Below the pieces are notes generated by a model, which saw only the letters and a list, made by a program, of their open reading frames with translations, made no database searches and had not been told where the DNA came from. Both the position numbers and the translations under genes were made by a program. This document shows positions 1 through 64,000 of a DNA stretch of 64,000 nucleotides, piece after piece. Source of the DNA: Ignavibacteriales bacterium. GTDB lineage: Bacteria > Bacteroidota > Ignavibacteria > UBA10030 > SZUA-254. Position 1 is the first letter of the stretch, and every line of letters starts with the position of its first letter. The stretch lies in NCBI GenBank assembly GCA_016214905.1, contig JACRMQ010000003.1, forward strand, positions 1 to 64,000, in the 5' to 3' direction.

Positions 1-726
1 AAACACCGATCCGCCAACTCCAATGAACGCACGGATAGAGGGGAAGAAACTTGGATAGACGAGTTTCCAGTGATTTCCGCCGTCGGTGGACCGATATATA
101 CCATCGTGAGAGTCTCCTGCAAAAAGAGATGACCCTACCGCAGCCATGGCAGTGATGCTGGTGACGCTGAATCCTGAGTCGATTCTTGTCCACACCGAGT
201 CATCCCAGCGGAATACGCCCTGCCCACCTGCGAGAATTTTATTTCCCGCAGTTGTGATAGAAGTGATCGCATAACCATAACCATCTATTTTAGCATTGTA
301 CCAGCTAATACCGTCATTGTCCGATCGGAACACCCGTGCCGAATCGATCAAAGCAAAAATGCTCGACCCGGCTACTTCCAGTTTGTTGATGTTCAAATTT
401 GTCAATCCAACATTGGATTCTATCCATGTATCGCCGTTGTCGTATGAGCGCTGCACACCGTCGCGCGCGAGGAACAGGAGACCTGCATGAACAGCCATCC
501 AACCGCCGTTCCCGTCATAAGGAAACTGCGTCCAGTTCGCGCCGTTATCAGTTGACCGATAAAAGTACCCGCCAGATGTTGCAAAGACTGCCGAACCGGT
601 GGTGGCAAGAGATATCACACTACCTCCTGTAGGCCCGTGGGTTTGAACCCATTGGGCTTGCAAGTTAATTGGAAAAATGCCTGAGCCAACCAAGCACAGA
701 GAAAGAACGAGTAGAAATTTTTTCAT
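1..726 (-). CDS. secreted BNR/Asp-box repeat protein (3' part outside window)
   Basis: The reading frame is open from the ATG at 726 down to base 1, giving 242 codons with no stop, so the C-terminal part lies beyond the window. The protein starts MKKFLLVLSLCLVG and runs to a likely signal peptidase site near Ala-Gln at residues 24-25. Several Asp-box-like pieces are visible (YRSTDNGANW, RSYDNGDTW, FRSDNDGISW, YRSTDGGNHW), spaced about 40-60 residues apart, as in sialidase or photosystem-stability-factor-like beta-propellers. It lies 46 bases downstream of the next secreted propeller-like gene on the same strand. Such proteins in this phylum are often type IX secretion cargo, but the C-terminus that would show this is missing. 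The substrate or function is unknown. Confidence 0.8.
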   Translation of the reverse strand, partial: MKKFLLVLSLCLVGSGIFPINLQAQWVQTHGPTGGSVISLATTGSAVFATSGGYFYRSTDNGANWTQFPYDGNGGWMAVHAGLLFLARDGVQRSYDNGDTWIESNVGLTNLNINKLEVAGSSIFALIDSARVFRSDNDGISWYNAKIDGYGYAITSITTAGNKILAGGQGVFRWDDSVWTRIDSGFSVTSITAMAAVGSSLFAGDSHDGIYRSTDGGNHWKLVYPSFFPSIRAFIGVGGSVF

Positions 727-772
727 GATGACCTTTTATTGTTTGATTAAATGATAACTTTAGCTGTTTTAA

Positions 773-2443
773 TTATTTCATCAATAAAAGTTTCTTTGTT
801 TCAACATAACTTCCGGTTTGTAAGCGGTAGAAGTAAACACCGCTCGGCAACTTTGACCCATCGAACTCAACTTCATAACTTCCCGCATTCTTATTTTCAT
901 TGACCAGTGTTGATACTTCGATGCCAAGTAAATCAAACACTTTCAGCTTTAAATGACTATTAATAGGTAATTGATAACGAATGGTCGTTACCGGATTAAA
1001 CGGATTAGGATAATTTTGAAAGAGTGAAAATTCTTTTGGAATAACTTTTTCTTCTGATACTCCTGTGAGATTCGAATTACCATCGATCGATTGTCCAAGT
1101 ATGTCACCCGCCGTACTTGGAGTACGGTAATCCGTCCAGACTGCTATTAAACCGTTACTATTATTTGCTACTATACTTGGAGAAGTTGAATTCGTAGTAA
1201 GTATTATACCGGATGGCGACCACAATAATGACCCCGCAGTATTAATTCGTTGAGCATATATTCCAATTTGTCCGGGTGAGCGAACATCCTGCCATGCAGT
1301 TATGAATCCTCCCAAACCATCGCTGCAAACCTTTGGCATATACTGATTACCGGCTACCGTGCAAACCGGAATACCGTTCGTGTCCCACTGTGCTACGCCG
1401 GATGCATCAATTCGTTGACCGTAAATGTGCGAGTTCGGGCTGGATCTTTGATCTCTCCATACAAGAACAGCGCCGCTAATGCCGTCACCGATCATATTGG
1501 CACTCCATTGATCGTAGGGTGCAACGGATATTCCCACTCCTTTTGGGGTCCATAAAATTGTTCCGGATGAATCGATGCGTTGAGCATAAATATCTCTACT
1601 TGTACCGCTGCGATAATCGTTCCATGCAACTATCGCTCCATCGGCTCCGTCGCTGACAATTATAGGTGAATCGGTTACATTACTATCAATGAGTGCAATA
1701 CCGTCAATGGGCCATTGAATGTTACCGGAGGAATCGATTTTCTGTGCGTAAACCGCGTTGGTTGTATTCCGATAATCTCTCCAAGCTATAATAGCTCCGC
1801 TGACACCGGATTTGACAACAACAGGATAGCGGTCGAAATTTTTTGCAACGGTGCATATTGCAACTCCGTCAATATTCCATCTGATATTTCCTGTTGAATC
1901 AATGCGTTGCGCGTAAACGTCGTAGTAGCCGCCGTTAGTTTGTTCCCATGTAATTATTGCTCCACCCGATCCATCATCTGTAAGTGTCGGGATTAATTGA
2001 GTATTGAGTGTATTTGAAATAAGGACTCCGTCATTTGTCCATCTGACTGATCCCGCCGCGTCAATTCTTTGAGCATAAATATGATATGAACCATCGCGTC
2101 TATCCTGCCATGTTAATATTGCACCGCCGTATCCGTCGCTAATAATTTGAGGAAATTGTTGATTGTTTGCCGCTGTGGTGATAGCAACGCCATTGGTGGT
2201 CCACATTGCATATCCTTTTGAAGATAATCGTTGAGCATAGATATCAAAGTTAGATCCATCCCGGTTATCAGTCCAAGCAGCTATCACGCCACCGTTACCG
2301 TCTGTTGTCACGACCGGGGATGCTTGATCACCTGTAGCATTGCATATTAATGTATTGAATGCAGGATCGTTACTCCACTGAGAGCATAAAGAAGTGATCG
2401 ATATTATGAGGAGAAAAATCTGGATAAAAAAAGAACGTATCAT
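773..2443 (-). CDS. secreted eight-repeat propeller-like protein with type IX sorting domain
   Basis: This 556-residue protein begins with a signal peptide (MIRSFFIQIFLLIISITSLCSQ). It then has eight tandem repeats of about 50 residues, each of the form GGAIxxWxDxR followed by IYAQRIDSxG and W..dGv. The repeats suggest a beta-propeller or similar beta-rich solenoid. The last 85 residues form a type IX secretion (Por) C-terminal sorting domain. It opens with FQNYPNPFNPVTTIRYQLP, contains the VFDLLG and SGVYFYRL pieces, and ends KKLLLMK. It is therefore predicted to be exported by Sec, then across the outer membrane, and anchored or released there. ATG at 2443 follows an AAGG about nine bases upstream. 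A good promoter-like pair lies at 2513-2542. Its molecular role is unknown; a similar domain ends the proteins at 46409 and 60715. Confidence 0.85.
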   Translation of the reverse strand: MIRSFFIQIFLLIISITSLCSQWSNDPAFNTLICNATGDQASPVVTTDGNGGVIAAWTDNRDGSNFDIYAQRLSSKGYAMWTTNGVAITTAANNQQFPQIISDGYGGAILTWQDRRDGSYHIYAQRIDAAGSVRWTNDGVLISNTLNTQLIPTLTDDGSGGAIITWEQTNGGYYDVYAQRIDSTGNIRWNIDGVAICTVAKNFDRYPVVVKSGVSGAIIAWRDYRNTTNAVYAQKIDSSGNIQWPIDGIALIDSNVTDSPIIVSDGADGAIVAWNDYRSGTSRDIYAQRIDSSGTILWTPKGVGISVAPYDQWSANMIGDGISGAVLVWRDQRSSPNSHIYGQRIDASGVAQWDTNGIPVCTVAGNQYMPKVCSDGLGGFITAWQDVRSPGQIGIYAQRINTAGSLLWSPSGIILTTNSTSPSIVANNSNGLIAVWTDYRTPSTAGDILGQSIDGNSNLTGVSEEKVIPKEFSLFQNYPNPFNPVTTIRYQLPINSHLKLKVFDLLGIEVSTLVNENKNAGSYEVEFDGSKLPSGVYFYRLQTGSYVETKKLLLMK

Positions 2444-2512
2444 AGCGGATAACCTTTATATAAATTATAGAACAATTACAGCGACTGATTCGTCGTGTTA
2501 CGATAATTAACT

Positions 2513-2542
2513 TTTATATGTAATTATCGCATGCTGTGTCAA
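2513..2542 (-). promoter_or_regulatory. sigma70-like promoter for the propeller protein
   Basis: Read on the minus strand, TTGACA (2542-2537) is followed after 18 bases by TATAAA (2518-2513). This would start a transcript about 60 bases before the ATG at 2443. The match is by eye only; no transcript data are available. Confidence 0.45.
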
Positions 2543-2695
2543 ACGAAAAATCCGCCTGATACAGAAGCATTTCAAATATTAATTTAAACGATATTAATAT
2601 AAGAGTAAATTATCCGATTGTCAATGCTAAATATCCTTCGATGAGAAAGTCAGTGAAAATTAGAATTCAGGGTAAGGAATTCGATAATAATGAAG

Positions 2696-2728
2696 AAAAA
2701 AAACGGCTCACGTTTATGCGCGAGCCGT
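2696..2728 (-). terminator. rho-independent terminator after the phosphofructokinase gene
   Basis: The 7-bp arms ACGGCTC (2703-2709) and GAGCCGT (2722-2728) form a GC-rich hairpin. On the minus strand the hairpin is followed by a run of eight T (the A-run at 2696-2703). It sits about 25 bases after the stop of the minus-strand gene at 2752. The rest of the 2444-2751 gap holds the promoter above and nothing else recognised. Confidence 0.85.
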
Positions 2729-2751
2729 TGTGCTGAGAGAATCAGTCGATA

Positions 2752-3909
2752 TCAATACAAAAACATCGGCTTGCCGAGGAGGTGAGCTACTTTTGGTTTG
2801 TATTGGTCGATGTCGTATAACTCGTCAACATCAACACGCTTTTTACCTTCTGTAATTATGTTTGCTGAAACAGTTGTGTATTTTCCATCGCGTAAAGCTA
2901 CCATTCTGCCAGATTGTTTTTTCAAAATCAAATCTGTTGCCAGGTAACCGTAGCTTGTAGAAACCATGAGATCGAGAGCGTCGGGTGCGCCGCTGCGCAT
3001 TAAGTATGCAATCTGTTGGTAAACAGTCCTTACACCTGATCTTTGTTCAATTTCTTTGGCAAGGTAATCGCCGATACCGCCGAGTTTTTTATGTCCATAC
3101 GCGTCGGCTTCGCCCGAAAGAATCATTTGTCCGCCAATCGGCTTTGCTCCTTCCGAAATTGTCATGATAGCATACTTGCTCGGGTTGCCATTCCTATCTT
3201 CGATCAAATATTTGACAAGCTTATCGGTATCAAAATCAATTTCAGAAATAATCGCGCGGTCAACACCTGCGAGATAAGCCGAGATGAGAGATGTTTCGCC
3301 GGAGTATCTTCCGAATAATTCCACAACCGCTATGCGCTCGTGAGAACCGGTTGGTGTGCGCAATGCGTGAAGGAATTCTACGCTGCGTGTAACTGCCGTT
3401 GAGAAACCGATGCAATAATCTGTGCCGTGAACATCGTTATCCATTGTTTTCGGGATGCACACAACCGGGAAACCTTCTTTATGCAAACGCACCGCGTAAC
3501 TTAAAGTGTCATCACCGCCGATAGCTATCAACGCACCGATCTGTAAGTGTTCAAGAACCCGAAGTATGTGCTTGGTGCAGTCGACAGTTTTTTCGTTTTC
3601 GGCAACCTGATAAGATGATTTCAAAAACTCCGGCACTTCATTGGGTTTAACTTTTGCCGGATTTGTTCGTGATGTATGCAAATACGTTCCGCCTGTTCTA
3701 TCGATTGTCCGAGTATTTGTCTTTGTCAGATGAACCAGATTTTCGTTGTATGATGTAGGGTCTTCAGGATTAAAATAAAGCAAACCCGCCCAGCCGCGTC
3801 GCAGACCAATCATCTCGTGGCCTTCTTCAGCCGCCCGGTATACAGCCGCTTTTATACATGGATTTAAGCCGGGAACGTCGCCGCCGCCCGTTAATATGCC
3901 AATTTTCAT
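2752..3909 (-). CDS. pfkA: 6-phosphofructokinase, probably pyrophosphate-dependent
   Basis: This 385-residue protein is a PfkA-family enzyme. It phosphorylates fructose 6-phosphate to the 1,6-bisphosphate in glycolysis. The N-terminus has [13 protein letters not shown]. The phosphoryl-donor site reads GGDDT at 131-135, and the catalytic loop reads PKTMDND at 153-159. ELFGRYSG at 197-204 corresponds to the substrate-binding MGR segment. In the family, GGDGS plus PGTIDND marks ATP users. An acidic residue in the first motif and Lys in the second mark pyrophosphate users and the mixed-substrate group III enzymes. This sequence has both pyrophosphate-type residues, so PPi dependence is inferred. 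Met replaces the usual Ile in the loop. It is a single gene with its own terminator, transcribed away from the sigma-factor gene at 4072. Confidence 0.92.
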
Positions 3910-4071
3910 TTTATTTCTCTGTAAATGTTTTAATTTTGTTCTAATTTCAGTATAAATTTAATCAAAACAGACTGATTATCAAAAAATCAGGTTTCTTGCA
4001 TTTCGCGAAAACTCTCACTATTTTCCGATTAACTTAGATATTCTCGGACTAAAATTCTATATGAGTGATTA

Positions 4072-5541
4072 ATGGAAATGATAGAGAATCCATTTTCTCT
4101 TTTTGAACAAGAAGATCGAAAGCTTTTCGAAAAAATTGCCGTTCATGACGAAGGAGCTTTATTTTCACTCCTTGATCGTTACTCACCATTTATGTTCAGT
4201 GTCTTGATGCGGATGATGAGATCGGTGGAAGATGCGGAAACGATAATTCATGATACATTTATTGAAATCTGGAACAAGAAAGAGAAATATGCCAAGAGCG
4301 ATGATATCACTTATTATGAACACCTTTTAAAAGTTGTTCGTGAACGTGCGTTATCAACAGAGCGATTGAAACATTTAAAAAAGCAGAGTCAACAACCCGG
4401 GCATCAAATTCTTCCTATTTATTCCGAGCACGTGTTATCGCAGCCGCCGAATATTCCGCTGCGGAGCGAAATATTGCAAAATCTGATTAATGTATTCTTG
4501 CAATTAACTGAAGAAGAACAGCAGGTGCTCGCGATGGCTTTTTATGAAGGATGGTCACAGCGTGAAATCGCCAAACGATTATCGATACCGGCATGGACGA
4601 TCAATTGGAGCTTGCGCAAAAGTTTAAATTCGATTGCGTCGGTTGTTTTTGGATTACATCCGGCGGATGATGAAACGCATCCCAAGAAATATACCGAAAT
4701 GTGTGCCGGTTATGTTGTAGGAATTTTACCGTCCGAAGATTTAAAAGAATTCGTCGATCATCGGGAAGAAAATTGTGTTACTTGCTCTGCAGAAATAGCA
4801 CGCTTGAAAAACGCGATTTTTTTGCTACCCTTCGGTTTACCGCAAATTGCGGTTTCCCCGGAGCTGCGAGATCGGATACAGTTTTCAATTCAGCTTGTTG
4901 AGGTTGTAAGAGCGAGCAATCAACCGAGAGAAGAAGCGCAAGAAGCGGAGAAGGTGGGTGCAATAACGGATGTAATAAAAGAATCTGGTGAAATTAAAAT
5001 TGAAAAAACCAGAGTATTTAAATGGTTACCGGTTATTTTGGCCGGTGCGCTCATTGTGAGTATTGCGTTGAATGTTTATTTCTTCTCAGATAGAAATAAA
5101 AACAATAGACCGGTTGATATAGATTCATCGAAAATCATTCTGCAACAAGATGTGGAAAAGAAAAATCTGCTTCTTGGAATTCTTGAAAAAGAAAAAATCG
5201 ATATCGTATTTCTAAAATCGGAACAAAAAAATAATAATCAATTCGGAAAAATAATCTGGGATCAGGTTACAAGGTCTGCTTTGCTTCAGGTTTCATTACC
5301 GATGTTGAATGATAAAGATTCAATTTATTCTCTCTGGCTAGTCACTGCTGATCATATGATCAAGGTTGGGAATTTCAGTAGCAGAGGAGACGATAAAAAA
5401 GAAAAAATATTCCGTCTTCAACTTCCAACCGATGTGGCAAGAAATGAGATAAAAGAATTTTGGATTACTCTTGAGCAGGATGAAGGATCAAGCAAACCTT
5501 CTTCCAATCTGATGCTGAAAGGTTACTCGAAAATAAAATAA
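4072..5541 (+). CDS. ECF-type sigma factor fused to a membrane anti-sigma factor
   Basis: One uninterrupted 489-residue frame joins two proteins that are normally separate. Residues about 25-72 look like sigma region 2 (DRYSPFMFSVLMRMMRSVEDAETIIHDTF in part). Residues about 140-190 look like region 4 with the helix-turn-helix WSQREIAKRLSIP. Residues 205-255 then match the anti-sigma domain, with CAGYVVGILPSEDLKEF and a zinc-type H230...C235xxC238. A linker leads to one membrane helix at about 318-338. Residues 350-489 resemble the extracytoplasmic RskA C-terminal domain (YSLWLVTADHMIKVGNF). The expected behaviour is a sigma factor tethered at the inner membrane and released by proteolysis, but this is inference. 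ATG 4072 lacks a clear ribosome site. Its stop abuts the stop of the convergent agmatinase gene. Confidence 0.88.
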   Translation: MEMIENPFSLFEQEDRKLFEKIAVHDEGALFSLLDRYSPFMFSVLMRMMRSVEDAETIIHDTFIEIWNKKEKYAKSDDITYYEHLLKVVRERALSTERLKHLKKQSQQPGHQILPIYSEHVLSQPPNIPLRSEILQNLINVFLQLTEEEQQVLAMAFYEGWSQREIAKRLSIPAWTINWSLRKSLNSIASVVFGLHPADDETHPKKYTEMCAGYVVGILPSEDLKEFVDHREENCVTCSAEIARLKNAIFLLPFGLPQIAVSPELRDRIQFSIQLVEVVRASNQPREEAQEAEKVGAITDVIKESGEIKIEKTRVFKWLPVILAGALIVSIALNVYFFSDRNKNNRPVDIDSSKIILQQDVEKKNLLLGILEKEKIDIVFLKSEQKNNNQFGKIIWDQVTRSALLQVSLPMLNDKDSIYSLWLVTADHMIKVGNFSSRGDDKKEKIFRLQLPTDVARNEIKEFWITLEQDEGSSKPSSNLMLKGYSKIK

Positions 5542-6453
5542 TTATCTTACAAAATAATTTATCATCTTGGAAACCAATTTTGCCGTCGTTAAATCGGGAT
5601 GGTGAAATCGTTCAATCGGGGCGAGTTCGACCACGTCGCATCCTACAACATGTTTCCGTTCTCCTATTTTTGCCAGCAGTCGCATTGTTTCATCCCAAAG
5701 TAATCCGTTCGGTTCGGGAGTCCCTGTCGAAGGCATGATAGATGGATCGAATCCATCAACATCGAAACTTACATACACATGATCGGATAATTTATCTAAA
5801 GGAAAATCGTACCAGTATTTTAGAAGTTTAGCGTATTTGCCACCGCGGATTTCATGAGCGTAAAGAGTTGTAACTCCGCGTTCTTTAATGAATTCTGCTT
5901 CTTCGATAGACTGAGCGCGTATGCCGACTTGCACGAGTCGGGGTGGATCTAAATATTCGCACACCCGCGCCATCACAGATGCGTGTGAGAATTTTGTGCC
6001 TTGATATTCATCCCGCAGATCGGAATGCGCGTCGATATGAAGAACCGAAAGATCGCGGTAACGCTCTGCGTATGCCGCTATCGATGCCTGAGATATAGTA
6101 TGTTCGCCGCCCAACATTACCATAAATTTATTAGCGGAGATTAATTTCTTTGTAGTAGAATAAATTAATTCCAGCGCGTTTTCGGGAGATCCGGCGTTAA
6201 CGTCGAGCGGTTCAAGTGTCGCGATGCCGAATTGTCTGTGCACTTCCCGTCCTGTTTCTTCATCATAGAATTCAACGAAATGCGACGCATCCAGAATTGC
6301 CGAAGGACCTTTCGATGTCCCTCCGCCGTAGCTTACGGTTCTTTCGTACGGAACGGGAACGATGACGACGCGAGAGTTTTCGAACTGGCAAAATTCCTCT
6401 TCAATTCCGAGAAAATTTTCTTCAACTGGTAATGTCTTCCACATATATTTCAT
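5542..6453 (-). CDS. speB: agmatinase (ureohydrolase family)
   Basis: This arginase/agmatinase-family enzyme hydrolyses agmatine to putrescine and urea in polyamine synthesis. All manganese ligands of the family are visible. Counted from a TTG codon at 6462, they are GGEHT (His121), DAHSD (Asp144, His146, Asp148) and SFDVDGFDP (Asp234, Asp236). The catalytic-loop KFSHAS (His160) is also present. The start is placed at ATG 6453 (MKYMWKTL) rather than the upstream TTG; another ATG nine bases further in (6444) is possible. The length of about 303 residues is normal. SpeB rather than arginase is preferred because of the GGGTSKGP region and overall resemblance, but the substrate cannot be proved from sequence. 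No other polyamine gene is in the window. Confidence 0.9.
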   Translation of the reverse strand: MKYMWKTLPVEENFLGIEEEFCQFENSRVVIVPVPYERTVSYGGGTSKGPSAILDASHFVEFYDEETGREVHRQFGIATLEPLDVNAGSPENALELIYSTTKKLISANKFMVMLGGEHTISQASIAAYAERYRDLSVLHIDAHSDLRDEYQGTKFSHASVMARVCEYLDPPRLVQVGIRAQSIEEAEFIKERGVTTLYAHEIRGGKYAKLLKYWYDFPLDKLSDHVYVSFDVDGFDPSIMPSTGTPEPNGLLWDETMRLLAKIGERKHVVGCDVVELAPIERFHHPDLTTAKLVSKMINYFVR

Positions 6454-6521
6454 CCGATGCAATTGATTTTTACGGTTGAAATATAATTGAATCGCTGCTG
6501 AAAAACAATTTTTTGCATATC

Positions 6522-7052
6522 ATGAAAATTTCTCATAACTTCATTCAACTCCTCTTTTATATGCGAGTAACTAAAGAATATATATTGATTATGGCGCTGA
6601 TTTTTATCTGGTGTCTGCTTCTAACCGGACCCCCGGTAACTGCTTCTATTGTTGGAAGTGATAACTCGGTAGTCAAAATATTATATCGTTTTTATTCACC
6701 TATCTGCCATCAATTCGATTCACATTCGATACATATCTTCGGATATAAATTCGCGGTTTGCGCGCGATGCTCGAGTATTTATTTCGGCTTTTTTATCGGT
6801 GGAGTTGCACTTCTGTTCATCAAACGGTATCATGTCAGGTCAAATATAAAATTGTGGATGATCGCTGCGTTGCCAATGATAATCGATGTAGCATTTGATA
6901 TGATCGGCATTCATTCCGCCACGTTATTATCAAGGGTCTATACAGGTTTTTTATTCGGTATTGCCGCCGCAATAATACTTATTCCAAATCTTCACGACGC
7001 AATTAATTCATTATCGATACAATTATTTTCATTTCGTAGGAGTTCTTCATGA
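6522..7052 (+). CDS. DUF2085 family membrane protein
   Basis: This is a hydrophobic protein of about 176 residues. It carries the DUF2085 signature CHQFDSHSIHIFGYKFAVCARCSSIYFGF, broken here only by length limits: one Cys-His-Gln, then a CxxC pair before a membrane helix. Four or so membrane segments are apparent. The function of the family is unknown; the cysteines suggest metal or haem binding, which is speculation. The start is uncertain: ATG 6522 has no ribosome site, and ATG 6561 (MRVTKEYIL) is an equal choice. Its last four bases (ATGA) overlap the start of the next gene, so the two are translated together. Confidence 0.7.
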   Translation: MKISHNFIQLLFYMRVTKEYILIMALIFIWCLLLTGPPVTASIVGSDNSVVKILYRFYSPICHQFDSHSIHIFGYKFAVCARCSSIYFGFFIGGVALLFIKRYHVRSNIKLWMIAALPMIIDVAFDMIGIHSATLLSRVYTGFLFGIAAAIILIPNLHDAINSLSIQLFSFRRSSS

Positions 7053-7576
7053 ATCAAAAACCAGACAAGCTTATCCCCGCATTGTATGGCGGTGTTATTA
7101 TGGCTCTAATCTCTGCCATTCCGTTTATAAATTTCATAAATTGCTTTTGTTGCGCAGGAATAATGTTGGGTGGATTTCTCGGTGTGTTTTTTTATAAGAA
7201 TAATTTTACACCCGGCACGCCGCCGTTTACATCGGGAGATTGTATGGGTGTTGGCGCCCTTGCCGGCGTGTTCGGTGCCGTTATGGGAACCGTGCTCGCA
7301 TTCTTATCTCTGATGTTATTCGGAAATGTTATGGGTGAATTCATTTTCAGCATGATTCGAAATATGAATTTAGAATTACCTCAGGAAGCATTGGATGCTA
7401 TGGAAGAATCGATGTCTGCCGGTGTGACATTTATTTCGATGTTCATTCAGTTGATCATGAATCTTGTTATCGACGCGATATTCGGATTGCTCGGTGGTTT
7501 GATTGGATACAGCGTTTATAAACCGAAAGGTGTTATACCGCCGGCTCCAATGTCTCCGCCGCCTCCGCTGCAATAA
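7049..7576 (+). CDS. small glycine-rich integral membrane protein
   Basis: This 175-residue protein has about four hydrophobic helices. Glycine-rich stretches occur near the start (YGGVIMALISAIPF, GIMLGGFLGVFF) and near the end (IFGLLGGLIGYSVY), followed by a short proline-rich tail ending PPPPLQ. A strong ribosome site (AGGAG, seven bases before ATG) supports the start. It overlaps the DUF2085 gene by four bases and is followed four bases later by the M1-like peptidase gene, so the three form one transcription unit. I do not recognise a named family. The layout resembles small hypothetical membrane proteins of the phylum. Confidence 0.75.
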   Translation: MNQKPDKLIPALYGGVIMALISAIPFINFINCFCCAGIMLGGFLGVFFYKNNFTPGTPPFTSGDCMGVGALAGVFGAVMGTVLAFLSLMLFGNVMGEFIFSMIRNMNLELPQEALDAMEESMSAGVTFISMFIQLIMNLVIDAIFGLLGGLIGYSVYKPKGVIPPAPMSPPPPLQ

Positions 7577-7580
7577 TTGA

Positions 7581-9668
7581 ATGAAGTTCGTAGGGATATT
7601 TTTTTGTTGTTTGATTTTTTGTTTTTGCGACGCTTCTGCTAATAGTTATATTTTTGCAGAAGCGTCCGATTCTTCATTTGAAATAATAGGGCGGAGGTCG
7701 TTAATCAGAATCCTACCCGATGAGCAGCGTGTCGAATGTATCGATACTATCACCCTGCACCGCATAAATGCCGGTAAAGATTTTGTATGCAGATTCATGC
7801 CGATCTATCATATCGATGAAGTGACAATATCAGGTGATCGGATAGAATTCGAATTCGATAAGGGTATATTTTCTATCGAAGATATGCCAGAAGATTCTAT
7901 AATCGATCTAGTTTTAAGTTATTATGGAGAATGGAAACAGCGTTCTGAATTTTCCACGGTAACAAATGGATTTGCCTTGCTGAGGGATGTGGAGTTATTT
8001 CCAATCATCAGCGGTATCTTGAGATCTGTTAGATTGACAATCGACGTCCCGGATGGATGGAAAACTGTTGCTGTCGGTGAGTTGAAAGAAGTACGAACAA
8101 TTTTCGACAGATCGATATATCATTGGGAATGTGATCAGCCGTTATCCGAGATCGGATGGATTTGCGCCGGAAATTATTGGTCTAAGGATTCTCAATCGGA
8201 AAAAATAAAATACAGTTGCTACGGGAACGAAAACGATTCAACATTTATTGTTTCATCAATCCCGTTGGCGCGTGATGCGATTGAATATTATAGTTCAGAA
8301 TTCAGTCCGTACCGATTTAAAAACTTATCCATTGTTGAAGTTGAAGATTGGGTAGCCGGCAGTAATGTACTGGCGATAGCCGCGCCGTCGTTCATACTTG
8401 TCAAAAAACTCGCGTTTACCACGCACGATCAATTCAACCTTATTGAGTCTATACTCGCGCATGAAATCGCTCATCAGTGGTGGCCCCTGACGGTTTTCAT
8501 TGATCGCTCAGATGCGGCATTCCTTGCCGAAGGTATGTGCGAATACTCATCGATTCTCTTCCATAAAGAAAAAGGATTGATGACGGGTCGCGATTCGTTA
8601 TCGCATCATCCGCTATTACGCCCGCTTTTAATTCGTGTCCAATCCGGTCAGGATATACCGTTGCAGCTGCTCATCGATTTACGCACTCTTACCACGCATT
8701 ACCTTAAAGCAACTTACGTTCATCATATGCTTCGTTCAATGATCGGTGAATCTGATTTTATGAGATTATACCGTACCTATGCGAGGCAGTTCGAGTGTAA
8801 AAAAGTTCACCTCGAAGATTTTCAATCGCTTGCCGAATCATTATCATCAACATCACTCGAATGGTTTTTTAATCAGTGGATTAAGAAAAGCGGGATACCG
8901 CGGTTGAAGCTTTATAACGTGCGTACTCAACAATCTGATTCGGGATGGAAAATAAAATGCAGGATTAGAATTGTGGGATACGATAAATTTTCGGTTGTCT
9001 GTGAAATTGGTGTGAACACTGCTGATGGATTAGAAAGGAAAAATATATCGCTCGGGTTCGATTCTACGGGGAAATATACGAACGATGTTCCGTTCGAAAT
9101 GATCACGAAGACAAAACCGACTAATATTCAGTTAGACCCAACGGGTGATTTTTTGAAGATGCAAAAACTACCGCCAAAGATAAGCGATTTACGGGAACCG
9201 TCGGATGGAGTTATGATAGTCGGGACACAATTGCACTCGGAAGAGCTTCGAGAAATGGCGATGCGTGATTCAATAGAGATGCAAAAAGCGGGATGGACAT
9301 TGAGGATTAAACCGGACAATTTGGCAACTCTCCGCGATTTGCAGAATGAAAGAGTGTTTATTTACGGCAAGCCGGATGAGAATAAAGTTACCGCGGAAAT
9401 TGATGATAAGTTTATACACAGATTCCGGAATGATTCTTTGGTAATCAATAACGAATTATTTTTTGATAGTTCCACTGCTTTGATCGAAGCAATAGACAAT
9501 CCATATTTTGCTAACGGATTAATGATTAGAATTGTGCCTTTCAGTGAAAAAGCGAAGCCGGAATTGATGCCGTACGATTATTCATGGATCATCGTCCGCG
9601 GACGGGATAAAATAGTTTCAGGTGTATGGGATGTTAAGGATGAAGATTTGGTTGTGGAGTTAAGATGA
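7581..9668 (+). CDS. secreted M1-family-like metallopeptidase
   Basis: This 695-residue protein has an N-terminal signal peptide (MKFVGIFFCCLIFCFCDASA). Its central gluzincin motif is HEIAHQWW, and the third zinc ligand is Glu after exactly 18 residues (FLAEGMCEY), as in M1 aminopeptidases. The N-terminal beta domain precedes the catalytic region. After the catalytic region come a helical segment with WFFNQWIKKSGIPRL, typical of M1 C-terminal parts, and a further 200-residue tail of unknown role. The GAMEN exopeptidase motif is not obvious, so it may not act as a true aminopeptidase. The product is predicted to be periplasmic or outer-membrane-facing. It is the third gene of the unit beginning at 6522. 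Confidence 0.85.
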   Translation: MKFVGIFFCCLIFCFCDASANSYIFAEASDSSFEIIGRRSLIRILPDEQRVECIDTITLHRINAGKDFVCRFMPIYHIDEVTISGDRIEFEFDKGIFSIEDMPEDSIIDLVLSYYGEWKQRSEFSTVTNGFALLRDVELFPIISGILRSVRLTIDVPDGWKTVAVGELKEVRTIFDRSIYHWECDQPLSEIGWICAGNYWSKDSQSEKIKYSCYGNENDSTFIVSSIPLARDAIEYYSSEFSPYRFKNLSIVEVEDWVAGSNVLAIAAPSFILVKKLAFTTHDQFNLIESILAHEIAHQWWPLTVFIDRSDAAFLAEGMCEYSSILFHKEKGLMTGRDSLSHHPLLRPLLIRVQSGQDIPLQLLIDLRTLTTHYLKATYVHHMLRSMIGESDFMRLYRTYARQFECKKVHLEDFQSLAESLSSTSLEWFFNQWIKKSGIPRLKLYNVRTQQSDSGWKIKCRIRIVGYDKFSVVCEIGVNTADGLERKNISLGFDSTGKYTNDVPFEMITKTKPTNIQLDPTGDFLKMQKLPPKISDLREPSDGVMIVGTQLHSEELREMAMRDSIEMQKAGWTLRIKPDNLATLRDLQNERVFIYGKPDENKVTAEIDDKFIHRFRNDSLVINNELFFDSSTALIEAIDNPYFANGLMIRIVPFSEKAKPELMPYDYSWIIVRGRDKIVSGVWDVKDEDLVVELR

Positions 9669-9696
9669 TTATTTTATCACTGATAATTCGGATTCT

Positions 9697-9726
9697 ACAC
9701 AGATTATCACAGATTGTTATCTGTGT
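9697..9726. repeat. intergenic inverted repeat between convergent genes
   Basis: The perfect 8-bp arms ACACAGAT (9697-9704) and ATCTGTGT (9719-9726) are separated by 14 bases that repeat the core CACAGAT. The element fills the 100-base gap between convergent genes. It has no T-run, so it is more likely a short dispersed repeat than a classic terminator. Confidence 0.5.
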
Positions 9727-9771
9727 AATCCGTGTTTGATTCGTACTTCATACTGCACGAATCGATAAATT

Positions 9772-11982
9772 CTATTCTGGTGAACCGATAGATCGATTTA
9801 TTCCTCTAAGTATGTCGAGTCGAAATTCCATCCATCCGTCAACTTGAAAATATTGTACGCGTAGCCGGTGTCTTCCACCGGTAATAATAGCATAATCAAG
9901 TTTTGAACCGTGTTGCGACCAGTTATCAATTACAAGAGCATCATCTACCCATACGCGCACTCCATCGTCACTGATGGTGCGTAATGTGAATATTCCTTCC
10001 TCAAGTATAACACTTCCTTCCGCTTCGAAAGCGAACCGTTCCTGCGGCAACTCCGGAAATTTGGGACGATACCATTCAAAATCCAAACGGGGTACCTGCT
10101 GAATTAAAATTGGCTGGGTACCAAGCAGTTGATTGAAGGCTTCATATTTATTTAGTGGATTTGTACTATCTGTCCATGTGAAAAATCTTACATTCCAATC
10201 GATTGAAGGTGCAAAATGTTCAAAAGAGAATTGATACGACGTTCCTTCCGCATACAATTTACCTCGTGGCGAAGTTGTCGATTCACCTTGATAATTAAGG
10301 ACCATAGACCAGTTTCCAATAGAATCTTTCATAGGAGTTACGGTAATTGTATCCCCGATTTTTCCACCAACCGCAGAGATCATTTCTATTCCATGCTTCT
10401 GTATGACACTCCAGTTCCCTTTGGGACCGAGCGTTCTTAATCGAAGAGGAAGTTCATGCAATGATTTCACGGGCCAGAGTTTTGGTGATTGGTAATCATA
10501 AGGTCCCCATTCATCGACAATGATTGCGGAACGGTCCATCTTAGATATTGGAGCTGCCGGAATGACTCCTTTGCGGGAATCAATTTTCGGTGCTAAAGTT
10601 AAATAATCCTTCGGAACCTCGATATTGGTTTCACTGATGGAATCAGATAAAGTGTTTCCTTCTGAATCAAAGTCTGTGGTATCGCGAAAGATTGTAGCAG
10701 TATCTACATTCATCCATTGATTATTCAATAATGCAATACCCGACGTGTTCAGTACTTTCGTACCTCGTTTATTTCCTTCAAAAATATTTTTCTCTATCTT
10801 GTAATCACGACTTCGTGTATCCCGGTATTTCGGATATCCCCAATCGGATGGTGCAATCGGTGTTGCCCAAAGAGTTACCGCAGTCGTATCTCCATGGAAA
10901 CGATTTGCAATGATTGAATTATCTTGTCCATGTTCGATTGCAACCCCGACGCGATTATTTTCAAATTGATTTCCTACAATCTTTGATTCGTAACTGTATC
11001 CACCCCAAATTCCGTAATCACATCCCGCAAGTCGGTTGGAAATAAAACTATTCCGGCTGAATGTTGCTTCAATACCGTTGGCAGAAGCAAAGCTGAAATC
11101 ATTTCCATAGAGAAGATTATCGTTTGATCCGCCTTTACCGCTGTCCATAGTAGTTTGTCCCGCCCAGAGGAAAAATCCATCTCCACCATGTGTTGCAGAG
11201 TTGTAAGCAATAACATTATTGGAGCTTTGTTCATAAAGAAGCAGGTTGGCAGAATCTTGGCCACGATTGTAGAATCCATGACTATAACCGCGCACATTGT
11301 AATCAAGTTTGTTATACGTAATCTCATTGTTGCAGGAACGGTATAAACCGATCCCAAGCCCTGAGTTGAAAGAAAAATTGTTGCCGGTTATTCGAATATG
11401 ATTGCTTCGTGTGATGAGAAGTCCATTCATCCCTTGCACACAAATGTTATTCCTGATGATACCGCCGTTTACAGAAGATAGATAAATTCCTGCGCCATAA
11501 CGGAGCCATTCATCTTTTTCGTTGTGATGAAACGAAAGCCAGTCGAGCAAGCTTTCATGTTCGATAAGACTGAACAAACGCGGCTTCCAATTGTAACTGA
11601 CATCATTATCAATAAGCTCAAGGTTATCCGTGCCTCGTACCAGAATTGCAATTTTGTAACCGTGAATATGTGCATTAATAATGCGGATATTTTTACCTCC
11701 TTCAATACGAATGGCAACTCCTGAATAAGTATCCGGATCTTCATCTCCATTTTTTCCTCTAAGAGTCGCGCCGGCAAAATCTACTGTAATATTATCACCT
11801 CGGATAGTGATGACTGAAGAATCAGTTGAAGAAGGTGGACTCAGTGAATAAACCTGTGGTTTAACTATTACCGAATTTGAAATAACAAGCCCGGCATGTA
11901 ATTCTATTGGAATTGATCGTTGTGCCGAATTCTTGTTGAGGGTAACAAGAAACAGGAGATGAATGATTATAATTCGTTTCAT
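9772..11982 (-). CDS. secreted right-handed beta-helix protein with PA14-like domain
   Basis: This 736-residue protein has a signal peptide ending near NKNSAQ. Residues about 60-430 form a NosD/pectate-lyase-like parallel beta-helix. Many short repeats of the form iiaNrf, lyGNdFsf, NNVIAYNS and iigNqFENN are visible. The C-terminal 120 residues (about 615-736) match a PA14-type beta-barrel, with a bent strand FTLRTISDDGVRVWVDD, then VIDNW and HRLRVQYFQVDGWMEFRLDI. PA14 domains bind carbohydrate, so a cell-surface glycan-binding or polysaccharide-modifying role is likely. No type IX sorting domain is present at the end. It is monocistronic by appearance, and the ATG lacks a strong ribosome site. 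Confidence 0.85.
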   Translation of the reverse strand: MKRIIIIHLLFLVTLNKNSAQRSIPIELHAGLVISNSVIVKPQVYSLSPPSSTDSSVITIRGDNITVDFAGATLRGKNGDEDPDTYSGVAIRIEGGKNIRIINAHIHGYKIAILVRGTDNLELIDNDVSYNWKPRLFSLIEHESLLDWLSFHHNEKDEWLRYGAGIYLSSVNGGIIRNNICVQGMNGLLITRSNHIRITGNNFSFNSGLGIGLYRSCNNEITYNKLDYNVRGYSHGFYNRGQDSANLLLYEQSSNNVIAYNSATHGGDGFFLWAGQTTMDSGKGGSNDNLLYGNDFSFASANGIEATFSRNSFISNRLAGCDYGIWGGYSYESKIVGNQFENNRVGVAIEHGQDNSIIANRFHGDTTAVTLWATPIAPSDWGYPKYRDTRSRDYKIEKNIFEGNKRGTKVLNTSGIALLNNQWMNVDTATIFRDTTDFDSEGNTLSDSISETNIEVPKDYLTLAPKIDSRKGVIPAAPISKMDRSAIIVDEWGPYDYQSPKLWPVKSLHELPLRLRTLGPKGNWSVIQKHGIEMISAVGGKIGDTITVTPMKDSIGNWSMVLNYQGESTTSPRGKLYAEGTSYQFSFEHFAPSIDWNVRFFTWTDSTNPLNKYEAFNQLLGTQPILIQQVPRLDFEWYRPKFPELPQERFAFEAEGSVILEEGIFTLRTISDDGVRVWVDDALVIDNWSQHGSKLDYAIITGGRHRLRVQYFQVDGWMEFRLDILRGINRSIGSPE

Positions 11983-12039
11983 AATGAATGATTATACGAA
12001 AGATAGATGAGATGTGCAATGAGAGGAGGGATTACCTGA

Positions 12040-13257
12040 TTACTTCACTAACTTTATTCTAAATGTGGTTCCCTTGCCAATTTTGCTTTCTTTAACAAAA
12101 AGTTTTCCTCTGTGGTAATCCTCAATGATGCGTTTTGAAAGACTCAAGCCCAAACCCCATCCGCGCTTCTTTGTGCTATAACCTGGGCGGAAAATATCTT
12201 TTTTATATTTCATGTCGATACCTTTACCGGTATCTTTTGCATCAATGAATATTGATTTACCTTTTTGCTGAATCGAAAAAATAATCGATCCGGTATTTTC
12301 TTCCATAGCATCGAGCGCGTTCTTTATCAGATTTTCAATCACCCACTCGAATAATTCTCTGTTGATCGAAGCGGATAGTTGTTCTGATGAATCAACGGAC
12401 ATCAGAATTTGATTCTCTTTGCCGAATCGCGATGGCAAACGTTGTCTGTAATATCCGATGACCGATTCGATAACTTCTTTGATATTTTCATCTTTCAAAG
12501 ACGGTTTGGAACCTATCTTAGAAAACCTTTCCGTGACTTTTTGCAAACGATTAAGATCGTGTTCCATCTCGGCGAGCGTTCCCAGTTGCTTTGGATCGTC
12601 GGCAGATCGTTCGCGCATCATTTCTATCCACCCCATCAAACTCGAAAGCGGTGTGCCAAGTTGATGGGCGGTTTCTTTCGCCATCCCCACCCAGATGTTG
12701 CTTTGCTCGTTACGTTTGATGTAGCTGAATCCGATATAACCGAGTAATATAAACATTCCTGCAACCGCGATTTCGATGTACGGAAGCCACCGAAGTTTAG
12801 TAACGAAACCTGATTCACCGTAATGAAGAAGCTGAACCAATGAATCTGTTGGCGAGGTTCTGATGATAACGCGAATGGGCGGATTTTGCTCATCTAATTT
12901 TAAAATATAAGAAGCGAGAAATTGCTCTTGATCGGTTGTAGATAAAGTCGTGTCAATTTGAATATTGCGTACACTTAATCGTATATCGCTGAGCAGATGA
13001 TTCTGATCGTCGGTAAGCGCCATCGGGAAGTCGATGGATTGAAGCACTACCTCATTGAAAATAAAACTAACTTCCGATTGATCGAACGGTGAGTTAACAA
13101 GAAATTCAAGCGATCGCGCATAAAGATCGGCAACTTTCCGTTCTTTAATTAAAAGCTGCTTAACGATATAATGAGTATAAAATAAAGTGCCGACTACAAT
13201 GACGACTGCAACGATAATAAGAATCAATTTGATATTTGCAGAACGGGGAGAGCGCAT
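12040..13257 (-). CDS. membrane sensor histidine kinase
   Basis: This 405-residue protein has two membrane helices (about 10-27 and 160-180) flanking a periplasmic sensor region of about 130 residues. The cytoplasmic part has the phosphoacceptor H-box ETAHQLGTPLSSL (His198), the N-box ENLIKNALDAMEE (Asn313), DTGKGID and GWGLGLSLSKRII. Glu is replaced by Gln directly after the H-box His. That change is common in kinases of this phylum and may weaken phosphatase activity. It starts six bases after the purA stop, so it is co-transcribed with purA. No response regulator lies nearby, so its partner is unknown. Confidence 0.9.
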   Translation of the reverse strand: MRSPRSANIKLILIIVAVVIVVGTLFYTHYIVKQLLIKERKVADLYARSLEFLVNSPFDQSEVSFIFNEVVLQSIDFPMALTDDQNHLLSDIRLSVRNIQIDTTLSTTDQEQFLASYILKLDEQNPPIRVIIRTSPTDSLVQLLHYGESGFVTKLRWLPYIEIAVAGMFILLGYIGFSYIKRNEQSNIWVGMAKETAHQLGTPLSSLMGWIEMMRERSADDPKQLGTLAEMEHDLNRLQKVTERFSKIGSKPSLKDENIKEVIESVIGYYRQRLPSRFGKENQILMSVDSSEQLSASINRELFEWVIENLIKNALDAMEENTGSIIFSIQQKGKSIFIDAKDTGKGIDMKYKKDIFRPGYSTKKRGWGLGLSLSKRIIEDYHRGKLFVKESKIGKGTTFRIKLVK

Positions 13258-13263
13258 CTTAGA

Positions 13264-14583
<1,320 letters not shown>

Positions 14584-14611
14584 TCGGTTAAATTGAGATC
14601 CATAATTAAAC

Positions 14612-14950
14612 TTACTGAAAACTTGCAATCGCCTTTTTGACGGTTGGATAAAGATCGAAGACGGTTGTAAGTTTTGTAATTACAAGCAGACTCTCGATTT
14701 TCTTGGAAGCTGCAGCAATTTTTAAATCACCGCCTGAATTGCGCATGGTTGTCAGCCCGTTAATCAACATACTCAAACCGGAGCTGTTCATAGATTGTAC
14801 ACCGGCTAAATCAACAACGATTTTCTTCTTTTTCTTTTCCAAGAGAAGATGTAGGGTATCGTTCAGTTCAGTTGCATCCGGACCGCCTAAAACGTTTCCG
14901 GCCAAAGCAATTATTGTTATTCCATCGGTTTCTTTAGCAGACAGCTTCAT
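14612..14950 (-). CDS. STAS-domain anti-sigma factor antagonist-like protein
   Basis: This 112-residue single STAS domain is related to SpoIIAA/RsbV. It has the phosphorylation loop VQSMNSSGLSML. Ser57 lines up with the serine phosphorylated in SpoIIAA, and Asn replaces the usual Asp before the two serines. In the family such proteins bind an anti-sigma kinase in a partner-switching circuit. No such kinase or phosphatase gene is in the window, and the role could also be in membrane-envelope regulation. It follows secF after seven bases and is the last gene before the terminator at 14555, so it is made together with the Sec export accessory proteins. Confidence 0.88.
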   Translation of the reverse strand: MKLSAKETDGITIIALAGNVLGGPDATELNDTLHLLLEKKKKKIVVDLAGVQSMNSSGLSMLINGLTTMRNSGGDLKIAAASKKIESLLVITKLTTVFDLYPTVKKAIASFQ

Positions 14951-14957
14951 AAAGTGC

Positions 14958-15893
14958 CTATGCTTTTATTGGTTTAACTTTTTTTCGCTCTTTATAGTTA
15001 TTAAATTCCAAAACAATTGCAGATGCAATATAAATTGATGAATATGTTCCCGTGATAATACCTATGGTGAGGGCAAATGCGAATCCACGATTTACTTCAC
15101 CACCAAAAAGAAAGAGTACAACTGTCACAATGAAGATTGTCCCCGATGTTATAATCGTACGGCTTAAGGTTTCATTCAAACCTTTATTCATTAATTCAAA
15201 AAGCGGGGTTGATTTATATATCTTCTGATTTTCGCGAAGCCGATCGAAAATAACCACTGTGTCGTTAACGGAGAGACCAACGAGTGTGAGAAACGCAGCG
15301 ATCATGTTTTGATCAATTTCAAAATTTGTATAAGGTGTTAAACCGTCTACGAGCGAAATAATCCCAAGTACAACAAGCACGTCATGGAATAAAGCGACCA
15401 CGGCTCCTACGCCGAATATGAATTTAAATCGAAAACCTACATATATAAGCATTGCGATAAGCGAGAATAAAACTGCTAAGTACGCTCCCCTACGCAACTC
15501 TGCCCCAACTTTAGCCCCGATTTTTTGTTCTTCAAGAACTTGCGGTTGAAGGTTTGCGAAAGATTTTTGCAATGATTCGCGTATTCGGTTACCGATTGTG
15601 GTGCCTTCGGCAAGCGCCTGAGTTCTGATTAGTAGTTTTTTAGGGTCACCGTAAGTTTTAATTTCTGATTTCGGAAATCCGGCACCATCCATCATGGAAC
15701 GCACAGCACTTACATCTGGCGGTTGCTGAAATTCAACTACGAGCTCGGTTCCACCGGTGAAATCTAAACCGTAATCTAAACCACCCTTGAATAGGATGGA
15801 AAGCATACCGATTACAATAAGAGCACCTGAAATAAGGTACCATGTTTTCCGTGGTCCAAGAAAATCAATATTTGTTTTTCCAAAAAATCTCAT
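14958..15893 (-). CDS. secF: protein translocase subunit SecF
   Basis: SecF is a partner of SecD. The SecDF complex uses the proton motive force to help pull proteins through SecYEG. The 311 residues include a first membrane helix after KTWYLISGA, the conserved DYGLDFTGGTELVVEF near residue 40, and five further helices. The helices carry the typical SVNDTVVIFDRLREN segment and IITSGTIFIVTVVLFLFGG. Length and order are normal. It lies 22 bases after secD and seven bases before the STAS gene on the same strand. Confidence 0.96.
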   Translation of the reverse strand: MRFFGKTNIDFLGPRKTWYLISGALIVIGMLSILFKGGLDYGLDFTGGTELVVEFQQPPDVSAVRSMMDGAGFPKSEIKTYGDPKKLLIRTQALAEGTTIGNRIRESLQKSFANLQPQVLEEQKIGAKVGAELRRGAYLAVLFSLIAMLIYVGFRFKFIFGVGAVVALFHDVLVVLGIISLVDGLTPYTNFEIDQNMIAAFLTLVGLSVNDTVVIFDRLRENQKIYKSTPLFELMNKGLNETLSRTIITSGTIFIVTVVLFLFGGEVNRGFAFALTIGIITGTYSSIYIASAIVLEFNNYKERKKVKPIKA

Positions 15894-15915
15894 ATTCTAA
15901 ACTCCGTATTTGGGA

Positions 15916-17811
15916 TTAACCGAAACTGATTGATTTGCCGCGTTCGGTCATTATATCGAAAATCACGCGGGTGATTACGATTGCACTGAACATACTCGCA
16001 ACGATACCGATCATCAGCGTCAAAGCGAATCCTTGAATGGGTCCGCTGCCGAATTGATACAGTATAACGCCGGTTATGAACGTGGTAACGTTCGAATCGA
16101 AAATTGCGGTGAAGGCTTTGCTGTATCCAACATCAATTGCTGCGGAAAGGGTTTTGCCTGTGACTGATTCTTCACGTATGCGTTCATAAATAAGCACGTT
16201 GGCGTCGACTGCTACCGCCATCGTTAAAATTATACCTGCGATACCGGGCAATGTAAGCGTACCCTGAAATCCCGCAAGAACTGCGAGTACGAAAAGAAGA
16301 TTCAGCAGCAAAGCTATATCAGCCATTGTTCCGCCAATTCGGTAATAGAAAATCATAAATAGCATTGTTAAACCAAATGCAAGCAACGATGAAAATATGC
16401 CTTGACGGATCGAGTCTTCACCAAGAGAAGGACCGACGGTGGTTTGTTGAATGATATCCACCGGTGCGGGTAACGCGCCTGCTTTGAGCACGATTTCTAA
16501 TAATTTTGCTTCGTCAACATTGTCCATACCGGTGATTTGTGAATTACCGCCGATAATTTTTTGCTGGACATTAGGAGCAGAGAAACACGCATTATCCATG
16601 ATGATGGCGATGCGTTTGTTTACATTAGCGCCGGTTATCCGCGCCCAATCGCGAGAACCCTCATCGTTCATCTCCATCGTAACGATTGGTTTGTTATATG
16701 TAGGATCGATGGTGGCGCGAGCATTTACAATTACGCTTCCGGTTAGCTCCGGAACACGCTTAACTGCGTAGAGAGCATAATATTTTTTTCCTTCAGCGAT
16801 AAAACTTTGCTTACCGGACCAAACGAAACCCATATCCGACGGAATTAAACGCTTTATTTCCGGGCGGTCAAGTATGCGCATTACTTTTGCCTTATTCTCT
16901 TCGGCAGTATACAACTCGCCGTTCCAGCCACGATCTTGCTGCGGGAGGGTTGTGGCGAGCGCGAAGAACGGATGTTCTTTCTTCGCCTGCTCTTCGGATT
17001 TGGCTTGATCTTCCGGAATTTGAGCGAGTGAACTATCGAGTCCGGTAGAATCACTTTTCACCGGTTTTTCTTCTTTAGCAATATTCTTAGAGGTATCAGA
17101 CGTGGAATCTATAATCGGCTTGCCGGCAAGGGTTTTATCGATTGATTCATAGACCTTGGATGCAATCTCTGGTTCTATAAGGAGTTTGAATTCCAGTAGC
17201 GCTGTGCCTTGAAGCAGTTGACGGACTTCAGATTCTTTGCTTACACCCGGTAACTCCACTATGATTCGGGTTCCGCCTTGTTTCTGAATCGATGGTTCCG
17301 ATACGCCGTATTGATCGACACGGTTTCTTACGATCTCCATCGCACGATCGATAGCATTGTCCGATTCGCTTTTCAAACGGCTCACCACATCGTTGTCAGT
17401 GTCGCGGATGTTGCCGTAATAACGGCTCATCCTTACTTCACGCGCCTGGAATTTCGATTGGAAAACATTTATGATGTCTTGATCTGTTGTTGTCGCAACA
17501 GCTTTAGTTTCGTTGAGTATTGATTCGAACAATGAATCTTTGCTTTTTGCAACGTCTTCAAGAAGCTTTAAAACATTAACTTCGAGAACGACACGCATTC
17601 CGCCTTGAAGATCAAGTCCTAATTTAACGCGCTTAATTCGCGCTTCACGCATTGCGGCTTCATTCTGATCGAGATACTTTACGCTATCTTCACCTACCAA
17701 AGCACGAAGTTCTTTTGTGAACTTATAGTCTTTGTATGTTGGATAGAGGAAGTAAAACGAAAGCAGGATAGAGGCAACAATGAATATCAGCTTGCCACGG
17801 TTCTTCTTCAC
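15916..17811 (-). CDS. secD: protein translocase subunit SecD
   Basis: SecD is an inner-membrane protein with six predicted helices and a large periplasmic domain. The 631 residues include KLGLDLQGGMRVVLEV near residue 63, the P1 region with IVRNRVDQYGVSEPSIQKQG, and the C-terminal ANVLIYERIREE and ILYQFGSGPIQGFA segments. A long acidic, low-complexity insert (about 245-290, with Lys/Glu/Ser runs) sits in the periplasmic domain. The start is GTG at 17811, reading MKKNRGKL; an AGGAG lies about 13 bases upstream. It heads the secD-secF-STAS unit and is divergent from the gene at 17998. Confidence 0.95.
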   Translation of the reverse strand: MKKNRGKLIFIVASILLSFYFLYPTYKDYKFTKELRALVGEDSVKYLDQNEAAMREARIKRVKLGLDLQGGMRVVLEVNVLKLLEDVAKSKDSLFESILNETKAVATTTDQDIINVFQSKFQAREVRMSRYYGNIRDTDNDVVSRLKSESDNAIDRAMEIVRNRVDQYGVSEPSIQKQGGTRIIVELPGVSKESEVRQLLQGTALLEFKLLIEPEIASKVYESIDKTLAGKPIIDSTSDTSKNIAKEEKPVKSDSTGLDSSLAQIPEDQAKSEEQAKKEHPFFALATTLPQQDRGWNGELYTAEENKAKVMRILDRPEIKRLIPSDMGFVWSGKQSFIAEGKKYYALYAVKRVPELTGSVIVNARATIDPTYNKPIVTMEMNDEGSRDWARITGANVNKRIAIIMDNACFSAPNVQQKIIGGNSQITGMDNVDEAKLLEIVLKAGALPAPVDIIQQTTVGPSLGEDSIRQGIFSSLLAFGLTMLFMIFYYRIGGTMADIALLLNLLFVLAVLAGFQGTLTLPGIAGIILTMAVAVDANVLIYERIREESVTGKTLSAAIDVGYSKAFTAIFDSNVTTFITGVILYQFGSGPIQGFALTLMIGIVASMFSAIVITRVIFDIMTERGKSISFG

Positions 17812-17928
17812 TTACAGTTTTTCACTCCTAAATCATGGAAAATGATGGAAAAAGGATAGTATTGTAATTTCTGAAGTAAAAATATAACGGAATTTTTGAT
17901 GAAAGTCAATCAATTTAATCATTTTTAC

Positions 17929-17958
17929 TTGCTTATCTTTCAAATGATTTCTTATATT
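17929..17958 (+). promoter_or_regulatory. candidate promoter for the GHL10 hydrolase gene
   Basis: TTGCTT (17929-17934), an 18-base spacer and TATATT (17953-17958) lie 40 bases before the start codon in the AT-rich divergent gap. The match to sigma70 consensus is moderate. Confidence 0.4.
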
Positions 17959-17997
17959 TCATCCTATTGTTTTTTTAAAGCAAAGTAATCTTATAAA

Positions 17998-19743
17998 ATG
18001 CGATATATTGCCATAGGTTGTTTTTTGCTCATCGGATATTGTATTTCAAATTCACAATCCGGTAGTTATCATTCATTTCCCCGAAAACATGAAGTGCGGG
18101 CGGTTTGGCTGACAACAGTTAACAGTCTGGATTGGCCACCATCAATTGATCCTGAAGAACAGCGATCTTCGTTGAAAGAAATTGTACGCAAACTTAAGGA
18201 TGCAAATTTTAATACTATATATTTTCAAGTGCGCAGTCGTGCCGACGCGATGTACAAATCGAGTTTTGAACCTTGGGCGCAACAGCTAACCGGTGTGCTT
18301 GGTAAAGATCCGGGATGGGACCCTCTCCAGTTTTTAATTGAAGAAGCGCACGCGAATAAGATGGAAGTTCATACATGGGTCAATACATATATCGCATGGA
18401 CAAAAAAAGAACCGCCTCCGCGAACAAAACCTCTGCATGTTTATTTTGAACATCCCGAATGGTTGCAACAGGTGAACGGTGAATCGTGGTTCGATCCTGG
18501 AATTCCGGCGGTACGAAATTACATTCTCAAAGTTGTGCTCGAAATTGTGGATAAATATGATATCGACGGTGTCCAATTCGATTTTATTCGATACACAAAT
18601 AAACCATTCCCCGATGAAGGTACTTTTAAAATTTATGGGAATGGATCGCGCCGTGAAGATTGGAGGCGCGAAAATATCAACAGGTTTGTAAAAGCATTTC
18701 ATGATTCTGTAATGTTAAAAAAACCGATGCTTAAAATTGGTGCCGCACCAATCGGCATTTATAAAAATTTTCCCGGCGCCAAGGGGCAACAAAGTTATTC
18801 CGAACTCTATCAGGATTCGCGCAGATGGCTTACCGAAGGTTGGATGGATTATCTTGTCCCTCAAACATACTGGACATTGGGAACAACGCAAGGTGATCCC
18901 GATTTCAGTATCGTAATTAAAGAGTGGGCGGCGAATTCATCAGACAGACAAATTATAGCAGGCGTAGGCGCATTTAAGCAAGATGTGTTTGATGAGATTT
19001 CATCGTTGATCGATACCACGAGGAATACGGGTTTGTCCGGTAACTCATTCTTCAGGTATGATAATATCAAAGAGGCATTGTCGATGGGAAACCGGTATGA
19101 ATATCCCGCCCAGATTCCCCCAATGCCGTGGAAAGATTCTATTCCACCTTTGCCGCCATCTACCGTTTTAGTTTCGAATATAACCGATGGGATTTTTCAG
19201 ATTAATTGGGAAAAAGAAAGTGCACCGCGCGATGGAGAGGAAGCGGTTTTATACAACATTTATCGCTCGGCAGTCCAGCCGATAGATATTAATAATCCGG
19301 TCAATATTATCGGAACCGTAACATCGGATGAAACGAATTTCCTCGATACGATCAAGCATATTACTTCATCGAAATATTACTATGGTGTTACATCTTTGGA
19401 TAAAGGTAATAATGAAAGTCCGATAGCCGTAGAGAGTGTAATAATTCCGGAAATTGTCGAGTTATCTGCAGCGTTACATTTTCAGAATTATCTTAAAATT
19501 ATTCGTGCCGAAGCTGGGTCATCCGATTTCTTCTTCATGTACGAAATATCCGATACATCGCCTGTGATCTTAAAAATAATTGATCAGTATAACAAGGAAA
19601 TCGTTACGGTGGTAGATCAATATCAAAGTTCAGGGAAGTACATTGCCGGAGCCGATTTATCCGAACTAAAAGAGGGAGAATACACTTGTCTTTTTCTAGC
19701 GGGAGATTCTATAACGAAAAAGAAATTCTTTTTTAAAGAATGA
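17998..19743 (+). CDS. secreted GHL10-type (family 10-like) glycoside hydrolase
   Basis: This 581-residue protein has a signal peptide (MRYIAIGCFLLIGYCISNSQS). It is followed by a GHL10/DUF187 TIM-barrel of the YngK type. Recognisable stretches are VRAVWLTTVNSLDW, LKDANFNTIYFQVRSRADAMY, MEVHTWVN, DKYDIDGVQFDFIRY and DYLVPQTYWTLG. The last 190 residues carry a fibronectin-type-III-like beta domain (PPSTVLVSNITDGIFQINW) and a short terminal beta region. Members of the family are thought to act on cell-wall or exopolysaccharide glycans, but substrates are poorly known. There is no type IX sorting domain. It is convergent with the small gene at 19753. Confidence 0.88.
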   Translation: MRYIAIGCFLLIGYCISNSQSGSYHSFPRKHEVRAVWLTTVNSLDWPPSIDPEEQRSSLKEIVRKLKDANFNTIYFQVRSRADAMYKSSFEPWAQQLTGVLGKDPGWDPLQFLIEEAHANKMEVHTWVNTYIAWTKKEPPPRTKPLHVYFEHPEWLQQVNGESWFDPGIPAVRNYILKVVLEIVDKYDIDGVQFDFIRYTNKPFPDEGTFKIYGNGSRREDWRRENINRFVKAFHDSVMLKKPMLKIGAAPIGIYKNFPGAKGQQSYSELYQDSRRWLTEGWMDYLVPQTYWTLGTTQGDPDFSIVIKEWAANSSDRQIIAGVGAFKQDVFDEISSLIDTTRNTGLSGNSFFRYDNIKEALSMGNRYEYPAQIPPMPWKDSIPPLPPSTVLVSNITDGIFQINWEKESAPRDGEEAVLYNIYRSAVQPIDINNPVNIIGTVTSDETNFLDTIKHITSSKYYYGVTSLDKGNNESPIAVESVIIPEIVELSAALHFQNYLKIIRAEAGSSDFFFMYEISDTSPVILKIIDQYNKEIVTVVDQYQSSGKYIAGADLSELKEGEYTCLFLAGDSITKKKFFFKE

Positions 19744-19752
19744 AATAAATAA

Positions 19753-20226
19753 TTACTTGAATGCCTGCCATTCATAATTCGAACCGTTCCATATAAATTT
19801 ACCTTTTCTGGATCTGTTCGATATCAACATAATTTCATCCCGGCTGTTCGTATCGTTATAAAGCCATCTGTCAGCCCATTTAAAATCATCTCCCGCTTTG
19901 CCGATTGATTTACCGGCTCCCAAAATAGCGTATGTTGTGGAAATAGTTTGTGGTTTCTTACCGTGAATGATCACGATGCCTGATTTACCGTTCTCGTTGT
20001 TTATTATCTGCAGAGCGATATCTTTGCGTTTATCGTTATTAAAATCACCTTTATAGAAATGCGGATAATATCGAAAGGTTATCGTGTAGTTTTTATCTAA
20101 CCGGTGAGTTTTGAATTCTGTCCGCGCCCACCTTGGAATATTCTTAAGCGGATTCGGTATGAGTCGCCCGCGCTGCGGATATACCTGAGCGATAACAATG
20201 AATATTAAAAAAAATATTTTGTACAT
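19753..20226 (-). CDS. small secreted FG-GAP-like protein
   Basis: This 157-residue protein has an N-terminal signal peptide (MYKIFFLIFIVIAQVYPQ). One calcium-site-like loop GDFNNDKRKDIAL is typical of FG-GAP/VCBS repeats, and the tail is rich in Trp and Arg. A strong ribosome site (AGGAGG, eight bases before ATG) supports the start. It follows the TRAP large permease gene after 30 bases on the same strand, so it may be the last gene of that operon. I recognise no named family beyond the repeat-like loop. Confidence 0.75.
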   Translation of the reverse strand: MYKIFFLIFIVIAQVYPQRGRLIPNPLKNIPRWARTEFKTHRLDKNYTITFRYYPHFYKGDFNNDKRKDIALQIINNENGKSGIVIIHGKKPQTISTTYAILGAGKSIGKAGDDFKWADRWLYNDTNSRDEIMLISNRSRKGKFIWNGSNYEWQAFK

Positions 20227-20256
20227 AAATCTATCCTCCTGAAAAAGGATAAATGA

Positions 20257-21534
20257 TTATTGAACGCCAAGTAAATTAACTAACCACAAACTTAACATCG
20301 GATAATAAGTAACCAACAGTAACAAAGCGAGTAATATCGCCATGAACGGAATTGTAACGCGGTACATCGCCGACATCGGCCGTTCGAATCGTAAACTTCC
20401 GATAAAAAGGTTTAATCCAAGCGGCGGGAGCATATAACCGATTTCGAGGTTGAGAAGAAATATTATGCCGAGATGAATTGGATCCACGCCATATTGATTC
20501 GCGATAGGGATTATGAGAGGAACAACTATGATGATCGCTGAGAAAATCTCTATCATGTTCACTATGAGAAGGACGCAATTCAGCAAAACTAAAAATGTAT
20601 ATTTATTATCGATGAATTGTCTTATCCATTCGAATAACCGTTCGGGAATCTGAGCGTCGATGAAATAATTGGTTAATCCGAGCGCGGTTCCTAAAACAAC
20701 GAAGATCGCTCCCACTAACAGCATGCTCTTTTGCATGACACGCGGAACATCTTTGAACAGTTTAATATCTTTGTAGATGAATACTTCGACCACAAGAACA
20801 TAAAAAGCGGTAACCGCGGCGGCTTCGGTCGCGGTGAAAACTCCGCCGTAAATACCACCGATGACGATAATAGGAAGCGGTAATTCCCAAGCCGATGCCC
20901 GAATTGTTTGAAGCACGTTCTTCCACTCAAACGGAATTTTTGTAATTTTCGATCTCATGCTGATCGTTATCGAATAAAGTGCTAATAATATGATCAGTAT
21001 GGTGCCCGGTACTAATCCTGCGATGAATAATTTGTTGATGGAAATTTGTGCTACAAGTCCGTACAATATTATCGGGAGACTCGGGGGGAACAACAATCCC
21101 AAGCTTCCGCTGGTGGTTAGTAATCCGAGTGAAAATTTTTCGGGGTAACCCTCTTTTAACATAATTGGGAGTAGCAATCCGCCGAGCGCCACTATTGTAA
21201 CACCCGAAGCGCCGGTGAAAGCGGTGAAAATAGCACACGAAAATAATGCCACAACCGCAAGTCCGCCCGGGACTGAACCGACGATAGCTTGGGATAGATT
21301 GACAAGTCGCTGCGGGGCTTTGCTCTCGGCAAGGAGGTAACCGGCGAACGTGAATAATGGAATCGCGATGAGCGATGGGAAATCGGCAAGCCGTGTCAGC
21401 TCTGCTATCACAAATTTTGCTTCTCCGCCACTGATCGTGAAAAGATATAACGCTAATGCACCTATTAAAGAAAACAATGGCGCGCCAATCAGTGCGAGAA
21501 GTAGAAGTAGAATTCCGATTATTAAATATTCCAT
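20257..21534 (-). CDS. dctM: TRAP transporter large permease (DctM type)
   Basis: This 425-residue, 11-12-helix membrane protein is the sodium-coupled translocating subunit of a tripartite TRAP transporter. Family marks include FTFAGYLLAES, FTGASGVTIVALGGLLLP, GSLGLLFPPSLPIILYGL and LEIGYMLPPLGLNLFIG. The gene lies nine bases after the small permease gene, in the order T-P-Q-M. Length is normal. Substrate specificity cannot be deduced from this subunit. Confidence 0.95.
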   Translation of the reverse strand: MEYLIIGILLLLLALIGAPLFSLIGALALYLFTISGGEAKFVIAELTRLADFPSLIAIPLFTFAGYLLAESKAPQRLVNLSQAIVGSVPGGLAVVALFSCAIFTAFTGASGVTIVALGGLLLPIMLKEGYPEKFSLGLLTTSGSLGLLFPPSLPIILYGLVAQISINKLFIAGLVPGTILIILLALYSITISMRSKITKIPFEWKNVLQTIRASAWELPLPIIVIGGIYGGVFTATEAAAVTAFYVLVVEVFIYKDIKLFKDVPRVMQKSMLLVGAIFVVLGTALGLTNYFIDAQIPERLFEWIRQFIDNKYTFLVLLNCVLLIVNMIEIFSAIIIVVPLIIPIANQYGVDPIHLGIIFLLNLEIGYMLPPLGLNLFIGSLRFERPMSAMYRVTIPFMAILLALLLLVTYYPMLSLWLVNLLGVQ

Positions 21535-21543
21535 GAATCCGAT

Positions 21544-22071
21544 TTAAAAGAATGTGTGAGGAGATTCAGGGGATTTTGTCCGATCATCGGAAGAAAGCAA
21601 CAGTTTTGCATCTTTCAAAATGTTGAATAGAAATTGTAATCCGATTAATCCAAACCCGATCGGAATAATCGAGAAATAAAACCTTTTCGGTATATCAAAG
21701 AGATCTGTTTCTTCAGCGCCGATCGCTTCGAAAAGGAATTGGAACGCAGCGTACATCAACAAGTATGAGACGACAGCCGCAAAAGCATCGACGAAAATTC
21801 TGACTCCGTGCAATGCTTTTTTGGGGAGATACCGGTTTAAAAAATCTACACCAAAATGTTTCCCTTCACGTGTTGCTATTACCGCTCCAAGAAATCCTAC
21901 CCACATAACCATATATCTTAATAACGGGTCTGCCCATAAAAATCCGAAAGAAAATAAATTCCGTAGAATAACCTGAGTGAATGCCAAGGATACCATCACG
22001 ATTAATAGTGTGACGATCAGCGAGCGTTCAACCCAGTGTATGGCGCGATTAAATGTTTCTAACTGTTTCAC
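21544..22071 (-). CDS. dctQ: TRAP transporter small permease (DctQ type)
   Basis: This 175-residue protein has four membrane helices and the DctQ landmarks LIVMVSLAFTQVILRNLF, WADPLLRYMVMWVGFLGA and REGKHFGVDF. The start is GTG at 22071, overlapping the TGA stop of the binding-protein gene by four bases (GTGA), so the two are translationally coupled. It supports the large permease in the inner membrane. Confidence 0.93.
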   Translation of the reverse strand: MKQLETFNRAIHWVERSLIVTLLIVMVSLAFTQVILRNLFSFGFLWADPLLRYMVMWVGFLGAVIATREGKHFGVDFLNRYLPKKALHGVRIFVDAFAAVVSYLLMYAAFQFLFEAIGAEETDLFDIPKRFYFSIIPIGFGLIGLQFLFNILKDAKLLLSSDDRTKSPESPHTFF

Positions 22072-23087
22072 TTCGATTTTTTATTATTTTTCTTCCTGAA
22101 TTCCGTTACAGCTGTTTCAACCTTGTTAAGCAAATCTTCCGTGAATAACTTACCCGCGAGCAAATGCCGTGCTTTTCTCCCATTTTCTTCATAAGAAGAT
22201 ATCGCTTTCTCAGATGGAGGAGTGAGGATGGTTATTCCCTTTTTCTTCAAAGTCTCAATCGCTTTGGCATTTTCCTGCCTGCTCAGTTGAGTTAATTTTT
22301 GCATATATTTTTTCCCGTTACGGATTAAAATATCCTGCAGGTTAGCCGGTATTTGATCGAATTTTTTCTTCGATATGATCACCGCACCGGCGGCATCTGC
22401 TAACGGTAGATCAAGCATATACTTCACGCGCGAGAACCACTGTAATGCGATTGCGGCATAAGGAGAAATGTAAATTCCGTCAATCAATTTAGTCTGTAAA
22501 GAGGTTAAGACGTCGGTGATCGATAATGGAATCGGATGGATGCCGATTGATTTAAACGTTGCTTCCGCAATCGGATCGCCTTCCCACATCCACATTTTAA
22601 CACCTTTCAAATCATCGGTAACTCTAACAGGTGAATTTGTAAATATATAAACAAAACCGACTTCTGCCCATCCCAAATTTACAAATTCATTATCATTGAA
22701 CGATTTTGAAAAATCTTTATCGAAAAGAGAATATATATTGTCGACCTCATCGTATGATTTGAAGAGGAATGGAGAGTCCATGATGCGAGCAACCGGTGCG
22801 ACGGTTGTTAAACCGTTACCGGTAACACCCGCGCTGTGCAACTGTCCTAGACGTATTTTTCGTAAAAGGTCCTTTTCGTCACCTTGAACTCCGCCGGGGT
22901 ACATCCTGAACCCAAGTTGTCCACCGCTCTCTTTTCTAATCGCCTGGTCATATTCTTTCATGACGTTCATCCATGTGCTTCCTTCGGGTGCAACAGTTGC
23001 GAATTTAATTAGATACTGTTGCGATGAAAGTGAACAGGTGAGAAATAAAATTAAGATTGATACTATAATGTGCTTATTGATTTTCAA
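22068..23087 (-). CDS. dctP: TRAP transporter solute-binding protein (DctP/TatP type)
   Basis: This periplasmic binding protein has a signal peptide (KINKHIIVSILILFLTCSLSSQ) and the DctP fold. It begins YLIKFATVAPEGSTWMNVM, and later has YPGGVQGDEKDLLRKIRLGQ and QTKLIDGIYISP. The start is placed at TTG 23087. A GGAG lies six bases upstream and the signal peptide then begins correctly. An ATG at 23120 lies inside the upstream coding region and has no ribosome site. The gene overlaps the upstream tatT gene by 14 bases. The arginine that usually binds a carboxylate, in the strand after DLKG, is replaced: the text reads DLKGVKMWMWEGDP. That points to a non-acidic ligand, as proposed for the Treponema TatP protein. 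Confidence 0.9.
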   Translation of the reverse strand: MKINKHIIVSILILFLTCSLSSQQYLIKFATVAPEGSTWMNVMKEYDQAIRKESGGQLGFRMYPGGVQGDEKDLLRKIRLGQLHSAGVTGNGLTTVAPVARIMDSPFLFKSYDEVDNIYSLFDKDFSKSFNDNEFVNLGWAEVGFVYIFTNSPVRVTDDLKGVKMWMWEGDPIAEATFKSIGIHPIPLSITDVLTSLQTKLIDGIYISPYAAIALQWFSRVKYMLDLPLADAAGAVIISKKKFDQIPANLQDILIRNGKKYMQKLTQLSRQENAKAIETLKKKGITILTPPSEKAISSYEENGRKARHLLAGKLFTEDLLNKVETAVTEFRKKNNKKSK

Positions 23088-23967
23088 TTGGCTCTCCGGT
23101 TTGTGTTTCGAATAATTCATCGATTTTTTCACGCAATAAAACAGCTTTCTTCTTCGCGACCGCATTTGAAAGTCGAGCTTGCGGTAAAACATCTAACGAA
23201 GTGGTGTCGACCGCAGTTAAACATTGTTCGAACAATTCTTTGTTTTGAGTTTGAACGGCATAAGAGCGGGCGTAGTAAACATACGTCATTAAAAATTTTC
23301 CGCTGTTGATTTTTAAACACTCTTCAAAATGTTGTTTAGATATTTCAGGATTTCCGCCAAGCATTTGCGGGCGACTTCCGGCTAAAGTCCCTAAAAAGAA
23401 ATGCGCTCCACCGTAAAAATAATTCGGCTCTTTTTCAGAAACATATTTCATCATCGATTCAACTTTTTGAAGATCGGCTATCGCGTCAGGATCGGTTAAA
23501 TTTAAGCTTATGTAGCTTCCCCACGCGGCGGCAGTCCAAAAAATTGTGGGTATTTCATCCTTCGAAAAAGATTCTAATGCGGATTGAAATTCTTCAATGC
23601 TAACGTTCTGAGCATTTGCAAATTTGATATTCCGGTTTAAAATTTTCATTCCGTAATCACGGCTTCTTAAGTAAAAAAGTCGGGCACGTTCTTGGCTGTT
23701 ATCTTCCACAAATCCCAATGCATAACTTGCATATCCAACCGTAGCAAGGAAGAGATAATGCTCGTTTTCCGGATCGCTTTTGAGAATAGTTTCAAGAAGT
23801 TTCAGATTGGAACCTATGCTCACTTCGGCTATGCCAAGGTCTGCTTCTTCATTGAGAACCTCGAATCCGCTGTCCATTATGCCGCCGAGCGATTTTACGG
23901 CAATTTGCTGGAAACATCCTGCAAATAGAAAAGAAAAGATGAGAAGGGTAAAAGTCGTTATTTTCAT
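23074..23967 (-). CDS. TatT-family TRAP-associated lipoprotein
   Basis: This protein of about 297 residues starts MKITTFTLLIFSFLFAGC. FAGC is a lipobox, so it is a lipoprotein. The body is helical and TPR-like, with LLETILKSDPENEHYLFLATVGYASYALGFVED and SFSKDEIPTIFWTAAAWGSYI, matching the TRAP transporter T-component family. The known member TatT of Treponema forms a trimer with pores and hands ligand to the binding protein TatP. It is directly upstream of, and overlaps, dctP. The start at 23967 is chosen over the in-frame ATG at 23985 because the signal peptide begins there; neither has a good ribosome site. Confidence 0.88.
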   Translation of the reverse strand: MKITTFTLLIFSFLFAGCFQQIAVKSLGGIMDSGFEVLNEEADLGIAEVSIGSNLKLLETILKSDPENEHYLFLATVGYASYALGFVEDNSQERARLFYLRSRDYGMKILNRNIKFANAQNVSIEEFQSALESFSKDEIPTIFWTAAAWGSYISLNLTDPDAIADLQKVESMMKYVSEKEPNYFYGGAHFFLGTLAGSRPQMLGGNPEISKQHFEECLKINSGKFLMTYVYYARSYAVQTQNKELFEQCLTAVDTTSLDVLPQARLSNAVAKKKAVLLREKIDELFETQTGEPIENQ

Positions 23968-24083
23968 AATGAGGATAATATACAAAAAGTTGTAAAGAAG
24001 TGAAAAATTTGATTTAGCAGTTTAATGAAAATGTTTTTATATTCATTCAACCGGATTTACAAATATAATTGGCAGAGGGTATT

Positions 24084-24755
24084 ATGAAAATTCTAATTAT
24101 AGAAGATGAGAAAAAGGTTGCGAAATTTATCCAGCAGGGACTGGAAGAAGAGCATTATACAGTTGATGTCACTCATGATGGTGAGAGTGGATCGAAGCTT
24201 GCTCAAAACGGCAATTATGACCTGCTGGTTCTAGATATCCTCCTACCCAAAAAAGATGGGATTACGATTTTGAAAGAGATCCGGGCAAAAAAGAACATGA
24301 CACCCGTGATTATGCTGACTGCCAAAACTTCGATAGAAGACAGAGTTGAAGGACTTGATAGCGGTGCCGACGATTATTTGACAAAACCTTTCGCCTTCGC
24401 CGAGCTTCTTGCGCGGGTCCGTTCTTTGCTCCGCCGGGGATCGGCTGAGAAAACTACGATTATACATGTTGCCGATCTTCAACTCGATATCATAGCCCAT
24501 AAAGCGAAGCGTGGTGAGAAAATTATCGAACTCACGGGTAAAGAGTATGCTCTTCTGGAATATTTCATGCGAAACGTTGATCGTGTTTTGACGAGAACAA
24601 TCATCTCGGAACATATCTGGAATTATAATTTCGATACAGGCACAAATGTTATCGATGTTTATATCAATCATCTTCGGAGCAAGGTCGACGATGGTTTCGA
24701 AAAAAAACTTATTCACACCGTTCGCGGGGTTGGATATGTGATGAAGGATCAATGA
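24084..24755 (+). CDS. OmpR-family response regulator
   Basis: This 223-residue transcription factor has an N-terminal receiver domain with acidic pair EDE, phosphoacceptor Asp51 (VLDILLPKKDG), Thr/Ala near residue 80 and Lys101 (LTKPF). Its C-terminal winged helix has ELTGKEYALLEYFMRN, VIDVYINHLRSKVD and IHTVRGVGYVM. ATG 24084 follows GAGGG four bases upstream. An in-frame TTG 15 bases earlier is less likely. It is the first gene of a pair with the sensor kinase, one base apart, and resembles the CusR/CopR type by sequence. The controlled genes are unknown. Confidence 0.95.
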   Translation: MKILIIEDEKKVAKFIQQGLEEEHYTVDVTHDGESGSKLAQNGNYDLLVLDILLPKKDGITILKEIRAKKNMTPVIMLTAKTSIEDRVEGLDSGADDYLTKPFAFAELLARVRSLLRRGSAEKTTIIHVADLQLDIIAHKAKRGEKIIELTGKEYALLEYFMRNVDRVLTRTIISEHIWNYNFDTGTNVIDVYINHLRSKVDDGFEKKLIHTVRGVGYVMKDQ

Positions 24756-24756
24756 A

Positions 24757-26271
24757 ATGTTCCTGGTTTTAAAATCGATTCGTGCACGACTAACATTTTG
24801 GTATTCTTTACTCCTTCTCACTACGCTTGTAGCGTTTGGATTGATTGCCTACACTTATTCCCGCCGACAGCTTACAGATAGCTTGGATATTTCATTGAGC
24901 AATGAGGTGCAATGGGTAAAAGGATTTATAGAACCGAAAGGAGCCAAGGTAAAACCAAGTAAGCGGTTCGCCACAAAGAAAAAATCCGTTCCGTTGAGTC
25001 AGGTGATAGAAACTCCTGCGCAGGATACACTTGCGATGAGTGAGGCAGATGAAGATATCTGGAATCAAATCTATGAACATGCTTTGTTGAATCCGAAAAA
25101 AACATTAATAGAGGTCACTGATAAAAAAGGAGCGGTAATTTTCCGCTCATTCACGGTGGGAGAAGATAGTTTATTAGTTGGTGAAGCTCCGTTAAATACA
25201 GTCCAGATAAATACCGTGAAGAATGAGCGTGGAGAAAATTTACGGGTCGCATCCACATCGACAAAAACTAATAATATTTACGTCGCTTACCCGCTTGCGG
25301 AAGTTCGTGAAGTGCTTGATAATTTATTTTCGATTTTTCTGATACTTATTCCGATTGCTTTGGCAATCTCGATTGGAGGCGGATGGTTTTTCGCCTATTC
25401 ATCGCTGCGTTCCGTAGACAACATTACAAGAACAGTTCAGAAGATAACCGCTCACAACCTCGATCAGCAGATTCCAGAACATCCAGTCAACGATGAAATA
25501 GGTAGATTGGTTTCAACATTTAACGGTATGATTGTTCGTTTGAGACAATCGTTCGATCAAATTCGTCAATTTTCTCTCGATGCATCTCATGAACTGCGCA
25601 CACCCCTGACTATAATGCGAGGCGAAGTTGAACTGGCGCTTCGAAATCCGAAGGAGAATGAAGAATATCGCCGTGTGTTGGCGAGTATACTGGATGAAAT
25701 CTTGCGGTTGTCGACTATCATTGAAAACCTCTTGACATTAGCGAAAGCCGATCATGTTCAAACTGAAGTTCTTTTCAAAGAACAAGTTCAATTAGATGAT
25801 TTGATGGCTGAGATAAATGAAGACAGTGAAATGCTCGCTCTGAGAAAAAATATTCATGTCGTAAATGTAGCTAATGAAAAGTTAATTGTGAACGGAGATC
25901 GATTGCGGCTACGACAATTACTGCTTAATCTTGTTGATAACGCTATTAAGTATACACCGGAGGATGGATCTGTTTTTATTTCGCTCGAACGAGAAAACAC
26001 CTATGCAAAGATTACAATCAGAGATACCGGAATTGGAATCCCGGTCGGTGAGCAAGCGAAGATATTCGACAGATTTTATCGTGTCGATAAAGCCCGCTCC
26101 CGCGAATTAGGTGGAAGCGGTCTTGGACTTTCCATAGCGAAATGGATTGCTGATATGCACAAAGGACGAATATCCGTTGAAAGCGAAATAGATAAAGGTA
26201 GCGCGTTCTGTGTGTTCTTACCGCTTAATCTCGATCAGGCTTCTCAGATATCGGCGCCCAGCGAAAAATAA
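24757..26271 (+). CDS. sensor histidine kinase with HAMP domain
   Basis: This 504-residue kinase has membrane helices at about 14-33 and 190-212, and a 155-residue periplasmic region between them. A HAMP linker (RTVQKITAHNLDQQIP) leads to the H-box FSLDASHELRTPLTIMRGE (His278), then LLNLVDNAIKYTPEDG, DTGIGIP and GGSGLGLSIAKWI. It starts one base after the regulator stop, so the pair is co-expressed and presumably works together. Its last 28 bases overlap the 3' end of the convergent gene at 26244. The stimulus is unknown. Confidence 0.95.
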   Translation: MFLVLKSIRARLTFWYSLLLLTTLVAFGLIAYTYSRRQLTDSLDISLSNEVQWVKGFIEPKGAKVKPSKRFATKKKSVPLSQVIETPAQDTLAMSEADEDIWNQIYEHALLNPKKTLIEVTDKKGAVIFRSFTVGEDSLLVGEAPLNTVQINTVKNERGENLRVASTSTKTNNIYVAYPLAEVREVLDNLFSIFLILIPIALAISIGGGWFFAYSSLRSVDNITRTVQKITAHNLDQQIPEHPVNDEIGRLVSTFNGMIVRLRQSFDQIRQFSLDASHELRTPLTIMRGEVELALRNPKENEEYRRVLASILDEILRLSTIIENLLTLAKADHVQTEVLFKEQVQLDDLMAEINEDSEMLALRKNIHVVNVANEKLIVNGDRLRLRQLLLNLVDNAIKYTPEDGSVFISLERENTYAKITIRDTGIGIPVGEQAKIFDRFYRVDKARSRELGGSGLGLSIAKWIADMHKGRISVESEIDKGSAFCVFLPLNLDQASQISAPSEK

Positions 26272-29200
26272 TATTGCGGAGTTGATGTCTGCTGTAAATT
26301 AAAGCTCCATGCAACGTCCATCTTCAATAAAAATCCTAAAAAAATCATACGAACACCGTAACCGGTTCCGGCTAATAAATCGCGCATGTATGTATTGCCA
26401 TTAAGATCTTTATCGAAAGCTTTAAAATCCTTCCGCCATCTATACGCGCCGCCAATATCCAAAAACAACGCGCCGCTGAAGCTTTGAAAGAAAACCGGGA
26501 TCGGTCCGGCGGCAAAATATCCGAATAGCGGAAACCGCAACTCTGTATTCATCATGCCGTATTTCGTTCCGACAGTTTTATTGTAATTATATCCTCGCAA
26601 TGGTACGCCGTAAGTGAGGAAAACAAAATCTTCCGCTTCGGTGATCGGAATTTGATTATTCTCAACACGCCAGTTGAGCCAGTTCGATACTCCGCCGAGA
26701 ACGAAACGCTGGGGATCTTTTCCGAAACTGCCGCCGCCGGCTAACCGGAGAGCGAGAGTATAATTCCGGCCTAAGCGAATGTATCGTCTGTAATCTGCGG
26801 TAACAGAAACGAAACCGAGAGATGAACTATTTATCTTCGGACTTGCCATAACGTTGATCGCGTAGCGTTCACCGTTTGCAGGTGCAATTAAACCCCATAA
26901 ACTGTTATCGTGCACATAACCCACCGATGGGACGATGAGTGTGCGTTTTTGGACAACTGCTTCTGCCAAACTTAAATTGTTGCGTGTGAGATTCATCCAT
27001 GATAAACCTAAATCAACTCTATCAAACTTATTGAATGGATAAGTAGCTACACCGGTTAAACCGTAATTCCGGAATCGATACCTATAATAGTTCTCGGTGG
27101 TTTTATCGAAGAGATCTAAAAATCCGACATTATGATATCCCTGCAGACCATAATCGATTCGTTTTGGAAGATAAAAATAAGCAAGGGCGTAATTGCTGTT
27201 TGCCAAACCAAATTGCAAATCGAGAAGAAGATAAAATTGATGATCGCCCAGCATATCGCTGAATGCCATTATCGTTGATCCCTGAACACCGTAAAATGTG
27301 TTATAACCGGCATTACCGTAAATTATATCGGGAGAAAAATTAATTTTGTATTTATTAACCCTGAATTGTCCGAGAGAATCGAGATTGTTTGTTATAACCC
27401 GGGTAGCGGAACTATCCGAAATCTTGGCGCCGCGATCTCTGTAAATATCGTTGAATATATAATTCTTCAGTTCAAGTTTTCCCCCTTCAACATCGAAAGT
27501 TTCTACAGAATCTTTTCTATCCAGTTTGATTATCACATCATCGGCTAACTTGATATCCGGTTGCCGTGTTGATTGCTTTTCTATGTCGGTTGGTTTTGCA
27601 GTTAAGCGGCGGAAGAATTCCGTCTGCTCGAGCGCTGAAGAATAAGTAGGTTGTTCAAACGGACTTCTCATCAGGAATAAATCGAATCCGGCATTCGATA
27701 ATGAACTGAACGCGAGTTTATTGCCGTCGCGTGAAAGAGATAATTGATAAACTCCGCTAAGCGAATTAGTAATCGCGTAACTGGAGTCGTTCTTGATGTT
27801 TTGGGTATAAATATTATTGATTCCATTCTGATCGGAAATAAATAAAAGGTAATTCCCGTCGGGCGAGGCACAAGGAGAAGTTTCATCGCTGTTCGGTAAA
27901 TCGGTGATTCTCTTGATCTGCCTGGTGAGAATTTTTATCGCATAGATTTCTTTTTGACCGAAATTTGGCTTGTAAATATTTATTTTATTTGTTTGTTGAT
28001 CGGAAAATATTTCGGCGTCACGATCGGAGGAAAAATAAATGATTGAACCGTCGGCAGACCACGACGGATCGCCGTCACTGAAGACATCGTTCGTTAGATT
28101 GATTAATTCTTTTAAATCAAGATCGTAAACGAAAAGATCGGAATGGTTCTCCTGCATCCCGATGAATGAAACCTTACCTCTCTGATGGATTGAATCTTTT
28201 TGAATCGGTGACCAGTCGATTGAAAATATTCCGTCAAGATCGAATTCAATTTTTTCTTCACTCCCTGTCTCAACATTTATGATGATCACCGCATCGCGCG
28301 CTCCGGTTTTAGTGGCGAGAGCTAGGTATTTTCCGTCGGGTGACCACGACATACCCGGCGTAAGAAGGTGCAGTTCCTCGAAATTTGGAGTGCGCTGACC
28401 TTTAATAAGTTTTTGGTCTATTGTTCCATCGATTGTATTCATCACGAATACATCGAAATAATCATCTCTGTTCGAGATGAAAGCAAGTCTGTCACCTTTC
28501 GGAGAAATTGCGGGACTAGTGTTATAAAAGCTGCCGTCCTTGCGGTGATCTGTAAGCCGTCGGGCGTAATCTGTCGGTTCTTTACGCTTGGCAATATCGG
28601 GCCAGTACAATACTTTTTGTTCTTTTTGCCAGCGCTCCGAAAGTTCTTCAACATTCAAGCCGATCGAGTTTCTCAATCCCTGATCCACGCTTCGCGACCC
28701 TTTTATTCTCGTTAATATCTCGGCGATCTTTTGCTCACCGTATTTGGCAGCAATGTAATTCCAAACCGATTGCCCGCCGCGATACGCGAAGTATCCGTAC
28801 AATTGATCGATCTTCGGCAAATATTCGTGTACGGTGGCATCTCTTAAAAACATATCGGAATCTGTGTCCCATTTCAGCGCTTCATATTCCGCCAACCCCT
28901 CGTTAAACCACATCGGTAATTGCAGCGTGATATTGTTGGAAATGATCGATTGGAGCGAACCGCCGTAAAACATTTCGTTCAGAACGGCGTGCACAAGTTC
29001 ATGGTGGATTACGTGCCGAAACTTTTTGTAATCTCCTTCAAACGGAATGACAACTCTGTTTTTGAACAGTTCCGTAACGCCGCCGATTCCTTCTTCCATA
29101 TATTCACTCACTACATTCGTCTGCTGAAAATCGTTATGTGAATTATAGATCACCAACGGTATCCGATCGGGTATTTGATACCTGAATGATTTGCTTATAG

Positions 29201-29414
29201 AGTAATAAGAAGACTCGGCGATATCGGCTGCTACATAGGCAAGCTCTTTTCCACCTTGCGAGAAATAAACGTCGAAATGAACCGATTGAATGAAGTACCA
29301 ATCAAAGTTTTTGTACTGAACTTTATTTTTCCCGAACGAGGCATCCTGTGCCGGAGATGAGGCGCAAAAAATGTTCACGAGGAATGATATGATTATAATG
29401 ATTTTGATTTTCAT
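26244..29414 (-). CDS. peptidase-like, beta-propeller, outer-membrane-barrel fusion
   Basis: This 1056-residue, three-part protein follows a signal peptide ending near CASSPAQ. Residues about 45-270 look like a peptidase MA/gluzincin domain, with the zinc motif HELVH (His138, Glu139, His142) and a downstream NEGLAEYEAL. Residues about 290-620 form a TolB/WD40-like propeller with PD40 repeats (SPDGKYLALATK, SADGSIIYFSSDRD, SPDGNYLLFISDQNG). Residues about 700-1056 form a BamA/Omp85-like outer-membrane barrel with RLGRNYTLALRLAGGGSFG, RGYN and FPLFGYF. It would place a propeller and protease in the periplasm on an outer-membrane anchor. Related three-part proteins exist in sister lineages. The function is not known. 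Confidence 0.87.
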   Translation of the reverse strand: MKIKIIIIISFLVNIFCASSPAQDASFGKNKVQYKNFDWYFIQSVHFDVYFSQGGKELAYVAADIAESSYYSISKSFRYQIPDRIPLVIYNSHNDFQQTNVVSEYMEEGIGGVTELFKNRVVIPFEGDYKKFRHVIHHELVHAVLNEMFYGGSLQSIISNNITLQLPMWFNEGLAEYEALKWDTDSDMFLRDATVHEYLPKIDQLYGYFAYRGGQSVWNYIAAKYGEQKIAEILTRIKGSRSVDQGLRNSIGLNVEELSERWQKEQKVLYWPDIAKRKEPTDYARRLTDHRKDGSFYNTSPAISPKGDRLAFISNRDDYFDVFVMNTIDGTIDQKLIKGQRTPNFEELHLLTPGMSWSPDGKYLALATKTGARDAVIIINVETGSEEKIEFDLDGIFSIDWSPIQKDSIHQRGKVSFIGMQENHSDLFVYDLDLKELINLTNDVFSDGDPSWSADGSIIYFSSDRDAEIFSDQQTNKINIYKPNFGQKEIYAIKILTRQIKRITDLPNSDETSPCASPDGNYLLFISDQNGINNIYTQNIKNDSSYAITNSLSGVYQLSLSRDGNKLAFSSLSNAGFDLFLMRSPFEQPTYSSALEQTEFFRRLTAKPTDIEKQSTRQPDIKLADDVIIKLDRKDSVETFDVEGGKLELKNYIFNDIYRDRGAKISDSSATRVITNNLDSLGQFRVNKYKINFSPDIIYGNAGYNTFYGVQGSTIMAFSDMLGDHQFYLLLDLQFGLANSNYALAYFYLPKRIDYGLQGYHNVGFLDLFDKTTENYYRYRFRNYGLTGVATYPFNKFDRVDLGLSWMNLTRNNLSLAEAVVQKRTLIVPSVGYVHDNSLWGLIAPANGERYAINVMASPKINSSSLGFVSVTADYRRYIRLGRNYTLALRLAGGGSFGKDPQRFVLGGVSNWLNWRVENNQIPITEAEDFVFLTYGVPLRGYNYNKTVGTKYGMMNTELRFPLFGYFAAGPIPVFFQSFSGALFLDIGGAYRWRKDFKAFDKDLNGNTYMRDLLAGTGYGVRMIFLGFLLKMDVAWSFNLQQTSTPQYYFSLGADI

Positions 29415-29501
29415 AGAGATGATCCTTTGCCGCGTTTCTTATACTAAATTACGAAACGGATAAACGAGATGCAAAGTTTCGGTAAAAGTATAAACCGCAA
29501 A

Positions 29502-29549
29502 AAACCTCAGGTATCTTCAAAAGAATGGCAAGGAAGATACCGGAGGTTT
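29502..29549 (-). terminator. rho-independent terminator downstream of larE
   Basis: Long arms 29502-29518 and 29533-29549 pair through AAACCTC/GAGGTTT and GGTATCTTC/GAAGATACC with one mismatch. On the minus strand the hairpin is followed by a T-run. It lies 25 bases after the larE stop. Confidence 0.85.
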
Positions 29550-29573
29550 ACTTTGTTAGTAAACTTGCTGTAA

Positions 29574-30407
29574 TTATTTTTTAGTTATCTCGGAAGGTAG
29601 GATTTCATTCATGGAACCGGTGCGATATCCCTGAAGATCGAGTGTAATGTAAATGAATCCCAGCGCTTTCAGTTTTTCTATAATTGAATTTCGGATATCT
29701 GCATCGAGTATGAGTGGAATTTCAGCGGGTAAGATTTCAATGCGGGCTGTTTTCTCATCATGATGCCGAACCCGGAACGCACGAAATCCAAGTGAACGCA
29801 AAAACATTTCTGCCTGATCAATTTTGCTGAGCGCCTCTTTTGTAATCCCAAATCCGTATGGAAAACGTGATGAAAGACAGGCGAACGACGGCTTATCCCA
29901 CGTTGGTAAACCAAGGTGTTTCGATAATTCGCGTACATCCTCTTTTGTGAATCCTGATTCCAGCAATGGAGATCTAACATTTTGTTCGGCAGAGGCACGG
30001 CTTCCCGGGCGGAAATCTTTTAAGTCATCAACTATCGAGCCATCTGCGATCCAAGGTATGTTTTGCGCTTCTGCAATACCATGAAGCTTAGAAAACAATT
30101 CTGATTTACAGTAATAACATCGATCAATAGGATTTTCACGGAATTTTAAATTATCAGTTTCCTCCGTCTCCACTTCTAAATATTCCGCGCCGATCAGTCG
30201 TATCAACTCCAACGCTTCTTTGTATTCTTGCACAGGATAAGTTGCCGATTTCCCGATCACGGCGAGGGCATTCTTACCCAAGGTATCAACAGCAATTTTC
30301 AACAACAATGTACTATCCACACCGCCCGAGAAACCGATGACAATTTTCCCGAGTTCACCCAATAATGTTTTTAACCGATTGTATTTATTTTCAAGTTCTT
30401 TATTCAT
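29574..30407 (-). CDS. larE: LarE-type ATP-dependent sulfur transferase
   Basis: This 277-residue PP-loop enzyme has SGGVDST at 27-33. It matches LarE, which makes the thio groups of the nickel-pincer cofactor by adenylating a biosynthetic intermediate and donating sulfur. Motifs seen are the RCYYCKSEL segment (Cys97, Cys100) and KPSFACLSSRFPYG with Cys177, the position of the sacrificial cysteine in the Lactobacillus enzyme. Three cysteines together resemble the iron-sulfur-cluster form of LarE, which recycles sulfur instead of being consumed; this is inference. No larB, larC or lactate racemase gene is in the window. It lies 54 bases after the TPR gene on the same strand and has its own terminator. 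Confidence 0.9.
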   Translation of the reverse strand: MNKELENKYNRLKTLLGELGKIVIGFSGGVDSTLLLKIAVDTLGKNALAVIGKSATYPVQEYKEALELIRLIGAEYLEVETEETDNLKFRENPIDRCYYCKSELFSKLHGIAEAQNIPWIADGSIVDDLKDFRPGSRASAEQNVRSPLLESGFTKEDVRELSKHLGLPTWDKPSFACLSSRFPYGFGITKEALSKIDQAEMFLRSLGFRAFRVRHHDEKTARIEILPAEIPLILDADIRNSIIEKLKALGFIYITLDLQGYRTGSMNEILPSEITKK

Positions 30408-30461
30408 AGCAGATCAAGTTCATAACATTTGTTAAGAACTTTTTTAGTTTAACAAATTGAA

Positions 30462-31886
30462 TTATTTTTCTAAAAGGTGAGTGAATTCTTTGATCGACCG
30501 AACGCCCGGAAATTCTTCCTCGAATTCGTTTTTCTTGGCAGGATCAAGCTGGAACGATCTCTTTAATGATTCAAGAGCATCGAAAGTTTTTCTCATCAGA
30601 AAAAGAACTTTCGCTCTGTCGTAATACGGATCAGCCCAGTTAGGATTCAACTCTATACATTTATTGAAAGCTTTAAGCGCTTCTTTGAAGTATCCGAATT
30701 CAAGAAGTGTTTCTCCTAAATCGAACCATGCGCTTATATTTGCAGGATCCCAGCGCACTGCCATTTTATAACTGTACAATGCTTCGCGCCACTTGCCCAA
30801 ATTATAAGCTGCATCCGCTTTTGCGTGCCACACTTCAGGATAATTTTTGCAGAGGAGTAATGCCGTTGAGTAATCGTTGTATGATTTTTGATAATTTTCT
30901 ATCGAGTCGTAACAGCTTCCCCTGCCGAAGTAAGATTCGTAATGTTTCGGATCGAGTTTGATTGCCTGAGTGAAACATTTTATGGCAAGTTTGTACATGC
31001 CTAATTCTTCGTACGCGTTTCCTAAATTGTGCCAGGCAGGAATATCAGCTTCGTCGTATCGGATAGTTGTTCTGTAACAGTCAACTGCGTCGTGCAATCT
31101 GCCCATATTCGCGTAAGTATTACCTTTATTATACCAGGCAGATGGGAAGTCTTCTTTCAGCGCCAGTGCAAAATCGTAACTTTCAATCGCCTGGATGAAG
31201 GAATTTTTTCGGTTCAGCACGATACCTCTATTGTACCACGCTGTGTAATTGAACGGATCTAAATCTATATGTTGGTTGTAACAACTGAGAGCATCATCCA
31301 AACGGTCTAAACATTCGTAACAAAATCCGAGTTCGTAGATGGCTTCTTTGTGAGAGGGATTATCGTGAAGGATCGATTTCAGAATTTTAATGGCATCATC
31401 GAAACGGTCGAGCCGTTCAAGCGATAATGCTTTCATGAACATGGCATCGTAATTCTGTTCATCGAGTTCGATCGCTTTATCGTACCAGTTTAATGCCTCT
31501 TCCATACGGCCTGTATTCTCTAAAGCGTAAGCATAACCGATGCAAATATCGGGATCGTTCGGATTCAACATTTGAGCGCGATCAAGCGATTCCAGCGCTT
31601 CCTCAAAACGATGCAGATGGTTTAATATTGTTCCGCGCCGAAGCCAGATCTCGGAATTGTACGGAACAAATTCGAGCAGACTGTCAAAATAATCGAGAGC
31701 TTCCGGGTATTTATGGTTTTCAAAATAGAAATAAGCGATTTCCTCTAACGCTTCGATGTTGGTTGATCCGCTTGTTTCAGCTTTCAATTGTTCGGAGAGT
31801 TTTTGGATTTCTTCTTCGGTCTTCTGATCATCACGACGCGGTTCATCGAACTCGTCGTCAAAGTTTTCAAAATCTAAACGATCCAT
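30462..31886 (-). CDS. cytoplasmic tetratricopeptide-repeat protein
   Basis: This 474-residue protein has no signal peptide. After an acidic N-terminus it is built almost wholly of about 11-12 tandem TPR units of 34 residues. Clear copies read ALDYFDSLLEFVPYN, ALESLDRAQMLNPNDPD, ALNWYDKAIELDEQN, ALSCYNQHIDLDPFN and AIKCFTQAIKLDPKH. Such repeats form a superhelical scaffold for protein-protein contacts. It is divergent from the yggS gene and sits upstream of larE. No binding partner can be inferred. Confidence 0.92.
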   Translation of the reverse strand: MDRLDFENFDDEFDEPRRDDQKTEEEIQKLSEQLKAETSGSTNIEALEEIAYFYFENHKYPEALDYFDSLLEFVPYNSEIWLRRGTILNHLHRFEEALESLDRAQMLNPNDPDICIGYAYALENTGRMEEALNWYDKAIELDEQNYDAMFMKALSLERLDRFDDAIKILKSILHDNPSHKEAIYELGFCYECLDRLDDALSCYNQHIDLDPFNYTAWYNRGIVLNRKNSFIQAIESYDFALALKEDFPSAWYNKGNTYANMGRLHDAVDCYRTTIRYDEADIPAWHNLGNAYEELGMYKLAIKCFTQAIKLDPKHYESYFGRGSCYDSIENYQKSYNDYSTALLLCKNYPEVWHAKADAAYNLGKWREALYSYKMAVRWDPANISAWFDLGETLLEFGYFKEALKAFNKCIELNPNWADPYYDRAKVLFLMRKTFDALESLKRSFQLDPAKKNEFEEEFPGVRSIKEFTHLLEK

Positions 31887-32020
31887 TGTCTGTTGGTTAA
31901 TCTGTATGTAACAATATAAATAAAAAAAGAATCGGAAGTCAAGCGTTTCATATTCTTTGTTGAAAATTCTTCGTTGTTTTTAATGGAAAAATCAGGTATA
32001 TTTACTGTCGTTACGGCAAT

Positions 32021-32698
32021 ATGATCGCAGATAATATTAAAAATATCAGGCAACGTATCGCCGATGTATGCCGGAAAAATGGTCGGAATACAGAAGAAAT
32101 TACGTTAATTGCCGTTTCAAAAACGGTAACTGCAGATTTGATACGAGAAGCGGTTCGTTCTGACATACTTGATCTCGGAGAAAATTATGTTCAGGATTTG
32201 CGTGCGAAAAAAGAAGCGCTGAACGGTATTCCAATTCGCTGGCATTTCATCGGGCATTTACAATCGAATAAAATAAAATATATCGCGGATTGGATCTACC
32301 TGATTCACGCGGTAGATTCGATTGAGTTGGCATCTGAAATTTCCAAACATGCTCGAAGATTATCCAGGAATATCAATATTCTCGTCGAAGTCAACACGAG
32401 CGATGAGAAATCTAAATTCGGTATATCGGTTAAAGATGCGCCCGATTTTATTCGAAGAGTTGCAGTTATCGAAAATCTGTCTGTTTCCGGATTGATGACG
32501 ATGGGACCTTTTTCACCGGATCCCGAAGAATCTAGACCGGGATTCAGGCAGCTAAGACAGATCAAAGAATCGCTCGAATCGGAAGGTTATCGGCTCCCGA
32601 TACTTTCTATGGGTATGACGAACGATTTTGAAGTGGCGATTGAAGAAGGTGCTACCATGCTGCGTATTGGCACGGCAATTTTTGGTGAAAGAAAATAA
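32021..32698 (+). CDS. yggS: PLP homeostasis protein (YggS/PLPBP family)
   Basis: This 225-residue alanine-racemase-N-domain protein binds pyridoxal phosphate and buffers its cellular pool. PLP Lys34 lies in ITLIAVSKT. Other family stretches are [53 protein letters not shown] and [23 protein letters not shown]. It is the first gene of the long housekeeping operon that runs to rluD. The next gene starts after one base. Confidence 0.95.
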
Positions 32699-32699
32699 A

Positions 32700-33239
32700 A
32701 TGAATATCTCGGTTTCGGAAATACGATCTCATAAATTCAATACGAAGCTTTCTGGTTTTGATAAAGCGGAAGTGTCTGCGTTTCTTTCTAAGATCGCGGA
32801 TGAAATGAACGAGCTGAATAAAATTAACGGCAAGCTCTCTGAGAAAGTTATCGAGCTTGAGACGAGATTGAAAGATTACCAGACGATTGAGAAAGCATTG
32901 CAGCAAACATTGATGCAAGGGCAGGAGACTGCCGGAAAAACCGTTGAGATAGCACGCAAGGAAGCACAGTTGATATTACAGGAAGCGGAAGTTAAGGCAT
33001 CGCAAATTCTTGATAAAGCTCGAACTGAACTCACTTCAACCAAAGAACAAATAACAATTCTTAAAGCGAAGAAAGATTCAATCGTTAGCCGGATGAGAAT
33101 GCTTCTCAACTCGGAACTTGAGTTGATCAAGGCACTGGAGTTTGATGAGAAAATCGGCGGTGGAATTGAGATGGAAGCAAAATCCCCGACTGTTGAAAAG
33201 TCGGCTGAAATCGATGAGATAATAAAACAGATAGGTTGA
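32700..33239 (+). CDS. divIVA: DivIVA-domain protein
   Basis: This 179-residue protein starts [20 protein letters not shown], the membrane-curvature-sensing DivIVA N-terminal turn. A coiled coil follows over about residues 25-130 ([22 protein letters not shown]), then an acidic tail. DivIVA proteins localise at cell poles and division sites. The C-terminal part differs widely between phyla, and the role here may be polar organisation or cell shape. The start at ATG 32700 is one base after the yggS stop. An earlier in-frame start inside yggS is rejected because the canonical N-terminus begins at 32700. Confidence 0.88.
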
Positions 33240-33241
33240 GT

Positions 33242-34075
33242 ATGTCGATGACGTTATTAGAGCAAGTGCAAGAATCTATTTCGTATATCAGGAAGCATAC
33301 CAAAATGCGTCCCGAGATCGGAATTATACTCGGAACCGGTTTGGGCGGATTGGTTAGAGAAATCCGCAAGGAAATCGTTTTGGATTATGATGAAATACCG
33401 CACTTCCCGATTTCGACTGTGGAATCGCATCACGGGAAATTAATTTTTGGAACACTCGCCGGACGTAAAGTTGTTGCAATGCAGGGACGATTTCATTTTT
33501 ATGAAGGATACACGTTGCAGAACGTAACGTATCCTGTGCGTGTTATGTCTCATAAAGTAGGTTTAGGCGTTAAGACATTATTGATATCGAATGCGGCCGG
33601 AGGTATGAATCCCGAATTCAAACGCGGCGACCTGATGATTATAGATGATCATATAAATATGCAGGGTGATAATCCTTTGATCGGCGCTAACGTGGATGAA
33701 TTAGGTCCGCGTTTCCCCGATATGTCTGAACCGTACAGCAAAGAATTAATTTCACTCGCCGATAAAGTTGCGCGCGATCTGAGAATAAAAGTGAAACATG
33801 GTGTCTTTGTCGCGGTTCAGGGACCAAATCTTGAAACCCGCGCCGAATACAGAATGCTCAGAAACATTGGAGCAGACGCGGTTGGCATGTCTACAGTTCC
33901 GGAAAATATTATTGCGAATCATATGGGAATGCGATCTTTCGGTATCTCAATAATAACGGACGAATGCTTCCCCGACACGCTCGAACCGGTTTCGGTAGAT
34001 GAGATAATTAAGATAGCCAATAAAGCTGAACCGAAGCTGACGAAGCTGATGAAGGAACTTGTCAGACGAATTTAA
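33242..34075 (+). CDS. punA: purine-nucleoside phosphorylase (PNP type 2)
   Basis: This 277-residue phosphorylase cleaves inosine or guanosine with phosphate to base and ribose 1-phosphate. Family motifs are [54 protein letters not shown] and [14 protein letters not shown]. The substrate-pocket Glu in [10 protein letters not shown] and the Asn of TDEC-type trimeric PNPs look intact. ATG 33242 is preceded by AGG six bases upstream. An overlapping TTG at 33236 is possible but less likely. It overlaps or abuts the divIVA end within the operon. Confidence 0.94.
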
Positions 34076-34099
34076 TCGAACAGTTCGAATTTTTATTCA

Positions 34100-34300
34100 A
34101 TGCTTCAACCCTTTGGAAAAATTTTAATCCTTTTCGGATTCATAATCATCGGAATAGGAGTGCTGCTTCTTTTTGTAGATAAAATTCCATTAATAGGAAA
34201 ATTACCCGGTGATATAAACATCAAGAAAGATAATTACCGGATTTTTATTCCAATAACAACGAGCATTTTAATTAGTATCATTATAAGCGGCATTTTCTGA
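34100..34300 (+). CDS. DUF2905 family small membrane protein
   Basis: This 66-residue protein has two membrane helices around a short loop, GKLPGDINIKKDNYRIF, the hallmark of DUF2905. The function of the family is unknown. It lies 24 bases after the purine phosphorylase gene and 38 bases before ileS, inside the same operon. The gap to ileS holds nothing recognised. Confidence 0.85.
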   Translation: MLQPFGKILILFGFIIIGIGVLLLFVDKIPLIGKLPGDINIKKDNYRIFIPITTSILISIIISGIF

Positions 34301-34338
34301 CTGCTGTCATTTTTCAGTAAAAAGTAAAAGAGTGAAAC

Positions 34339-37300
34339 GTGTTTAAAGAACTTACAGATAAAATAAATTACTCCGCAATTGAAATCGAAATTTTAAATTT
34401 CTGGAAGGAAAATAAAATATTCGAGAAAAGTGTAACAGAGCGTGAAGGCAAATCGGGTTTCACTTTTTATGAAGGACCACCGACCGCTAACGGACGTCCC
34501 GGTATTCACCATGTAATGAGTCGCACGCTGAAAGATTTAGTTTGCCGTTACAAAACTATGCGCGGATTTCAAGTTCACCGAAAAGCAGGGTGGGATACGC
34601 ACGGACTTCCCGTCGAAATCGAAGTTGAAAAAATGCTCGGCTTCAAACACAAAGATGAAATTGTGAAATACGGTGTCTCTAAGTTCAACGAAGAATGTAA
34701 AAAATCTGTCTGGAAATATTTGGGTGAATGGGAAAAAATGACCGAGCGGATGGGTTATTGGGTAAACCTCGACGATCCGTACATCACTTTCAAAAACGAA
34801 TATATCGAATCGATCTGGTGGGCGCTGAAACAATATTACGATAAGGGATTGATCTACAAAGGATTTAAAATCCAGCCGTACTGCCCGCGCTGCGAAACTC
34901 CGCTTTCTTCTCACGAAGTTTCTTTGGGATATCAAGACGTAAAGGATCCGAGCATCTATGTGAAGATGAAAGTGAAGGGGGAAGAGAACACTTTCTTCCT
35001 CGTCTGGACTACAACACCGTGGACACTGATTTCGAATGTCGCTTTAGCTGTCAATCCGAATGTCGAATATGTTAAGATCGAACATAAAGGAGAAAAATTA
35101 ATTCTTGCCGAAGCACGCCTCGGTGTCCTTGAAGGTGAATATACTGTGCTCGAAAAATTCAAAGGAAACACAATCGTCGGTAAAGAATATGAACGTTTGT
35201 ACAGCTATCATTCTGTAAACGAGAAGGCCTGGTATGTTATTGAAGGCGACTTCGTAACAACCGACGATGGTTCAGGAATTGTTCACATCGCGCCGGCGTA
35301 CGGTGAAGATGATTATCAGGTCTCGCGCAAATACGGTTTGCCAGCAATTCACCCGGTGAATAAGAGCGGTGAGTTCGGAGATGAGGTGACCGAGTTTGCG
35401 AATAAATTTGTAAAAGAAGCAGATCCCGAAATCATTTATAATCTTAAACAGCGTCATCTTCTTTATAAAAAAGAGATGATCACTCACAGCTATCCTCATT
35501 GCTGGAGATGTAAAACACCTCTTCTTTATTACGCGCGCGAATCGTGGTACATTGCCACAACGAAATACGCAGCGAGAATGGTTGAACTAAACAAAACCAT
35601 CAACTGGTTTCCACCCGAAGTAGGTGAGGGACGATTCGGTAACTGGCTGGAAGAAAATAAAGATTGGTCTCTATCGCGTGATAGATTTTGGGGAACACCG
35701 TTGCCTATCTGGATGTGTGAAGAATGTAACGCTCAGAAATGTGTCGGGAGTATCGCCGAATTGAAGCAGGGAAACAACCTGAGCGAGCCGGTTGATTTAC
35801 ACAAACCTTTCGTTGACGATGTTACATTCAATTGCAGTTGCGGCGGGACGATGAAACGCACGCCGGAACTGATCGATGTCTGGTTCGATTCGGGCGCTAT
35901 GCCGTTCGCGCAGTGGCATTATCCTTTCGAGAATAAAGAATTGATCGATTCCGGCGAACAGCATCCGGCAGATTTCATTTGTGAAGGTGTTGACCAAACG
36001 CGCGGATGGTTTTATTCGCTTCATTCGATCAGCACATTTTTATTCGATAAACCTGCATATAAAAATATTTTGGTGAACGATTTGATCCTCGATAACGAGG
36101 GGCAAAAGATGTCGAAGTCGAAAGGGAATACTGTCGATCCATTCAAGATTATCGAAAAATACGGTGCCGATACAACTCGCTGGTATTTAGTGGCAACAAG
36201 TCCACCTTGGAGACCAACTTTATTTGATGAAGAAGGATTGGTCGAAGTTCAGCGAAAATTTTTCGGCACATTGCTGAACACTTATGCTTTCTTCTCTCTT
36301 TACGCGAACATAGATAAATTCGATTACAGCGGACCGCAGATACCTTTGGCAGAGAGGCAGGAAATCGACCGTTGGATAATCTCAGCGTTGAACACGTTGA
36401 TTAAAAATTATGATGTAGCGATGGATGGTTACGATGTAACAAAAGCTGCGCGGGCGATCAGCGATTTCACAATCGACCAGCTTTCGAATTGGTACGTGAG
36501 AAGAAACAGACGTCGTTTCTGGAAAAACGAAATGGGATCCGATAAGCTCGCCGCGTATCAAACATTGTACGAGTGTTTGGTGGTAATAACCAAATTGATG
36601 GCACCGTTTGCACCGTTTACGGCAGAAGAATTATTCAAGAATCTTAATTCGGTGACAAAAAAGGAGAAAGAAATTTCGGTGCATCTTTCTCAAATACCAA
36701 TCGTAAATGAAGATGCTGTCGATCTGGATCTTGAAGCTCGGATGGAAAAAGCGGAACGGATCGTTTCTCTCGTAAGAGCGATTAGAAACAAATCTAATCT
36801 GAAAGTCAGGCAGCCGCTTGCACGTTTAATCATCCCGGTCTTCAACGAAAAAGACAAAGAGGTCGTCAGTAAAATGGAAGACGTAATCTTGGACGAAATA
36901 AACGTGAAGAAAATTGAGTACGTAAGCGACGATTCGGGGATAGTTCATAAATCAATAAAACCGAATTTCAAATCGCTCGGACCCAAGCATGGTAAATCGG
37001 TGCAGCCGGTTGCCGCGGCGATTCGCAATTTTGGAACAGCCGAGATCAAAGAGATCGAACAAAAAGGAAGTATCACTATCAACCTGAACGGCGGTGGAAC
37101 CGTAATCGCGCGAGATGATGTTGAAATTATTCATGAAGATATCAAGGGCTGGGTTGTCGAATCGGATTCGAACACAACGGTCGCGCTCGATATCGAATTG
37201 ACCGATGAACTTATTAATGAAGGAATTGCCCGTGAGTTTGTGAATCGGGTTCAGAATATGCGCAAAGACGCAGGGTTTGATGTTACAGACAGAATTCGCC

Positions 37301-37473
37301 TCAGAGTAAAACCGACCGAAAAACTTCGGTCAGCACTTTCTGGAATGAATGAATATATACAAAACGAAACGCTCGCCGTTGAAATCGGTGAAGAAGTGAA
37401 AGCGGATGAATTCAGCGCTGAACAAGATATCAACGGTGAAATTTGCTCAATCACTATAGAAAGAGTATCTTAG
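34339..37473 (+). CDS. ileS: isoleucyl-tRNA synthetase, type 2, with GIHH signature
   Basis: This 1044-residue enzyme charges tRNA-Ile. Length, the KAGWDTHGLPVEIEVEK stretch and the eukaryote-like body match type 2 IleRS, the type linked to mupirocin resistance. The KMSKS loop is intact (590-594, QKMSKSKGN). The class I HIGH motif is altered: the text reads GRPGIHHVMSRT, so residues 55-58 are GIHH. Editing-domain residues such as WTTTPWTL and DDGSGIVHIAPAYG are present. The start is GTG 34339. The swapped signature has been reported in a subset of type 2 enzymes that are hyper-resistant to mupirocin. It is the fifth gene of the operon. Whether a second ileS exists elsewhere cannot be seen here. 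Confidence 0.96.
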   Translation: MFKELTDKINYSAIEIEILNFWKENKIFEKSVTEREGKSGFTFYEGPPTANGRPGIHHVMSRTLKDLVCRYKTMRGFQVHRKAGWDTHGLPVEIEVEKMLGFKHKDEIVKYGVSKFNEECKKSVWKYLGEWEKMTERMGYWVNLDDPYITFKNEYIESIWWALKQYYDKGLIYKGFKIQPYCPRCETPLSSHEVSLGYQDVKDPSIYVKMKVKGEENTFFLVWTTTPWTLISNVALAVNPNVEYVKIEHKGEKLILAEARLGVLEGEYTVLEKFKGNTIVGKEYERLYSYHSVNEKAWYVIEGDFVTTDDGSGIVHIAPAYGEDDYQVSRKYGLPAIHPVNKSGEFGDEVTEFANKFVKEADPEIIYNLKQRHLLYKKEMITHSYPHCWRCKTPLLYYARESWYIATTKYAARMVELNKTINWFPPEVGEGRFGNWLEENKDWSLSRDRFWGTPLPIWMCEECNAQKCVGSIAELKQGNNLSEPVDLHKPFVDDVTFNCSCGGTMKRTPELIDVWFDSGAMPFAQWHYPFENKELIDSGEQHPADFICEGVDQTRGWFYSLHSISTFLFDKPAYKNILVNDLILDNEGQKMSKSKGNTVDPFKIIEKYGADTTRWYLVATSPPWRPTLFDEEGLVEVQRKFFGTLLNTYAFFSLYANIDKFDYSGPQIPLAERQEIDRWIISALNTLIKNYDVAMDGYDVTKAARAISDFTIDQLSNWYVRRNRRRFWKNEMGSDKLAAYQTLYECLVVITKLMAPFAPFTAEELFKNLNSVTKKEKEISVHLSQIPIVNEDAVDLDLEARMEKAERIVSLVRAIRNKSNLKVRQPLARLIIPVFNEKDKEVVSKMEDVILDEINVKKIEYVSDDSGIVHKSIKPNFKSLGPKHGKSVQPVAAAIRNFGTAEIKEIEQKGSITINLNGGGTVIARDDVEIIHEDIKGWVVESDSNTTVALDIELTDELINEGIAREFVNRVQNMRKDAGFDVTDRIRLRVKPTEKLRSALSGMNEYIQNETLAVEIGEEVKADEFSAEQDINGEICSITIERVS

Positions 37474-37507
37474 ACATAATTTTTTTATTTGAAGGGGAAG
37501 AAATATC

Positions 37508-38062
37508 ATGGCAAAGACGAAAAAAAATACCGTTATCGCCGATAAGACGATAAACTTGATGAAAGAAAGAGCGAAAAAACGGAAAATCGCTTCGGCGAAA
37601 CCTAAAGTTGCGGCTAAACCAAAACCTAGACCTCGACCGGTTGTAAAACAGGCACCTGCAAAAGTGGAACCACCAAAGCCGGTGAGCAGGGCACGCTATT
37701 CGAAAGAAGACCTGGCGCACTTTAAATCAATTATTCTCGAGAAGAAAAAAGAAATTGCCGAAGAATTAGAAACCTTGCGCGATACCATGATGGATTCCCA
37801 GACAGGCGAGTATGCCACGGAGAATTCCACCTATTCAACGCACATGGAACAAGGCACCGACGCGATGGAGAGGGAAAAAACTTTCATGTTCGCATCGCGT
37901 GAAGGAAAATTTTTGAATTATTTGGAAGACGCTCTTGTTCGTATTGAGAAAGGTGAATACGGCCGTTGTACTGTTTGCAGTAAGTTGATAGAAAAAGAGC
38001 GGCTTGAGGCGGTACCTCACGCACAGCAATGTGTGCAGTGCAAAATGAAGATGCGAAAATAA
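37508..38062 (+). CDS. DksA/TraR family zinc-finger protein
   Basis: This 184-residue protein has a basic, Pro/Lys/Ala-rich first 60 residues, unusual for short DksA proteins. A helical coiled-coil region over about 65-140 carries KEDLAHFKSIILEKKKEIAEEL and ATENSTYSTHMEQGTDAMEREKT. A C4 zinc finger follows (CTVCSKLIEKERLE and CVQCK, two CxxC pairs). The family binds RNA polymerase through its secondary channel. DksA proteins act with ppGpp to tune transcription. A good ribosome site is not obvious. It lies 34 bases after ileS and 12 bases before lspA. Confidence 0.9.
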   Translation: MAKTKKNTVIADKTINLMKERAKKRKIASAKPKVAAKPKPRPRPVVKQAPAKVEPPKPVSRARYSKEDLAHFKSIILEKKKEIAEELETLRDTMMDSQTGEYATENSTYSTHMEQGTDAMEREKTFMFASREGKFLNYLEDALVRIEKGEYGRCTVCSKLIEKERLEAVPHAQQCVQCKMKMRK

Positions 38063-38074
38063 CCGAACCTGATT

Positions 38075-38713
38075 GTGCGCGTTCTTTATTTCACCCTCGC
38101 TCTTCTTGTCTCCGATCAATTCACAAAATTATTGATCAAAGGGATTGATATTCCGTTTCTGGGAATTCATCATATCGGCTTGCCATACGGAACCAGTATC
38201 CCGATCCTCGGCGATTTCCTGCGGTTGACATACATCGAAAATCCCGGAATGGCGTTCGGTATAGACCTCGGCGGGAAATTATTTTTTTCCATCTTTTCAA
38301 TCATAGCCAGTGTCGGAATCGTCATTTACCTTTACAAAGTCCGTAAAGAAAATCTTTTGTTTCGAATTTCACTCGCGATGATTCTGGGCGGCGCTGTTGG
38401 AAATTTGATCGATCGTGTTTTCTACGGTGTGTTGTTTGGCGGCAAACAATTGTTTTATGGCAGCGTTGTGGACTTTATTGATGTCGATTTTTTCAACATA
38501 AATTTCTTCGGTTATCATATGAACCGTTGGCCCGTTTTCAATATTGCCGACGCATCCGTAACTTGTGGTGTAATATTGATGCTATTCGTCCACAGGAAAG
38601 TCGTTAGTGAAGGAAATTCCTCACAGCAATTGGCTGCTGTTGCCGACGATGGCAAAATTGTAACGCAAGATCTTCCCCCCGCATCCGCCCAATCCAACTC
38701 CACACAACCGTGA
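38075..38713 (+). CDS. lspA: lipoprotein signal peptidase (signal peptidase II)
   Basis: This inner-membrane aspartyl protease cleaves prolipoproteins after lipid modification. Four helices are predicted. The conserved blocks are LTYIENPGMAFGI, GGAVGNLIDRVFYG, VVDFIDVDF with catalytic Asp133, and FNIADASVTCG with catalytic Asp159. The C-terminal 40 residues are an extra, low-complexity tail (AADDGKIVTQDL, then Pro/Ser/Gln). The start is GTG 38075. Its TGA overlaps the GTG start of rluD by four bases. It serves lipoproteins such as the TatT protein at 23074. Confidence 0.95.
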   Translation: MRVLYFTLALLVSDQFTKLLIKGIDIPFLGIHHIGLPYGTSIPILGDFLRLTYIENPGMAFGIDLGGKLFFSIFSIIASVGIVIYLYKVRKENLLFRISLAMILGGAVGNLIDRVFYGVLFGGKQLFYGSVVDFIDVDFFNINFFGYHMNRWPVFNIADASVTCGVILMLFVHRKVVSEGNSSQQLAAVADDGKIVTQDLPPASAQSNSTQP

Positions 38714-39699
38714 CGACTATGTCGTCCCGCGAATTCGATATAATAATTCCTCCGGGAAAAGTCAAAGAACGTCTCGATGTTTATCTCACTCACCATATCG
38801 AGAATGCAACCCGCTCTAAAGTTCAGCAGGGAATCAAAGAAGGATTCATAACCGTTGACGGTAAGAAAGTAAAGGTAAGCCATACGGTTGCCCCGGGAGA
38901 AGTGATACATATTATCATTCCAAAACCACCCGCGCCCGATGTTGTTGCCGAAAACATTCCGCTCGAAATTTTATTTGAAGACGATTATCTGCTCGTCGTC
39001 AACAAACCGGCAGGCATGGTTACTCACCCCGCGTACGGAAATTACACCGGCACGCTCGTCAATGCTTTGCTCCATCACTGCAACGATGGTCTTTCAACAA
39101 TAAACGATCAAACCCGTCCCGGTATTGTTCACCGGTTAGATAAAGATACTTCGGGTATAATCGTGATAGCTAAGAACGACACGGTTCATGCGCATCTTGC
39201 GAAACAATTTTCCAAACGGACTATCGATCGAGCTTACTGGGCTATTGTGTGGGGACGTTTTGAAAAAGGAAAGAAGTCGGGTTTGATTGATGCCGCGCTG
39301 GGCAGAAGTAAATCTGACAGAAAAAAGATTGCCGTGAGCGATACGGGTAAAGCCGCCGCGACTGAGTATGAAGTGCTGGAAGAGTTCGAATATCTTTCGC
39401 TCGTAAAATTAAAATTACGGACAGGGCGCACGCACCAGATACGCGTTCATCTTCACCATATAGGTCATCCTGTTTTCGGCGACCCGACTTACGGCGGCAG
39501 ACGCATTGCTTGGGGCGGCACGGAAAAAAAGAAAAAAGAAGAAGTGGGGCAATTTCTAAAAATTATTAACCGGCAAGCGTTGCATGCCAAGACGCTCGGA
39601 TTTATTCACCCCGTTACAAAAGAAACATTGCACTTCGAATCTCAACTGCCACCCGATTTTACAGAAATAATAAACCTCCTGCGGCATTCGTCACGCTGA
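38710..39699 (+). CDS. rluD: 23S rRNA pseudouridine synthase (RluD family)
   Basis: This 329-residue enzyme has an N-terminal S4 RNA-binding domain (VKERLDVYLTHHIENATRSKVQQGI) and an RluA-type catalytic domain. The catalytic domain has VVNKPAGMVTHPAYG, the active-site HRLDKDTSG (Asp144), LKLRTGRTHQIRVHL and HPVFGDPTYGG. The start at GTG 38710 overlaps lspA by four bases; ATG 38719 is an alternative. The last codons, Ser-Arg-stop, lie inside a repeated palindrome (39691-39728), so the gene's 3' end was formed by or trimmed into that repeat. It ends the operon. Confidence 0.93.
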   Translation: MTTMSSREFDIIIPPGKVKERLDVYLTHHIENATRSKVQQGIKEGFITVDGKKVKVSHTVAPGEVIHIIIPKPPAPDVVAENIPLEILFEDDYLLVVNKPAGMVTHPAYGNYTGTLVNALLHHCNDGLSTINDQTRPGIVHRLDKDTSGIIVIAKNDTVHAHLAKQFSKRTIDRAYWAIVWGRFEKGKKSGLIDAALGRSKSDRKKIAVSDTGKAAATEYEVLEEFEYLSLVKLKLRTGRTHQIRVHLHHIGHPVFGDPTYGGRRIAWGGTEKKKKEEVGQFLKIINRQALHAKTLGFIHPVTKETLHFESQLPPDFTEIINLLRHSSR

Positions 39700-39728
39700 G
39701 TCCCGCAAGATGCGGGATCGAAGCGTGA
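39691..39728. repeat. palindromic repeat at the rluD 3' end
   Basis: The outer arms TCACGCT (39691-39697) and AGCGTGA (39722-39728) enclose an inner CCCGCA/TGCGGG hairpin. The outer frame TCACGCTGAG...TCGAAGCGTGA recurs at 43756-43780 with a different centre, so it is a repeat family. It supplies the rluD stop codon. Confidence 0.75.
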
Positions 39729-39762
39729 GCTTGTTAGAGCTGACCAAAAAGAAAAATCCTCT

Positions 39763-39848
39763 GGTAGCCGCAGACTTTACGTCTGCGAGGGCATCGCAGA
39801 AACGCAACCTGTCCCAATGGGATGCCTTTGGCAAAGGTTGCGGCTACC
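39763..39848. repeat. compound inverted repeat
   Basis: The outer arms GGTAGCCGC (39763-39771) and GCGGCTACC (39840-39848) are a perfect 9-bp match. Inside, CGCAGAC (39769-39775) pairs with GTCTGCG (39781-39787). It is a second repeat family, unlike its neighbours, in the same gap. Confidence 0.7.
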
Positions 39849-39857
39849 ACCAATTCT

Positions 39858-40115
39858 TACTTGCGGGTGTTTCGGCACGCAGGCGCGCGGGAGAGACAAT
39901 ACAATATATTTATAAGTAAAAAGCCACTTGTCATTCCCGTGAAAACGGGAATCCAGACGAAAGGAATAACCTATTCTTGATTTCCGCCTAAAACGTGTCT
40001 GCACGCCGCAGTACCTACTTGCGGGTGTTTCGGCACGCAGGCATGCGGGAGTGACAATAAAAGATGTTCGTAAAGAAAAAAACCACTTGTCATTCCCGTG
40101 AAAACGGGAATTCAG
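39858..40115. repeat. two imperfect 100-base direct repeats
   Basis: Unit 1 (39858-39956) and unit 2 (40016-40115) agree almost fully over their first 40 and last 37 bases. The shared first part begins TACTTGCGGGTGTTTCGGCA. The shared last part contains the palindrome TCCCGTGAAAACGGGA. A unique 59-base spacer lies between. With two units only, unequal ends and no spacer set, this is not a CRISPR. Confidence 0.85.
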
Positions 40116-40134
40116 AACATATGGAAGTGATAGC

Positions 40135-40163
40135 TTGACACTTCCCCCAATTCCTCGTATATT
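40135..40163 (+). promoter_or_regulatory. near-consensus sigma70 promoter
   Basis: TTGACA (40135-40140), a 17-base spacer, and TATATT (40158-40163) give one of the best promoter matches in the window. It starts 20 bases after the second direct repeat and points toward the DoxX gene. The leader of about 80 bases contains the hairpin at 40178. Confidence 0.65.
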
Positions 40164-40177
40164 TTCAGCATACTGAA

Positions 40178-40214
40178 TTCTTCGTGTGGCTCTGTAAAAG
40201 AATTACACGAAGAA
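40178..40214 (+). promoter_or_regulatory. leader hairpin upstream of the DoxX gene
   Basis: TTCTTCGTGT (40178-40187) and ACACGAAGAA (40205-40214) form a perfect 10-bp stem with a 17-base loop. ACACGAAG recurs at 40216. The hairpin falls in the predicted 5' leader, before the GGAG ribosome site near 40237. It has no T-run, so it may be a regulatory or stabilising structure. Confidence 0.45.
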
Positions 40215-40248
40215 ACACGAAGTGAGATAAAAAACCGGAGATAAAAAA

Positions 40249-40623
40249 ATGAAAATAGCATTAATAATTGTTCGCAGCTTAATGGGACTTCTGTTCCTGT
40301 TTTCTTCCATTACATTTCTGTTCAAACTCATCACTCCGCCTGAGCCGACGGGCACTATGAAAATATTCAGCGACGGACTTGAAGCATCGGTTTACCTTTT
40401 GCCGACTGTGAAAATAATCGAGTTGATTTGCGGCATTGCTTTTCTCTCGGGAAGGTTTGTCCCTCTCGCGGCGGTGTTGATTTCACCCATTATAATAAAT
40501 ATATTTTTCATTCATGCTTTTCTTGCTCCTGAGGGACTACCGGTTGCGATATTTTTGGTTTTGGCAAACTTGTTCATTGCCTATAACTACCGCGAAAGTT
40601 ACAAGCCGTTATTAAAGATTTGA
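40249..40623 (+). CDS. DoxX family membrane protein
   Basis: This 124-residue protein has four membrane helices. The typical DoxX start is IALIIVRSLMGLLFLFSSITFLF, and the end is ANLFIAYNYRESYKPLL. The family is linked to redox or quinone-related membrane functions, but the precise role is unknown. GGAG eight bases before ATG supports the start. It stands alone after a region of repeats and behind a strong promoter, so it is likely its own transcript. Confidence 0.85.
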   Translation: MKIALIIVRSLMGLLFLFSSITFLFKLITPPEPTGTMKIFSDGLEASVYLLPTVKIIELICGIAFLSGRFVPLAAVLISPIIINIFFIHAFLAPEGLPVAIFLVLANLFIAYNYRESYKPLLKI

Positions 40624-40675
40624 GTTTGAATTATTAAAACTTTATATTCTACGCAAACAGAATAATAACAATAAA

Positions 40676-40743
40676 ACATATGGAATCTACCATACACACT
40701 ACGTGCTTATCCTTCTCTGGTGGATCTGATAGCACGCCATATG
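40676..40743 (+). other. compact structured element, possible pseudoknot
   Basis: Three complementary pairs interlock within 68 bases. The outer pair is CATATGG/CCATATG (40677-40683 with 40737-40743). The second is ATCTACCA/TGGTGGAT (40685-40692 with 40718-40725). The third is CGTGCT/AGCACG (40702-40707 with 40731-40736). The second and third cross, which is the layout of a pseudoknot, or of two mutually exclusive folds. It lies 43 bases before the HNH gene. Chance pairing is possible. Confidence 0.35.
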
Positions 40744-40785
40744 ACAGTATAATTAATAGTTAGCCCGCCATATAAGAGGAAAACA

Positions 40786-41874
40786 ATGCCATTTGGTTCG
40801 AAAGTTAAAACTGAAATGTTTATTAAATGCGGTCGACTTTGCTGCCTTTGTCTTAAACAATGTGGTACAAACATTGAAGCTGCTCATATTATTGATGAAT
40901 CAGATGGAGGACCAAATGAATTTGATAATGGAATTCCAGTATGCTTCGATTGTCATCAAGAAATAGGCGCTTATAACAAGAAGCATCCTATAGGAAATAA
41001 ATTACAACCAAAAGAATTGAAAGCGCGACGTGATCGTATATATATGTTAGTTGAATCAGGCACAATTTACGCTCAGGTAATTGCGGAACGCTCTAGGATT
41101 TCAAATGCAACTGCCAAATACCCAGAACTGGAGGCAAATTCATCTCAACCTAATCCTTCAAAGGAAGCAAAGCAGTATTTACAATTGTTACTGTCGGATG
41201 AAATATCAGCAACAACTATTGTAACCAAATTATCTTTGCTCAACAATGCAGATCAGGCATATGTTGTTGATTCTCTCTTGTCAGCACTTCCTTCAAAGAA
41301 GAATGCAATATCTTTATTAGCGCGAATTGCCCAAAGTAATATTTCTTCTGCATCTCAGGTATTATTAATACTTGAGCAATCCGTAAGATCTATAACGCTA
41401 TTAGGTGACGCTTCTTCAAAAGCGGAATTATTAAAAGAGGTACCACCAGATTCTCTGTCTTCATTATCTGAAGATTTACGAATTGTCTTCTTTGAAGATC
41501 TAATTGCAATCATCAATCATGATCAATATGAACAAGTAAACTTGATATGTCCTGCATTAATTGGACATCAAAATTCTGTGCCTTCGTCACTTTACGGTAG
41601 CTTTGTAATTGCTTTGCTTGATCAAGCAAAATCCGTTTCATTTAAAGGTGCTCCAGCGGCGAGGCAAATTCTAAACAATTTGCCGGAAAATATGGTGCGT
41701 GCCGGTCTTAAAATAATTGATAAGGAATATTTAAGTTGGAATATGCATAATAAATACGTAACAACATTTATTAGAAGCAATTTAAAGTATGCAGAATCAG
41801 ATAATCGAAAACTATTAAAGGATTTTACCGACTTATCTGGACGTGAATTTTTATTCAAATATGAGTCTGACTAA
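40786..41874 (+). CDS. HNH-type nuclease domain protein with long helical tail
   Basis: The first 75 residues of this 362-residue protein form a zinc-ribbon HNH motif. They carry CCLC (Cys19, Cys22), AAHIIDESDGG with His34, EFDNGIPVCFDCHQEI with Asn48, Cys53, Cys56 and His57, then KKHPIGNK. The remaining 285 residues are mostly helical and match no family I recognise. HNH folds cut DNA or RNA, and such fusions are common in mobile and defence genes. A ribosome site AGAGGA six bases before ATG is good. The gene is flanked by a structured element upstream and an attC-like repeat downstream. Base use is more AT-rich than in the housekeeping genes, which hints at transfer. Confidence 0.72.
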   Translation: MPFGSKVKTEMFIKCGRLCCLCLKQCGTNIEAAHIIDESDGGPNEFDNGIPVCFDCHQEIGAYNKKHPIGNKLQPKELKARRDRIYMLVESGTIYAQVIAERSRISNATAKYPELEANSSQPNPSKEAKQYLQLLLSDEISATTIVTKLSLLNNADQAYVVDSLLSALPSKKNAISLLARIAQSNISSASQVLLILEQSVRSITLLGDASSKAELLKEVPPDSLSSLSEDLRIVFFEDLIAIINHDQYEQVNLICPALIGHQNSVPSSLYGSFVIALLDQAKSVSFKGAPAARQILNNLPENMVRAGLKIIDKEYLSWNMHNKYVTTFIRSNLKYAESDNRKLLKDFTDLSGREFLFKYESD

Positions 41875-41886
41875 TTATTGTTAGCT

Positions 41887-42053
41887 GGCTAACCAGTCGC
41901 TCAACCTGACGTGGTAACCGCTCACGCTCTTAGATTGAAAGTGTTGAGTTTTCAAATTACAACATACAATACGAACGTAGATTTTAAATTTAAAAACATA
42001 ATTCAATGCGCTGGAACGTTTACACGCAGCTTAGCTCCAGTCCTTTAGCTGCC
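41887..42053. repeat. attC-like imperfect inverted repeat
   Basis: A left half GGCTAACCAGTCGCTCAACC (41887-41906, continuing TGAC) resembles the R''-L'' part of integron attC sites. A right half near CAGCTTAGCTCCAG...TTTAGCTGCC (42027-42053) is its imperfect reverse complement. Between the halves lie about 100 AT-rich bases. The right core TTTAGCT differs from GTTRRRY at two places, so the site is degenerate at best. The spacing of ORF, palindrome and ORF fits gene cassettes. Confidence 0.35.
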
Positions 42054-42072
42054 GACACAAGATGAGAACAAA

Positions 42073-43065
42073 ATGAACACATACATATTCTTTTCTCAAT
42101 TTTCGTTAGCCGTTGTTCTATTCTTTGTAACTAATTGGATAGGCAAGCATTCTCTATCTTTTGGTTATATGCAATTATCAATGTTTTTCAAATCTGATGA
42201 AGCACCTATTTTCAATCTTCTAGTTAGAATTCTAACACCTGTAGTATTTATTATTCTCGTTACAACTTTATTTTATCAATTTAATCTTGATGCGTTTACT
42301 GTCAATATCTACTATGTGGTCGTCTATTATTTTGCCTTCCGAATACTATTTAATCTTTTTGCTGGCCGAACACGACTAATAAATTGGCCAATGCAATTAC
42401 TTCACTTTACGGTGACATTTGCCATAACATTTTATATTTATGATAAAATTCTTCGAGTAAAGGCTAATATTCTACCGGATTTCAGTTCTATAAGTAATGA
42501 ATTATGGATCATCATAATTATCTTTCTATATGAGCTATTCAACAAAATGAGCTTCTCTGATGAACGAACTCGAAAACGGAAGGAGAGTTATCTTCATCAT
42601 CGTTATAATCTTTATAAATCTAAATACCATTCAATTATCCGATCAATCACAAACAATGATAAAGTTGAAGCATTAATATTTTCAATCATGCTTTATGAAG
42701 CGTTTAACCGTCCTAAGGCATATCGCATAGTTGAAGCTATTACTTTCAAACTTGGCATATCAAAAACACTCGGTATTATGCAAGTCAAAACAAAAAAATA
42801 TCTTTCCGATGAAGAAAGTGTTAAACTCGGGACTAAAAAAGTAGTTGATGATTTGATGACTATTCTTTCTGAGCAACCAAAAGAATATTGGGAGAGAGAA
42901 TGGGCAGATTGGGATTTGTTAAGAAAAATAATTGCTAAATACAATGGCAGCCAACAGTATTTATCCGAAATCGAGACTCTTCAGGGGTTGGTTCTACAAC
43001 ATTTTTATCCAAAGACAAAACATAGATATATTGATGGACCGAAGATAGTCATTGAAAATAGTTAA
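42073..43065 (+). CDS. membrane protein with lytic-transglycosylase-like domain
   Basis: The first 160 residues of this 330-residue protein hold four or five membrane helices. The C-terminal cytoplasmic or periplasmic half has three motifs spaced like a lysozyme-fold transglycosylase: LYEAFNRP with Glu209, TLGIMQVKTKK with GIMQ at 234-237, and AKYNGSQQY at 289-293. In lytic transglycosylases these are E-S-x-F-x-P, G-x-M-Q and Y-N-x-G. The match is by motif only, and Ala replaces Ser next to Glu. I recognise no full-length family. It follows the attC-like element and precedes a cupin gene. A peptidoglycan-cutting or cell-killing role is inference. Confidence 0.65.
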   Translation: MNTYIFFSQFSLAVVLFFVTNWIGKHSLSFGYMQLSMFFKSDEAPIFNLLVRILTPVVFIILVTTLFYQFNLDAFTVNIYYVVVYYFAFRILFNLFAGRTRLINWPMQLLHFTVTFAITFYIYDKILRVKANILPDFSSISNELWIIIIIFLYELFNKMSFSDERTRKRKESYLHHRYNLYKSKYHSIIRSITNNDKVEALIFSIMLYEAFNRPKAYRIVEAITFKLGISKTLGIMQVKTKKYLSDEESVKLGTKKVVDDLMTILSEQPKEYWEREWADWDLLRKIIAKYNGSQQYLSEIETLQGLVLQHFYPKTKHRYIDGPKIVIENS

Positions 43066-43144
43066 GCAGAAAAAAGTATGGTAAAGCTAACCATGCAAAT
43101 ATAGTTATCAGTCTTAACAAGAATTTTACTCAGGATTTTCATCT

Positions 43145-43507
43145 ATGCCAAAATTAATATCACAACCTACGATCATCAATGCTGCTGGTAATTTGCCAAA
43201 ACGTATTGAAGAGTATATTGGTCATGTAAATTCCGGGCATAGTGCGGTAAGCGTGGCAAGAATGATCGCACCAGTAGGCTGGGTTGAACCGGGCCAGCGA
43301 CCTGAATTTCAGGAGATCACTGTCATGTTGCGTGGGCGTTTGAAAGTGGAACATAAAGGTGGAATTATAGAAGTAAACGCGGGCCAAGCTATTGTTACAG
43401 AACCCGGTGAGTGGGTGCGATACAGTACACCGTACGAAGGCGGAGCCGAGTATATTGCCGTTTGCCTTCCGGCATTCTCCCCAACCATCGTGAATCGAGA
43501 TAAATGA
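43145..43507 (+). CDS. small cupin-domain protein
   Basis: This 120-residue single cupin barrel has PGQRPEFQEITVMLRGRLKVEH, where the Glu after Gln fits the first metal motif, and GQAIVTEPGEWVRYSTP for the second. The usual His ligands are partly missing: the first motif has no H-x-H. It may bind metal weakly or a small ligand only. It stands alone, 80 bases after the preceding gene. Function is not known. Confidence 0.8.
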   Translation: MPKLISQPTIINAAGNLPKRIEEYIGHVNSGHSAVSVARMIAPVGWVEPGQRPEFQEITVMLRGRLKVEHKGGIIEVNAGQAIVTEPGEWVRYSTPYEGGAEYIAVCLPAFSPTIVNRDK

Positions 43508-43575
43508 TTTTTTTTGTCAAAGCCGTTATTTAATCAGCGGTTCAATTACAATATTAATAACTACGAGGAAATAAA

Positions 43576-43711
43576 ATGAAAAGCGTAACAACAATAATCT
43601 TCAGTTTGTTTTTTGTACCGGCAATTTTTAATCTCTCTTTCACCCGTCGCATCTAATGACGCGGAAGATGGCAAGGCAAAGAACCGTCGTGTGGAATTGG
43701 TTAAACAGTGA
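43576..43711 (+). pseudogene. collapsed OmpA-family gene remnant
   Basis: A good ribosome site (GAGGAA, seven bases before ATG 43576) leads into a signal peptide, MKSVTTIIFSLFFVPAI. It is followed by a frame change near 43630. In the shifted frame the text reads SPVASNDAEDGKAKNRRVELVKQ then stop at 43711, which is the C-terminal end of OmpA-like domains. The whole middle of the gene is gone. Only the first 26 codons read in frame before a stop (43654-43656). This is a deletion remnant, not an active gene. Confidence 0.72.
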
Positions 43712-43755
43712 TAACTAAAGACAACTGAAAAATTGTTTAAGAAAAAGCAAACTTG

Positions 43756-43821
43756 TCACGCTGAGCTTGTCGAAGCGTGAAATTGGATTAACATGTCATG
43801 GTTCGACAGGCTCACCATGAC
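43756..43821. repeat. paired facing palindromes
   Basis: Hairpin 1 is TCACGCT (43756-43762) with AGCGTGA (43774-43780). Hairpin 2 is GTCATGGT (43795-43802) with ACCATGAC (43814-43821). Their loops, GAGCTTGTCGA and TCGACAGGCTC, are near-complementary to each other. The first frame repeats the element at 39691. The rest of the 43712-43924 gap holds no gene. Confidence 0.75.
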
Positions 43822-43924
43822 TATTATTCTATTTTTCAGATGTCTCCACTAGTAAATAGCATTAAACGCAACTAACCGGGATGTTTAAACGTAATACATA
43901 GGAACAAATAAAAAGGAATGTTAA

Positions 43925-44587
43925 ATGAGTAAAATATTAAAGTTTGGCGAAGATGTTGCAGGTTATAATATCCCTGTTTTAAATGAACGTGAAGTCAGAG
44001 CGGCGGCAGGAATACTTTTCTTACTTTTGTTTATCTCTTTAGTGGTAATCTTATCAAGCGGAAATTTCTTGCTGATAAAATATGGAATCACCATGTTTCT
44101 CACAGATTTTTTGATCCGGGTTTTTATTAATCCAAAATATTCTCCATCGTTAATAATCGGACGTTTGATAGTCAGGAATCAAGTGCCTGAATATGTCGGG
44201 GCACAGCAAAAGAAGTTCGCGTGGATAATCGGTGTTGTATTGGCGGCAATAATGTTCATTCATATGGTAATAATGAATGCGTATAGCCCGATAACAGGTA
44301 TCATCTGTTTAATCTGCCTGATATTCTTATTCTTCGAATCAGCGTTCGGGATTTGCCTGGGTTGCAAATTCTATTCATGGATTTACAAAGAAAAAGCGCA
44401 ATACTGCCCGGGTGAAGTTTGCGACGTAAAAGCCAAGCAAGATATTCAAAAAACATCCGGTGTTCAGATGCTTATTGTTTTAGGATTTGTTGCATACATT
44501 TTTCTGACCGTAGTTTTATTCAATGATAACTTTAGTCAAAAACCATACGACTTGTTTAGAATCAACACTGTTGAGCACACCAAATAA
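43925..44587 (+). CDS. DUF4395 family membrane protein
   Basis: This 220-residue protein matches DUF4395. It opens REVRAAAGILFLLLF, then has the FINPKYSPS segment, RFA-like QKKFAWIIG, and the end motif FESAFGICLGCKFYSWIY. About four or five membrane helices are predicted, and the tail has a CPGEVCD cysteine pair. The family is often found beside thiol or sulfur genes, but the function is unknown. AAGGA seven bases before ATG supports the start. It lies 18 bases before the oxidoreductase gene, so the two are likely co-transcribed. Confidence 0.87.
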   Translation: MSKILKFGEDVAGYNIPVLNEREVRAAAGILFLLLFISLVVILSSGNFLLIKYGITMFLTDFLIRVFINPKYSPSLIIGRLIVRNQVPEYVGAQQKKFAWIIGVVLAAIMFIHMVIMNAYSPITGIICLICLIFLFFESAFGICLGCKFYSWIYKEKAQYCPGEVCDVKAKQDIQKTSGVQMLIVLGFVAYIFLTVVLFNDNFSQKPYDLFRINTVEHTK

Positions 44588-44605
44588 AGAATAGAAAGTG
44601 CACAT

Positions 44606-45541
44606 GTGAAAGCAGTTGTTTGTCATAAATATGGACCGCCCGAAGTTCTTCAGATCGAAGAGGTGGAGAAACCTGCCCCGAAGGAGAATGAAGTACTGAT
44701 AAAAGTAAAAGCAACAACAGCGCACATAGGTGATACCAAAATTCGGCGTTTGGAGCCCGGTTTAGGACCTGTCACAGATTTCTTTTTCAAGTTCTTGATG
44801 AGAATCGTGGTTGGTTTCAAGGGACCAAGAAAAAAAATACTTGGGATGGAACTTGCGGGAGATGTTGAAGCAATTGGCAAAGATGTTGCACGGTTTAAGA
44901 TAGGTGATCCTGTTTTTGCATCGACTGAATTTAGATTCGGCACTTATGCCGAGTATTGTTGTATTACTGAAAATAGAATTGTTGCAATGAAACCATCCAA
45001 CATGTCGTACGAGGAAGCCGCACCTGTTTCTAACGCCGGATTAACCTCCCTGATTCATCTTAGAAAAGCAAATATTCAACCGGGTCAAAAGGTGTTAATC
45101 TATGGAGCTTCAGGCAGTGTCGGCAGTTATGCAGTACAGATTGCCAAGCACTATGGAGCAGAAGTTACAGGAGTTTGCAGCACCGCGAATTTAGAGATGG
45201 TGAAATCGATAGGAGCAGACAAAGTAATCGATTACACGAAAGAAGATTTTACACAAAGAAGTGAAACTTATGATGTCATTTTTGATGCAGTGGGAAAAAT
45301 TAAATCATCAAAACGTAAAAAGTCTTTGACAAAATCAGGAGTTTATCTATCCGCTCTTGCATTGTCTGGTAACATCATATTGAAAGTCGAAGACCTGATA
45401 TTTCTCAAAGAACTCTGTGAAGCAGGAAAGCTAAAAACGGTAATCGACAAACGCTACCCATTTGAACAAATTGTAGAGGCACACAGATACGTAGATAAGG
45501 GACATAAAAAGGGGAATGTAGTGATAACTTTGGAGCATTAA
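44606..45541 (+). CDS. medium-chain NAD(P)-dependent oxidoreductase
   Basis: This 311-residue zinc-independent MDR is of the quinone-oxidoreductase type. It has the GroES-like N-terminus ([27 protein letters not shown]), then the nucleotide-binding Rossmann motif [27 protein letters not shown] follows, and the end is [26 protein letters not shown]. The catalytic zinc cysteine is absent, as in quinone or enal reductases. The start is GTG 44606. The substrate is unknown. It follows the DUF4395 gene closely. Confidence 0.92.
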
Positions 45542-45559
45542 AAACAAATGATTTGAAAA

Positions 45560-45622
45560 GTGTTTTTAGTATTCGTAGGTATAACTGTTATTTTGTTAGG
45601 TTTACTTATTATATTTATTTAA
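45560..45622 (+). CDS. possible 20-residue hydrophobic mini-protein
   Basis: A GTG-led frame encodes MFLVFVGITVILLGLLIIFI, a single membrane helix of 20 residues. No ribosome site is clear, and the gap is AT-rich, so chance is quite possible. The Gly spacing is typical of small membrane peptides. It lies between the oxidoreductase and the MntA/HepT genes. Confidence 0.2.
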   Translation: MFLVFVGITVILLGLLIIFI

Positions 45623-45685
45623 AACCGTACGATCAATTAGTTTATAAATACAGGCATCTTTTCTCAAAATATCGTATCTTAATAC

Positions 45686-45979
45686 ATGAGCGAAATCAAT
45701 TTAAATAGCGTTGAAGTCATCAACATTTATAGTAAGTATTACGTGAAGACCCTCCGTATCTTTGGTTCGATGGCACGTGGTGATTTTCGAATAGATAGTG
45801 ATATTGACCTTCTTGTAACATTTTCGAAACCTGTTTCACTATTACAAATGGTTGGTTTAGAAAGAGAATTATCGGCTGTCATAGGACGAAAGGTGGATCT
45901 TTTAACTACCAAATCTATCAGCCGTTATCTGAGGAATAGAATAGTAAAGGAGTCTCGCCAAATTTATGCCGCGCGATGA
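45686..45979 (+). CDS. mntA: MntA-type nucleotidyltransferase antitoxin
   Basis: This 97-residue minimal nucleotidyltransferase has the GSx10DxD motif ([18 protein letters not shown]). In HEPN-MNT toxin-antitoxin pairs the MntA protein adds AMP to a tyrosine of the toxin and silences it. It overlaps the start of the HepT gene by 14 bases, the expected order for the pair. It is the antitoxin by homology; no other use is indicated. Confidence 0.92.
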
Positions 45980-46304
45980 TTCTATATATCTTAAGCATAT
46001 CCGGGATGCGATCCTTAAGATTGAGAATTACACAAATCGAATCTCTTCTGCCTCTTTTCAAAAAGATACACTCGTTCAGGATGGGGTAATCCGTCAAATC
46101 GAAATTATCGGGGAAGCAACAAAAAGATTATCGAAGCAAATCCGAGAAGTGAATCAGGATGTGCCGTGGGATGATATTGCCGGAATGCGTGATAAGTTGA
46201 TTCATGATTATTTTGGTGTCGACATAGAAAAAGTTTGGCTTACTGTTCAAAAAGATATTCCAATATTGAAAAAGCAAGTCAACTTTATCCTGAAAAGTCT
46301 TTAA
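45966..46304 (+). CDS. hepT: HepT-like HEPN ribonuclease toxin
   Basis: This 112-residue helical HEPN (DUF86) protein has the RNase motif RDKLIHDYF, an Rx4HxY arrangement. The Arg and His form the nuclease site, and the Tyr is the AMP acceptor for MntA. Earlier helices carry [18 protein letters not shown]. It is a toxin that cleaves RNA when MntA is lost. The active motif is intact. It is the second gene of the pair and overlaps it by 14 bases. Confidence 0.93.
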
Positions 46305-46408
46305 GTCCCATATCCGCGCTTTAACTGGGCGCTGAACAAATTTAGAAGTAATCGGTGTAAAATTGTTCGTCCGATTATCGAAACATATTATCTAAATGGG
46401 AAAACATT

Positions 46409-47293
46409 ATGTTGAGAAAATCCATTCTTTTAATATTTATTATCATCACAGGTATCGGTCATAATATAAACGCGACCGAAATTTTTACTGCAACGGATTC
46501 TCTTCCCGATGTTTTTCCTCTCAGCGTCGGTAATGAATGGACATACATTTATTCATTGGATAGTTACAACGAGATAGCATGGAGTTATAAAGTAAACGGC
46601 AGTGTGAGATTACGAATTATTGAAAAATCTATCATGGGTGATTCAATCGTGTGGAGCATAAAAAAAACGAATAACTTGATTAGTGATCATAATGGATTGA
46701 TCTATCATGATACAAGCATTAGCACTTTTAATTTCGTTGAAATGCAAAGTGGGGATCATCGTATTCTCAGTCCAGGATTTCCTTTTTACTCGATGCCGTT
46801 TGACTCTACGTTTATAACCCGATACTCCGCAGTTGATTCATCTGGTAGCTATAGTTTTGTGATCGATAAAGGTCGGATGAAATATACATACACGTTTAAA
46901 GAGGGAATCGGTGCAACATCATATTCTGCGATGGATATGTGCATATGTTTAGACTATTGGAATGCATCTTACGGCCTTATAAATTATCAAATCAATGCTG
47001 TAGAAACAAATCGAGAAATGAATAACATAACAGAATTTAAACTTGAGCAAAATTATCCCAATCCATTCAATCCAATAACAACTATAAATTATAAATTGCC
47101 GGTAGATGATCGGGTAATGCTTAAAGTATATGATATCCTTGGACGTGAAGTAGCAATTCTTGTAAATGAGAATAAGAAGCGTGGAAGCTATGAAGTTGAG
47201 TTTGATGGTTCAATGCAAACGAGCGGTGTGTATTTTTATACTCTGCAAGCAGGTAATTATATCGGTACTAAAAAGCTCTTACTGATGAAATGA
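46409..47293 (+). CDS. secreted protein with type IX sorting domain
   Basis: This 294-residue protein has a signal peptide (MLRKSILLIFIIITGIGHNINA). It then has a 185-residue beta-rich region without a recognised family (LSVGNEWTYIYSLDSYNE is typical of a lipocalin-like start). The last 85 residues are a type IX sorting domain. They begin EQNYPNPFNPITTINYKLP and run through VYDILGREV and SGVYFYTLQAG to KKLLLMK. It matches the end of the protein at 773 closely. The product is predicted to be delivered to the cell surface. Function is unknown. Confidence 0.85.
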   Translation: MLRKSILLIFIIITGIGHNINATEIFTATDSLPDVFPLSVGNEWTYIYSLDSYNEIAWSYKVNGSVRLRIIEKSIMGDSIVWSIKKTNNLISDHNGLIYHDTSISTFNFVEMQSGDHRILSPGFPFYSMPFDSTFITRYSAVDSSGSYSFVIDKGRMKYTYTFKEGIGATSYSAMDMCICLDYWNASYGLINYQINAVETNREMNNITEFKLEQNYPNPFNPITTINYKLPVDDRVMLKVYDILGREVAILVNENKKRGSYEVEFDGSMQTSGVYFYTLQAGNYIGTKKLLLMK

Positions 47294-47333
47294 TAATCAA
47301 CTATAGCTCAAAGAATAAATCGGATTGATCTTG

Positions 47334-47825
47334 ATGAATATGAAGGTAATCATAAAACCCGCTGAAGATGATGCGATGATTCAGTTGGCAAAAAAATTAT
47401 TTTTGGAGTATGCTGAATCTCTGAATTTCAATCTCTGCTTCCAGAATTTTGAGAAAGAAGTTGCTGGTCTACCTGGTGATTACGCGGAGCCGGATGGCAG
47501 ACTTCTGCTATTGTATTACGGTGATCTACCGGTTGGTTGCGTTGCACTCAGGAAGGTGGTGGATAAAATATCTGAGATAAAACGTTTGTACGTTATGCCG
47601 AAATATCGCGGTAAAGGATTTGGTAGAAAACTCGCGCTCGAAGTTATTCGGCAGGCAAAAGAGATCGGCTATGAAAGAATGAAGCTGGATACGATTCCAT
47701 CTATGAAAGAAGCAATTGCACTTTACCATGAGCTTGGATTTAAGGAAGTTTCTGCTTACAGGTACAATCCGGTTGAAGACGCAATTTATATGGAACTGGA
47801 TTTGCAAAAAAGGAGAAGCGAGTGA
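47334..47825 (+). CDS. GNAT-family N-acetyltransferase
   Basis: This protein of about 163 residues has the acetyl-CoA-binding motif MPKYRGKGFGRKLALEVIRQAKEIGYERMKLDT and the late ALYHELGFKEV segment. Start ATG 47334 is chosen over the TTG at 47325. Its TGA is overlapped by the GTG start of the next gene by four bases (GTGA), so the pair is translationally coupled. The acceptor is unknown. Confidence 0.9.
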   Translation: MNMKVIIKPAEDDAMIQLAKKLFLEYAESLNFNLCFQNFEKEVAGLPGDYAEPDGRLLLLYYGDLPVGCVALRKVVDKISEIKRLYVMPKYRGKGFGRKLALEVIRQAKEIGYERMKLDTIPSMKEAIALYHELGFKEVSAYRYNPVEDAIYMELDLQKRRSE

Positions 47826-48805
47826 AACGCGATTTACAATCGATAATATCTTCATCTCCGATCATGCTGACGGAAGGATCAATCATCGAGCGGTTGAGGA
47901 GAGAGTATTTTTATGAATTACATCCGCACATCCTAAATGCGAATTGCATTTACGATCAGGTAGGAAGGAAAATACTCGAAGAAATTTATCTTCAATACAT
48001 TGCGATAGGGAAATCGAAAAATATTCCTTTGATACTTTTCACACCTACATGGCGGGCGAACCCTGAACGGCTCGGTAAATCGGGTTGGATGCTCAAAGAG
48101 GTGAACGGAGAAAATTTCAGGTTCATTGATTCACTGCGGAATGAACAGGGAGTCTATACCGAAAAAATTTTGATTGGAGGATTGATCGGTTGTAAAGGAG
48201 ATGCATACAAACCGGAAGAGGCGTTGAGCGTGGATGAAGCATTTCATTTCCATCAAACGCAAACACGCGCGTTAGCGAATGCAGGTGTAGATTTTTTATT
48301 CGCGGCAACGCTGCCTGCTTTTACTGAAGCGTTCGGTATTGCCAAAGCGATGGCGTTAACGGCCATTCAGTATATTATCAGCTTTGTTGTTTATGCTGAA
48401 GGAACGCTGCTCGATGGTACGTCATTGAAAAGTGCGATTGAACAGATAGATAAGCAGGTTACTCCAAGACCGTTCGGATATTTTATCAATTGTGTTCATC
48501 CCACTGTTTTCGAAGAGGCGATTAATAATTCCCAAAATTCGTCAGCAATTGTCAGAGAGAGGATACTTGGCTTACAGGCGAACACATCTTCTAAAAGACC
48601 GGAAGAGTTGGATGGGAGTGTGGAATTGATTTCGGAAGAACCCGAACAATTCGCCAACTCAATGATTTCACTCAACAAAAAATATGGAATTAAAATACTG
48701 GGCGGGTGCTGCGGCACCAACAATAAGCATATCTCTGAAATGACGAAGGTGTTAGATGAAAAGCAGCTTGATCAATTTATTTCAAATAGAGATATGAAGA
48801 AATAA
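47822..48805 (+). CDS. homocysteine S-methyltransferase family protein
   Basis: This 327-residue enzyme has a (beta/alpha)8 fold and the zinc-binding GGCCGTN near the C-terminus (KILGGCCGTNNKHI). The third cysteine ligand is in FINCVHP (IN-C). It also has GGLIGCKGDAYKP and TEAFGIAKAMALTAI. Family members such as MmuM use S-methylmethionine to make methionine from homocysteine. The donor here is uncertain. GTG 47822 overlaps the GNAT gene. Its last 29 bases overlap the convergent peptidase gene at 48777. Confidence 0.88.
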   Translation: MKRDLQSIISSSPIMLTEGSIIERLRREYFYELHPHILNANCIYDQVGRKILEEIYLQYIAIGKSKNIPLILFTPTWRANPERLGKSGWMLKEVNGENFRFIDSLRNEQGVYTEKILIGGLIGCKGDAYKPEEALSVDEAFHFHQTQTRALANAGVDFLFAATLPAFTEAFGIAKAMALTAIQYIISFVVYAEGTLLDGTSLKSAIEQIDKQVTPRPFGYFINCVHPTVFEEAINNSQNSSAIVRERILGLQANTSSKRPEELDGSVELISEEPEQFANSMISLNKKYGIKILGGCCGTNNKHISEMTKVLDEKQLDQFISNRDMKK

Positions 48806-51044
48806 ATTTCGTCCTCGGTACGATATAAATCATCTCTCCGATTATTTCCAGCGGACTCACGAGTTTGTTAAATGTAATTTCAATTTTCTCCTGTATCGTG
48901 TCGGCGCTTGCAGTTGAGAATTTTACAGGTATAACAAGCGAGCTATCAGGAAATGAGTACCAATAGATTTGTTTTTCCTGTTTTCTGGTTGTACGGAATT
49001 GAAAAGGTGCATCGAATGCGTTCATCTCTTTACCGTTGATTGAATAAGCTATTGAAACCGTAAACGGACGGGATGCTGTTGTAATGTTTAGCTCAAGATC
49101 GTAATGAGAGGTAGTATCGGTTTGTTGCTTTTTTATTTTCCTTTCGATTTTCACCCAATTCGAGTCAAAATATTTCCCGGGATCAATAATAATCGAAGTC
49201 ACATTTGCCGCAATCAGCGTGTCACGTCCGCCGCCTGAAATTTTGATTCCGCTCAAATACTCAGGACTTTCGACAGAGATTTTGCTCAACCGGGTATCGA
49301 GATTATACTCCTGATTAATTTTAATCTCTCTTTTCCATAAGTTATTGAAGGAAGGTGACGATACTGAAATTGCCGTAAGACCGATGAAGCATACCGCCAG
49401 AGTACCAAAAGCGTAACGAGATCTCATCTTTCTTACAATATTTAGGCTCGATGGAGAATTTCTTATAACTGCGGCGGCGGCAAAAAGAAACGGCAAAATA
49501 TAAATAGTCAGTAATACAATTACACCGGTGTTTGCTAAGAGCCATAGACCGGTACCGGGAATTTGTACTTTAGCGATTTCATGAAAAAAGATTTCGCTCC
49601 ATTCTGAAAATACCAACCTCAGCATCCAAACAGGAGAAAGAACCAATAAGACAATTTTCAAAATCGGATTGTGAATCAGCATTGCCAGAGATATCAGAAA
49701 AAGAGCAGCAGCAGGTTCAACTGTGAGTTTCACATTTAGGAAGCCAAGGACCGCAATGTAAAGTACAAGTATTATAACCGACCGTTTGAAAAAATAGTAT
49801 GGACAGTCTGCAAGTGGTAGTTTTGAACTTAACCTTAATCCAATCCAACCGCCAATCAATAATCCGAGTGCAGATAAAAAATAATATAATTCAATATTCG
49901 TATACCACGGATGACGGATTCCTTTGATTAATCCGATTACATCCGATGAGAACCATCCGCAGGAAATTATTATCAGCGAAAAGAAAAATATCTTCAGTCC
50001 TGACCAACGAAAATTAACAGTACGGCGACGCTTACGAACGATGATGACAGCGATAAGCGTCAGGACAAGGGTTAGAAAAATGAATGTCCACAAAATCCAA
50101 TAGGATAATATGATCGGTGTGCCTCCGACGAGATAAAGCCAGTATTTTTCCAGTTTCGGTGAAGGGATGTCTTTATCGAACCGCGCAATCAGTTTTAGAA
50201 CAATATCGCCCGAGCGTTTTAAACCCGTAGGATCAAAGTTTTCAAAATTATCCTGAGCGGTGTGCACGGGATAACTCACATCAGATATAAAAGCAATAGC
50301 GGGAATACCTTTTTGCAGGAATGGTTCATGATCGGAACCGGGACCATCAGATATCGCGTGATTCATAGAAAAGAAATGTGTGGGATAACGGAGATTTGAA
50401 TATCCGAGTTTACCGTGTTCTTCAACCGCCGCTTGAACAAGCCATCGTGGTGCACTTGCACTTCTGTGAGCATCAGGATCAATATCGAGGGGACCTCTAC
50501 CGTCAGCCATATCGATCTGGATCATCAGGTTGACACTGTCTATATCAGAAAAATTACTGACGAAATGTTTAGAGCCAACGAGTCCTTTTTCCTCACCTCC
50601 AAAACAGCAAAATACGATAGTGGAGTTATGTTTACTTTTAGCTAATACTCGTGCCGCTTCTAAAACTACAGCAACACCCGATCCGTCATCATTTGCGCCG
50701 GGGATTTCAGGATCGGATGAATCTATATGTCCACCGATTACAAGGCTTTTCTTTGAATATCCGTACTTCATTCCAACGGCAACACCGCTTGGAGTATTTC
50801 CGCCGCTGTATCTGTCGATCGGCATTATGTAAGCGGTATCGCAGCCGTACTCGAGGAATTTTTCTGCGGCATATCTGAGGGCTTCTTGCTCGGCGGATGA
50901 GCCCATTGTCCGCGGACCAATATCAACACTTAAATGCTTTAATATTGAATGCGCATTTTCCTGAGAGAATTCGGTTTGAGATGATGAATGAATTGACAGA
51001 ACAAATATGCAAAAGATTAATCCCAATGAATTCCGAAGAATCAT
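48777..51044 (-). CDS. membrane-embedded M28 peptidase, ERMP1-like layout
   Basis: This protein of about 755 residues starts at ATG 51044 (MILRNSLGLIFCIFVLSIHSSSQ), a signal-peptide-like N-terminus. Residues about 100-260 carry the M28 zinc site: GGHIDSSDPEIPGANDDGSG with His106 and Asp119, CCFGGEEKGLVGSKHF with Glu151-Glu152, IDMADG with Asp178, and SDHEPF. Residues about 300-600 hold seven or eight membrane helices, and about 150 residues of beta-rich C-terminus follow. An M28 catalytic domain on a multi-helix membrane body resembles eukaryotic ERMP1/Fxna. It overlaps the upstream hydrolase gene by four bases. Its substrate is unknown. Confidence 0.88.
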   Translation of the reverse strand: MILRNSLGLIFCIFVLSIHSSSQTEFSQENAHSILKHLSVDIGPRTMGSSAEQEALRYAAEKFLEYGCDTAYIMPIDRYSGGNTPSGVAVGMKYGYSKKSLVIGGHIDSSDPEIPGANDDGSGVAVVLEAARVLAKSKHNSTIVFCCFGGEEKGLVGSKHFVSNFSDIDSVNLMIQIDMADGRGPLDIDPDAHRSASAPRWLVQAAVEEHGKLGYSNLRYPTHFFSMNHAISDGPGSDHEPFLQKGIPAIAFISDVSYPVHTAQDNFENFDPTGLKRSGDIVLKLIARFDKDIPSPKLEKYWLYLVGGTPIILSYWILWTFIFLTLVLTLIAVIIVRKRRRTVNFRWSGLKIFFFSLIIISCGWFSSDVIGLIKGIRHPWYTNIELYYFLSALGLLIGGWIGLRLSSKLPLADCPYYFFKRSVIILVLYIAVLGFLNVKLTVEPAAALFLISLAMLIHNPILKIVLLVLSPVWMLRLVFSEWSEIFFHEIAKVQIPGTGLWLLANTGVIVLLTIYILPFLFAAAAVIRNSPSSLNIVRKMRSRYAFGTLAVCFIGLTAISVSSPSFNNLWKREIKINQEYNLDTRLSKISVESPEYLSGIKISGGGRDTLIAANVTSIIIDPGKYFDSNWVKIERKIKKQQTDTTSHYDLELNITTASRPFTVSIAYSINGKEMNAFDAPFQFRTTRKQEKQIYWYSFPDSSLVIPVKFSTASADTIQEKIEITFNKLVSPLEIIGEMIYIVPRTKFISSYLYLK

Positions 51045-51949
51045 GTCAGATTCCTTTTGTAGAAATCCAACAATTTCAAATGATATTTTTCGCCGCCAAT
51101 ATCCCATGTGTTATTATGAGCGGCACCTTCAATAGGGAAAATATCTTTCGGTGGATTCGCCTGCTCGAATAATTTTATCGAGTATTCAAATTTGATGAGA
51201 GGATCAACCGTTCCGTAAACAAATAATACCGGAACTTTAATATTTTTTACTGATTCGATCGGGGAGACATCGCGTGCTTTGAATTTTGCTCTCAGCTCGG
51301 AATGTATAATGACAATATTGCGGAGATAATGGAACGGAAGTTTAATAATTCGTCTCTGGTAATCGTCGAAGATTTTACGTAGAGCGGCGAACGAGTTTTC
51401 AGAAACGACGGCAGAAATTCGCTTATCAATCGCGGCTGTTTGGATCGCGATAGCCGCGCCCATCGATGTGCCGAACAATCCGATCTTGCCGATGTTAATA
51501 TCTTTACGCGCCGACAAGTAATCGATGATTTTGATGACATCGAATTTTTCGTAGAAGCCGTATGTGCAGTGAGTTCCTTCGCTGTCGCCGTGCCGCCGTA
51601 AATCGAATAAGAAGACATTGAAATTATTATCATGCATCAGTTTGGCAAATCGCAGACCGTCAATTTTGCAATCAGCAACTCCATGTATGTAAACGATAGT
51701 TCCCTTCGCAGTCTCCTTCGATTTAATAAACCAGCAGTTTAGCCGGAAACCATCGACCGATTCAATGAATATCTCTTCACAATCGAGCATCATTTCTTTT
51801 GGATTTGTAGGCAAACCGAGTTTAGAGTAGAAATCTGCCTTCCTGCGCCGTGGTTGAAGCAGAAGGGTAGGACCGATGATGAAAATAATGACCGTCACCG
51901 AGATCAGGAAAACAGCCAAAGCAGCAATAAGTGCGATTAGCCAGGTCAT
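51041..51949 (-). CDS. membrane-anchored alpha/beta hydrolase
   Basis: This 302-residue hydrolase has one N-terminal membrane anchor (residues 4-28), then IVYIHG, FLFDLRRHGDSEG, and the nucleophile elbow FGTSMGAAIA with Ser162. The acid Asp is in YGTVDPL and the His in GAAHNN, which complete the triad. The start is ATG 51949. Longer frames run into the divergent glycosyltransferase gene and are rejected. Its TGA overlaps the ATG of the M28 gene (ATGA), so both are made together, which suggests a shared pathway such as peptide or lipid turnover at the membrane. Confidence 0.9.
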   Translation of the reverse strand: MTWLIALIAALAVFLISVTVIIFIIGPTLLLQPRRRKADFYSKLGLPTNPKEMMLDCEEIFIESVDGFRLNCWFIKSKETAKGTIVYIHGVADCKIDGLRFAKLMHDNNFNVFLFDLRRHGDSEGTHCTYGFYEKFDVIKIIDYLSARKDINIGKIGLFGTSMGAAIAIQTAAIDKRISAVVSENSFAALRKIFDDYQRRIIKLPFHYLRNIVIIHSELRAKFKARDVSPIESVKNIKVPVLFVYGTVDPLIKFEYSIKLFEQANPPKDIFPIEGAAHNNTWDIGGEKYHLKLLDFYKRNLT

Positions 51950-52084
51950 TATTGTGTGATATTTATTGAGGAGTCTATAAGCATGATTTTTAATATAGGA
52001 AGTGATTGAATTGGAAGCAAGATGGGGAAATATGAGATATGAGTTGTTGAGCGGAATATTTATTCTTCGTATATTTCTTCCCGT

Positions 52085-53206
52085 ATGAATCCACCTAAAA
52101 ATATTGCTATTGTCCACGATTGGCTGGTAAGTATGCGCGGCGGGGAAAAGGTGCTGGAGGTGCTGTGCGAGCTTTTTCCGGATGCCACCTTGTTCACGCT
52201 TGTGCATGATAAACGTAAATGTTCTCCGGCAATTGAACGGATGAATATCAAAACGTCATTTCTTCAAAAACTTCCTTCATCGACAAAAAAATATCAATAT
52301 TATCTGCCACTATTTCCAACGGCAATCGAGCAATTTGATTTGAGCGATTTTGATCTTGTGATATCGAGCAGTCATGCCGCGGCAAAAGGTGTTCGCGTAA
52401 ATAAACGCTCGCTTCACATCTGTTATTGCTACACGCCGATGCGCTACATCTGGGATCAATACGAGCAATATTTCGGTAAAGGGCGCGCTTCCCTTATCAC
52501 CCGGGTCGCTATGAAATTCTCTTTGAATTATTTACGAAGGTGGGATGTGGCATCTTCCAGGCGGGTTGATGAATTTATCGGAATATCGAATGCAATCCGT
52601 GAGAGAATTAGTAGGATTTATAACCGTGATGCGGCTGTAATCTTTCCGCCGGTTGATATCGATAGATACTCCATATCGAAACAGGACGGTGGATACTATC
52701 TGATAGTCTCTGCGCTTGTGCCGTATAAAATGGTTGATCTTGCTGTTGAAGCATTTAATAAATTAGGTGAACGACTGATTATTATTGGTACAGGGAATCA
52801 GGAACAGAGATTAAGAGCGATAGCAAAAAAGAACGTTGAATTTCTCGGCTGGGCTAATGACGATACTGTTAAGAAATATTATGAAGGGTGTCGCGCTTTA
52901 ATCTTCCCCGGGGAAGAAGATTTTGGAATCGTTCCCGTTGAAGCGATGGCATGCGGTAAACCTGTTATCGCGTTTAAAAAAGGGGGCGCGCTCGATACTA
53001 TGATAGATGGTGTTACAGGTTTATTTTTTAACGACCCGACTTCAGAAAGCTTAGCGCGATGTGTCGGTGAATTGTCGAAGCGTAATTTCGATCAATATAA
53101 AATTCGGGAACACTCTCTTCAATTTGAACGGAAGATTTTTAAAAAAGCAATCGGTCAGTTTATTGAAACTAAATGGGAAGAACATATTAAAAAATCAAAC
53201 GGTTAA
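52085..53206 (+). CDS. GT4-family glycosyltransferase
   Basis: This 373-residue enzyme has the GT-B fold. The N-terminal domain begins NIAIVHDWLVSMRGGEKVLEVL. The C-terminal domain has the donor-binding FPGEEDFGIVPVEAMACGKPVIAFKKGGALDTM, containing the EX7E motif, and SALVPYKMVDLAVEAF. Members add sugars in exopolysaccharide or lipopolysaccharide synthesis. No other glycan gene is beside it, so the acceptor is unknown. It is divergent from the hydrolase/peptidase pair. Confidence 0.93.
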   Translation: MNPPKNIAIVHDWLVSMRGGEKVLEVLCELFPDATLFTLVHDKRKCSPAIERMNIKTSFLQKLPSSTKKYQYYLPLFPTAIEQFDLSDFDLVISSSHAAAKGVRVNKRSLHICYCYTPMRYIWDQYEQYFGKGRASLITRVAMKFSLNYLRRWDVASSRRVDEFIGISNAIRERISRIYNRDAAVIFPPVDIDRYSISKQDGGYYLIVSALVPYKMVDLAVEAFNKLGERLIIIGTGNQEQRLRAIAKKNVEFLGWANDDTVKKYYEGCRALIFPGEEDFGIVPVEAMACGKPVIAFKKGGALDTMIDGVTGLFFNDPTSESLARCVGELSKRNFDQYKIREHSLQFERKIFKKAIGQFIETKWEEHIKKSNG

Positions 53207-53267
53207 TTTTTGCTTTTAGGTTCAAAAATAGATACTTTTGACAATTGAAAACAACGAAATATCTTTT

Positions 53268-55973
53268 GTGAAAATAAGCTCGCTGATCATATCTTTAATT
53301 CTATTCTTGATTCTAACCGGTGGATCGGCGTTGTCTCAATCGAACTATGTTGTTTATCCAACCTCTTTCTCAAACGGAAATAAAAGCACGGAGATTCAAG
53401 CCGATCGACCGAAAATCGGTTTAGTCTTGAGCGGCGGCGGCGCGCGCGGATTGGCACAAATCGGTGTTCTTAAAGCTTTGGAGAAACACGGAGTGCATAT
53501 CGATTTGATTGTTGGAAATAGTTTGGGTAGCGTTGTCGGCGGATTGTACGCTTCGGGTTACACAACGACTGAAATTGAAAGTATAGCATTACATACCGAT
53601 TGGGTAGAGTTATTATCTTTTGCAGAGGAAACAAAGCGGACGGATCTTTTTGTAGGTCAAAAACAATCGCAGCAGGAAGGATTTTTTTCAATCCGGTTCG
53701 ACGGTTTAGAACCGCTAATCCCATCGTCAATCTCAGGTGGTCAGCGTTTGCTGAATTTTTTTTCTCACCTCGCATTGCAGGCGATATATCATCCGGATCC
53801 GAGCTTCGATGATCTGAAAATTCCATTTCGGGCAGTCGCAACCGATTTAATCTCCGGTAGAAGAATTATATTAAACCAAGGATCGCTCGCAGAAGCGCTT
53901 CGTGCCAGTGTTACCGTTCCTCTGCTCTATTCTCCCATCAAAAAAGATTCATTGGTATTGGTTGATGGTGGATTGAGATCAAATATTCCTGCCGATATCG
54001 CCCGCGAGCTTGGATGCGATGTTGTTATAGTTGTTAACTCTACAAGTTCCATGCGCAATCAACAACAGATGAAAGCGCCGTGGGAAGTTGCGGATCAAAT
54101 AATGACGATAATGATGCAGGAATCTAATCGCGATCAATTGAGACTCGCCGATATTGTTATCACCCCAAAAACTCGTGAGAGGATTGTTTCCGATTTTTCA
54201 AATCTTGATTCACTGATTATTGAAGGAGAACTCGCCGCGGATGGCAATATTCAACATATATTTCAAATTATTAAAGAGAAAACTGAGAAACATTCCTCTG
54301 ATTCCGAATTCCGAAATGTGGTGATGAATTTTTCAGGTGAAGGTATTTCAGAATTATTGAAAACGACAATTATCCGCGAATCGGAGTTGGGAAATATTTC
54401 GATCTCACAGGTGCGCGGCTGGCTGGATAAAATTACCGCGAGCGTAGAAAATATAAACCCCTTTGCAGAAATATCACAATCGTGGGATACAGCGAAAATC
54501 TGTATTAATATCAGATCAAGAAAAATCATTCGCGAAATTCGATATCATGGAAATACTTTATTGCCGGATTCCGTGGTGCAAAAATGTATAAGTCAATGCA
54601 TTGGTCATTCAATCGGTGATTCGGTTACTGTGAGCAATCGTGAAAATCTTCTGCGCCGATATCGGCAATTAGGTTATTCATTAGTCAGAATCGATTCGTT
54701 AATGGTTGATAATGAGGGAATATTATCATTCCGGATTAATGAAGGCGTGATTGGTGGCATCGAATATAATGGAAATGTGAAAACGCGTGATTACATTATC
54801 AGGCGGGAATTTCCTTTGGGGGTCGGAGATGTTTTTAATATTGACAAAGCTACACGCGGAATTATCAATATTAAAAGCACAGGTCTTTTCGATTATGTTT
54901 TTGTGAATGTGAAATATAAAAACGAATTACCGGTGATTATTCTGAATGTTAAAGAGCATAGCTCGGAACTCGTGCGTCTCGGTTTTCATGCTGATAACGA
55001 ACATGGGATAGTTAGCACGGTCGATATTCGCGACGGAAATTTCCGCGGCGCATGGGAAGATCTGGGATTAGTTCTGCGCTACGGATACAGAGATTGGTTC
55101 GTTAAAACAGAGTATACCGTGAACCGTATTTTTCATTCTTACTTCACTTTCAATTTACGCGGGTATGTCACTTCACGGGATCTGTTTACATATTCGTACG
55201 CTACTGAAACTTCTACCGAACGTTGGGAAAGAATAGAATCGGGACGATACCGCGACATTCGTTATGGAGGATTAATGATGTTTGGCAGTCATGTTGCACG
55301 TCTCGGTAATGTAACGGCTTCACTTAGATGGGAACAACAGAAAATTAAATCGATATCGGGGACAGGTTATTCGCCGTTGAAACAACGGTTTGTAAGTCTT
55401 CGATTACAGAGCACAATCGACACTGAAGATAAATATTCATTTCCAACAAAAGGATTGATGTTCACAATATCGTTCGAATCGGCATCGAAAAAATTTGGCA
55501 GTGATGTCGGTTTCGGCAAGATTGGTGCCGTGTATGAAAATTATTTCACTGTTTTCTCTCAGCATACTTTGAAAGCAAAAATAACATTCGGTTTTGCAGA
55601 CCAAACATTACCAATTACAGAGCAATACAGTTTGGGCGGTTTTCAATCGTTCTTGGGATTAAGGGATGATGATAGCCGCGGACGGCAAATGTTTATTGGT
55701 AATTTTGAGTATCGACTCAGGTTCCCATTCAAGTTAATTTTCGATACCTATCTTAAATTGAGATATGATTTGGGCACTATATCGTTGGTTCCCGAAGAGC
55801 TCAAGTTCAGTAATTTTCATCACGGGTTTGGTGCCGAGTTGGCGCTCGATACCCCGCTCGGTCCGGCTTCGTTCGGTGCCGGACAAAGTTTCTTCATACG
55901 AAAAAATCTTCCAAACTCTCCGATTGCGGTAGGTCCGATTCTCCTATATTTCTCAATAGGTCCATCGCTCTAA
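53268..55973 (+). CDS. patatin-like phospholipase fused to an Omp85 barrel
   Basis: This protein of about 901 residues starts at GTG 53268 with a signal peptide (MKISSLIISLILFLILTGG). Residues about 50-310 form a patatin domain with the glycine-rich LSGGGARG, the Ser-nucleophile GNSLGS (Ser85), and DGG (Asp233), a Ser-Asp catalytic dyad. Residues about 410-560 look like POTRA domains (IREIRYHGNTLLPDSVV and GGIEYNGNVKTRDYIIRREF). The rest forms an Omp85/BamA-type outer-membrane barrel (LRGYVTSRD, FQSFLGLRDDDSRGRQMF). The layout is that of PlpD, a type Vd autotransporter that releases or displays a lipase. An in-frame TTG at 53238 is an alternative start. Confidence 0.9.
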   Translation: MKISSLIISLILFLILTGGSALSQSNYVVYPTSFSNGNKSTEIQADRPKIGLVLSGGGARGLAQIGVLKALEKHGVHIDLIVGNSLGSVVGGLYASGYTTTEIESIALHTDWVELLSFAEETKRTDLFVGQKQSQQEGFFSIRFDGLEPLIPSSISGGQRLLNFFSHLALQAIYHPDPSFDDLKIPFRAVATDLISGRRIILNQGSLAEALRASVTVPLLYSPIKKDSLVLVDGGLRSNIPADIARELGCDVVIVVNSTSSMRNQQQMKAPWEVADQIMTIMMQESNRDQLRLADIVITPKTRERIVSDFSNLDSLIIEGELAADGNIQHIFQIIKEKTEKHSSDSEFRNVVMNFSGEGISELLKTTIIRESELGNISISQVRGWLDKITASVENINPFAEISQSWDTAKICINIRSRKIIREIRYHGNTLLPDSVVQKCISQCIGHSIGDSVTVSNRENLLRRYRQLGYSLVRIDSLMVDNEGILSFRINEGVIGGIEYNGNVKTRDYIIRREFPLGVGDVFNIDKATRGIINIKSTGLFDYVFVNVKYKNELPVIILNVKEHSSELVRLGFHADNEHGIVSTVDIRDGNFRGAWEDLGLVLRYGYRDWFVKTEYTVNRIFHSYFTFNLRGYVTSRDLFTYSYATETSTERWERIESGRYRDIRYGGLMMFGSHVARLGNVTASLRWEQQKIKSISGTGYSPLKQRFVSLRLQSTIDTEDKYSFPTKGLMFTISFESASKKFGSDVGFGKIGAVYENYFTVFSQHTLKAKITFGFADQTLPITEQYSLGGFQSFLGLRDDDSRGRQMFIGNFEYRLRFPFKLIFDTYLKLRYDLGTISLVPEELKFSNFHHGFGAELALDTPLGPASFGAGQSFFIRKNLPNSPIAVGPILLYFSIGPSL

Positions 55974-56014
55974 TTATCGTTGCAATTCCCGGTTCGAATT
56001 CTTATCTTCAACTC

Positions 56015-56434
56015 ATGAAGAGAGGTTATTCAATAATTGAACACCCTGCGGATCTGGGCATTGAAGCGAATGGGAATTCGCTTGCCGATGCGTTTATACA
56101 GGCTGCCCTCGGATTAATGTCGGTTATTGTTGATCCCGATTCTGTAGAATCGATAATCTCAAAAAATATTCATATAACTGCTGATGATAAAGAACAATTG
56201 CTGGTAAAATGGTTATCGGAAATTCTTTATCTGTATGACGGGAAAAAATTCATTTCAAAAGAATTTCAAATTCTTTTATTTGATGATGTAGAATTGAATG
56301 GTATTGCCATTGGTGAACCATTCTCAGCATCAAAACATAAAATGAGGGTTGATGTCAAAGCAATTACTTATCATCAATTGGTTGTGGAAAAAAATGATGA
56401 AAGAGGAAAGGTGAGAGTTTTTTTAGATATATGA
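56015..56434 (+). CDS. archease
   Basis: This 139-residue archease has the family's opening GYSIIEHPADLGIEANG, the middle DDKEQLLVKWLSEILYLYDG, and the end KAITYHQLVVEKNDERGKVRVFLDI. Conserved acidic residues Asp (near 13) and Asp (near 138) suit calcium binding. Archease speeds RtcB guanylation and multiple turnover and changes nucleotide use. It sits 31 bases before rtcB, which is the classical pair. Confidence 0.93.
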   Translation: MKRGYSIIEHPADLGIEANGNSLADAFIQAALGLMSVIVDPDSVESIISKNIHITADDKEQLLVKWLSEILYLYDGKKFISKEFQILLFDDVELNGIAIGEPFSASKHKMRVDVKAITYHQLVVEKNDERGKVRVFLDI

Positions 56435-56465
56435 CTCAGATAATTTGCATAATGGCGGAAATTGT

Positions 56466-57890
56466 ATGTTTACGAAAATAGACAAGTTCAGGTATTTAAT
56501 CCCGAAATCTTATAAACAGGGAATGAAGATTGATGGATTGGTTTATGCAACTGATAAAATGATTGGGCAAATCGAAAAAGACCAGACAAAAGAACAGGTC
56601 GCGAATGTTGCCACACTACCCGGATTTGTAGGCAAATCTCTTGCAATGCCCGATGCTCATCAGGGCTATGGTTTTTGCATCGGTGGGGTTGCGGCGGCAG
56701 ATATTAATAATGGGGTAGTCTCTGCCGGTGGTGTTGGATTCGATATCAATTGCGGTGTGCGTTTACTTGCCACACAATTTGGATTGAGCGATGTAAAGCC
56801 AAAACTTGAACAACTGCTGAATCGGCTGTTCCGTGATATTCCATGCGGTACGGGAAAAAAGGGTTTACTAAATGTATCAAGATCAGAACTGGATGACGTG
56901 TTGCGCGATGGCGCAGAGTGGGCGGTGAAAAATAATTATGGGAATGATAGAGATCTTGCTCATATCGAAGAGTATGGTAAAATTCCCAACGCCGATCCCG
57001 CTCTTGTAAGTATCAGAGCAAAAGAGAGAGGGCATAATCAATTGGGAACATTAGGATCGGGTAATCACTTTCTTGAGATTCAAGTTGTTTCGGAAATATT
57101 CGATTCTGAAGTTGCGAAAAATTTCGGTTTATCTCAAGGTCAAATTGTTGTATTGATTCACAGCGGATCACGCGGATTAGGTCATCAGGTGTGTACAGAT
57201 TATCTTGATATGATGCAAAGTGGGATGAAGAAATACGGGATCTCGGTTGTCGATAGACAGCTTGCATGCGTTCCTATAAATTCAAAGGAGGGACAAAATT
57301 ATCTAAGTGCCATGGCGGCATCGGCAAATTTCGCTTTTGCAAACAGACAAATGATAACACATTGGACCAGGGAGGTGTTCCATCAAATACTCGGTTCAGG
57401 CGATCTGAAAATTGTGTACGATGTATGCCACAATATTGCGAAGTATGAAGATCATGATGTTGATGGTAAGAGGAAGAAAGTTTTGGTGCACCGGAAAGGA
57501 GCTACACGGGCATTTCCAAAAAATCATATTGCACTGCCACAGGAATTGCGCGGCTTCGGTCAACCGGTTCTTATTCCCGGTAGCATGGGAACATGTTCGT
57601 ATGTGCTGGTGGGTACCGAACTTGCGATGAAAGAGACTTTCGGCTCATCTTGTCACGGTGCTGGCCGATCGAAAAGTCGGACGCAAGCAAAAAAAGAAAC
57701 ATCTGTTGAAGAATTATTCCGTGAGATGAAATCGAAAGATATCATTGTGCAAGGAGAAACTAAATCCGGATTAACAGAAGAGAAACCGGATGCATATAAA
57801 GATGTGAGTGAAGTTGTAGATGTAGTTCACGGAGCCGGGATTGCATTAAAAGTCGCAAAACTCTTTCCTTTAGCGGTAATGAAAGGATGA
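56466..57890 (+). CDS. rtcB: RNA-splicing ligase RtcB
   Basis: RtcB joins RNA 2',3'-cyclic phosphate or 3'-phosphate ends to 5'-OH ends with GTP and manganese. The 474 residues hold the metal motif GGVGFDINCGVRLL (Asp93, Cys96), GSGNHFLEIQ (His201), HSGSRGLGHQV and the guanylation site SSCHGAGRSKSR (His397). The start is ATG 56466; a TTG 21 bases earlier is possible. It is paired with archease upstream. The pair supports RNA repair or tRNA maturation; whether tRNA splicing occurs here is unknown. Confidence 0.96.
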   Translation: MFTKIDKFRYLIPKSYKQGMKIDGLVYATDKMIGQIEKDQTKEQVANVATLPGFVGKSLAMPDAHQGYGFCIGGVAAADINNGVVSAGGVGFDINCGVRLLATQFGLSDVKPKLEQLLNRLFRDIPCGTGKKGLLNVSRSELDDVLRDGAEWAVKNNYGNDRDLAHIEEYGKIPNADPALVSIRAKERGHNQLGTLGSGNHFLEIQVVSEIFDSEVAKNFGLSQGQIVVLIHSGSRGLGHQVCTDYLDMMQSGMKKYGISVVDRQLACVPINSKEGQNYLSAMAASANFAFANRQMITHWTREVFHQILGSGDLKIVYDVCHNIAKYEDHDVDGKRKKVLVHRKGATRAFPKNHIALPQELRGFGQPVLIPGSMGTCSYVLVGTELAMKETFGSSCHGAGRSKSRTQAKKETSVEELFREMKSKDIIVQGETKSGLTEEKPDAYKDVSEVVDVVHGAGIALKVAKLFPLAVMKG

Positions 57891-58214
57891 ATAAATTATT
57901 ACTCTAAAATGGTAAAATCGGAGACTTTTTTTAAAAAATTCTAAATTTTTTAAAATTATTAATAAAATATAACCGTTGTGGACAAGAAATATAAAATCAT
58001 TAAAAATGATGAAAATACGAAGGTTTTCAGTCTGGATAAATTGTGGATAAGTCTGCTATCAACGTATTATCAAGGATTAATAGCTTCATCTAAACTCTTT
58101 CTTTAAAAAAAAGCTTGCATCTTATTAAAAAAATGATTATCCTCATTTTGTAAATTTCCCGAAGGGCAACCCCAAGCCCATATCTCAATAATTCAAATAA
58201 TTAAGGAATGCACA
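57891..58214. other. AT-rich gap with three DnaA-box-like sites
   Basis: This 324-base gap has no gene. It contains TGTGGACAA (57977-57985), TCTGGATAA (58031-58039) and TGTGGATAA (58042-58050), all in one orientation. The last is the exact complement of the DnaA box TTATCCACA. A poly-A/T tract (57930-57970) lies before them. Neither dnaA nor dnaN is close in this window. The gap may hold a DnaA-regulated promoter, a datA-like site, or an origin. Confidence 0.4.
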
Positions 58215-60632
58215 ATGGATTCTTCCGATAAATACGTTGAGATTTTAGAAGGTATATCAGGTGGCTTTTTTGCTTTAGACCAGAACTACCGCTTTACCTA
58301 CTGGAATCGTGCAGCAGAAGACGGAACAGGAATGAAACGCGACGATGTTTTAGGTAAAAACGTCTTCGAGGTTTTTCCGAATGCCAAGGATGCCGAGCTT
58401 GGGGAAAAATATCGGATCGCCATGGAATCTAAAACGTTTCAAAGTTTTGAAACATGTTATCGGGATGAGCGATTTGAATCATGGTACGATATTAGGATAT
58501 ATCCCACCGACAACGGTATATCTGTTTTTTTTCAAGACATAACTAATCAAAAAAGGGAACAGCGTCAGAAAGAAATGTTGATGGAGGTATCGCATGTTAT
58601 CAACGTCGCGCCTCATCTTGACGATCTCTGCCTGAATGCAGGTGAGCGCATCGCCCAGTTTATGGAAATACCCTCCAAATTTGTTTGCATATACCGATAC
58701 GATCAGCGCTCAGGACTTCTTCACTTGATGGCGCCGTCGCTTGTCGATGTTCGAGTTAATCCTGAAGTTGAACATCAGATTGTCGATGAAAAAACCAATA
58801 CTATTGCGGTTCAAACCGCGTTGACACGTAAAGCAATAGTTACGGATGAGCTTGCTCGCAGCACAATAGCCGCCTATTTCCTTGGTGAAGCCGAAGAATC
58901 TAAACTCAAAACTCTCATCTCGATTCCACTTATGGTTCAAAATGAATTGCAGGGAATTTTGGAAGTGCTCTCTCCGAAGGTGGATAAGTATGTTCGCGAT
59001 GAAATGAAATTATTATCGATCATTTCAAACGAATTAGCGATTGGAATGAGCCGCAAGCGATTGATGGACGAGATAACTATTAAGAATATCGAGCTGGAGA
59101 ACGAAAAGAAACGCACAGATGACGCGAATGAAACATTAAAGCGATTTCTGGCAACATTCAGCCACGAATTACGCGCTCCTTTGAATGCGATAGTTGGATT
59201 TTCTGAAATCTTAACAACCGAACTGCAAAACCTTCCGCACGAAAAAGTCAGCAATTTCATGAAGAATATTCATGAAAGCGGAAAACACTTGCAGGGACTC
59301 ATAAACGATATTCTCGATCTCTCCAAAATCGAAGCAGGAAAGATGGAGCTTCACATCGAAGCATATCCGGTTTCTTATTTCACCGAAAGTATTGAACGTG
59401 TACTTCAACAGCAAATTACGCAGAAGAAATTGAATCTGAAGTTTGAGATCGGACACGATATTGATCAACTCGTCGTAGATCAGACCCGCTTCAAACAGAT
59501 ATTAATGAACCTTGTATCGAACGCTGTTAAATTCAGCCACATGAACGGGACAATAACCGTGGCGGTAAAACGATTCGTGAACGAAATTGAAATTGCCGTT
59601 AAAGATGAAGGAGTTGGAATAAAACCCGAAGATCAGGTGCGTTTGTTTCATGCTTTCACTCAGGGGAAGAATTCAAAAGGAATGAAAGAAGGAACCGGGC
59701 TCGGATTGGTTATCACCAAACGACTTGTAGAACTCCACGGCGGTCATATTACAGTTGAAAGCGATTGGGGTAGGGGGACAACTTTCCGTTTTCGCATCCC
59801 AATGGTTCTGGCTGGTGAAGTTGTTGAATCTGCCGATCAACTTCTGCGGATCGTGAGTGAGCAGCCGGTTGCAATGTCTGACGGCGAAAAACCTCTTGTC
59901 CTGATCATTGAAGATAACGCTCAGGCCAGTCAGCTTATCCAGATGTATTTGCAGGAAGCTGGATATCGCACCGAAATAGCCAAAGACGGTAACGAAGGAT
60001 TGGAAAAAGCTAAACGACTTAAACCGCAAATCATTACACTCGATATGATAATGCCGGTAAAAGACGGTTGGCAAGTATTGAAGGAATTGAAGCGCCATCC
60101 GATATGCAAAGATATTCCGATAATAATAATTTCAATTACAGATGAAAAGAAGCTCGGCTTCAGCATGGGCGCAGTTGATTATTTTGTGAAGCCCGTGAAT
60201 AAAGATGAACTGCTTAGCGCGTTGAACAAAATTCCGATGCGGACTATCGAGCAAAAACAGCATCCCAAAGTATTAATTATAGATGATGACAAGAATGCAT
60301 CCGAATTGATCCAGGTAATGCTGGAAGCGGAGGGGTACGAGGTCATAAGTACGATGAACGGGAAAGATGGCGTTCAACTCGCATTATCTGAAAATCCAGA
60401 TCTGATAATTCTTGATCTCATCATGCCCGATATATCAGGATTCAATGTGGCTTATCAGTTGAAACAACAGGCAAAAACTCGGAATACCCCGATAATCATT
60501 CTCACGTCTATGGAAGTTGACGATGATACGCGGGAACAGATGCAGGGATTCATCTCTAGTATCATGAGCAAATCGCGATTTACTAAAAAAGACCTGCTGC
60601 GTGAAATCAATACGATTGAGAAACTGAAATAA
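58215..60632 (+). CDS. PAS-GAF hybrid histidine kinase with two receiver domains
   Basis: This 805-residue cytoplasmic sensor has no membrane helices. In order it has a PAS domain (about 5-115, FFALDQNYRFTYWNRAAE), a GAF domain (about 125-285), a short coiled coil, HisKA (FLATFSHELRAPLNAIVGFSEIL, His317), the ATPase domain (MNLVSNAVKFS, DEGVGIKPEDQ, GTGLGLVI), REC1 with Asp610 (TLDMIMPVKDG) and REC2 with Asp734 (ILDLIMPDISG). Both receiver domains keep the acidic pair and Lys. No output domain is fused, so a partner protein is expected. It follows the DnaA-box gap and ends before a perfect palindrome. Confidence 0.95.
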   Translation: MDSSDKYVEILEGISGGFFALDQNYRFTYWNRAAEDGTGMKRDDVLGKNVFEVFPNAKDAELGEKYRIAMESKTFQSFETCYRDERFESWYDIRIYPTDNGISVFFQDITNQKREQRQKEMLMEVSHVINVAPHLDDLCLNAGERIAQFMEIPSKFVCIYRYDQRSGLLHLMAPSLVDVRVNPEVEHQIVDEKTNTIAVQTALTRKAIVTDELARSTIAAYFLGEAEESKLKTLISIPLMVQNELQGILEVLSPKVDKYVRDEMKLLSIISNELAIGMSRKRLMDEITIKNIELENEKKRTDDANETLKRFLATFSHELRAPLNAIVGFSEILTTELQNLPHEKVSNFMKNIHESGKHLQGLINDILDLSKIEAGKMELHIEAYPVSYFTESIERVLQQQITQKKLNLKFEIGHDIDQLVVDQTRFKQILMNLVSNAVKFSHMNGTITVAVKRFVNEIEIAVKDEGVGIKPEDQVRLFHAFTQGKNSKGMKEGTGLGLVITKRLVELHGGHITVESDWGRGTTFRFRIPMVLAGEVVESADQLLRIVSEQPVAMSDGEKPLVLIIEDNAQASQLIQMYLQEAGYRTEIAKDGNEGLEKAKRLKPQIITLDMIMPVKDGWQVLKELKRHPICKDIPIIIISITDEKKLGFSMGAVDYFVKPVNKDELLSALNKIPMRTIEQKQHPKVLIIDDDKNASELIQVMLEAEGYEVISTMNGKDGVQLALSENPDLIILDLIMPDISGFNVAYQLKQQAKTRNTPIIILTSMEVDDDTREQMQGFISSIMSKSRFTKKDLLREINTIEKLK

Positions 60633-60645
60633 CTCTTTTCTGATA

Positions 60646-60678
60646 AACCTTGCGAAGGTTTTGAACCTTCGCAAGGTT
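60646..60678. repeat. perfect 15-bp palindrome after the hybrid kinase
   Basis: AACCTTGCGAAGGTT (60646-60660) and AACCTTCGCAAGGTT (60664-60678) match exactly around a TTG loop. It lies 14 bases after the kinase stop, between convergent genes. The stem could end transcription on either strand, but no long T-run follows, and its sequence looks like a dispersed repeat. No other copy is in this window. Confidence 0.7.
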
Positions 60679-60714
60679 ACTTATTTCCCTCACCAAAATC
60701 TATCCTCCAAAGAG

Positions 60715-62166
60715 TCAGCGGAGGAGGATCATTTTTTTAACCTCGGAATATTGTACTGTCCATAATCTGCAAAAATAAATCCCCGATGCAAGATTTCCTC
60801 CATTAAATTGAACATGATATCTTCTCGGTTTTTGATTTTGATTCACAAGGGTTTCAACTTTTCTTCCCAGCAAATCGAACACTTCCAATCTTACCAAACC
60901 CTCTTTTGATATTTCATAGTCGATATTTGTTAATCTGCTGAATGGATTTGGATAGTTCTGTCTCAGCATCGCTTCTTTAGGCCTTGTTTCACCGGGGAAA
61001 ATTTCCCGACGGAAGAATATCTCTCCGTTTCCGTTGTCATCTCCGGACCATGCCAGGCTTAATACGTTTTCTGTTAAACTTAATATAGGTTCACCCGATC
61101 GTTTACCATCAGAAGGGTAGAATGGCGGGCAGAATGGTTCCCCTTTTTCTGTGCTGTGCTGTAAAATTAAGGTACCTGAATCTCCAAGATAGTTATCCCA
61201 AACGGTTACAAGTAATCCTTCTGAATAACCTATGTCGGGGAAAACGGCATTCGTGCTGGCAGGTATTTTTATTGGAGCCAGCCATCTCAGGTTATCTTCT
61301 TCATCATATCCGTTACTTTGTCTTAAAAAAATTGAACCGGAATCATTCCATACGATTAATCGTTCTCCTAATTCATCGATAGCGATTTTTGGGTAGAGCG
61401 AAGATATAGCATCTTCGGGTGAAACTAATTCCGGACCATACCATTGAGTTCCGCCATCAGGACTAAAAAAATAACCGACGTCGTTACGGCGGGTTGTTGG
61501 GATAATACCAACGGCATGAAATTCCGTCGAACTCAACCAAAAATCGTTCATTGGAGGCATGTTCGTAGTCATGATGCGCCAAGTATTTCCGTAATCTCCG
61601 CTTCGCAACAATCCGCATGTACCGGGTCTCTGTTCTGCATAATGAATTAGTACGATTGAATCGCGAGCGGCTATTAATCGAGGTTGAGCGTTTGATCGTA
61701 GAATTCGCGGTTCGCTCCATGTAAATCCTCCGTCTGAACTGTTGATAAATCCGGTTCCAACTATTCCGTTAATATAACCGGTGAATGTTATGTACAAATT
61801 GAAATCCGAATTAGCGAATTGTCCCGGACTGAATGCAACATCGGGAGAAACTACAGTTGTAGGTGCGGAGAATATTTCACCGTTGTTAAAACTATGGACA
61901 TATTGAATTCCGGTTCCGGATAAACCACCGATGGTGTCGATGCCGAACCAGATGATGTGGATGCTGTTTCCATCGGTTACAATTTTTGGAGTGATTGAAA
62001 GTACAGAGTCGTGCGAAACTTGCATAATCGGTTGCCAGTTGAGATTACAAGAAAATATTTGGCATCTACCCGTTGTTGAATAGAGAAATGTCGATGTGAC
62101 AACGATCAGTAATATTCGTAATAGAAAATAAGGGATAGATCCCGATTCATAAACCCTTCTGTTCAT
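60715..62166 (-). CDS. secreted sialidase-like protein with type IX sorting domain
   Basis: This protein of about 483 residues starts at ATG 62166 (MNRRVYESGSIPYFLLRILLIVV). Asp-box-like repeats (FINSSDGGFTWSEPRIL, LLRSGDYGNTWRIM, FSPDGGTQWYGPELV) suggest a six-bladed sialidase-like propeller. The last 85 residues form a sorting domain with RQNYPNPFSRLTNIDYEIS, VFDLLGRKV and SGIYFCRL, ending KKMILLR. The catalytic Arg triad of true sialidases is not clear, so enzyme activity is doubtful. It is convergent with the hybrid kinase gene. The upstream in-frame TTG at 62214 is rejected. Confidence 0.85.
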   Translation of the reverse strand: MNRRVYESGSIPYFLLRILLIVVTSTFLYSTTGRCQIFSCNLNWQPIMQVSHDSVLSITPKIVTDGNSIHIIWFGIDTIGGLSGTGIQYVHSFNNGEIFSAPTTVVSPDVAFSPGQFANSDFNLYITFTGYINGIVGTGFINSSDGGFTWSEPRILRSNAQPRLIAARDSIVLIHYAEQRPGTCGLLRSGDYGNTWRIMTTNMPPMNDFWLSSTEFHAVGIIPTTRRNDVGYFFSPDGGTQWYGPELVSPEDAISSLYPKIAIDELGERLIVWNDSGSIFLRQSNGYDEEDNLRWLAPIKIPASTNAVFPDIGYSEGLLVTVWDNYLGDSGTLILQHSTEKGEPFCPPFYPSDGKRSGEPILSLTENVLSLAWSGDDNGNGEIFFRREIFPGETRPKEAMLRQNYPNPFSRLTNIDYEISKEGLVRLEVFDLLGRKVETLVNQNQKPRRYHVQFNGGNLASGIYFCRLWTVQYSEVKKMILLR

Positions 62167-62363
62167 GATTGAGTAAGATGGGGGAAGATTAATATTATTT
62201 TCTATTATATCCAAAAAAAGTCCTCTGCATGATAATACGAAGAAAGAAAGATGAATTCAACTTGGCGGAACGAAAATTATCTTATTGTTTGGAAATTTCT
62301 TACATTAACAACATAAATGCCCGAATAATTCCATATTTCAATTGATTTTCGAAGGAAAGCACT

Positions 62364-64000
62364 ATGAAGCTTTATCGTATTTTATTTTTCTCCGTTTTTT
62401 TCACTCTCTTTTCGATTATCGGTTTCAGTCAATCGATCATCATAAATGAGATTTATAATTCAAGTAGCACAGACGAATGGATCGAACTGTTGGTAGTGCA
62501 AGACGGACTCGATGTGCGGGGATGGGATATCCGCGATTTTTCGAGTAGCGGAACTGCCCAAACTCCGTTAGTATTTTCTACTCATTCAACATGGAGCAGT
62601 TTAAAAGCCGGTACTATTATAGTCGTTGCTCGATCGGAAAATACATTCAATGAAGATACAGATCCGGGTGATTATACTCTTACCATTAAGTCTAATAACG
62701 CCACATATTTCAGCGGTAATGTTTTTTCAGTAGCGGGGAGTAGCGAGGCAATTGAGATTCGGAATGCATCTCAGGTCCATATCTTCGGTGTATCGTGGGG
62801 AGCGAATAATGCGTCGAGTTTACCTGATCCCAAGGTTCATTTTACTGCCTCTGCGACATCAAGTACTGCAACCGCATTTACAGGTGATGCCGTTGGTCAA
62901 TTAACGAACACAGCTAATTGGGCGCAGAATACAGTCAGCATTACGCGAGGTGCGGGAAATACTGCTGCCAATATCGCCTGGCTCAATCTATTGCGTGCCC
63001 GCGCCGATGGATCAGGGAGTGTATCATTTAGTCCTACCGTTGTCAACGGTAATGTCGATACAACGCTTACCATGGTTTACACCCGCAATATTGGTTTTAA
63101 TGTAAACAATCTGCGGTTGATCATTCCTGCATCATTTGGTTGGTCGAAGGATACAGCCGATGTATTCTTTACCGATATGACAGCAGTGAAGAGTATTTCA
63201 GGAGATACAATATATTTCACCAACATAATTTTCTCATCGGATTCATCTATCATTATGATACCGCATATTATAACTCCGATGTACACAGGATATTACAAAA
63301 TAAAACTTCAATCCGGTGTTGACGGATCATACGGTGACGTCTCACCAATCTCCGTCATGACCGTTTATGGAGCTCCTGTTCCAATTGCCGAAACAAAAGT
63401 AAACGACGCTAATGGCGTAGCAACTCGCATCGGGGATCTTGTTACAGTCCGGGGTATTATTACTGCTTCCAATCAGTTCCCAAGCCCAAGTTATATCCAA
63501 GATAATTCCGGCGGTATGTCAATTTATAACGTTCCCTTTTCATCAACCGTCAATATTGGCGACGAAATATTAGTGAGTGGTAAGGTAACTCAATTTAGTG
63601 GACTGAACCAGATTGAATTGCCAATTCTTCATTCGATCATCAGTACCGGAAATATAATTGATCCAATTGTCGTAACTCCCTCTGCAGTAAACAACGATGG
63701 GATTGGGGGTATAGAGAATTACGAGGGTCAACTTGTCCGTTTAAATGGTGTCACAGTTACTGAATTAAATGGTACCGTTGTAGCCAATTGGAGTGGTGGA
63801 ACGAGTGGAAAGAATTATCGTTTGACAGGTGCTTCTCTAAGTGATACATTGCAAATAAGAATAGACGAGAGCACGAATATTCCCGGTGTTGTGGCACCGG
63901 CAGGAGCTTTTGATGTCATCGGAGTGATCAGCCAGTATAAGACGACGAGTCCGTTCATCGGTGGTTATCAAATTATGCCACGCTCAACCCAAGATATTAT
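62364..64000 (+). CDS. secreted lamin-tail/OB-fold protein (3' part outside window)
   Basis: The frame is open from ATG 62364 to the last base, about 545 codons, so the end lies beyond the window. A ribosome site (AGGAAAG) precedes the start. The N-terminus is a signal peptide (MKLYRILFFSVFFTLFSIIGF). A lamin-tail domain (IIINEIYNSSSTDEWIELLVV, RGWDIRDFSSSG) covers about residues 25-160. A later region with VRIGDLVTVRGIITASNQF, SYIQDNSGGMSIYN and DEILVSGKVTQF-like text suits a bacterial OB-fold seen in secreted nucleases and DNA-binding proteins. A type IX domain may lie past the edge. The function is unknown. Confidence 0.8.
   Translation, partial: MKLYRILFFSVFFTLFSIIGFSQSIIINEIYNSSSTDEWIELLVVQDGLDVRGWDIRDFSSSGTAQTPLVFSTHSTWSSLKAGTIIVVARSENTFNEDTDPGDYTLTIKSNNATYFSGNVFSVAGSSEAIEIRNASQVHIFGVSWGANNASSLPDPKVHFTASATSSTATAFTGDAVGQLTNTANWAQNTVSITRGAGNTAANIAWLNLLRARADGSGSVSFSPTVVNGNVDTTLTMVYTRNIGFNVNNLRLIIPASFGWSKDTADVFFTDMTAVKSISGDTIYFTNIIFSSDSSIIMIPHIITPMYTGYYKIKLQSGVDGSYGDVSPISVMTVYGAPVPIAETKVNDANGVATRIGDLVTVRGIITASNQFPSPSYIQDNSGGMSIYNVPFSSTVNIGDEILVSGKVTQFSGLNQIELPILHSIISTGNIIDPIVVTPSAVNNDGIGGIENYEGQLVRLNGVTVTELNGTVVANWSGGTSGKNYRLTGASLSDTLQIRIDESTNIPGVVAPAGAFDVIGVISQYKTTSPFIGGYQIMPRSTQDI

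Follow-up and report, generated by a model that had tools for sequence, protein, structure and literature searches.

An ECF sigma factor and an RskA-type membrane anti-sigma factor joined in one open reading frame in an Ignavibacteriales genome

Fusions of a sigma factor with an anti-sigma factor have already been described, in IutY (ECF243) and in ECF52, ECF48, ECF53 and ECF36 (PMC5411451, PMC8999054, PMC5826349). In IutY of Pseudomonas putida, an anti-sigma part that spans the membrane is attached to the C-terminal end of an ECF sigma domain; the protein belongs to cell-surface signalling by the siderophore aerobactin, and is activated by site-1/site-2 proteolysis, in which Prc and RseP release the sigma part (PMC5411451). 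ECF52 (SCO4117 of Streptomyces coelicolor) and ECF48/ECF53, which are described as actinobacterial, combine a sigma factor with a zinc-finger anti-sigma-like domain, one or more membrane helices and an outer domain (PMC8999054, PMC5826349). In the SigK-RskA system of Mycobacterium tuberculosis, RskA is cut by Rip1, and it can both activate and inhibit SigK (PMC7509140).

Here we describe a sigma/anti-sigma fusion from an Ignavibacteriales bacterium, encoded in a 64,000-nucleotide stretch of contig JACRMQ010000003.1 (the whole of the DNA analysed, called the window below); our literature search gave no paper linking Ignavibacteria with ECF/anti-sigma. Its overall design is that of IutY, but the anti-sigma half is RskA-type with a His-Cys-Cys motif, the protein has no Pfam match to the cell-surface-signalling anti-sigma domain of ECF243, and no receptor gene adjoins. 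It differs from the actinobacterial fusions in its origin, an operon of two genes within its own family (see below), and from ECF52 also in its end: ECF52 closes with a proline-rich region and a carbohydrate-binding module, neither of which is matched here, and an RskA_C sandwich takes their place. Another close counterpart is SigK-RskA (PDB entry 4nqw), which is the best PDB match of the sigma half in both sequence and fold, and shares the RskA_C domain and the closed arrangement of our model; however, SigK and RskA are two separate proteins, and the promoter-reading regions have diverged in the fusion protein. The arrangement is real and rare, and what is new is an RskA-type fusion formed by stop loss.

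The gene starts with ATG at 4072, ends with TAA at 5539-5541, and contains no internal stop. Its parts are as follows:

4072-5541, forward strand: fused sigma/anti-sigma gene, 489 aa, one open frame; the same stop-free frame is present in the sister species (L037/L008)
4150-4392, forward strand: sigma region 2 (residues 27-107), from Pfam and NCBIfam, helices in the structure model
4321-4395, forward strand: diverged region 2.3-2.4 (residues 84-108), HLLKVVRERALSTERLKHLKKQSQQ, canonically WLVTMTRNRAIDRLRSK..., from the alignment
4468-4650, forward strand: sigma region 4 (residues 133-193), from Pfam and the alignment, with a diverged -35 recognition helix AWTINWSLRKSL, canonically LGTVKSRMRKAL
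4642-4683, forward strand: fusion junction (residues 191-204), aligned with the sigma stop codon of five relatives
4678-4920, forward strand: anti-sigma domain (residues 203-283), four helices, from NCBIfam, the alignment and the model
4759-4785, forward strand: zinc-type motif H230-C235-C238
5026-5100, forward strand: membrane helix (residues 319-343) with the hydrophobic stretch WLPVILAGALIVSIALNVYFF, from the alignment and AlphaFold
5191-5526, forward strand: RskA_C outer domain (residues 374-485), from Pfam and AlphaFold, which models a beta-sandwich at residues 376-485

The sigma half matched the NCBIfam model sigma70-ECF (TIGR02937; residues 33-188, E=1.4e-16) and Pfam Sigma70_r4 (E=1.5e-8), both above the cut-off, and Pfam Sigma70_r2 at the cut-off (E=3.6e-5, 23.9 vs 24.0 bits). 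In the other half, RskA_C fell slightly below its cut-off (E=4.2e-6, 27.5 vs 29.4 bits), and NCBIfam NF052375 (residues 212-479, E=2.7e-14) reached 53.7 bits against a cut-off of 100. The same domains were matched in the aligned relatives, with E-values down to 1e-22 for region 2 and 9.4e-25 for RskA_C. PADLOC gave a single weak match only, which we disregarded. With regions 2 and 4 only, and with matches to sigma70-ECF models, the protein is by its predicted domains an ECF sigma factor (group 4). The anti-sigma half is RskA-type, with an anti-sigma domain in the cytosol, a single membrane helix and RskA_C as its outer domain, and is orthologous, by synteny, to unfused RskA-type genes. Its cytosolic domain is a putative zinc-binding anti-sigma (ZAS) domain by its His-Cys-Cys motif (H230-x4-C235-x2-C238), which the alignment shows to be invariant in all eight aligned relatives. 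Thus a sequence-only reading of the window, which had placed both ECF regions (2 and 4) in one frame with a His-Cys-Cys anti-sigma domain, a membrane helix and an RskA-like outer domain, is confirmed by the open frame, Pfam, NCBIfam and AlphaFold.

Since most relatives have two genes here, one could suspect that an assembly or sequencing error had deleted a stop, and the same reading held that relatives with always two separate genes would point to such an artefact. Most relatives are indeed unfused, but the sister species G001 (PNNN01000036.1, Chlorobiaceae bacterium SW.3.66; same genus, a separate MAG) has an equivalent fused frame, likewise uninterrupted by a stop, at 75% identity; its junction aligns and there is no frameshift, so an artefact is ruled out for practical purposes. 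Over the whole fusion, the window's genome (G000) and the sister species differ by a dN of 0.144 and a dS of 0.872 (dN/dS about 0.16), and all 25 residues of region 2.3-2.4 are identical despite saturated synonymous sites; by these substitution rates the fusion is under purifying selection within the genus. We also considered a separate anti-sigma product made from an internal start. Close to the junction, G000 has a single in-frame ATG, at residue 210; this codon encodes threonine in the sister species, and such a product is therefore unlikely.

The neighbouring genes place the fusion in a conserved setting:

2752-3909, reverse strand: phosphofructokinase (pfk), the conserved left neighbour (PF00365, E=3.8e-68; synteny)
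5542-6462, reverse strand: agmatinase/arginase-family gene, the conserved right neighbour (PF00491, E=3.7e-69; synteny)

The gene order pfk, sigma/anti-sigma, agmatinase, DUF2085, a DUF4199-like gene and an M1 peptidase is kept across the family where contigs reach, and, judged by this order, the locus is orthologous in every relative whose contig extends far enough. Antisense to phosphofructokinase, at 3043-3318 (forward strand), lies a 91-aa frame that is open in relatives too, most likely as a shadow of the conserved coding strand.

In five relatives, each of a different genus (G005, G006, G008, G009, and G011), the sigma and anti-sigma genes are separate, in the same frame and divided by one stop, a configuration that the sequence-only reading had missed. 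The junction stop is TAA, TAG or TGA, and the anti-sigma ATG or GTG follows 0-1 codons later; in G002 the two genes are in different frames and share 4 nt. In the genus of the window's genome a sense codon stands in place of the stop, and the alignment is continuous through the junction with one extra residue. Because five relatives share the frame and the single junction stop, the fusion, on the aligned junctions, arose by loss of the sigma stop in a sigK-rskA-like operon. The shared frame and lone stop might also suggest that readthrough of the stop is the ancestral state, and that the fused genes make constitutively what the relatives make by readthrough. We regard this as very improbable and have set it aside: the stops differ among relatives, the anti-sigma start lies within 0-1 codons, several junctions carry the ribosome-site-like sequence AGGAGAAG, and in G002 the frames of the two genes differ, with a 4-nt overlap. 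The unfused junctions look like ordinary, if predicted, translational coupling. Among the unfused orthologues (junctions L009-L013) there are several in which the codons of the sigma C-terminus (LQEKM, caggagaagatg) also form a ribosome-site-like sequence, and this may explain the constant frame and spacing at unfused junctions. The locus shows clearly how a sigma/anti-sigma operon of two genes was turned into one gene through loss of a stop.

Another genus of the family, represented by G003, has a second stop-free fusion, so that a check proposed with the sequence-only reading, whether relatives have the same fusion, gave a positive answer both within the genus and beyond it. Order-wide (98 genomes), class-wide (391 genomes) and phylum-wide (395 genomes) surveys gave full-length stop-free matches in G000, G001, and G003 alone, and no further fusion. 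In a separate class sample of 294 genomes, the longest RskA_C frames examined measured 427-506 aa and contained long linkers but lacked a sigma domain, and a database-wide scan with the query P0001 alone returned the sister species as the sole match. The tree of five flanking genes groups G000, G001, G002, and G006 (97/98), with G003 outside. We tried a single origin of both fusions: a clade of the fused genomes is rejected by the flanking genes (p-AU 0.0076), though not by the sigma/anti-sigma sequences alone (p-AU 0.113), among which G003 is a long branch. Because the flanking-gene tree rejects the fused clade, it is likely but not certain that the G003 fusion is independent of that in the window's genus. 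Sister genera, whose orthologues in this position are unfused, offer natural before/after comparisons.

AlphaFold models the cytosolic part (residues 1-289) with a pTM of 0.82; overall confidence is lower for the full-length model (pTM 0.53), which has a low-confidence, probably flexible stretch at about residues 294-314, between the anti-sigma domain and the membrane helix. In the PDB, the cytosolic model is matched best by RskA-bound SigK (4nqw; TM 0.78, normalised to the target), and against sigma factors in initiation complexes the model gives TM <=0.43 and rmsd >20 A. The SigK-RskA-like packing makes it likely, as far as the model goes, that the sigma half is inhibited intramolecularly by its own anti-sigma domain. 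The domains, their conservation and the structure model together support the proposal that a sigma factor and its membrane anti-sigma factor reside in one tethered polypeptide.

We consider it probable that an ancestral two-gene operon lost the sigma stop and so gave rise to a single self-inhibited, membrane-tethered sigma factor that is freed by proteolysis. For the inhibition, signal, proteolysis and targets of the fusion protein, we infer the following course. The ancestral operon would have held an ECF sigma gene and an rskA-type anti-sigma gene in one frame, until the sigma stop was lost. In the fusion protein, the anti-sigma domain would lie folded back between the two sigma regions, 2 and 4, blocking RNA polymerase binding, until an outside signal, or a redox or metal change at the His-Cys-Cys site, triggered cleavage, first of the outer domain and then within the membrane. 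The freed sigma(-anti-sigma) fragment would be trimmed or rearranged, and would then act at its own promoters. Release by regulated intramembrane proteolysis, and with it the activation by proteolysis alone that the sequence-only reading proposed, is plausible by analogy, since IutY is freed by Prc and RseP (PMC5411451) and RskA is cut by Rip1 (PMC7509140). The genome encodes three site-2 protease homologues, but their presence says little, because a control search found homologues in 14 of 14 reference genomes as well. Because cleavage within the membrane would leave the inhibitor covalently joined to the sigma part, one has to assume that the fragment is processed further or that inhibition is weak; since RskA can also activate SigK, the released fragment might by analogy be active with the anti-sigma domain still on. 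How a sigma factor is freed from a joined inhibitor, and what a fixed 1:1 covalent linkage does to signalling, are questions that such a gene raises.

A tethered sigma factor could also be active without proteolysis, if a conformational or redox/zinc switch opened the anti-sigma domain and left the sigma half anchored. The kept H-C-C motif, the probably flexible stretch before the membrane helix, and the dual action of RskA on SigK (PMC7509140) agree with such a switch, but the fused precedent, IutY, requires Prc and RseP (PMC5411451), and our literature search gave no sigma factor working while anchored; we think this improbable. We give as little credence to a more specific version, a sigma factor that stays anchored permanently, has gained a new promoter specificity in co-evolution with the inhibitor it carries, and is switched on when the H-C-C domain opens, not when the protein is released.

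The sigma half of the fusion protein has changed strongly, a divergence that had escaped the sequence-only reading, although its description of the fusion was correct. Sigma branch lengths are 1.80 in the window's genus, 1.79 in G003, 1.54 in G002, and 0.86 in G006, compared with 0.24-0.37 for the family's canonical relatives; the branches of the flanking genes, at 0.30-0.65, differ far less than those of the sigma half. Among columns at 90% conservation, region 2.1-2.2 keeps 8 of 9, region 2.3-2.4 keeps 3 of 5, and region 4.2 keeps 6 of 11 (region 4.1 in G000 keeps one of three, too few columns to judge). About half of the conserved promoter-reading columns (regions 2.4 and 4.2) are thus lost, and the derived sequence is conserved within the genus. 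The divergence is not simply due to fusion, because G002 and G006 are diverged and unfused. Why promoter-reading residues change so fast is a further question raised by this locus.

These long branches and lost positions, together with the lack of any match to the fusion protein in G004 and G007, two relatives of good genome quality, could mean that the system is degenerating or repurposed; the sigma half would then have ceased to read promoters, and the fusion would be either a product of tolerated decay or a membrane protein with no role beyond binding RNA polymerase. Decay would be expected to break frames, yet both halves are intact, dN/dS is low in the genus, and region 2.3-2.4 is unchanged over its whole length; we hold this reading to be unlikely, though somewhat less so than anchored action. 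Within the self-inhibited, proteolytically freed sigma factor that we prefer, the strongly diverged DNA-reading regions count against the putative sigma activity.

Upstream of the gene, conservation points to one more feature:

3996-4025, forward strand: promoter-like element TTGCATTT-N-AAAnTCTC-NN-TATTTTC (also written TTGCATTT...AAAGTCTC..TATTTTC), from conservation upstream of the sigma gene

The element precedes the sigma gene in eight family genomes, with 1-4 mismatches to the consensus, and was found upstream of the orthologues in L008, L009, L010, L011, L012, L014, and L015. It is kept in fused and unfused members alike, and therefore gives no evidence of a changed autoregulated promoter. 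A regulon search with this element in five genomes returned one exact match in each, before the sigma gene itself, and we infer no regulon from it. A related form, TTGCTTTT...CTTCTCCGTAGATTC, lies upstream of the gene in the order's other families. A second near-identical site, TTGAATATT[CT]TCCAAAATCTTGTTAATTT, which is similar to the promoter-like element, occurs in three genomes (G000:C6:206071-206099, G001:C17:14451-14479, and G006:C7:113584-113612).
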